From the IMG/VR virus record IMGVR_UViG_3300027832_000535, positions 1 to 27,713 of that record: a DNA stretch of 27,713 nt; one strand, given 5' to 3'. The notes beneath the pieces are model-generated. The model was not told the DNA's origin. It made no database searches and saw nothing but the letters and a program-made list of their open reading frames with translations. Numbering within the stretch: the stretch's first letter is position 1; the number at the start of each line of letters is the position of its first letter. Positions 1 to 27,713 of the stretch are shown in pieces. A program made the position numbers and the translations under genes. This stretch comes from a virus.

Positions 1-7
1 CTTAATC

Positions 8-352
8 TCATTTGTAGTCACCTTGTTTAATTTCGTCCATACCTTCACCAAATAGTTTGTCAAGTAGTGCATCTCTGTCTGCTTGACTAAACACATCCTC
101 TGGTGAATGTCCTAGATCATATTCTGCACAGTAGCGATTAATACCTTTTTCAACTACTGGACCTAAATGCTTTTTACGATCAATGTCTTTGCCTGCACGG
201 TGTAGATCAGCAATACGACTCATTACAGGAAAAAGTTCTTTGCGATAAAACTGTGGATCATTACGCATCCAAACACTAGTGTCATCGACTAGATCATAAC
301 CTAGGTCTTTATCGTCTTTTTGATCTATCTCAGTCACTTCAAATATTTTCAT
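8..352 (-). CDS. Conserved phage protein of unknown function (114 aa)
   Basis: This is a complete small soluble ORF with an acidic N-terminus and no membrane segment. I do not recognise a domain. The ATG at 352 is preceded by a strong Shine-Dalgarno (AGGAG, 7 nt upstream). That ribosome site lies inside the last codons of the GIY-YIG remnant just upstream, so the two are one nucleotide apart and probably share a transcript. Its position at the end of the minus-strand run suggests an accessory phage protein. The gene is real by spacing and ribosome site; the function is open. Confidence 0.7.
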   Translation of the reverse strand: MKIFEVTEIDQKDDKDLGYDLVDDTSVWMRNDPQFYRKELFPVMSRIADLHRAGKDIDRKKHLGPVVEKGINRYCAEYDLGHSPEDVFSQADRDALLDKLFGEGMDEIKQGDYK

Positions 353-353
353 G

Positions 354-536
354 TTATTCTCCTACAACATCTGCTGTTGCAATAATCTCTTTAGTAAAGT
401 TTTCAACGCCATACTTATTGATGGCATTTTTAATACCTATACCCATATAGGAATCATTTACATTTTTAGTAGCGTGTCTACTAATGTAATATTTTCCATT
501 TATATGGTTAGTTATTTTATAGATAGTGTAATGCAT
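354..536 (-). pseudogene. GIY-YIG homing-endonuclease remnant (60 aa)
   Basis: The translation from ATG at 536 matches the N-terminal core of phage GIY-YIG endonucleases: YTIYKITN, then NGKYYISRH, then a YMG and KYGVENFTKEI stretch. Intact phage family members are much longer, with a catalytic Glu helix and a DNA-binding tail, and they normally read YIG where this has YIS. Only about 60 residues remain and the ORF ends in the next gene's ribosome site. I prefer ATG 536 (TAATG overlap with the stop of the upstream gene) to the TTG at 542. It is most likely a decayed, inactive homing endonuclease. A shortened, repurposed protein is possible. Confidence 0.65.
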
Positions 537-1099
537 TACCAAGCCCTACAACTCCAATATCTCGCAGATGTACGTGGCCCAGGATTATCGCAATTATGTC
601 TAGCACGGAAACTTCTTCTACGTGCTGGGTTTGATTTCTTAATACGCATATTAGGATCACCAAAGTTAACTTTAACTATGTTGCCCTTAGGATTCTTTAC
701 GTATACTTTAAACTTCTTAACATCGCCTTGCATAGGCTTACCTAGCGAAACTTTACGGCCTTGATATTCTGCTTCGTCTAGCTCGTCATCTTCGTTAAAC
801 CACATGTCACCAAATTCTTCATAGAAGTCATTGCCATCTAGAGTAATTTCTTCTACAACTTCTTCATCAACGGGAAATTCAATATCAAAGTCGTCACATC
901 CACATTCAAACATATAGTTTGCTAGGTTGTGTGCATACTCGTCTGCTTCTTCGTTTGTTAATTGTCTTGGCAATGGAATTTGATATACACTTGCACCCTG
1001 TGCAGTTTCGTATAATTCGCTACCTGGGAAAATACTTTCATCTAAACTTTCGTTTAAACTATTATTTTTTTCCATTACTATATATACAAAATGTTTCAT
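536..1099 (-). CDS. Conserved phage protein, acidic N-terminus and basic Cys/Arg C-terminus (187 aa)
   Basis: The first ~115 residues are strongly acidic (several E/D runs). The last ~70 are basic and end in a compact module with RRRSFRARHNC, then ARYWSC, then RAW at the C-terminus. I recall this tail from proteins of marine T4-like phages, but I cannot name a function. The two Cys and one His could form a small metal or redox site; that is inference. No signal peptide or membrane helix is visible. ATG 1099 has an AAGGCAG ribosome site. The stop overlaps the start of the GIY-YIG remnant as TAATG. Confidence 0.7.
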   Translation of the reverse strand: MKHFVYIVMEKNNSLNESLDESIFPGSELYETAQGASVYQIPLPRQLTNEEADEYAHNLANYMFECGCDDFDIEFPVDEEVVEEITLDGNDFYEEFGDMWFNEDDELDEAEYQGRKVSLGKPMQGDVKKFKVYVKNPKGNIVKVNFGDPNMRIKKSNPARRRSFRARHNCDNPGPRTSARYWSCRAW

Positions 1100-1108
1100 A
1101 ATACTGCC

Positions 1109-1462
1109 TTAATGATTTAATCTAATGCTATTAACAGTACCATCTGTATATGTAATTACTGCTCTAATCCAAACATAGTTACCAGTAAAGTTAGTAATTA
1201 CTGAAGTAGTTGTTCCGGTTTCACTGACTACTGGATATGCTTGTGTATATACAGTAAACCAATCAGCATCAGCAGGATCAACTGCTAAAGTTGCTTGTAT
1301 TGCAACTGTACCAATAAACCCGTCTATGTCGTATTGTATCGTGTGGAAACCATCACTACGTCCGTAGTAACCGTCTCCTCTATATTTTGTTCCGGTTACA
1401 ACTGTTGGTGTGCTGTCCCCTGGGTGCGTATTTGCTGATAAGATTGTTTCACTGTTTGCCAT
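1109..1462 (-). CDS. Small predicted beta-rich virion protein (117 aa)
   Basis: This Thr/Gly/Asp-rich, beta-strand-rich protein has no signal peptide and resembles small structural proteins of marine T4-like phages. An in-frame ATG at 1477 would add five residues. I chose ATG 1462 (MANSETIL), because it starts like the other virion proteins here (MAN/MAS) and because a T4-type late-promoter box (GATAAATA, 1468-1475) ends 5 nt before it. With the late box, a virion role is likely. The exact component (decoration, neck or tail) cannot be told from sequence alone. Confidence 0.65.
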   Translation of the reverse strand: MANSETILSANTHPGDSTPTVVTGTKYRGDGYYGRSDGFHTIQYDIDGFIGTVAIQATLAVDPADADWFTVYTQAYPVVSETGTTTSVITNFTGNYVWIRAVITYTDGTVNSIRLNH

Positions 1463-1466
1463 ATAA

Positions 1467-2135
1467 CTATTTATCAATATTTGTATTGTATACTAATTTG
1501 TCTATTCGCGACAGTTTACCAACAAATAAATTTAATAGTTGTATTATCTTATCATCTCTAGCATAAAAATACATACCTCGAACGTAACCTCCGCGTTCGA
1601 TAGTTTCTAAACACGTATTACCTGCTTTAACTTTGTCAGAATTATTTCTAATCCAGTTGGCTAAATTTTTATCACAAGAATACCCCAATGTAACTTTATA
1701 TAGATAGTCGGCAGGGCGATTAACTAAAATAATATTTTTATCCAGTATAGATACGTTACCAGCTTTGGGTTCCCATAGTTCTTTAGAAGATTTAATCTTT
1801 AAAGCTAGCATCGCTAACCAATCGTAATCATGTGAGTATATTTGCATATATGGATTAGATATACGAAGTTTAAAATCACGTTGTTTACAAAACTCTATGT
1901 AAATATTTTTAGCTTCAAAGAATGTATCAAGGTCAACTGGATACTTATATCCATACGAGCCCCTTGTTAGGGGCTCGTATGAATCGTATTTTTGTTGTAA
2001 TACATCTAGTTCTTCTTTCGCATTTGAAAGATTTTTATCTCTAAACAAATACGAAAGTCCGTTTACTACAACTAGTTTATATAGATACTCGTCATAAAAC
2101 AGTTTAGTAGTTTCACACTTGATCAACAGTTTCAT
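1467..2135 (-). CDS. Conserved phage protein of unknown function (222 aa)
   Basis: This soluble protein has mixed helix and strand content and many Tyr and Lys residues. I recognise no domain. The family seems to be a hypothetical one of T4-like marine phages. I chose ATG 2135 (MKLLIKCE), which overlaps the 3' end of clpA by 23 nt; a longer in-frame start at 2168 lies deep in clpA. Translational coupling to clpA is likely. The coding sequence contains a perfect 12-bp hairpin (1953-1980), listed separately. Confidence 0.7.
   Translation of the reverse strand: MKLLIKCETTKLFYDEYLYKLVVVNGLSYLFRDKNLSNAKEELDVLQQKYDSYEPLTRGSYGYKYPVDLDTFFEAKNIYIEFCKQRDFKLRISNPYMQIYSHDYDWLAMLALKIKSSKELWEPKAGNVSILDKNIILVNRPADYLYKVTLGYSCDKNLANWIRNNSDKVKAGNTCLETIERGGYVRGMYFYARDDKIIQLLNLFVGKLSRIDKLVYNTNIDK
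1468..1475 (-). promoter_or_regulatory. T4-type late promoter box (GATAAATA)
   Basis: GATAAATA on the minus strand differs from the T4 late consensus TATAAATA only in the first base. It ends 5 nt before the ATG at 1462, so the transcript would start at or next to the start codon. It lies within the end of the upstream ORF. Confidence 0.55.
1953..1980. repeat. Perfect inverted repeat: 12-bp stem, 4-nt loop
   Basis: Left arm 1953-1964 (ATACGAGCCCCT) is the exact reverse complement of right arm 1969-1980, with loop TGTT. It lies inside an ORF and encodes a SYEPLTRGSYG segment. There is no downstream T-run, so it is not a classical terminator. It could be an RNA processing or stability element, or a palindromic insertion. 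Confidence 0.85.
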
Positions 2136-4353
2136 TAACTTCCACCTTGAGTACAATAGCATTGTCAACTACATCAATAGTCAAATTGCCTCCGTCTTTA
2201 AGTTTTCCAAACAGTAGTTCTCTTGCAAGTGGCATTTTAATTTCTTTATCAATAACACGTTGCAACGGACGAGCACCCATCTTAGGATCAAATCCTTTGT
2301 CTACTAAGTAGTCAAGTGTTTCGTCAGTAATAGAGATTTTAACACGTTTGTCTTTAACTTGGTCTTTAAGTTCAACAAGGAACTTACCAACAATTTTAAG
2401 CATGATCTCTTTACCAAGTTTAGCAAATGTAATCACACCGTCTAAACGATTGCGGAACTCTGGACTAAAGAATTTCTTAAGAGCTTTATCTTCGTAAGAA
2501 TTATCTTGGAAGTCTCCGCCGAAGCCGATGCTATTCTTCTCTGAATCAGCAGCACCTAAGTTAGTAGTAAGGATTAGTACACAGTTACGTGCATCTGCTT
2601 CTTTACCATTAGATCCTGTGATCTTACCATTGTCCATAATTTGCAACAAAATTTGACTAACATCAGGGTGTGCTTTTTCAATCTCGTCTAGTAGTAATAC
2701 ACAGTTAGGATTTTCTTGCAACTTAACAATAAGTTGTCCTGCACTATCTTCGTGACCAACATATCCTGGAGGCGACCCAATCAGCTTACTTACACTGTGT
2801 TTCTCTTGATATTCACTCATATCAAAGCGTACAAGTTTAACACCTAGGTTAGTAGCAAGTGCTTTTGCAGTTTCAGTTTTACCTGTACCAGTTGGACCCA
2901 TAAACACAAAACTACCAATAGGCTTGTCTGCTGATTTTAACCCTGCTTGTGCAACAAGAATCTTATCAACAATACTTTCAACTGCCTTATCTTGCCCGTA
3001 TACTTGACGTTTGATGTTACGTTCAAGATTAGCAAGATTTTCAGTTTCTCTTTCGCTTACTTGTTCTTCAGGCAAGTTAACTGCTTTAGCAAGTTCGTAT
3101 TGGATCTCAAATGCATCCACAATTTTATCACCGATTACTTCTTTCAGATTAAAACGTGAACATGCTTGGTCTATTAAATCAATTGCTTTATCAGGCAGCT
3201 TCTTATCTGCTTGATATTTTACTGAAAGTTTAATTGCTTCGTCAATCGCTGCTTCAGTAATAGTAGTTTTATGATAGTCTTCGTAATACTTTTTAAGACC
3301 AAGCAAGATATCTTTAGTCACACTTGCTGTAGGCTCATCAACTGTAACACGTTGGAATCGACGCATCAATGCACGATCCTTTTCAAAGTACTTGCGATAT
3401 TCTTCCCAAGTGGTAGATGCAACAACTTTAATGTTACCTTTGCTCAATGCAGGTTTTAACATGTTAGCAAGGTCATTAGCACTATTACCTCCGCCCGCGC
3501 CTGCTCCGCTAATCATGTGTGCTTCGTCAATAAACATAATAGTTTTGCCTTTTTTCTTTAAGGCTTGAAGGACTAGTTTAAAACGTTCTTCAAAGTCACC
3601 ACGATATTTACTACCAGCAAGCATACTACCAATGTCTAGATTATAAACATTGTAGTCTTGTAGGAATGCAGGAACAGTTTTCTGTTCAATGTTAAATGCT
3701 AGGCCTTCTGCAATAGCAGTTTTACCTACACCCGGATCACCAACTAGCAATACGTTGTTTTTATTACGACGACCTAATGCAAGAGCAATTGCATCCAATT
3801 CTTCTTTACGTCCAATAACTGGATCAATAGTTTTCTTTTTAACTTCGTCGTTGAGATTAGTTGTAAATGATCGCAGAGCTTTAGCTGCTGCACCGCTCAT
3901 TTCTTCTTCTTCTTCGACTTCCACTTCGCTACTTAGATAGCTAGCAAACTTATCCTTGACAATACCTGCTTGATCACAGTAGAATGCTGCGTGGGATTTC
4001 TTCTCACTGATAATGCTTAACATCACATCGCTTAGTTCAATATGACTACGACCATTAAACAGCGTCTGTGTAAACGCACGATTCAAACAGCGTTCGACAG
4101 TTTGTGTCTTCTTAGGTTTAAATTTTTCAACTTCTGTTTTAATGTCGTCGCAACTATTTTTTAGATAATGTTCTAGATTAGATTTTAGATAATCAGGATC
4201 AGCACCGAACCCTTTAACTAGATTGTAAAAGTTTTCACTGCACAACATTGAGAACAACAAATGCTCTAGTGTAACATATTCATGTTTTAATTTCTGAGCA
4301 TCTTTGACAGCCTTATCAAATACTAGTTGTAGATCTTTACTTGGTTCAACCAT
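2113..4353 (-). CDS. clpA: ClpA-like AAA+ unfoldase with ClpP-docking loop
   Basis: This is a full-length Hsp100 unfoldase (about 746 aa; E. coli ClpA 758). Numbered from the upstream ATG at 4359, it has a Clp N-domain (1-145), an acidic linker with an EVEVEEEEEE run, D1 with Walker A GDPGVGKT (207-214) and Walker B FIDEAH, and D2 with Walker A GPTGTGKT (488-495), Walker B LLLDEIEKAH and pore loop GYVG (532-535). There is no ClpB-type middle domain. IGF at 611-613 sits where ClpA and ClpX carry the IGL/IGF tripeptide that docks ClpP, so it may drive host ClpP. No clpP is in the window. ATG 4353 has better ribosome-site spacing (AAGGA) than ATG 4359. It overlaps def. Confidence 0.93.
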   Translation of the reverse strand: MVEPSKDLQLVFDKAVKDAQKLKHEYVTLEHLLFSMLCSENFYNLVKGFGADPDYLKSNLEHYLKNSCDDIKTEVEKFKPKKTQTVERCLNRAFTQTLFNGRSHIELSDVMLSIISEKKSHAAFYCDQAGIVKDKFASYLSSEVEVEEEEEMSGAAAKALRSFTTNLNDEVKKKTIDPVIGRKEELDAIALALGRRNKNNVLLVGDPGVGKTAIAEGLAFNIEQKTVPAFLQDYNVYNLDIGSMLAGSKYRGDFEERFKLVLQALKKKGKTIMFIDEAHMISGAGAGGGNSANDLANMLKPALSKGNIKVVASTTWEEYRKYFEKDRALMRRFQRVTVDEPTASVTKDILLGLKKYYEDYHKTTITEAAIDEAIKLSVKYQADKKLPDKAIDLIDQACSRFNLKEVIGDKIVDAFEIQYELAKAVNLPEEQVSERETENLANLERNIKRQVYGQDKAVESIVDKILVAQAGLKSADKPIGSFVFMGPTGTGKTETAKALATNLGVKLVRFDMSEYQEKHSVSKLIGSPPGYVGHEDSAGQLIVKLQENPNCVLLLDEIEKAHPDVSQILLQIMDNGKITGSNGKEADARNCVLILTTNLGAADSEKNSIGFGGDFQDNSYEDKALKKFFSPEFRNRLDGVITFAKLGKEIMLKIVGKFLVELKDQVKDKRVKISITDETLDYLVDKGFDPKMGARPLQRVIDKEIKMPLARELLFGKLKDGGNLTIDVVDNAIVLKVEVNETVDQV

Positions 4354-4855
4354 TTGCATGTTCCTTTATTAATTTCTTTTGTTTCTTCTTAGCCATTGAT
4401 AATTTTAATTTACTTGTTCTATCAGTAAATTCAATTCCTTGAAGATGATCATATTCGTGTAAGAAGCAACGTGCATCTATCCCACTAAACTGTAGTATAC
4501 ACTCTTTTGCATCAATGTCAAGAAACTGCGCCACCAAACGTTTAGGTCTATTAACATTTAATATTAATCCTATGTGACTTAAACATCCTTCTTTCCCTGT
4601 AACTGTGTCTTCGCTAATTTCTAATATAACAGGATTAATTACTGCAAAAGGTTTAGTAACTTCTGCATGTTCAACGGGTCTCATAACAAAAATCTGTGCA
4701 TCTAATCCAACTTGATTAGCAGCAAGCCCGAGGCCATTCTTTGCCATCATTATTTGACACATCTCTCCGGCAATTTGTTTAGCATCCATTGTTTCAAATT
4801 CAAAAGGTTTTACAGCCTTGTTTAAAAAATCATTAGGAGAGCTTATTAATTTCAT
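4346..4855 (-). CDS. def: Peptide deformylase
   Basis: This enzyme removes the N-formyl group from new proteins in the cytoplasm. All three family motifs are intact: motif 1 GLGLAANQ (41-48), motif 2 EGCLS (89-93, Cys metal ligand) and motif 3 HEYDH (133-137, two His ligands and the catalytic Glu). At 169 aa it is bacterial-sized, longer than many minimal phage deformylases. The C-terminus is Lys-rich. It lies between dnaJ (23-nt overlap) and clpA (overlap), which implies coupled translation. Deformylases are known auxiliary genes of marine phages. Here the context is protein maturation and turnover. Confidence 0.95.
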
Positions 4856-5675
4856 CTTTTATATCCTTTAGTCTTTGTAATATTTCTTCGTCTTTTATTT
4901 TTGGAATGTCTGCTTCAACTTTGATATGTGCATTACCTGGCCTTCTTGTATTTACATTAGGCACACCTTGTCCTGATATACTAAAGACTGTTCCGGGCTT
5001 AGTTCCTTTTGGTATAGTTAAACTAAAATGCTTATTTGCAGGGGTTGATATTTCTATGTTAGTTCCTAACATTAAATCAAATACAGAAATGTTTTCTGTT
5101 GTAATAATATTATCATTATCTCTAGTCCACTTTGGATGAGGTTGAACTTTAATATTAAGAACTAAGTTTCCTCTTGGCACTTGCGGGAAACTATCATCTC
5201 CCATACCACCAAATCGAACACTATCATTTTGTTTCACGCCTGGCGGAACAGCAGCATCTAGTATTTCTGTTTTTCCGCTAGGAAGTCTATATTGTATGTT
5301 AACAGCTTTTCCAGTAAACAATTCTTCAAATGTCAGTCTATATTCTATTGTAACATCTCTATTGCGGGGTTGTCTACTCTGTTGGCCACCAAACCCAGGA
5401 TTTGTGCTATATTGACGGAACAAATCTTCAAACGAACCTGTATTACCCCCAGCATTAAATCCTCGACTATTATTAAATTTAGGTTGAGGATTGTCGTATT
5501 CTGAACGTTTTTGCAGATCACTTAGTGTAGCATACGCTTCTTGAATTTGTTTGAACTTAGTATCATCACCGCCATTGCGATCAGGATGGTGCTGCATCGC
5601 AAGTTTGCGATATGCTTTTTTTATTTCTTCTGGAGTAGCGTTGCGAGCAACACCTAAAAGTTTGTAATAGTCCAT
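4833..5675 (-). CDS. DnaJ-family co-chaperone, class II (CbpA-like, no zinc domain)
   Basis: The N-terminal J-domain (about 1-62) has the HPD motif at 30-32, which stimulates Hsp70 ATPase. A Gly/Phe/Asn-rich linker (about 68-105) and a two-lobe C-terminal substrate domain (about 107-270) follow. The zinc-finger CxxCxGxG repeats of classical DnaJ are absent, so this is a class II protein of CbpA type; 280 aa fits. It probably recruits host DnaK to phage proteins. It is the first gene of the dnaJ-def-clpA unit. A degenerate late-type box (GATAAGTA, 5681-5688) ends 5 nt before its ATG, and there is no clear ribosome site. Confidence 0.92.
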
Positions 5676-5680
5676 GCAAT

Positions 5681-5688
5681 TACTTATC
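5681..5688 (-). promoter_or_regulatory. Late-type promoter box variant (GATAAGTA)
   Basis: This is one base away from GATAAATA and ends 5 nt before the dnaJ ATG (5675), the same geometry as the boxes at 1468 and 11197. The same variant occurs at 21309-21316. Confidence 0.35.
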
Positions 5689-5718
5689 GTACGGACTATT
5701 ACATTTAGTTAGTAATGA

Positions 5719-6054
5719 TTACTTGTTTGTCATTGCTTCTTTAGCATAGAACGCTGCTACAATTGCCGCAACAGATACAAAGTAAGTAGGTGCCATTCCG
5801 CCTAGTACTGTTGCAGCCTGATCTAAGCCTGCAAATACTGCTGCTACAACTGCAAACGGGTATAGTAGCATACCAAATAATGCAAACCATGCCATGTTAC
5901 GCTGTGCATCACGCATAGCATCTTGATCTTCTAAACGCTTGCGTTTAAACTCTAGATCCATTGCTGCTTCAGCTTTGGTAATATGTCCATCACCGTTTGC
6001 ATCCATAGTGGTTGCAACTTCACTGTCCATTGTAATTATTTTCTTCTCAGCCAT
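5719..6054 (-). CDS. Two-helix membrane protein with an EF-hand loop (111 aa)
   Basis: The N-terminal domain holds a textbook 12-residue EF-hand calcium loop at 18-29: D18-x-N20-x-D22-G23-x-I25-x-x-x-E29. A charged helix (about 30-50) and two hydrophobic segments (about 53-78 and 87-105) follow. It is therefore a small inner-membrane protein with a cytoplasmic or periplasmic Ca2+ site. The start overlaps the stop of the upstream membrane protein as TAATG. Size and two helices fit a holin-like or membrane-modifying phage protein, but no family match is certain. The gene is certain by structure; the function is inferred. Confidence 0.7.
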   Translation of the reverse strand: MAEKKIITMDSEVATTMDANGDGHITKAEAAMDLEFKRKRLEDQDAMRDAQRNMAWFALFGMLLYPFAVVAAVFAGLDQAATVLGGMAPTYFVSVAAIVAAFYAKEAMTNK

Positions 6055-6335
6055 TATTTCTTTTCCTCGAGTTTGTTAAGACGTGCTTCGAGCTCGTCGA
6101 TCTTTTTAGTAACATGAGGATATTTTTGACGCCACGCATCTTCAGGTTGGTCAAACCAAGTCAAACTGTATCGATCTCTTAAGAAATCTAATAGTTGATC
6201 AAACTTAGCATAGCACCATAAGCCTGCTCTAGTGTCTTTAAAATAAGCTAAGAATGCCGCTCCAAGAAGTGATCCTAGTATTGCTGTGTATATCCAGAGA
6301 GTATCTCCAAATATCCTATCGATCATTTCAATCAT
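6054..6335 (-). CDS. Single-pass membrane protein with C-terminal coiled coil (93 aa)
   Basis: One hydrophobic helix lies at about 12-32, followed by a Trp- and Arg-rich amphipathic stretch and a C-terminal heptad-like helix (KKIDELEARLNKLEEKK) that should form a coiled coil. It is translationally coupled (TAATG) to the EF-hand membrane protein downstream, so the two may act as a pair, for example a holin-type system or a superinfection or membrane factor. ATG 6335 has a G-rich ribosome site 7 nt upstream; an in-frame ATG at 6326 is possible. I do not recognise a family. Confidence 0.65.
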   Translation of the reverse strand: MIEMIDRIFGDTLWIYTAILGSLLGAAFLAYFKDTRAGLWCYAKFDQLLDFLRDRYSLTWFDQPEDAWRQKYPHVTKKIDELEARLNKLEEKK

Positions 6336-6382
6336 TAATCGCCCCCATTGCTAACGTATAACGCCCTCACGTTATATGCTAT

Positions 6383-6389
6383 TATTTAG
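6383..6389 (-). promoter_or_regulatory. Putative late promoter box (CTAAATA)
   Basis: CTAAATA lies 48 nt upstream of the membrane-protein pair. Between it and the start is an imperfect hairpin (ATAACG/CGTTAT arms around 6355-6378). The same CTAAATA core appears before the HNH gene and the erpA unit. Confidence 0.4.
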
Positions 6390-6416
6390 TTGTTATTATA
6401 CTCTAAAACTTTTACC

Positions 6417-7001
6417 TTAGCTGATCAATTCATATCGTGCAGTTGCTTTATTAAACATCACCAACCCCTGTTTCACTAGGGCAAAGACAATACTCTCAGA
6501 TTCGGCATGTAGTTTATTGTGTTCTGCTACGCTGGTCAGAAACAAATTTTCTATTTTATTATTTTTTTTATCGCCATCGATGTGATGTACTATTTCTCCG
6601 CGGGCGAGTCCTCGTTCTAGATAACATTCCATTACAAACAAGTGTTCCCGTATACACCTATATCCACCTTTTCTATAGGGATAATCTTTGCCTATATAAA
6701 CTTCTGGATATCCATCTTTACCATTAACCACCTTCCCTAAGTTAGGTATAAATTTATTCACAACTTTTGAATCGTATCCTGCAACACTAGCGAGTTTATT
6801 TAATCCCACTTTGCTAATACAGGTTTTACAATATGCTTTCACATTGGTATCATACTTTCCATTTCGTGCTTTGGAAAATTCTATAGTACAATTATCACAC
6901 TTCCAATGCGTTAAAGTTTTAGTTCGAGTATATTCTGTAAGTTTGGCAAACTTACTTTTTTTTGTATAGGCATTAGTTTCTGTGGTTTCAAATAGGAACA
7001 T
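6417..7001 (-). CDS. Free-standing HNH homing endonuclease (194 aa)
   Basis: The C-terminal half carries an HNH_3-type nuclease core: an REHLFVMECYLERGLARGE lead-in, then the HHIDGD motif, then NNKIENLFL and an EHNKLH tail. The middle has a four-Cys zinc knuckle (CDNC...CKTC), usual for phage DNA-binding nucleases. I chose ATG 7001 because AAGGAG lies 7 nt upstream; the in-frame ATG at 7007 is too close to it. It has its own CTAAATA box and sits just downstream of iscA, outside any ORF, so it is a free-standing mobile endonuclease next to the iron-sulfur genes. Confidence 0.88.
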   Translation of the reverse strand: MFLFETTETNAYTKKSKFAKLTEYTRTKTLTHWKCDNCTIEFSKARNGKYDTNVKAYCKTCISKVGLNKLASVAGYDSKVVNKFIPNLGKVVNGKDGYPEVYIGKDYPYRKGGYRCIREHLFVMECYLERGLARGEIVHHIDGDKKNNKIENLFLTSVAEHNKLHAESESIVFALVKQGLVMFNKATARYELIS

Positions 7002-7019
7002 GTACATTCTCCTTCATTT

Positions 7020-7026
7020 TATTTAG
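7020..7026 (-). promoter_or_regulatory. Putative late promoter box (CTAAATA) of the HNH gene
   Basis: CTAAATA on the minus strand is followed by an AAGGAG ribosome site and ATG 7001. A small CCTT/AAGG hairpin lies just upstream (7027-7037). Confidence 0.45.
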
Positions 7027-7068
7027 CCTTACGAAGGAAAAACATAACTTTTATCTTTCATTCGGCTT

Positions 7069-7395
7069 TTAAATACGAAAGCTACTACCACAACCACATC
7101 GGTCACGTTCGTTTGGATTTGAGAAATCAAACCCTTCATTTAATCCATTACGTATCCAATCTACGGTCATACCATCTAAGTATGCTAGTCCTTTGGCATC
7201 TATTAACACTACAAATTCAGGCTGAGCAAAATTGGTTACGCCTGCTTCTGCTTCATACACATCTACATACTCAAAAGTATACGCCAACCCACTACATCCT
7301 GTAGTTTTAACACCTAGTCTAACTCCGTCACCGTGTCCACGATGTTTAAGAAGCTGTGTTATTTTTTGCTTAGCCTTGTCTGTTAAGGTAATCAT
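7069..7395 (-). CDS. iscA: A-type iron-sulfur carrier, IscA-like
   Basis: This 108-residue HesB/IscA protein has the three ligand cysteines: C34 in TTGCSG, and C100 and C102 in CGCG near the C-terminus (E. coli IscA 107 aa). The NPNERDRCGCGSSF ending and the short N-terminus place it nearer IscA than ErpA. IscA takes Fe-S clusters from the scaffold IscU, or iron, and passes them to apo-proteins. It is the last gene of erpA-iscU-iscA, 11 nt after iscU, with an AAGGCAG ribosome site. Its presence with its physiological partner argues for a working phage module. Confidence 0.93.
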   Translation of the reverse strand: MITLTDKAKQKITQLLKHRGHGDGVRLGVKTTGCSGLAYTFEYVDVYEAEAGVTNFAQPEFVVLIDAKGLAYLDGMTVDWIRNGLNEGFDFSNPNERDRCGCGSSFRI

Positions 7396-7406
7396 TTACG
7401 GCTGCC

Positions 7407-8813
7407 TTATGCGTTAGCGTTATCATGTTTTGATCTGTAGTCTGCCACCGCTGCTTTGATAGCGTCTTCTGCAAGAATACTACAGTGTATCTTAACAGGA
7501 GGCAGTGATAGCTCTTCTGCCAGTTCGCTGTTCTTGATCGCGCCTGCCTGATCTAGTGTCATACCTTTGACCATTTCGGTAATAAGGCTACTGGAGGCAA
7601 TGGCTGAACCACAATTATGTGAACCTACTCGTTCTGAGAAAAACACATGAGCGCCGTCTTCCAATTTAAGATCGTATACCACAACCTTCTTATCATCCCG
7701 TTCGCACCCTCTTAGTTGATTGTGATGAGTAACCGCTGACACTGACACAATTTTCATGCCATTGTGGATAAAGTTTTGTACCTGTTTCAACGAGGTATCA
7801 ATTTCTTCTACAGCTAAAAATAAGGAGTCATATCCAGCTGAAGCCAATTGTTGCTTACGATTTACCACATAATCGGATTCATCAGATCGATCCTGCATAA
7901 ATTTTGGCATATTTTTAGTGTATACTTCGATGCATTTTTTCTTGCCAGGAACAACAAAGTCTGGACTAACTGGCCCAGTACTTGATTGTATCCATACTTT
8001 ACCTGAACACCATTTTGCAGCTACGTTATTTTTTTCAAACAAGTTAATATATTTTTTTTCTATGCTAGTTGGGACGGAACGGTCTATATTCGCCATACCT
8101 TGTCTCCATTTATCCACATATACAGGATTTTCCCAATTTTTTCTGGAGGCTTCTGCCGATCGTTGTTTTTTTAACGGCAAATCCTTGCACACATATCCTG
8201 GCTTATTTTGCGGTAACACAGAGTGGTCAAACTGTGTATTCCACTCTGTCATTCTTTTGCTGTTTTTTTCTTTCAAATCAACTCTGTGTCGATTGTTAGT
8301 GAGAATCCTTAACTCATGTTCAGTGATTTCATACAGTTCTTGCCCAGCCACTAGTTGTTGTGCTTCAACTGGAGTGTTATCAGCGTTCCAAAAAATATGT
8401 TCTTTCGTACATATTAGACTAAAAGTTTTAGATTTAATATTTTTTCTACTTGTTTCTCTTTGAAACGTTACTACTAATAAATCATCAATTGTAACTGAAT
8501 GTTTGAGTACTGCTCGAATCTTTTGATTAACGATGTTAGTTCCGTTCCACGCTAATACTTCGTCACCAATGACTAGGTCACTTATTTTTTTTGATTTGGT
8601 TGGAGTATTGATTAGTGCATTACTAGTAAGGCAGCCATACGTTTTGAAACGCGCATCAATGATAACATCGTCTACGACTTTGATTTGCAACTTCATCACG
8701 TCACCACAAGCCGGGGCCCCGACCATTCCAGTACCAACGGTTTCGTTTATTTCAAACTTACCCACATTGCGTGGATTTTCGTAGTGTTCAAGTACTTTGC
8801 TTGAATATGCCAT
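7407..8813 (-). CDS. iscU: IscU iron-sulfur scaffold, interrupted by an in-frame intein
   Basis: Residues 1-60 and 401-468 together give a 128-residue protein, the length of E. coli IscU, and very similar throughout (MAYS.KV..HYENPRNVG start). The cluster ligands are C36 and D38 (ACGD), C401 (CGSAIASSS, equal to E. coli C63) and C444 (IHCSILAED). The HscA-binding LPPVK motif is intact. Residues 61-400 are an intein placed directly before the catalytic Cys. IscU assembles [2Fe-2S] and [4Fe-4S] clusters from IscS sulfur. AAGAGGAG precedes ATG 8813. erpA is 17 nt upstream and iscA 11 nt downstream. The unspliced protein should be inactive as a scaffold. Confidence 0.95.
   Translation of the reverse strand: MAYSSKVLEHYENPRNVGKFEINETVGTGMVGAPACGDVMKLQIKVVDDVIIDARFKTYGCLTSNALINTPTKSKKISDLVIGDEVLAWNGTNIVNQKIRAVLKHSVTIDDLLVVTFQRETSRKNIKSKTFSLICTKEHIFWNADNTPVEAQQLVAGQELYEITEHELRILTNNRHRVDLKEKNSKRMTEWNTQFDHSVLPQNKPGYVCKDLPLKKQRSAEASRKNWENPVYVDKWRQGMANIDRSVPTSIEKKYINLFEKNNVAAKWCSGKVWIQSSTGPVSPDFVVPGKKKCIEVYTKNMPKFMQDRSDESDYVVNRKQQLASAGYDSLFLAVEEIDTSLKQVQNFIHNGMKIVSVSAVTHHNQLRGCERDDKKVVVYDLKLEDGAHVFFSERVGSHNCGSAIASSSLITEMVKGMTLDQAGAIKNSELAEELSLPPVKIHCSILAEDAIKAAVADYRSKHDNANA
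7614..8633 (-). mobile_element. Intein (340 aa) with PD-(D/E)XK-like homing nuclease in IscU
   Basis: The element starts with Cys61 (block A, CLTSNALINTPT) and has the block B T-x-x-H signature TKEH (136-139). It ends with block F VVVYDLKLEDGAH and block G VGSHN, with C401 as the +1 nucleophile. This is a class 1 intein with all splicing residues. Between the halves, residues ~215-240 (SAEASRKNWENPVY) look like a NUMOD-type DNA-binding repeat, and ~247-340 (TSIEKKY, then SPDFVV, then CIEVY, then QQLASAGYDSLFL) look like a Vsr/EDxHD-type PD-(D/E)XK nuclease. No LAGLIDADG or HNH motif is visible. The nuclease call is the weaker part. Confidence 0.9.
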
Positions 8814-8830
8814 GATTTTCTCCTCTTATA

Positions 8831-9160
8831 TTAAACTGAAAAACTACTTCCACACCCACATGTACTTGTAGCACCTGGATTAGAAATACTGAAGCTGTTG
8901 CCTTGCAAGTCTTCTTTATAATCTACGACCGATCCAACTAAATATTGCATACTCATAGCATCAATTAGAACAGTAACATTCTCGCGTTCTATTGTGAAGT
9001 CGTCATCATTCTGCACTTCATCTAATGTAAATCCATAAGTGAACCCGCTGCATCCACCACCTTGAACGAACGTTCTAAGTTTAATTTCAGGATTATTTTC
9101 TTCAGCAAGAAGATCTTGTATTTTTACAAATGCTGCTTCGGTTATTGTTAATTGATCCAT
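8831..9160 (-). CDS. erpA: A-type iron-sulfur carrier, ErpA-like
   Basis: This 109-residue A-type carrier has ligands C37 (GGGCSGF), C101 and C103 ([12 protein letters not shown], nearly the E. coli ErpA ending). [11 protein letters not shown] and YLVGSVVDY are ErpA signatures, distinct from the IscA-like paralogue two genes downstream. ErpA delivers [4Fe-4S] clusters to final targets. It is the first gene of erpA-iscU-iscA. ATG 9160 has no good Shine-Dalgarno of its own. It overlaps (TAATG) the end of a six-codon leader ORF that has one, so translation is probably coupled. Confidence 0.93.
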
Positions 9161-9180
9161 TATATCAGAGTCTTTTGCAT
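9160..9180 (-). promoter_or_regulatory. Six-codon leader ORF coupled to erpA
   Basis: ATG 9180 opens a short frame (MQKTLI, then TAA) whose stop overlaps the erpA ATG as TAATG. GGAAG at 9188-9192 stands 7 nt before ATG 9180, ideal spacing, whereas erpA itself lacks a clear ribosome site. This suggests translational coupling through a leader peptide. Confidence 0.5.
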
Positions 9181-9245
9181 AATAGTACTTCCGTTGGTTA
9201 AGGTGACATTTTTACATAGGTGATATCAGCAGTGTACAGTGTAAG

Positions 9246-9252
9246 TATTTAG
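9246..9252 (-). promoter_or_regulatory. Putative promoter box (CTAAATA) upstream of erpA-iscU-iscA
   Basis: CTAAATA lies 86 nt before erpA. Downstream of it are a tandem 7-mer repeat (CAGTGTA twice on the plus strand, 9230-9243) and a TGATATCA palindrome (9221-9228) that could be protein-binding sites. No sigma70-like pair is obvious. Confidence 0.4.
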
Positions 9253-9288
9253 TCATTCCCCTATTTGCTTTCATCAATCATGATGGAT

Positions 9289-9417
9289 TCATCCATTGAA
9301 AAATCGTAAAGGTTCTTGTATCAATCCAGATAATAGACCAATACCAATAATACCGATTATACTATAAACAACTGTAATAAATACCGTGACTAATACTGAT
9401 AATACTTTACTGGACAT
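9289..9417 (-). CDS. Tiny single-pass membrane peptide (42 aa)
   Basis: The ORF runs from ATG 9417 to TGA 9289. Nearly all of residues 5-33 is hydrophobic (V/I/L/G-rich: VLSVLVTVFITVVYS, then IIGIIGIGLLSG), followed by a short polar tail. It overlaps a 15-codon frame (9407-9454) that starts 1 nt after the o-spanin stop. Position at the end of the lysis cassette suggests a holin or antiholin-like or other lysis peptide; this is inference from place and shape only. No clear ribosome site is visible, so translation may depend on coupling. Confidence 0.4.
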   Translation of the reverse strand: MSSKVLSVLVTVFITVVYSIIGIIGIGLLSGLIQEPLRFFNG

Positions 9418-9455
9418 TCTCTCGTATCCATTTCCAATATTCTTCGTTAGACATA

Positions 9456-9833
9456 TTATTTTTTAGGTTGTTGTAGTGTTTCGGGTTTAACTGCTTCTTC
9501 GTAGTAAACAATAATTTGTTTTTGCTGTTCGATATAACGCTTTAGTTCAGCAAAGTTTAAACTAAGGTTTTCGTAGTCTTTAATACTAATAGCAATGTAT
9601 GCAAGCTCACCGTTCTTTGCTGAAAACCTTTCAACAAATTCGTCGTAGTTTTCTGCTGTAACAACATATATCTTAATGTTATTAATTTGCGCACCCTTAG
9701 GATGAGCAACAATTGGTACAGTTGTTTTTACAGTATTAGTTACTGTTACTATTTTGGGTTCCTGGCGGAACACTGAGCACCCCATTAGGGTCAGTGATGC
9801 CGCGAAGATCGTCCCATAGCTTATTAGTTGCAT
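9456..9833 (-). CDS. Outer-membrane spanin lipoprotein (Rz1-like)
   Basis: ATG 9833 has AGGA 6 nt upstream and gives a lipoprotein signal ending in the lipobox LMGC, so the mature protein would start at Cys19 and be anchored in the outer membrane. An in-frame TTG at 9851 would add KIGCK and a positive charge, but its ribosome site is poor. The mature part is short with a periplasmic helix. Its 5' end overlaps the i-spanin gene by 98 nt in another frame, the nested Rz/Rz1 arrangement. With the i-spanin it should fuse inner and outer membranes at the end of lysis. Confidence 0.75.
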   Translation of the reverse strand: MQLISYGTIFAASLTLMGCSVFRQEPKIVTVTNTVKTTVPIVAHPKGAQINNIKIYVVTAENYDEFVERFSAKNGELAYIAISIKDYENLSLNFAELKRYIEQQKQIIVYYEEAVKPETLQQPKK

Positions 9834-10158
9834 CTTGCATCCTATTTTCAATCAAGCCTGGCTTTTTCTGGGCCAGTGCCGTTAAGTTGTGTTTTTGCAA
9901 AGTAGCACGAAGTTCATCTCCGTACTTTTCTGCTGTTTGTAGTTCTTTTTGCAAGTTCGCACTTAGTTCTGCATTGCGAACTACGTCTCTTTGTAAAGTA
10001 GCAATACTAGCTTCGCTAATTTGTACTGCTACTTCCATTTTTGCAACATTTTCTCGTGCTGTTTCTAAATCACCTTGCATTTTTTTAACATAAAGAACCC
10101 CCATACCTGCTGTTGCAATTACGGTCATTACCATAGCAATTTTAATAGCACCAAACAT
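9736..10158 (-). CDS. Inner-membrane spanin (Rz-like)
   Basis: The N-terminal helix (about 3-24) is a signal anchor, followed by a long charged coiled-coil periplasmic domain (about 28-110, E/A/K/Q-rich) and a flexible Pro/Gly/Asn tail. This is the i-spanin architecture, 140 aa. It starts 3 nt after the endolysin stop with a TAGGA ribosome site and overlaps the o-spanin gene. Identification rests on architecture and gene order (endolysin, Rz, Rz1), not on sequence identity. Confidence 0.8.
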   Translation of the reverse strand: MFGAIKIAMVMTVIATAGMGVLYVKKMQGDLETARENVAKMEVAVQISEASIATLQRDVVRNAELSANLQKELQTAEKYGDELRATLQKHNLTALAQKKPGLIENRMQDATNKLWDDLRGITDPNGVLSVPPGTQNSNSN

Positions 10159-10161
10159 AGA

Positions 10162-11037
10162 TTATCCTAATAGTTTACCTAGTGTTGCAGGTCCTGCAAT
10201 ACCATCAGCAGTTAAGCCGTTCTTAGTCTGCCATGCTTTTAGCGCACGTTCTGTACCAGGACCAAACGCACCGTCGTCATTAATGCCCAATGCATCCTGC
10301 ATCATCTTAACGCCGTCGCCTTTAGAACCTTTGCGTAATGTACCAATGTCACTTACGTCCATATCGTTGTCACCGTCGTCATTTGCTTCTGCAATACTAA
10401 CGGGGCTACCAAACACCTGCATAGCTTTAGCATAACGTGTCTGACGATCAGCAAGACCAATGTTACCACCGTTGATCTTTTTAGTCATCTTGGTAACATC
10501 ATCTGTATCAGCAATGTCGTTTAGTTTGTTTGCACCCCAAAACCAACACGCTGATTCTACCGCACCCTTTGGTGTTGCTACATATGTTGCTGCTTGTTCT
10601 GCTGTCATATCCACACTTTTACCAAAGCGTGTGTAGTTGTCGCGTCCAGTAAGTTGTTTTAGTCCACGGCCACGGAACAACCATCCGTCACCTGCTTTGG
10701 TATTTCCCATTTTAGAACTACGGAACTCATCTTGGTAAACATAGTTTGCAATCATTTCTGGCTTACGTGCATACTCAGCAGCACTGCGCTTTGGTGCTGT
10801 ACCAAAGTACCGACCAAACACTGCAAGCAACGACTTCTCGCTGTAGTTTAAGTTTTCTTCCAGTGAGTTAAAGTTATTTGACTCATGAGCGCATTGACTA
10901 ACAAAGTGTGCCATGCGTCTCTCAGTAGTGATACCGTATTTAGGTAGTACATCTACTAATGCTGCATGCCAGGCATCAACATTTTTGTTACCTGGAATAA
11001 GTGCAGCTAAGTTCTCTTTCTTTAATTCAAAGCTCAT
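10162..11037 (-). CDS. Endolysin: GH19 chitinase-like muramidase with peptidoglycan-binding domain
   Basis: Residues ~10-215 form a glycoside hydrolase family 19 domain: FVSQCAHESNNF with the catalytic Glu at 52, GRGLKQLTGRDNY, and ACWFWGANKLND with a KKINGG motif. An Asp-rich linker (about 217-231) leads to a C-terminal PG_binding_1 domain (about 232-291: LRKGSKGDGVKMMQ, then GPGTERALKAWQ, then GIAGPATLG). It has no signal peptide, so release needs a holin. It overlaps the Cys/His mini-ORF upstream by 11 nt and is followed by the spanins. Confidence 0.93.
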   Translation of the reverse strand: MSFELKKENLAALIPGNKNVDAWHAALVDVLPKYGITTERRMAHFVSQCAHESNNFNSLEENLNYSEKSLLAVFGRYFGTAPKRSAAEYARKPEMIANYVYQDEFRSSKMGNTKAGDGWLFRGRGLKQLTGRDNYTRFGKSVDMTAEQAATYVATPKGAVESACWFWGANKLNDIADTDDVTKMTKKINGGNIGLADRQTRYAKAMQVFGSPVSIAEANDDGDNDMDVSDIGTLRKGSKGDGVKMMQDALGINDDGAFGPGTERALKAWQTKNGLTADGIAGPATLGKLLG

Positions 11038-11191
11038 TTTCTATATCCTTTTTTTCTATTTGGCAAGCATCACAAATGCAATGTTTGCATACTTCTACAT
11101 CACTTGAGTAGACCGTATCACCGTTGTAAAAATCTTTACGAAGGGAAGAGCCGCAATGTGATTCATGTCCGCAAGTTCTACAGTGTGCCAT
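11027..11191 (-). CDS. Small Cys/His-rich, probably zinc-binding protein (54 aa)
   Basis: The ORF runs from ATG 11191 to TGA 11027. It has seven Cys and four His, in a CRTCGHESHCG cluster near the N-terminus and a CKHCICDAC cluster near the C-terminus, which suggests a treble-clef or zinc-ribbon fold. It overlaps the endolysin start by 11 nt. A late-promoter box (AATAAATA, 11197-11204) ends 5 nt before its ATG, so it would be the first gene of a late lysis transcript. The function is unknown. Too few residues remain for family assignment, but promoter, overlap and Cys spacing argue it is real. Confidence 0.6.
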   Translation of the reverse strand: MAHCRTCGHESHCGSSLRKDFYNGDTVYSSDVEVCKHCICDACQIEKKDIENEL

Positions 11192-11196
11192 GCAAG

Positions 11197-11204
11197 TATT
11201 TATT
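11197..11204 (-). promoter_or_regulatory. T4-type late promoter box (AATAAATA) of the lysis cassette
   Basis: AATAAATA lies on the minus strand at the 3' end of the upstream gene, 5 nt before ATG 11191. It would drive the zinc mini-protein, the endolysin and the spanins. Confidence 0.6.
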
Positions 11205-11919
11205 ATAGTCTTTTAAGGACCAATACACATTCTGAGTTTTCAAACACAAGTTTATCGCCATATTTGCAAATATTATAATCACCTAAGTATTTTGTAAGAA
11301 ATAGTATCTCTGGATATGAATCCATTATATCTAACGATTCATTAATCCGCTTAACTGTTTTTAATGTTTCGCCAAAGTCTACAAATTCAAACATTAACTT
11401 ATCAGAATATGCTTTCTTAATAGATATAATGTTATCTTCCATAACAATTTCTTCTACGTAGCTGTTACTAAAGAAGTTTTTATAGTTATTAAGATTACTT
11501 TCAGATACTGTAATACCGTAGTTATCAGGATCTAATGGAACTTCGCGATCTAAATTTTCTATTGTAACATCGTGGCTTCTAAAGCCTTTGTAGTAACGAA
11601 ATTTAAAGTCTTCAACATCTGCTAATTTTGTAACTCCGTCTACAATTTCTATGATGTTTTGGTTTGCAGATTTATCTCTTTCAATTTCAACAAATACTCT
11701 ATAGTTACCGTCGCTTTGCTCTCCAGCAGTTACGTCACTATCGAGAATGAAGCTATATCCACCTTCTAAAAACTTTACTAAATCATCAGCTGGTGGTTTA
11801 TCTTTAACAGTAAAACTAAGAGTAATAATGTTTTTATCGTCGCCCATTTTACTAGCATATGCATCTATCTCAAAGATATGATATACTAAATCTTTTAAAT
11901 CGCCTTGTCTAAGTCCCAT
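11203..11919 (-). CDS. Conserved phage protein of unknown function (238 aa)
   Basis: This acidic soluble protein has alternating strands and helices, with no signal or membrane segment and no motif I recognise. It is coupled to the upstream 166-residue gene (stop and start meet at 11919, TAATG) and shares its GATAAATA late box at 12444-12451. Late control points to a virion or assembly role; that is inference. Confidence 0.65.
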   Translation of the reverse strand: MGLRQGDLKDLVYHIFEIDAYASKMGDDKNIITLSFTVKDKPPADDLVKFLEGGYSFILDSDVTAGEQSDGNYRVFVEIERDKSANQNIIEIVDGVTKLADVEDFKFRYYKGFRSHDVTIENLDREVPLDPDNYGITVSESNLNNYKNFFSNSYVEEIVMEDNIISIKKAYSDKLMFEFVDFGETLKTVKRINESLDIMDSYPEILFLTKYLGDYNICKYGDKLVFENSECVLVLKRL

Positions 11920-12419
11920 TATACTGCCCCCGGTGTTACCATTGCTGCTTGATCCGCTGCTTGCGGTTGTTCTTGTGCAGTAATATTATCTAATTCTTCG
12001 ACCTTATTATATCCGCCATAGATGTCTGCAATTAATTTCTTAGGCATTTGAATTTTAACTAACCAAATAGGATGACGGTCGAGTTTGCCTTTTTTAGATC
12101 CTGGACGAACATCACTAGGATCACGTATTTTACGAGGCTTAATAACATAATCTTTGCCCATAAACACTTTACAATCATAATCTAATAGACGTTGTCCGCC
12201 CATTGGATCTGGCATCTTGTTACGATCCCACATGAATGTACATGTAATCCAATGACGATCAATAATTGGCCCTTCGGCTACCTCGCCATCCTGCCAATTA
12301 GCATAGACGTAAATATCTAATTCGTCTAAGACTCTTTCAAAATCTTTTAGTACTTGAAACGAAGTATTACTATCGTAAATGCCTTCGATGTTTTTAACAA
12401 TGTCATAGATATCTTGCAT
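11919..12419 (-). CDS. Conserved T4-like phage protein, probable virion or assembly protein (166 aa)
   Basis: The core YANWQDGE, GPIIDRHWITCTFMW, KMPDPMGGQRLLDYDCKV is strikingly conserved-looking, and I associate it with hypothetical proteins of T4-like phages of alphaproteobacteria and marine hosts; I cannot give a function. The tail (about 140-166) is Gln/Ala-rich and probably disordered. It has a late-promoter box (12444-12451) and an AGGATG ribosome region before ATG 12419. It is divergent from phoH and heads the transcription unit toward the lysis genes. Confidence 0.65.
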   Translation of the reverse strand: MQDIYDIVKNIEGIYDSNTSFQVLKDFERVLDELDIYVYANWQDGEVAEGPIIDRHWITCTFMWDRNKMPDPMGGQRLLDYDCKVFMGKDYVIKPRKIRDPSDVRPGSKKGKLDRHPIWLVKIQMPKKLIADIYGGYNKVEELDNITAQEQPQAADQAAMVTPGAV

Positions 12420-12443
12420 GGGTCATCCTATTTCTTACATACT

Positions 12444-12451
12444 TATTTATC
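12444..12451 (-). promoter_or_regulatory. T4-type late promoter box (GATAAATA)
   Basis: It stands 24 nt before ATG 12419 with an AGGA-like ribosome site between. It lies in the 151-nt divergent region shared with phoH (12420-12570). Confidence 0.55.
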
Positions 12452-12495
12452 GCAGTTTCAGAGTTAACAACTATTTTTACTCAGCGTTCTCGATG

Positions 12496-12502
12496 CTAAA
12501 TA
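12496..12502 (+). promoter_or_regulatory. Putative phoH promoter box (CTAAATA)
   Basis: CTAAATA on the plus strand lies 68 nt before the phoH ATG. No consensus sigma70 pair was found in this divergent region, so this is the best candidate. Confidence 0.35.
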
Positions 12503-12570
12503 TCTTTGTAGGGCTAGTGCTTTACTCGAAAGCATACAGTCTTACTCCATTACTCATAGGAGGAAAATTA

Positions 12571-13314
12571 ATGGGTGCAAAGCGCAAAGTGGCTGTTAAA
12601 TCTAGACAGCATATTAATACTAATTACGATAACGTAATTAACATTAAACCAATGGGACATTCAGTCCAAAAGAAGACGCAAGTCACAATACTTCCCCGTA
12701 ATAGAAACCAAGAAACATACGTGTTAGCATTGCTAGATCCAAAGAAAGACATAGTCTTCGGAGTGGGTCCGGCAGGAACAGGCAAAACCATGTTGGCTGT
12801 GCAAGTAGCGGTTAAACTATTTAAAGAAGGTGTAGTTGATAAGATTATCGTTACTAGACCGGCTGTGTCTGTTGACGAAGATCTAGGCTTTTTACCAGGT
12901 ACATTAGAAGAAAAAATGGCACCATGGACTCGACCGATATTCGATGTATTGAGAGAGTATTTTCATGCAAAAGAGATAGAAGGGATGATTGCAGAAGGAG
13001 TGATTGAAATTGCACCGTTAGCATATATGCGCGGCCGCACATTTAAAGATGCGTTTATTTTAGCAGACGAGATGCAAAACGCAACACCAAGTCAGATGAA
13101 AATGTTGCTTACACGCTTAGGCACAGGTTCAATGATGGCAGTAACAGGCGATCTAAATCAGGCAGATAGGCTTAAGGATAATGGTCTATTAGATTTTACT
13201 AGACTATTAGAAGCACGTAACTCAGAACGTTTGGACGTAGTCCAGTTTGCAACAGGAGATATCGAAAGACACCAGGCAGTTAGAGAAGTCCTCAGAGTAT
13301 ATGGAGACGAATAA
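12571..13314 (+). CDS. phoH: PhoH-like P-loop ATPase
   Basis: This 247-aa PhoH family protein has Walker A GPAGTGKTM (about residue 67), TRPAVSVDEDLGFLPGTLEEKM, Walker B FILADEMQNATPSQMKMLLTRLG and TGDLNQADR. ATG 12571 is set by an AGGAGG ribosome site 7 nt upstream; the open frame reaches back to the window's divergent region but has no site there. PhoH is a common marine phage gene of uncertain role (RNA- or nucleotide-related ATPase or helicase; the phosphate-starvation link is not general). It is the only plus-strand gene here, convergent with dCMP deaminase across a bidirectional terminator. Confidence 0.93.
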   Translation: MGAKRKVAVKSRQHINTNYDNVINIKPMGHSVQKKTQVTILPRNRNQETYVLALLDPKKDIVFGVGPAGTGKTMLAVQVAVKLFKEGVVDKIIVTRPAVSVDEDLGFLPGTLEEKMAPWTRPIFDVLREYFHAKEIEGMIAEGVIEIAPLAYMRGRTFKDAFILADEMQNATPSQMKMLLTRLGTGSMMAVTGDLNQADRLKDNGLLDFTRLLEARNSERLDVVQFATGDIERHQAVREVLRVYGDE

Positions 13315-13327
13315 TTAAAGACTAGTA

Positions 13328-13353
13328 ATAGGGGACTTTAATTAGTCCCCTAT
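13328..13353. terminator. Bidirectional terminator between phoH and dCMP deaminase
   Basis: The perfect 10-bp stem ATAGGGGACT / AGTCCCCTAT has a 6-nt TTAATT loop. The plus-strand side is followed by a short T-run (CTTT). The right arm and loop contain the last codons and the TAA stop of the dCMP deaminase gene, so stop codon and terminator overlap. It serves phoH on plus and the nucleotide operon on minus. Confidence 0.75.
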
Positions 13354-13776
13354 CTTTATGACCTCAACGTCAGACTTTGCTAGAAAGTCAATACCGTCTG
13401 TGTTACGATAAGCATTACGATAGTATACAGTAACTATTCCACTTTGATATATCAGTTTGGCACAATCCATACAAGGAGCATGCGTAATAAACATAGTTGC
13501 ACCCGCCCCACTTTCACTACTTTTAGCTAACTTTGTAATTGCATTACTTTCTGCGTGAATTACTTCAGGTTTAGTTTTTAATACCGGCTCGTTTTTATGT
13601 ACACCAATTATATTTTCACAATTATTATCCCATCCACTAGGCATTCCATTATATCCAATACTTGAAATACGATCATCTTTAACAACAATAGCACCAACTT
13701 GTAAACGTGTTGCTGAACTTAGCTGTGCAAACCGTTCTGCAACATCCATAAATGCCGCGATAAATTTAGTTTTCAT
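13342..13776 (-). CDS. Deoxycytidylate (dCMP) deaminase
   Basis: This enzyme converts dCMP to dUMP, the substrate of ThyA, and is typical of T4-like phages. The zinc cytidine-deaminase signature is complete: H74-A-E76 (proton shuttle Glu) and P-C102-x-x-C105. The MPSGWDNNCEN segment is a substrate and zinc-site region usual in dCMP deaminases. Its 144 aa is a little shorter than T4 Cd. It is the last gene of the operon, overlapping the upstream ORF by ATGA, and its stop lies within the terminator hairpin. In context it feeds the SHMT-DHFR-ThyA cycle. Confidence 0.92.
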   Translation of the reverse strand: MKTKFIAAFMDVAERFAQLSSATRLQVGAIVVKDDRISSIGYNGMPSGWDNNCENIIGVHKNEPVLKTKPEVIHAESNAITKLAKSSESGAGATMFITHAPCMDCAKLIYQSGIVTVYYRNAYRNTDGIDFLAKSDVEVIKIGD

Positions 13777-13955
13777 TTAATGTATTGGTCCACTAGTTTC
13801 TTGCCAATGTATAAAACTGCTATTACTGTCATTAAAATTCCTGCCTCTAGGTATAAGTTTCCTGTACTGCTGTCTACTGCAATGCCGTCTGTGCTTATTT
13901 CTATGCGACAGTCTTCACATGCTCCTGCTGCTATTTTTTCTAATCGTTCACTCAT
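13773..13955 (-). CDS. Small single-pass membrane protein (60 aa)
   Basis: ATG 13955 overlaps the upstream stop as ATGA and is preferred over the longer frame from 14003. The N-terminal half is polar with CEDC; a hydrophobic helix spans about 37-55, ending in a short basic tail. It is coupled on both sides by ATGA overlaps. The function is unknown. Confidence 0.55.
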   Translation of the reverse strand: MSERLEKIAAGACEDCRIEISTDGIAVDSSTGNLYLEAGILMTVIAVLYIGKKLVDQYIK

Positions 13956-14176
13956 TTTAATAATTCCAGTAGATATTCGTTCTTTGTAAAAATATAATCC
14001 CAATTAAGCCTGTATATAGGAGGCTTACCGTTATCGTCGTGGTATGTACGTCTAATGTAATAATATGTTAGCCACACCCGCTTCTTACTACTAGATACTA
14101 CAGGCATCCAAGCAAACTTCTTTTCAATTCTATATTGGTCAGGAAGGTTGCTGCCGTTTTTACCGTGCCCCATCAT
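13952..14176 (-). CDS. Small conserved phage protein (74 aa)
   Basis: This Tyr/Trp/Lys-rich soluble protein has the core KKFAWMPVVSSSKKRVWLTYYY. It overlaps the glyA stop (ATGA) upstream and the next ORF (ATGA) downstream. The second ATG, at 14173, is also usable. I recognise no domain; such small ORFs are common in T4-like marine genomes. Confidence 0.6.
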   Translation of the reverse strand: MMGHGKNGSNLPDQYRIEKKFAWMPVVSSSKKRVWLTYYYIRRTYHDDNGKPPIYRLNWDYIFTKNEYLLELLK

Positions 14177-15315
14177 TTTAGGATATCAACAATAGTGTAT
14201 GCAAGTTGACGGAACCAATGTTCATCGTGACCACGAGTAGTTTCTGCGGCTGTGCCGATTCGGATACCGCTGGTCTCTACAAAGCTGCGAGGATCATTTG
14301 GAATACCGTTCTTGTTCACTGTGATATCATTTGCTTCCAATAAGTCAGCAGCAGCCCGACCACTGTGCTTGCTGTTACTCAAATCCATCAGAATAACGTG
14401 CGAATCAGTGCCACCTGTTTGTACACTAAAGCCTTCTTTAACAAACACCTCACACATTACTTGTGCGTTGCGTCTAACGGCGTGAGTGTAGTCTTTGAAC
14501 TCTTGGGTATCAGCTTCAATAAAGCACTGTGCTTTAGCTGCAATGATGTGCATTAGTGGGCCGCCTTGTGTACCTGGGAATATAGCACTATTAATCTTCT
14601 TAGTAAGTGTTTCATTATTCCAAAGTATAATGCCGCCGCGTGGTCCACGCAGTGTCTTGTGTGTAGTTGATGTAACTACATCAGCAAATGGCACAGGATT
14701 AGGATACGCACCGCCGGCAATGAGTCCACTGTAGTGTGCCATATCAATCACAAGGTAAGCACCTACACTGTCTGCGATCTCACGGAACTTTGCCCAATCA
14801 ATTACTCTAGGATACGCACTAGCCCCGGCTACAATAACATGCGGACGCACATCAAACGCTTGTGCTTGAACAGCATCATAGTCTAGGTATCCGTTAGCAC
14901 CAACACCGTAAGCATAGCAGTCGTATATCTTGCCTGAGATATTAGGTTTGCTACCGTGCGATAAGTGTCCACCACTGGCTAAGTCCATACCCAGTAAACG
15001 ATCGCCGGGATGCATCAATGCTTGATATACTGCTGTGTTGGCATTAGCACCGCTGTGCGGTTGCACGTTAGCAAATTTTGCACCGTATAGCTTGCACAGT
15101 GTATCAATAGCAAGTTGCTCAACTTCGTCCATGTTATCGCAGCCGTTATAATAACGCTTGCCCGGATAACCTTCTGCATACTTGTTGGTTAGTATGCTGC
15201 CACACAACTGCATTACTTCATCGCTGGCAAAGTTTTCACTTGCAATAAGTTCTACTGTTGAGTTTTGTCGAATCTCTTCATTCAACAAAATATTTTTAAT
15301 TCGTGTGTCAATCAT
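14173..15315 (-). CDS. glyA: Serine hydroxymethyltransferase
   Basis: This PLP enzyme converts serine and tetrahydrofolate to glycine and 5,10-methylene-THF. Seen are VELIASENFAS, the YPGKRYYNGC substrate loop, DMAHYSGLIAGG, and TSTTHKTLRGPRGG with the PLP Lys at 220. At 380 aa it is about 35-40 residues shorter than E. coli GlyA (417), trimmed mainly at the C-terminus. It starts by an ATGA overlap with the DadA-like gene. With ThyA and DHFR in the same operon it closes the thymidylate cycle. It is an unusual phage gene; T4 has ThyA and DHFR but no SHMT. Confidence 0.95.
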   Translation of the reverse strand: MIDTRIKNILLNEEIRQNSTVELIASENFASDEVMQLCGSILTNKYAEGYPGKRYYNGCDNMDEVEQLAIDTLCKLYGAKFANVQPHSGANANTAVYQALMHPGDRLLGMDLASGGHLSHGSKPNISGKIYDCYAYGVGANGYLDYDAVQAQAFDVRPHVIVAGASAYPRVIDWAKFREIADSVGAYLVIDMAHYSGLIAGGAYPNPVPFADVVTSTTHKTLRGPRGGIILWNNETLTKKINSAIFPGTQGGPLMHIIAAKAQCFIEADTQEFKDYTHAVRRNAQVMCEVFVKEGFSVQTGGTDSHVILMDLSNSKHSGRAAADLLEANDITVNKNGIPNDPRSFVETSGIRIGTAAETTRGHDEHWFRQLAYTIVDILK

Positions 15316-16568
15316 CTGTAATCCTTAATTAATTTAGTTAGTCTCACAGCAGTTGCAGGACTCAGTGTCCAACCTAAGTGGCCATGTCCAGTGTGGTAAA
15401 ACACTCTGGGGTTATTCTTACTCCGCTCTACAATAGGCATCATGTCTGGTGTCATAGGACGTAGACACGCCCACGGGGAATAGTCATGTGTATTAATCTT
15501 GGGAAAGTTAGTATGCACCCAATCCAACAGCGGTTTAATACGATCATGCCGTATATCATAGTTCTCACCAGTTAGTTCGGCAGTTCCAGCAACACGGAAT
15601 CTTCTACCCAATGTACTGGTCACAATCTTTGCTTGATCGTCTAACAAACTGGTTTGTGGTGTGTGTGCATAACTTTCGTCATCTAAGTTGATTGTGATAC
15701 TGTATCCTTTAACTGGGTATACATCAATTGTGTCTCCTGCCGTTTTAGCAAGTTCTACACTTCCTACACCACTGCTGATCACAATAGCATCGTAGAAGTC
15801 TAAGTTTTTTACGTGGGTTATTTTATCGCCAAATTTAAAGTTAACTCCGTATTTGGTTTTTAGTACTTTAGACAGTTCAGTACAGAACTTGTGTATATCT
15901 CCTACCCAGTCATCTTTGGTCCAAACACCGCCAACTAACTCGCCATCATTTTGTAATGTAGGTTCAAGCTCGTGCATCTTGTATGGAGATACTATCTGCC
16001 ACTGACAACCATTTGCTTCATACAGTTCTGTTACAGATTCAGCGTCTGCAAAATATTTGTCGTCTTTGTAGAAGTGTAGGATACCCCGGAAACTCTGATC
16101 AAACTCTATACCTTCTTCAGCAATGATCTCTCTATATAGATCACGTGAACGCATACCCATCTGGATAGTTTCGGCTGTGTTCCTTTCATACTGGTTGGTG
16201 ATGGTGTTCCACATGAACTTTGCCATCCAACGGATCTTTGCCCATTCAAACGTCGGGCGAATCAACAGTGGAGCATCCTTCTTGAACATCCACTTGATGC
16301 CTTTGGCCACGTTACCCCACGTTGTCCAGACTTCGCTATTGCTAACACTTACTTGTCCACCATTGGCGAAACTGGTGCGCATTGCAGGATAACGCTCTTG
16401 TTCGTAAACAGTTACTTTATGCCCTGCCTTGGCAAGATAATATGCTGCCAACACTCCGCTGATGCCTGCGCCGACTACTACAATATTTTTAACCACTATA
16501 TTACTCTCAGGTGTATTCCAAATGTCTCGATTATTATCTATACGAGATCGTTCTATCAAATTTATCAT
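15312..16568 (-). CDS. dadA: DadA-family FAD amino-acid dehydrogenase/oxidase
   Basis: The FAD dinucleotide fold is VVVGAGISGVLAAYYLAKAG, followed by the DadA-like SFANGGQVS and GIKWMFKKDAPL and the C-terminal W-x-LRPMTPD and HTGHGHLGWTLSPATA FAD site. DadA oxidises D-amino acids to keto acids, passing electrons to quinone. The family also contains glycine and sarcosine enzymes, so the substrate is open. Numbered from ATG 16568, the first 24 residues precede the usual start. A GTG at 16496 (GAGAG ribosome site) gives the canonical N-terminus, and a possible promoter lies in between. Stop overlaps glyA (ATGA). Confidence 0.88.
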   Translation of the reverse strand: MINLIERSRIDNNRDIWNTPESNIVVKNIVVVGAGISGVLAAYYLAKAGHKVTVYEQERYPAMRTSFANGGQVSVSNSEVWTTWGNVAKGIKWMFKKDAPLLIRPTFEWAKIRWMAKFMWNTITNQYERNTAETIQMGMRSRDLYREIIAEEGIEFDQSFRGILHFYKDDKYFADAESVTELYEANGCQWQIVSPYKMHELEPTLQNDGELVGGVWTKDDWVGDIHKFCTELSKVLKTKYGVNFKFGDKITHVKNLDFYDAIVISSGVGSVELAKTAGDTIDVYPVKGYSITINLDDESYAHTPQTSLLDDQAKIVTSTLGRRFRVAGTAELTGENYDIRHDRIKPLLDWVHTNFPKINTHDYSPWACLRPMTPDMMPIVERSKNNPRVFYHTGHGHLGWTLSPATAVRLTKLIKDYR

Positions 16569-16599
16569 GCAACGATAAGTTTACTGTCTATAATGTTAC

Positions 16600-17442
16600 T
16601 TATATCGCCATCGGAGCCTTAATTGAATCCATTGGCGTATAGTTAATTAACTTATACCCACTTGTGTTAGTAGCAAGCAATTCATCCAATGTATTAAATG
16701 CAGGCATAAGCAAATGCGGTTCCTGCATTGGCGTGCGAGTAAGTTGTTGATTGACTTGTTCCATATGATTTTGATAGATATGACAATCTCCACCGCTCCA
16801 TACAAAATCGCCTACTTGTAGTTCGCAAATTTGTGCAAGCATATGTGTAAGCAAACTGTAGCTGGCAATATTAAACGGTACGCCAAGGAACATGTCTGCA
16901 CTACGCTGATACATCTGGCAGTGTAGTTTGCCATTCATTACGCGGAACTGACTTAGTGTGTGACAAGGAGGAAGTGCCATACGATCAATTTCACTAGCAT
17001 TCCACGCACTGAGAATTAAACGCCTGCTGTTAGGATTTGTTTTAATGTCTTTGATAAGCCCAGCAATTTGATCTACACCATTAAAGTTGCGCCATTGGTA
17101 ACCATATACTGGTCCAAGTTCGCCGTCTGCATAACCTAGTGCTTTACCTTGTGCATTAGCATTAGCAGTCCAAATAGTTGTCTTATCTGTAAGTTCCTCA
17201 CGGGGCTTTTCAAACGTGCGTTCAGCAAGCCTTCGCTCGTCTGTGCTACCTTCCAAGAACCATAGCAACTCGCCGACTACACTACGCCAGGCAAGTTTCT
17301 TTGTAGTAACAGCAGGAAATCCATCCTGCAAATTAAAACGCATCTGATAACCAAACACACTGCGTGTACCTATTCCTGTGCGATCACTAACATTTTCACC
17401 GTTAGCTAAAATGTATTCAAGAGCGTCTAAATATTGTTTCAT
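16600..17442 (-). CDS. thyA: Thymidylate synthase (ThyA)
   Basis: This enzyme methylates dUMP to dTMP using 5,10-methylene-THF, giving dihydrofolate. The catalytic Cys160 is in LPPCHTLSQF. QRSADMFLGVPFNIASY and GDCHIYQNH (dUMP-binding) and the N-terminal DRTGIGTRSVFG loop are intact. At 280 aa it is slightly longer than E. coli ThyA (264) because of a short insertion around 75-95. It overlaps the DHFR stop by ATGA. It is the classic folate-dependent ThyA, not ThyX, so it needs DHFR to recycle dihydrofolate, and DHFR is the neighbouring gene. Confidence 0.97.
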   Translation of the reverse strand: MKQYLDALEYILANGENVSDRTGIGTRSVFGYQMRFNLQDGFPAVTTKKLAWRSVVGELLWFLEGSTDERRLAERTFEKPREELTDKTTIWTANANAQGKALGYADGELGPVYGYQWRNFNGVDQIAGLIKDIKTNPNSRRLILSAWNASEIDRMALPPCHTLSQFRVMNGKLHCQMYQRSADMFLGVPFNIASYSLLTHMLAQICELQVGDFVWSGGDCHIYQNHMEQVNQQLTRTPMQEPHLLMPAFNTLDELLATNTSGYKLINYTPMDSIKAPMAI

Positions 17443-17906
17443 TTTCTAACCCATTTCTCAACATAAATGTCAGTTTCTGGGCTTACGCTGTCAAGATCAA
17501 ACTGTTCTAAAATTTTAGTACCTGGAAGGCTAACGTCACAATCGTATTCGCCTTCAATACGGCTAAGCCATAGCTCGTCAATGATATCCAAACAGTGTTC
17601 AATTAACTGCCCCCCACCAATGATCCAAACTGGATGCTCAAGGTTTAAGTCTACAATTTGTTGTTTAACCCCTTGTCCAAATGTATATGTTGCACCTTCC
17701 ACTTTAGTAGAACTTACAACTATGTTTTGTCGACCCGGCAACGGTTTAACAGGCAAACTATTCCAAGTATTACGCCCCATAACAATTGCTTGTCCGTAGG
17801 TCATTTTCTTAAACCATTGTAGGTCTGCACGATTATGCAGCCACGGCATATCACCGTTCTTGCCAATGCCCCAATTTTCGTCACATGCTAGAATTGCTCT
17901 AATCAT
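17439..17906 (-). CDS. folA: Dihydrofolate reductase
   Basis: This enzyme reduces dihydrofolate to tetrahydrofolate with NADPH. Motifs in order: ACDENWGIGKNGDMPW (Met20 loop), the catalytic Asp28 in NRADLQWFKKMT, VMGRNTWNSLP (NADPH), the IIGGGQLI nucleotide-binding loop, and a C-terminal beta strand IYVEKWVRK. At 155 aa it matches the E. coli enzyme (159). It is 1 nt after the small upstream ORF and overlaps thyA by ATGA, giving 1:1 coupling of the two steps. Confidence 0.96.
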   Translation of the reverse strand: MIRAILACDENWGIGKNGDMPWLHNRADLQWFKKMTYGQAIVMGRNTWNSLPVKPLPGRQNIVVSSTKVEGATYTFGQGVKQQIVDLNLEHPVWIIGGGQLIEHCLDIIDELWLSRIEGEYDCDVSLPGTKILEQFDLDSVSPETDIYVEKWVRK

Positions 17907-17907
17907 A

Positions 17908-18066
17908 TTAATTTCCTTTTAAATCTTCTATTCTTTGTTGCAACCAACTAATAGTAGTATGTATATGACCGGTATCATGCGGCTGCAATTGAGATTTAGC
18001 GTATTCAACTTCGCTCTCTAGAATTTCTATTCGCATTAAACTGTGAATTAAATCCTTATTAGACAT
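17908..18066 (-). CDS. Small conserved helical phage protein (52 aa)
   Basis: ATG 18066 ([14 protein letters not shown]), overlapping the ferredoxin stop by 8 nt, is preferred over the longer frame from 18135. Two helices with heptad character flank a [16 protein letters not shown] loop. I recall similar small proteins in T4-like marine phages but know no function. It stands between fdxA and folA in the operon. Confidence 0.6.
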
Positions 18067-18418
18067 TACCTTTACCTGGTGTTTCACTAAAGTGATTTTC
18101 AAACTTGTTTCCAATGCCGTTCCATTCAGCAGCATCTAAAGGAACATCTTCAGGACGTACTTGGGTAATTACGGGCCAAAGATTACTATACTTACGATTA
18201 ATTTCTTCCCATTTAAACTGTTCGCCTACATCTCTAAAAGTATTATCGGCTACAATTGCATCAACCGGGCATTCAGGTTCACAAACACCGCAGTCGATGC
18301 ATTCGTCTGGATTGATAACCAACATGTTTTCACCTTCGTAGAAACAATCTACTGGACATACACTTACACAATCCATGTGTTTACATTTAATACAATTGTC
18401 AGTAACTAAATATGTCAT
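18059..18418 (-). CDS. fdxA: 7Fe-type ferredoxin ([3Fe-4S][4Fe-4S]), FdxA-like
   Basis: The 119-aa protein aligns with the Azotobacter FdI / proteobacterial FdxA pattern: C9, C17, C21 (CP), C25, then C40-x2-C43-x2-C46-x3-C50-P. By family knowledge C9, C17 and C50 would hold the [3Fe-4S] cluster and C21, C40, C43 and C46 the [4Fe-4S] cluster; C12 is extra, as in FdI. The C-terminal ~60 residues form the typical cap. It is a soluble, low-potential one-electron carrier. It is placed between the clamp loader and folA, coupled by TAATG. The electron partner is unknown; Fe-S assembly or an Fe-S reductase are candidates. Confidence 0.93.
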
Positions 18419-19332
18419 TATAGTCGTCCTAACCTTATGAGCGTGGCTGCAAGATTTATCTCTGCATCAGCAACCAATGCATGATCTACAAGACCTTGCT
18501 TAATAGTTAGCACGGCATTATCTTGTTGTTCATCGTTTCCGAACAGTTCAACATTGTCATACAGCCAACGATAAATCTCTTCCATTTCTTCTGGTCGAAC
18601 TGCACCACAAAGTAATTTACGTGCATCATTAATCTTACCTTGTTTAAATAACTCAACCATATCTAGTTTCCAGTCACTATTTCCAGTATCACCTTCATTA
18701 GGACGAAGTAAACTACCTTCTTGTACATTCATCTGTACCATATTGATACATTTGCGCAAGTCTGGATATGTTGCCTTTACATAAGTGTCTAGGATATCCA
18801 AATCTGGAATAACACCTTCTGTAATAAGAATCTCTGCTACGCGAGCAGTAAACTCAGTCTGGTCAATTTTAGCAATATGAAAGCCCTGGCAACGACTATG
18901 GATAGCTGGAATAATTCTGTTAGGATAGTTACAAGTTAAAATAAACCTTGCTGTGCTGTGATATTCTTCCATAACACCACGCAATGCTGCTTGTGCGCCA
19001 GGACTCAAATAATCAGCCTCGTCAAGTAGCACAACTTTAAAGTCACCAAACGGAATCATTTGTACAAAGTTGACAATCTTATTACGAACATCATCTACTG
19101 AGTTAGTACGCGATGCGTTAATTTCTAATACGTCTAAGTCATTCAGATCAAGTTCGTTAAACAGCAGTTTGGCAAGTGTAGTTTTACCAATACCTGCGTT
19201 ACCGCTGAATAGCAAATGCGGAATAGTTTTATCTTTAATCCAAGTGTTTACTTGCTTACGTTGTGCCTCATCTCGAAACACATAACCGTCAACTGTTTTA
19301 GGACGGTATTTTTCTACCCATAGTTCTTTCAT
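18418..19332 (-). CDS. Sliding-clamp loader large subunit (T4 gp44-like)
   Basis: This AAA+ clamp-loader ATPase has Walker A GNAGIGKT (44-51), Walker B VLLDEAD (101-107), sensor 1 TCNYPNRI and the SRC arginine-finger motif (SRCQGF). The N-terminal [15 protein letters not shown] is the RFC-box start. At 304 aa it matches T4 gp44 (319). It loads the phage sliding clamp for the DNA polymerase. The small clamp-loader subunit (gp62) is not in this window. It overlaps MazG (ATGA) and fdxA (TAATG). Confidence 0.93.
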
Positions 19333-19604
19333 TTGATTAACTCACTCCATATCTTTAATTTGTTACGCTTAGTATCTATTCTAGCATCAATCTCGGCTTT
19401 TGTCAAGAGTCCACTTTCAATCATTAGATTTATCATACACTGAACATCGCCAACTTCTTCAAGTAGTAGCACACGCTGTTCTTCTGTAACTTCTTCGAGT
19501 GTTTCGAACTTACGAATAATCTTGCTACAGCGTTGTGCGAGTTCACCACATTCTTCCATAGTAAGAACCATAAGCTCTTGTAGTTTGTTTAGTGTACCTG
19601 GCAT
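19329..19604 (-). CDS. MazG-like all-alpha nucleotide pyrophosphohydrolase (91 aa)
   Basis: The EECGE and LLLEEVGDVQ pair is the EExxE...ExxD metal-binding signature of the MazG/dUTPase superfamily. Length and sequence differ from the second MazG-like gene at 20199, so they are distinct subfamilies. It probably hydrolyses non-canonical or excess (d)NTPs, or ppGpp-like signals. It is coupled to the exonuclease (TAATG) and the clamp loader (ATGA), which points to nucleotide metabolism around replication. Confidence 0.8.
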   Translation of the reverse strand: MPGTLNKLQELMVLTMEECGELAQRCSKIIRKFETLEEVTEEQRVLLLEEVGDVQCMINLMIESGLLTKAEIDARIDTKRNKLKIWSELIK

Positions 19605-20140
19605 TAGCGTTTCAGTCCTAATTCTTTGTAAGCAATTTGAATTGCTTTAGATTGAAAGTATGCATCTGCTAATGCATTATGCAGATCAGTCTGCATGCTT
19701 TTACGTGGATCCTGTTGGCAACAGCCAAAAAGCGTTCTAGAATCCCGTATAATCCAGAAGTTCCACGGAATCGGCTTTGCAGCGCGGCGGAACATGTCTT
19801 CCAGTATGGTATAGTCAAAACCGTAACCTTGTCCCCATAATGTATCAACACCAACGACCCACTTGTTAACTTGACGTAAAGCCTCATCTACGCTAACTGC
19901 ACCAGTCTGATCAAATGCTTCTTCCATAATCTTAGGATCTTGTTTGCCCCACCACTCAATAGTGCTGTCACTAGCAGTACGCCCAAGAGTATCTTGCTCG
20001 TCAATGCTAATTTTTAGGTAAAGTTCTGAGTGAGGTTCGCTATCATCTAGCGGATTAAACTTAACTGCACCTAGCGACAGGACAGTTGCAGTTGGACTAG
20101 TATCAATAGTCTCTAGGTCGATAGTGCCGTGTGTAGCCAA
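19604..20140 (-). CDS. DEDDh 3'-5' exonuclease (DexA-like)
   Basis: The DnaQ/RNase T fold has D8-x-E10 in IDLETID, D109 in GYGFDYTILEDMF, and H154 with D159 in HNALADA, the complete DEDDh catalytic set. 178 aa. T4 DexA is the likely functional relative; degradation of host DNA or RNA or processing of single-strand ends are possible roles. The start is TTG 20140 with AAGGAG 7 nt upstream. That ribosome site lies in the long hairpin at 20148-20191 whose loop is the promoter -10 box. It heads the nucleotide operon. Confidence 0.88.
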   Translation of the reverse strand: MATHGTIDLETIDTSPTATVLSLGAVKFNPLDDSEPHSELYLKISIDEQDTLGRTASDSTIEWWGKQDPKIMEEAFDQTGAVSVDEALRQVNKWVVGVDTLWGQGYGFDYTILEDMFRRAAKPIPWNFWIIRDSRTLFGCCQQDPRKSMQTDLHNALADAYFQSKAIQIAYKELGLKR

Positions 20141-20147
20141 AAGAAAA

Positions 20148-20191
20148 CTCCTTAATTATTATATACATTATAGCATATAGCAACTAAGGAG
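20148..20191 (-). promoter_or_regulatory. Shine-Dalgarno-sequestering hairpin upstream of the exonuclease operon
   Basis: On the minus strand, 5' arm 20191-20173 (CTCCTTAGTTGCTATATGC) pairs with 3' arm 20166-20148 (GTATATAATAATTAAGGAG): 18 of 19 positions pair (three G-U wobbles), with one C-A mismatch. The loop is TATAAT. AAGGAG of the exonuclease gene is within the stem, so a read-through RNA would hide the ribosome site. Confidence 0.7.
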
Positions 20192-20195
20192 TCAA
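20167..20195 (-). promoter_or_regulatory. Near-consensus sigma70 promoter of the nucleotide operon
   Basis: The -35 box is TTGACT (20195-20190), the spacer 17 nt and the -10 box TATAAT (20172-20167). RNA would start about 7 nt downstream, within or beyond the hairpin's 3' arm, so it would lack the 5' arm. A host-polymerase promoter suits early genes and contrasts with the late boxes elsewhere. Confidence 0.8.
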
Positions 20196-20198
20196 GTA

Positions 20199-20555
20199 TT
20201 ATTTTACAAATTGTGCAAGGTTTGGCGGCACCCAATCCGGGCCTTTTAATACTTTCCCGTCTGCACGTTTGATTACTTTGCCTGTTGTAGGGTCTACTTT
20301 AGCAAAGTTAGTACGCATTACTTCGTTCCAAGCTGCTTCGCCATCCCACCCTGCTGCTCTAATAGCACCAATAGTAACAACTAGTATATCTACAAGTGCA
20401 TCAAGTTGTTCTACGCTATCACCTGCAATAATGGCATCTTTTAGTTCGCCTGTTTCTTCTGAAATCAAATCAAGATACATGACATAGTTGTCAATGCTAG
20501 GTGTTTGATCACATGCGGTTTGAAATAAGTCAACGTCTTTAAATGGATTTGTCAA
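20199..20555 (-). CDS. MazG-like nucleotide pyrophosphohydrolase (118 aa)
   Basis: LISEETGELKDAI...LDALVDILVVTIGAI matches the EExxE...D metal pattern of phage MazG. The C-terminal extension with DGKVLKGPDWVPPNL is typical of MazG-like proteins of T4-like cyanophages and relatives. It is a second, different MazG from the 91-aa one. It may clear damaged nucleotides or alter host (p)ppGpp. Its stop is followed by the promoter of the exonuclease operon. Confidence 0.85.
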   Translation of the reverse strand: MTNPFKDVDLFQTACDQTPSIDNYVMYLDLISEETGELKDAIIAGDSVEQLDALVDILVVTIGAIRAAGWDGEAAWNEVMRTNFAKVDPTTGKVIKRADGKVLKGPDWVPPNLAQFVK

Positions 20556-20564
20556 TTTTAACTC

Positions 20565-20975
20565 TTAATATTGTGGATTTATAAATGAACCGGGGTCCAC
20601 AGTAGCATGGGCGCCGTCTGTATATTCTGCTCCAATATAGATGTCGTTTGGTTTCTCTTCAGAATACCCAATAACACTTTCGGTTTCTACCATACGTAAT
20701 TCTACTTCGCCGTCTGGGGTTTCTACTGTAAAGGCTCTAGTCCAACGACCGTGTTCGATTAGAATCCAATGACCGATATTATAATCATCTTTATTACGTG
20801 GTCCCTTTGAATAAACTTTAGCCCAACGTGGATAAATTCCACGTGTAGTGCCGTCGTCGTCTTTAATGATTAGTCCACCTGTAGTCTTTTGTTCACCAAA
20901 ATACATATCTGATACAATTACACGATTGCCCACTGCAAGCGGCGTGCCTTTAATTTTGCTTAATTGAATAGCCAT
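20565..20975 (-). CDS. GroES/gp31-like co-chaperonin
   Basis: The 136-aa protein has a GroES-like beta barrel: PLAVGNRVIVSDMYFGEQ, a mobile-loop candidate KTTGGLIIKDDDGTTRG, then WILIEHGRWTRAFTV. It is longer than GroES (97 aa), as is T4 gp31 (111 aa), with an extra C-terminal segment. In T4 gp31 replaces GroES on host GroEL so that the capsid protein can fold. It is coupled to the 102-aa gene (TAATG). The assignment rests on motif order and phage context. Confidence 0.75.
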   Translation of the reverse strand: MAIQLSKIKGTPLAVGNRVIVSDMYFGEQKTTGGLIIKDDDGTTRGIYPRWAKVYSKGPRNKDDYNIGHWILIEHGRWTRAFTVETPDGEVELRMVETESVIGYSEEKPNDIYIGAEYTDGAHATVDPGSFINPQY

Positions 20976-21283
20976 TATTTACCTTTTTGTACAAAGTTGC
21001 CTGCGCTATCTTCTTCCCAATCGGCCGCTTCTGCTGCCGTGGGTTGATTTTTTGCTACAGATTGTTCTTCTCTTACACCTGGATTAGATTGGTAGTAGTC
21101 TTTGAGAAGTTCTTCTTTCTTGCGAACGATTTTACCACCTGTACCAAGCTGATCGCCGCGTGCATTTACACGAGCATTACCTACTGCTGGTATTAGTTCA
21201 TTGCGTTGACGTAGCATATCCATGTCAACAATTTTGCCGTTAGCGCTTCTGTGGACTTTACGTCCTGGTTGTTTCATTGCCAT
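20975..21283 (-). CDS. Conserved phage protein of unknown function (102 aa)
   Basis: This basic, Gly/Asn/Arg-rich N-terminus (MDMLRQRNELIPAVGNARVNARGD) resembles small conserved proteins of marine T4-like phages. The tail is acidic and probably disordered. It has a strong AGGAGG ribosome site and a degenerate late box (GATAAGTA, 21309-21316) upstream. A structural or scaffold role is possible but not shown. Confidence 0.65.
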   Translation of the reverse strand: MAMKQPGRKVHRSANGKIVDMDMLRQRNELIPAVGNARVNARGDQLGTGGKIVRKKEELLKDYYQSNPGVREEQSVAKNQPTAAEAADWEEDSAGNFVQKGK

Positions 21284-21308
21284 TTTAATAGCCTCCTAGT
21301 TATATACT

Positions 21309-21316
21309 TACTTATC
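21309..21316 (-). promoter_or_regulatory. Late-type promoter box variant (GATAAGTA)
   Basis: It is the same variant as at 5681-5688, 25 nt before ATG 21283, overlapping the end of the upstream gene. A good ribosome site follows. Confidence 0.35.
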
Positions 21317-21833
21317 TCAGGAACTCTCTCCAATCCAGGTCATATTGGATTGAATCTATTTTATGAACCCCAATAAGAAATAAAACGTAGGAACTGACGC
21401 TGCTGCCGCGGCCTACACCCCAAACGATATTATTCTCACGCATAAAGTCCACAAGATACTTCATGTAGCATAACAGTGGCAACATTCCACGTTCGTCAAA
21501 TGCATCAAACTCTTGTGTCAAACGTTTCTTTTTTTCTATAGTATTGCATTGCGCTAAACAAAAGTCATAGATAGGATATGTTTTATATTCATCAGGCATG
21601 AACCATTCCGACTGTAACGCACCGTCAAAAGTCTTTTGGTCTACATCTAGAGGAATATATTTTGTAAGTTCAGGGAGATATTGTTCACGCATTGCTGCGT
21701 TAAACTTTTCTATATCATCTGAAGGATCACATAGTACTACATGACACTTGTCAACATGACCACTATAGATCATATCAACGAGGTCGCAATTAGTAAAGCG
21801 TGGAATACCTAGTTCATCTGTTTTCATAAGCAT
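21312..21833 (-). CDS. DnaE-like palm fragment with GRGS motif (173 aa)
   Basis: The C-terminal ~50 residues (IVWGVGRGSSVSSYVLFLIGV then IDSIQYDLDWREFLR) match the PGRGS motif region of bacterial DNA polymerase III alpha subunits. The N-terminal part is not a recognisable PHP domain and the catalytic Asp pairs of DnaE are not visible. It is therefore a stand-alone fragment, maybe a nucleotide- or DNA-binding accessory; similar short ORFs are known in T4-like marine genomes. ATG 21833 and ATG 21827 (MKTDELG) are both possible; neither has a strong ribosome site. Confidence 0.65.
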   Translation of the reverse strand: MLMKTDELGIPRFTNCDLVDMIYSGHVDKCHVVLCDPSDDIEKFNAAMREQYLPELTKYIPLDVDQKTFDGALQSEWFMPDEYKTYPIYDFCLAQCNTIEKKKRLTQEFDAFDERGMLPLLCYMKYLVDFMRENNIVWGVGRGSSVSSYVLFLIGVHKIDSIQYDLDWREFLR

Positions 21834-21842
21834 GTTAACAGT

Positions 21843-22079
21843 TTAACTGATATTGATTAAACTGTCAAGTCCTGATTTGCCGTTTTGTTGTGTTTGTTGG
21901 AGATATTGTTTTGCACGTCTTGCTCGTGACTCTTCTCGATACATGTCTAGTATCGCAGAAATTTGCTCCTGTACCTGAGGATTCTGAGTCATAAAATATT
22001 TACGCTGGAGGTCGAGCACTTTATTCTCAACCTCAGTGTCACTAAGTTGTTCAAAACTATCAACTAGTGGGTTAAACAT
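21843..22079 (-). CDS. Small helical phage protein (78 aa)
   Basis: This is predicted helical, with EVENKVLDLQRKYFMTQNPQVQEQISAILDMYREE and a basic RARRAKQYLQQTQQ stretch, ending in a short tail (GLDSLINIS). I recall relatives in T4-like cyanophages without a function. It starts at 22079, coupled by TAATG to the virion gene upstream, so co-expression with structural genes is likely. Confidence 0.6.
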   Translation of the reverse strand: MFNPLVDSFEQLSDTEVENKVLDLQRKYFMTQNPQVQEQISAILDMYREESRARRAKQYLQQTQQNGKSGLDSLINIS

Positions 22080-22636
22080 TAATCAAATGTTCCGTGGTCT
22101 TGTGCAAACACACTAACGCCACCGTTAATAGACCAAAAATCAATTATAGTTGGATTAGTCTGTGAAGCCAACACAGTTGTTCCGCTAAATGCTCCTGCAC
22201 CTTTAAAGCTACCACCGCCCGAACTTGCCCAAGTAATTGTTCTTGAAGTTCCGTCGCTTGTAAGTTGTAGGCGCATTCTGCCCATTACACCACTATCTGG
22301 CCAATCAGAAAGAGTAAGTGTAATATCTGAACCAGCTTGTAGTGTTTGATAGTGACCGTTGGCCCAGCTAACGTTTTGACTTGCACCAACATTACCAGCA
22401 GGATATACTGTTTCAGTATTTGCCTTAAGTTTAGCATCGCTAATTACGCTACCGTTAAAGTCGTTATCTGCATCTAATTTTGCAGTGCTACTTTGTAGTG
22501 TTGTAATTTCACTTTCTGCTGCTTCTAGTGCAACCTTAGTCACATTGAAGTTTGTACGAAAGCCTTGACTGTCGTTATCTTGACCGGCCACTGGGAAAGC
22601 AGCGTTGAATCCTATTGTACTAATTGTACTTGCCAT
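22079..22636 (-). CDS. Virion structural protein, probable tail fibre (185 aa)
   Basis: The N-terminus (FPVAGQDNDSQGFRTNFNVTKVALEAAESEI) is a short helical repeat common to fibre and structural proteins of T4-like marine phages; the rest is beta-rich and Ser/Gly/Thr-rich. There is no signal peptide. A GATAAATA late box (22657-22664) and a GTAGGAG ribosome site precede ATG 22636. It probably trimerises as part of the tail fibres encoded here. Fine function is unknown. Confidence 0.7.
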   Translation of the reverse strand: MASTISTIGFNAAFPVAGQDNDSQGFRTNFNVTKVALEAAESEITTLQSSTAKLDADNDFNGSVISDAKLKANTETVYPAGNVGASQNVSWANGHYQTLQAGSDITLTLSDWPDSGVMGRMRLQLTSDGTSRTITWASSGGGSFKGAGAFSGTTVLASQTNPTIIDFWSINGGVSVFAQDHGTFD

Positions 22637-22656
22637 ATTTTATATCTCCTACAATA

Positions 22657-22664
22657 TATTTATC
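22657..22664 (-). promoter_or_regulatory. T4-type late promoter box (GATAAATA)
   Basis: It lies between the stop of the 926-aa gene and ATG 22636, followed by TATTGTAGGAG. This is a good match to late phage promoters for structural genes. Confidence 0.65.
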
Positions 22665-22668
22665 GTTG

Positions 22669-25449
22669 TTAAGTGTTAAATTCGTAATTTGCGAACAATA
22701 TATACTGTTCTTGTGAATTACCTTCAGCGTTGTCTATTACATATCTATCAATATCTAACTCGTATTGTTTAAAATCAATTTTATAAAAATCAATGGTATT
22801 AGCAATTATGTTTGCAGTACCTGGCTTACAATAGCATAACGGTATAGCATTAACAAATCCTAACTCCGTTATTGTGTCTACTTGTGATGATCTCATCCAA
22901 AGAGGTAGAAAGTTCTTTTCTGTTTCACCTATATTCTTAATAGCTGCTCGCATATGTGTCATATTGGATATATAACGTGTTGTACTATTTGCACCGTCTG
23001 CAAGTATAGCATTACTATCAGTGGTGATTACATTAGTAGGCCACGGTCTATATTTGTTACTTTCTATCACGCCAGGTGTAAATGGCACGCTTACAGAATA
23101 ACCTGCTTGATTTATAATCTCTAACAAACTTGTTACGGGTATATTATAGATTTCATCACGCCCGTTAATATTTAATAAATCAATCCAGCTTACTGCAACT
23201 TCGCCTTCTTCTCTAGTAGTAATAGTAACCTCAGAAAATTCACTTGCATATGTGTCATTAATATCGGTATATTTTGCGCTGTTAACTAAAACTTTGTCAT
23301 TATTTTTAATCTTAATTTGATTAGCTGTCTTATGATTTCTCTTAGTAGACTGTTGTGGGTCGATAACTTCTAAATATACTACTTCGTAAACTACATCTTG
23401 AGTCCCTGGTGTTTTAGCAATCGCTGTTTTTACGCTACCAATTTTAAGATTGCGTCTTTTATGATTTTTTGCAGCCGCAGCTACAAAACTTTCAATAGCC
23501 TTTGCTTCTATTCCCGAATAAGCAAGTATTTTAATTTTAGTTTGTATACCAAAATTAGTATCGTTTGGTCTGTAAAGATATTCTGGAAGGAATATCTCTG
23601 CATTGTTTACAAAATTAACGAAAGCTAATCGTTGCACTTGCGGTAATAGTGGTTGTAAAAAAACATTACTATATTGTTTATTGTCTGGGTCAGATAATTT
23701 AACACTAAATGTTCGCTCAATAGCACTAAATCCAAATTGATCCTGTGCTTTAATTGTAAAATCATATGTACGATCGAGTGTAGTAGTATTTCCGTCCAGC
23801 TGCAACTGTTGACTATCAAATACAGTTAATCCAGGTTGTGACTCTGTACCAAAACTATTTACTTTACCAATTAATTCGCCGCTTAATGATAACGTTAACC
23901 CTGGAGGAAGTGTACCTAATGTTACAGTATATAATAAATTAGCATTTGGTACAGTAGTAGTTGCTCTAACATTAAGTGTACTGATATAGTTGGCACTAAA
24001 CGATCCTAAATTTCTTGGAGTAATCCATGCAATAGTTGAATCAACTTCGCCTAATAGCTTTACAACAAATGTTTTTTCACTAACTGTATTTTCTGTTTCA
24101 ACAATAGCAATTGTGCCAAAATTAATGCTAGTACCACTATTAAATGCAGTAAGTAAAGCTCTGTTTAGTGTTAACACATCAAATGCGGCATTACCAGTAT
24201 TAATGCTTATAACAATATAAGTATTCCCTTCTACGGTGAATTCTTTATCAATAGCATACTCTGAATATGCATCAAATTTACTAACTTTAATTTGTGCTGT
24301 TCCAATATTAGCGGCTTCATACATATATTCAATTAGCTGAACACTATCAACATCGTATCCTATACGCTGCGCCGCAATGGTAAATTTATATTCTTGTGTT
24401 ACAGCAGGCTGATAAGGTACTCTACCAGCAATTTCGCCTGTAACAGTATCAAGTGTTAGGCCTGGAGGAAGTATACTAGGAGTGCTATCATCATTGAGAG
24501 AAGTTTGATAGTAACTAACAACACCTGATAGCGTATTAGGATCAATCACATCTAGTATTAGTGTAACATAATTATTAGCTCTTCTATACCCAAAGTCTCT
24601 TGGTGTTAACCAAATTGGCACACGAATATGAGTATTGTCGGCACTAAATACTCCGGTACCTACATTCATAACAGTAGTGTCCGATCTAAAGAAATCGTCG
24701 CCTACTACATACAATTTAAATGTACGACTTGCAACGGTATCTCCGTCACTTACACTAACTGTAAATTCGTAATAGCGATTAAGTTTCTTAGGAGACTGTG
24801 TAGGAGTACTTAGATCGTAAATTGTAGTGTCATAATAAAAACTGTCAAAGCCGTTAGAACTAGGAACACTCCAGTCGTATGCACTGGTACTTCCTGCATC
24901 ATATCCTGCATCATCATAATAACCAGCTGCTGATGATTTTTCTATCGCAAGGATAGGATCAACAACGCCGACTAATCTACCATCGCGTGTTAGTTGTATG
25001 CCCGGAGGTAGAGTGCCACCTTTAGCTGGAACAAAATATTCAAGAACTTGTCCAGCAGCAGTATCAGTATCTATCACTTCTAATTGAAAGTCAACTGGTG
25101 CGCTGTCTAAGATATAGTAAACACCGTTATTACCTGCTGCTAATAAGTCTGCAGGAGTTTGCCAAACTGGTATATCGGCACCTTGTACTGTTATTTTAAA
25201 TGTTCTGTCACTTATTTGTGAATTATATGTTGCTCTAAGTACAAATGTACTAACAGTTTCTCTTGCAACCTCTATTGGAGTTCCTGCTATTGTATTATTA
25301 GTTAATCTTAATCCTGCCGGCAAACTTCCACTTATTAGTTTAACAGTTGCACTCGGTTGTGAAAGTAGTAGTGATAACGGAGCAATCGTCACCTGCTCTT
25401 CGAGAGTGCCAAGACTATCACCGTTATTGCTTGTCCAAAAGTTTGCCAT
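22669..25449 (-). CDS. Large Ig-like repeat virion protein, candidate adhesin or fibre (926 aa)
   Basis: Repeated modules occur: W-x-TP-x-[DN] boxes at about 95-101, 279-285 and 475-481, and LP-[AP]-G-[LI]-x-L...G-[EKR]-[LI] elements at about 42-57, 147-163, 327-345 and 514-530. This is typical of putative-Ig (He_PIG) and cadherin-like beta domains. The C-terminal ~350 residues lack the repeats and may be a tip or adaptor. It has no signal peptide, a late box (25472-25479) and the MAN start shared with neighbouring virion genes. It probably binds host surface glycans or other fibres. Size and repeats may vary among relatives. Confidence 0.75.
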   Translation of the reverse strand: MANFWTSNNGDSLGTLEEQVTIAPLSLLLSQPSATVKLISGSLPAGLRLTNNTIAGTPIEVARETVSTFVLRATYNSQISDRTFKITVQGADIPVWQTPADLLAAGNNGVYYILDSAPVDFQLEVIDTDTAAGQVLEYFVPAKGGTLPPGIQLTRDGRLVGVVDPILAIEKSSAAGYYDDAGYDAGSTSAYDWSVPSSNGFDSFYYDTTIYDLSTPTQSPKKLNRYYEFTVSVSDGDTVASRTFKLYVVGDDFFRSDTTVMNVGTGVFSADNTHIRVPIWLTPRDFGYRRANNYVTLILDVIDPNTLSGVVSYYQTSLNDDSTPSILPPGLTLDTVTGEIAGRVPYQPAVTQEYKFTIAAQRIGYDVDSVQLIEYMYEAANIGTAQIKVSKFDAYSEYAIDKEFTVEGNTYIVISINTGNAAFDVLTLNRALLTAFNSGTSINFGTIAIVETENTVSEKTFVVKLLGEVDSTIAWITPRNLGSFSANYISTLNVRATTTVPNANLLYTVTLGTLPPGLTLSLSGELIGKVNSFGTESQPGLTVFDSQQLQLDGNTTTLDRTYDFTIKAQDQFGFSAIERTFSVKLSDPDNKQYSNVFLQPLLPQVQRLAFVNFVNNAEIFLPEYLYRPNDTNFGIQTKIKILAYSGIEAKAIESFVAAAAKNHKRRNLKIGSVKTAIAKTPGTQDVVYEVVYLEVIDPQQSTKRNHKTANQIKIKNNDKVLVNSAKYTDINDTYASEFSEVTITTREEGEVAVSWIDLLNINGRDEIYNIPVTSLLEIINQAGYSVSVPFTPGVIESNKYRPWPTNVITTDSNAILADGANSTTRYISNMTHMRAAIKNIGETEKNFLPLWMRSSQVDTITELGFVNAIPLCYCKPGTANIIANTIDFYKIDFKQYELDIDRYVIDNAEGNSQEQYILFANYEFNT

Positions 25450-25471
25450 ATATACTATTCCCTATATAGCA

Positions 25472-25479
25472 TATTTATC
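25472..25479 (-). promoter_or_regulatory. T4-type late promoter box (GATAAATA)
   Basis: It lies 22 nt before ATG 25449 with a GGGAATAG ribosome region between, in the spacer after the 233-aa fibre gene. Confidence 0.65.
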
Positions 25480-25485
25480 TAAATT

Positions 25486-26187
25486 TTAGATACTACTGTA
25501 ATCTGATACTAATGAGCTCGGAGCTGTAATTGAACCGTAGTCGATTGTAGTAGCTCTAAACAATAATTCTATACTTGTTGTTATATTATCAGATATTAAT
25601 CCGTAGTCTGCACCTGTAACAATTCTATCTAATTCTTCTACATCAATACCGTTAACTGTACCAGTTAATGCTCCAACAACTGAAGTTGCATTAACAGTTG
25701 TTGCAGTTAGTGTACCTACATTATTAATATTAAATGCGTTAGCATCAAGAGCAGCTCCTAATGCTGGATTTTTATCTTGGAATATCAAATCTGTAGCATT
25801 AATTGCAACAGTGATATTACTTCCGGTTAACGAAGTGTCAATGTTCTGTCCGCCGTTAATGCCAAATGCTCTACCTACACCTGAAAGACTTAGTGTACTT
25901 CCATCAGTTCTAACAGTAATATTACCATTGTTGGTAATTGTAATACTTGTACCGTCGGAGCTAAGTGACATATTATCACCTGCAATTAGACTTCTAAAGT
26001 TTAGTATACTATTTTCTTTAGTATAAAATACTCCAGTACCTGTACCTAAGTTTGCTGCATTATTTTGCGGCACAACTCTTGCATCAAGTTCGTCAAAGTT
26101 GTTGTTAACCTTAACAAATGCCTGGCGGAGATCATCGCCTGTACCGTCGTTTGCTATATTACCTACATTAATTCTGCTGATTGTCAT
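25486..26187 (-). CDS. Tail-fibre-like protein (233 aa)
   Basis: It starts with INVGNIANDGTGDDLRQAFVKVNNNFDELDARV, a short motif widespread in structural proteins of T4-like phages. Thr/Asn/Ser-rich beta repeats (GNITVRTDGSTLSLSG) follow, with a low-complexity C-terminus. ATG 26187 has CGGAG 8 nt upstream but no exact late box. It is part of the fibre array with the genes on either side, so it is probably a receptor-binding or fibre segment. Confidence 0.7.
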   Translation of the reverse strand: MTISRINVGNIANDGTGDDLRQAFVKVNNNFDELDARVVPQNNAANLGTGTGVFYTKENSILNFRSLIAGDNMSLSSDGTSITITNNGNITVRTDGSTLSLSGVGRAFGINGGQNIDTSLTGSNITVAINATDLIFQDKNPALGAALDANAFNINNVGTLTATTVNATSVVGALTGTVNGIDVEELDRIVTGADYGLISDNITTSIELLFRATTIDYGSITAPSSLVSDYSSI

Positions 26188-26201
26188 TTGTTATTCTCCG
26201 T

Positions 26202-27038
26202 TTATAGTGCTGCTATTCTTGATTGGAAATCTGTAAAGTTTGTACTTGCTGCAACTTCAGTTTTTAATGTTGCTAGTGTAATTGTTTCACTTATTAATGC
26301 GGCCGTAGTTTGAACAGAAGCATCTGGGAATGTTATTGTACCGTTTAAATACAAATCTTTAAATTTATGAGTAGGAGCACCTAAATCGTAAACGCCGTTT
26401 GCTGCCGGAACTACATTAGTTCTAATAGTTTGATCTAAGTTAAATGCAGCAAGTACACTATCAATCATCAGTGTCGAATCGTCAGCAAATACACTACCAA
26501 CTAAATCTCCCGTGTTGTTAACATCAACTGTGATTAATCCATTTGATAAATCTGCTGCTGTTAAGTACCCTGAATTATTAAACAGTGTACTAATATTAGC
26601 ACCTGGTTGTACAGCAGTCGCTGCCAATCCTCCTTGCACACTTGTAGCAGCATCAGTAATGCCGTATCCTCCAAGTGTAGTTGGAGTAACAGTTAAATTA
26701 CCAAACGCAACAGTGGTTAAATAACCAACATTGTTAGTAAGTTGACCAATATTGTCGCCAGGCACTAGTACATTCATGTCATCTATTAAATCACTAAGTT
26801 GCGTAGGACGATTACTTAAATCATTGTAACTGCCTGTTACTGCAACAGTTGCAATTTCAGTGCCACCTTTTTTAATACTTGCAGCACTTAGTACACCTGC
26901 TGCAACAGTGCCACTAGCAGTAACATCAGTTACGCCAATAATACCGTTGCTTGTAAGTTGTAGATTATCTCCACTGGGTATTTCTTTTAATTTGTTACCA
27001 TCAGTTGTGTCAACTATTAGTGGGTATCTATTCGCCAT
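26202..27038 (-). CDS. Tail-fibre-like protein (278 aa)
   Basis: It has repeats of Asn/Thr/Gly-rich strands, including SYNDLSNRPTQLSDLIDDMNV and GGYGITDAATSVQGG, typical of phage fibre tips, and YDLGAPTHKFKDLYLNGTITF near 215-235, which resembles the fibre element that precedes chaperone-type ends. A late box (27060-27067) and a GAGGAAAA ribosome region precede ATG 27038. It belongs to the same array as its neighbours; exact placement in the virion is unknown. Confidence 0.7.
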   Translation of the reverse strand: MANRYPLIVDTTDGNKLKEIPSGDNLQLTSNGIIGVTDVTASGTVAAGVLSAASIKKGGTEIATVAVTGSYNDLSNRPTQLSDLIDDMNVLVPGDNIGQLTNNVGYLTTVAFGNLTVTPTTLGGYGITDAATSVQGGLAATAVQPGANISTLFNNSGYLTAADLSNGLITVDVNNTGDLVGSVFADDSTLMIDSVLAAFNLDQTIRTNVVPAANGVYDLGAPTHKFKDLYLNGTITFPDASVQTTAALISETITLATLKTEVAASTNFTDFQSRIAAL

Positions 27039-27059
27039 GTGTATTTTCCTCGCTTAGTG

Positions 27060-27067
27060 TATTTATT
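27060..27067 (-). promoter_or_regulatory. T4-type late promoter box (AATAAATA)
   Basis: It lies 21 nt before ATG 27038, followed by a GCGAGG ribosome site. It lies in the 39-nt spacer after the partial fibre gene. Confidence 0.6.
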
Positions 27068-27077
27068 TGCTTTGCCA

Positions 27078-27713
27078 TTATACTCTACCCACAACTGCTT
27101 CAACTGTTCCGCGATCGCTATCAGTCTTAACTCCAACTGCTTTACCAATAACTGTTCCTACTTTTGGATCATTATCAACAACTGCATAACCTGGTATTGA
27201 ACTTGCAACTAACATATCACCTTTGGCAACTGTACCAATTACATTAACCGGAACACGACCTTGCAATGCTACACAAGTTTTAATACCTGGGCAACCTGCG
27301 TTCATGATATAAGCACTTTGATCACTTACTACGCCTGCAACTCTTGTTGTACGGTGTGTAGTGCTTTCGGTAACTTCTTTATCACCGCCAAATACCAGTA
27401 CAGTACCTACAGCATATTCAAGATCGCCTTCATAGTACTCTGCTAAGTCAGCGTATGTTGCTTGCATGCGTGATCCAGCAGTTAAACTCCAGTTACCTGT
27501 AATAGTACCTGCTGTTGCTGCTGCACCAGTTGTAAGAGTTGTAGTAGTTACACTGCCGCCTGTTGTAACAGTTGTAGTTGAACTTGCAGTAGTTGCATTA
27601 CCGCTCAGTGCCGCTGTAATTGTACCAGCACCAAAGTTACCACTTGCATCTCGCAATACAATTGTGCTACCAACGTTTGTTGATGCTGCTGTAATTGTAG
27701 CTGAGTTTGCTTG
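27078..27713 (-). CDS. Tail-fibre protein, C-terminal part (partial, runs off the window)
   Basis: The reading frame is open from the right edge; no start is visible, so coordinates give the visible part. The Ala/Thr/Gly-rich segment has RDASGNFGAGTITAALSGNA, then the C-terminal module ATYADLAEYYEGDLEYAVGTV, GVVSDQSAYIMN and GRVPVNVIGTV. This module is like Peptidase_G2/chaperone-type fibre ends, which may be cleaved off after folding (family inference). The 27656 TTG in the frame is probably not the start. Confidence 0.7.
   Translation of the reverse strand, partial: QANSATITAASTNVGSTIVLRDASGNFGAGTITAALSGNATTASSTTTVTTGGSVTTTTLTTGAAATAGTITGNWSLTAGSRMQATYADLAEYYEGDLEYAVGTVLVFGGDKEVTESTTHRTTRVAGVVSDQSAYIMNAGCPGIKTCVALQGRVPVNVIGTVAKGDMLVASSIPGYAVVDNDPKVGTVIGKAVGVKTDSDRGTVEAVVGRV

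Follow-up and report, generated by a model that had tools for sequence, protein, structure and literature searches.

An iscU gene of phages very likely interrupted by a mobile class-1-type intein and, in related phages, by a putative ribosomal stop-hop

The iscU gene is already known as an auxiliary gene of phages (PMC5332604). In the locus described here it encodes 340 additional residues directly in front of a conserved cysteine. The window, i.e., the whole stretch of DNA that was analysed, corresponds to positions 1-27,713 of the 27.7-kb IMG/VR virus record IMGVR_UViG_3300027832_000535 and carries phage genes for endolysin, PhoH, clamp loader and a virion structural protein, whereby the clamp loader has its closest annotated relatives in PA5oct-like Pseudomonas phages (54%). 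Within the window, iscU is placed between genes for an ErpA-like and an IscA-like A-type carrier (Table 1), the latter also matching the IscA model TIGR02011 with 122.9 bits, which is under the cut-off of 150.6. A search of Rfam with the window gave no match.

The Pfam NifU_N match to the precursor (E=3.6e-46) falls into two stretches that flank the insert, leaving precursor residues 1-60 and 401-468 as IscU, and the NCBIfam iscU model matches with E=4.1e-56 and 188.4 bits, slightly below its cut-off of 192.4. Joined, the two exteins comprise 128 residues, and the N-extein holds the first cysteine motif, APACGDV, without interruption. The insert starts with CLTS and its C-terminal junction reads GSHN/CGSA (here and below, a slash marks the junction), the first codon of the C-extein (7611-7613) encoding Cys+1 (C401), which we take to be a cluster ligand of IscU, with the ligand numbering being general knowledge. 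The class rules for inteins are general background as well, and judged by these the insert has the sequence and predicted structural features of a class 1 intein: Cys1, a block B TxxH motif, a C-terminal His-Asn, Cys+1, a predicted Hint fold and intein-free homologues. C1, T76, H79, H329, H339 and N340, together with E192, D225 and E236, are invariant in all 30 copies that are distinct at the nucleotide level, and the 29 distinct complete inteins are 337-342 residues long. Pfam Hint-type models matched weakly and below their curated cut-offs, Hint being met in 21 of 23 members at E up to 1. G+C amounts to 36.7% in the intein, 45.5% in the exteins and 38.2% in the window. An earlier reading of the sequence alone had claimed a 340-residue intein at 7614-8633, exteins 1-60 and 401-468 rejoining to a 128-residue IscU, Cys1 in block A, TKEH at precursor residues 136-139, His-Asn at 399-400 with C401 as the +1 residue, and insertion at the cluster-ligand cysteine (YG/CGSA). 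The insert and its coordinates held on the grounds of open reading frame, profiles and junction; the extein composition held, with the rejoining itself being inferred; the splicing residues held at motif level, being conserved in 30/30; and the insertion site held, as the same junction recurs.

Table 1. Positions of the features in the window and, in the last line, in related loci
Feature	Position	Strand	Basis or conservation
iscU precursor ORF with in-frame intein, 468 aa	7407..8813	minus	ORF and profile matches
N-extein, IscU residues 1-60, last residues FKTYG	8634..8813	minus	
Intein, 340 aa, precursor residues 61-400	7614..8633	minus	
Intein block A with Cys1, CLTSNALINTPTK	8595..8633	minus	Cys1 in 30/30 distinct inteins
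Intein block B TKEH (T76, H79; precursor 136-139)	8397..8408	minus	T76 and H79 in 30/30
Helical linker, intein residues 104-184	8082..8324	minus	helices in predicted models
Predicted Vsr/I-Bth0305I-like nuclease domain, intein residues 185-289, invariant E192, D225, E236	7767..8081	minus	predicted structure and conservation
Intein C-terminal blocks F/G, last residues VGSHN (H329, H339, N340)	7614..7685	minus	30/30
C-extein, IscU residues 401-468 and stop	7407..7613	minus	
ErpA-like A-type carrier, iscU neighbour	8831..9160	minus	NF010147 161.4 bits, cut-off 117
IscA-like A-type carrier, iscU neighbour	7069..7395	minus	TIGR00049 99 bits, cut-off 58.8
Putative stop-hop (hop) alleles of iscU	L051:6061-6127; also L093, L110, L200, L248, L255, L259, L263, L265 and 71 further loci		

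When IMG/VR was scanned with the precursor, at least 600 stretches were returned, whose best 80 loci comprised 8 with and 72 without the insert. The intein as query yielded 37 loci and the intein alignment 40, and in total about 40 other IMG/VR contigs were found with this intein in an identical position (60-99% identity). The DNA pattern HN/CGSAxASSSxxTE was met in 36 contigs, 35 of them already among those found with the intein alignment; the remaining contig has this intein at its end, and no different intein was seen at this IscU site. In 43 aligned rows (the window and repeat loci being counted, some from the same contig, with L113 lacking the C-end and L115 and L116 the N-end) the junction is identical wherever it is covered, FKTYG, FKAYG or FKTFG preceding Cys1 and GSHN preceding CGSA, and Cys+1 is present in all 42 rows that cover the C-terminal junction. 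L117 and L118 are not among these rows, but are part of the larger comparison from which the intein-free rows were counted. The uninterrupted site is found in 188 intein-free rows (161 distinct extein stretches); since the corresponding DNA pattern had at least 120 matches in IMG/VR, no intein frequency is given. Because the same insert and junction recur across loci while many phage iscU genes are without it, the insert is not a matter of chance. Homologues without the insert would have spoken against an intein had the insert lacked intein motifs; they were found, yet the motifs are there, hence the interpretation was not refuted on this point.

Carriers in bacteria were not detected: among one genome each of 84,980 prokaryote species the HN/CGSA DNA pattern, which requires an exact match, was absent, and the intein alignment gave 17 pattern matches and no confirmed relative. 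Annotated phages contributed 8 records with IscU-like matches, none of which matched 80% of the query at a single location. Phage C48C1 possesses an uninterrupted NifU-like gene, and L379 (CAKLQH020000011.1), named Acinetobacter phage MD-2021a, carries iscR-iscS-iscU-iscA-hscB-hscA-fdx, i.e., a full isc operon, for which reason it probably represents bacterial DNA. Within the open-access literature searched (titles and abstract starts) neither an IscU intein nor a NifU intein was found, which is consistent with the earlier statement that no IscU intein is known.

The inteins of L005 and L093 share 99.8% nucleotide identity, while their exteins share 75.9% (N-extein, 145 nt aligned) and 86.9% (C-extein); the N-extein of L093 is a frame-broken hop allele of the kind described below, wherefore the comparison spans only part of it. 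As near-identical inteins occupy diverged exteins, the intein must be assumed to move. Across 403 of 435 pairs (32 with fewer than 100 aligned extein codons were left out) intein and extein identities barely correlate (rho 0.094, p 0.059). A tree of the exteins (27 rows with and 133 without the intein) requires 16 changes of intein state, as compared to a shuffled mean of 25.3; it is poorly supported, its starred branches forcing only 2 changes. A selfish and recently mobile intein is the simplest and a likely reading of this distribution, with homing as such being inferred.

For 30 distinct copies, pN/pS was found to be 0.258 for the Hint part, 0.328 for the linker, 0.255 for the nuclease and 0.236 for the exteins, and these values argue against decay of the splicing as well as of the nuclease domain. 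The alternative that the element has decayed and the gene is dead would be in line with the broken C-exteins of two intein-bearing alleles (L008, nonsense; L111, frameshift), which may indicate that iscU is dispensable in some phages or may merely be sequence errors. Against this alternative, which is very improbable, stand the reading frame of the window, which is open throughout, the catalytic residues kept in all 30 distinct inteins, and pN/pS values of about 0.24-0.33 in every part. A second alternative accepts the intein but assumes that its splicing is conditional (redox or metal) and regulates the supply of Fe-S scaffold. In favour of this count the identity of Cys+1 with the cluster ligand and the SufB inteins discussed in PMC8891592, in whose exteins metal-chelating residues are conserved; against it, no regulatory feature was seen among the motifs, these being all that was considered, and the scattered, transferable distribution suits a selfish element. 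Conditional splicing is thus regarded as unlikely, and the earlier suggestion that Fe-S assembly is gated by splicing, or that splicing responds to redox state or metal, remains possible, without data in its support.

The AlphaFold model of the intein (23 rows; pLDDT 71, pTM 0.49) superimposes best by Z on 2lwy (Z 16.2, rmsd 1.9, 127 residues) and matches many inteins with Z 12-15, the best Foldseek E being 6.6e-5. As 2lwy belongs to the bacterial intein-like domains, it has to be considered that the Hint-fold domain might cleave without ligating and leave IscU in two pieces. This is contradicted by the C-terminal His-Asn being invariant in 30/30, by Cys+1 in the 42 covering rows, by intein-free alleles in which precisely the insert is missing, by the purifying selection on the exteins (pN/pS as given above) and by an insertion site inside the conserved enzyme core; cleavage without ligation is accordingly held to be very unlikely. 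According to the models, the intein is predicted to combine a Hint fold and a nuclease resembling Vsr/I-Bth0305I, the nuclease activity being inferred. The nuclease part modelled alone (residues 104-296, 22 rows; pLDDT 80.5, pTM 0.60) has I-Bth0305I (3r3p) as its top match with Z 10.1, followed by NGO0050 (8.9) and Vsr (8.5), while two chains of the Toxoplasma mitoribosome are level with Vsr (8.4 and 8.3); the match list also holds mitoribosomal and other chains at Z 7-8, and the best Foldseek E is only 1.5e-3. A sequence profile search of PDB chains did not find I-Bth0305I/Vsr-type proteins; profile matches with ABC-transporter proteins and with a designed TIM barrel are apparently spurious. 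EDxHD enzymes possess E..D..H..D active-site residues, as is generally known. Their histidine was not seen by eye in the nuclease stretch, no His occurring between residues 236 and 259 of the window sequence, and on account of this absence the nuclease is possibly altered or inactive. That the helical linker binds DNA is conceivable, yet no more than a guess. As a separate observation, L006 harbours between iscU and iscA a free-standing gene (L006:7419-8180) with weak matches to Vsr/DUF559-like endonucleases, whose PDY..IIEIYGDYWH resembles the intein nuclease by eye but has kept the His.

The insert is hence very likely (about 0.94) a mobile class-1-type intein. Sequence, motifs, predicted fold, recurrence with exact junction, intein-free alleles, selection on both domains and horizontal transfer are shown and support the earlier intein interpretation, while splicing, nuclease activity and homing are inferred. 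In the proposed course of events the precursor would be translated in a single frame, whereupon Cys1 of the intein would activate the preceding Gly-Cys bond by an N-S shift and Cys+1 (C401) would take over the N-extein. Cyclisation of Asn340, aided by His339, would then allow the exteins to rejoin to the 128-residue IscU, with the restored cysteine serving as cluster ligand. The Vsr-like nuclease would presumably cut intein-free iscU of co-infecting phages, into which the intein would be copied.

Inteins as such are known, and among known systems the mycobacterial SufB inteins (M. tuberculosis SufB, PMC8891592) are alike in residing in an Fe-S scaffold and in the canonical splicing chemistry proposed for them, but belong to SufB instead of the IscU family and to a bacterial chromosome instead of a phage. 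In IscU, the +1 cysteine itself is the cluster ligand, the ligands again being general knowledge, and an IscU intein whose splice nucleophile would become an Fe-S ligand is what is new here, none having been met in the open-access literature searched. The phage homing endonucleases of the I-Bth0305I/Vsr type with their EDxHD motif (PMC3943268) share the predicted fold, the phage setting and the invariant acidic residues with the nuclease of the IscU intein, whereas the latter is embedded in an intein and the signature His was not seen. The cyanophage-like gp41-1 intein (6qaz) gives a weak block A match (E 0.0097) and shares the Hint fold (Z 13.6), but is a 128-residue chain without such a nuclease; it is generally known to sit in a different host gene.

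A second interruption, absent from the window, was identified in relatives by frame checks of intein-bearing loci and breaks iscU exactly after APACG. In an unselected set (loci from the precursor, intein, junction-pattern and uninterrupted-site scans plus the window, 12 rows having been excluded on account of contig ends) 9 of 188 distinct alleles with enough sequence are broken directly after APACG, the only other breaks being the nonsense codon of L008 and the frameshift of L111; L117 was flagged solely because the start motif applied did not cover its MAYG, which is not a break. A scan of IMG/VR for VGAPACG followed by TRR returned at least 120 stretches, and among all loci collected up to that point 78 distinct matches lie in iscU and 6 elsewhere. 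All 78 iscU matches are a stop at this position although the pattern allows TGG, and the downstream frame resumes as GDV in 77/77 rows with a recognisable frame, L267 ending too soon. A fixed pattern finally defined 80 distinct hop alleles, most of which had been fetched by the pattern demanding TRR (L094 repeats L093 and is not counted).

In each of the 80, a stop codon (TGA 39, TAG 27, TAA 14) directly follows the take-off Gly codon. The next GGN begins 3, 4, 5, 6 or 7 nt after the first base of the stop in 3, 39, 19, 16 and 3 alleles respectively (0-4 nt after the stop), and with this GGN the protein resumes as GDVM or GDVL in any of the three frames. GGN to GGN holds for 80/80, as the pattern requires, and likewise for 77 rows where it was not required; the third base of take-off and landing codon is the same in only 30/80, which is not striking. 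Over 60 downstream codons pN/pS amounts to 0.188 in 68 hop alleles and to 0.181 in 80 of the 148 normal alleles collected, and this similarity suggests that the sequence beyond the stop is translated. As a caveat, hop alleles are less constrained in the 17-codon block before the hop (0.235 vs 0.111) and in the 7 codons after it (0.106 vs 0.026). In a tree computed from the downstream sequence (68 hop and 153 normal rows) hop alleles are scattered, with 39 changes against a shuffled mean of 58.5 and 3 forced by starred branches. L093, its repeat L094 and L110 bear both devices, intein and hop.

Three simpler explanations were rejected. A split gene with reinitiation does not serve as the general case, as 12/80 alleles have no ATG, GTG or TTG within the first 20 downstream codons and as Gly-Asp-Val is kept in 77/77 downstream frames; for the individual allele reinitiation is not excluded, a possible start being present there in 68/80. 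A +1 or -1 frameshift of the ordinary kind would not suit alleles whose gaps comprise 3, 4, 5, 6 and 7 nt, and sequencing error or random decay is countered by the unselected set, where 9 out of 11 breaks (frame or nonsense) fall on one codon.

Upstream of the stop, a hairpin with a stem of 10-11 bp was identified, pairing in 97.2% of cells (alignment of 45 distinct 54-nt rows drawn from the 80 hop alleles), with the 14 unpaired cells all located at the innermost pair. Four pairs show two-sided changes (e.g., C-G 21, A-U 20, U-A 3, G-C 1), and doubly changed cells number 46, as compared to 16.9 in shuffles (0/500 as high) and 0-6 when the pairing is slid. Two other measures stand out less, the number of pairs with two-sided change being reached by 100/500 and that of further pair types by 20/500 shuffles, and the shuffles leave the relatedness among rows in place. 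The mean folding energy is -25.1 kcal/mol for 40 distinct hop rows and -12.6 for 123 normal rows (intein-bearing ones included), and a Shine-Dalgarno-like (SD-like) motif lies directly 5' of the stem in 40/40 hop rows but in 17/123 normal rows. When the unselected set was reclassified, hairpin and SD-like motif were present in 9/9 stop alleles, and the hairpin was present in 4 of 177 non-stop alleles (2 rows were dropped, the motif not being found), three of which (L009, L100, L103) bear the intein and the SD-like motif. In these three the gap has perhaps been erased by co-conversion during homing, which is an inference. Downstream of the hop the first 30 nt are slightly more stable (-3.3 vs -1.8 kcal/mol), and no clear difference in structure was seen over longer stretches.

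Among the 75 hop loci whose upstream sequence spans at least 600 nt, a putative HNH endonuclease gene precedes iscU in 56 and is absent in 19 (L110 and L259 among them); of the normal intein-free loci 1 of 150 has it, as a weak match. Its end lies no more than about 40 nt from iscU in 57 of the 59 hop loci in which it was found and about 450 nt away in 2; in L281 the distance is about 12 nt. The HNH assignment is weak: Pfam HNH stays below its cut-off, phrog_1271 (HNH endonuclease) matches with E 0.0054, and phrog_5104, whose function is unknown, with E 9.5e-10. Among intein-bearing rows labelled normal 6/29 match the gene; L094 and L137 are mislabelled hop alleles and L097 and L111 weak or distant, so that L006 and L103 remain. 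L006 has a 29-codon iscU fragment, then the putative HNH gene (L006:5412-6008) and then a full intein-bearing iscU.

In T4 gene 60, a GGA take-off codon is followed by a stop and a GGA landing codon, accompanied by a 5' stem-loop, an SD-like element and a neighbouring homing endonuclease, against which the insert may protect (PMC5009743, PMC3014915, PMC11194080); gene 60 additionally has a nascent-peptide signal, KKYK. The hop alleles share the Gly take-off with immediate stop, the Gly landing, the 5' stem-loop, the SD-like element and the linked putative homing-endonuclease gene. They differ in a gap of 3-7 nt instead of 50 nt, in the gene affected, in occurring in many phages, in a landing codon that often deviates at its third base, and in the SD-like element, which is located 5' of the stem and not in the gap. 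By analogy the hop alleles are likely to combine gene 60-like ribosomal bypass with a homing-endonuclease cassette, bypass and cleavage both being inferred. With such a bypass iscU would remain readable and at the same time withstand the linked endonuclease, though neither effect has been shown.

Other cases of bypass are known from Magnusiomyces mitochondria and, as a likely short-gap case, from Streptomyces phage Hau3; bypassing over short distances has long been presumed, with no natural in-frame stop-hop known (PMC5009743). The iscU relatives supply many candidates for such a short-distance stop-hop, and in the small part of the bypass and recoding literature that was sampled IscU does not occur. 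To our knowledge, no second natural cassette of homing endonuclease plus bypass is known besides T4 gene 60; if true, the hop would be the second, short and flexible, with landing in any frame. A bolder reading, likewise considered likely, is that phage iscU is a homing hot spot whose two cysteine motifs are both interrupted by devices that restore the protein after transcription: an intein at the second Cys and, at the Gly behind the first in at least 80 related alleles, a stop-hop (GGN, stop, 0 to 4 nt, GGN) that would be driven by stem-loop and SD-like motif and linked to a homing endonuclease. With uninterrupted, protein-spliced and putatively ribosome-hopped alleles of one gene at hand, the two presumed escape routes become directly comparable.

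The neighbourhood of iscU is rich in homing-type endonucleases. In the window, a free-standing HNH_3 endonuclease gene (6417-7007, minus strand) adjoins the iscA-like gene, and farther away a short GIY-YIG-like ORF (354-542, minus; Pfam SegE E 0.027, below cut-off) overlaps the end of the ORF at 536-1099 (phrog_7595). Apart from these, a stand-alone piece of DNA polymerase III alpha (173 aa; 21312-21833, minus) covers positions 12-171 of the 171 of phrog_11127, i.e., nearly all of it. Finally, the minus strand at 14173-17906 carries a run of SHMT and DAO-family oxidoreductase genes, followed by genes that by eye resemble thymidylate synthase and dihydrofolate reductase, and this region may constitute a C1/thymidylate module.
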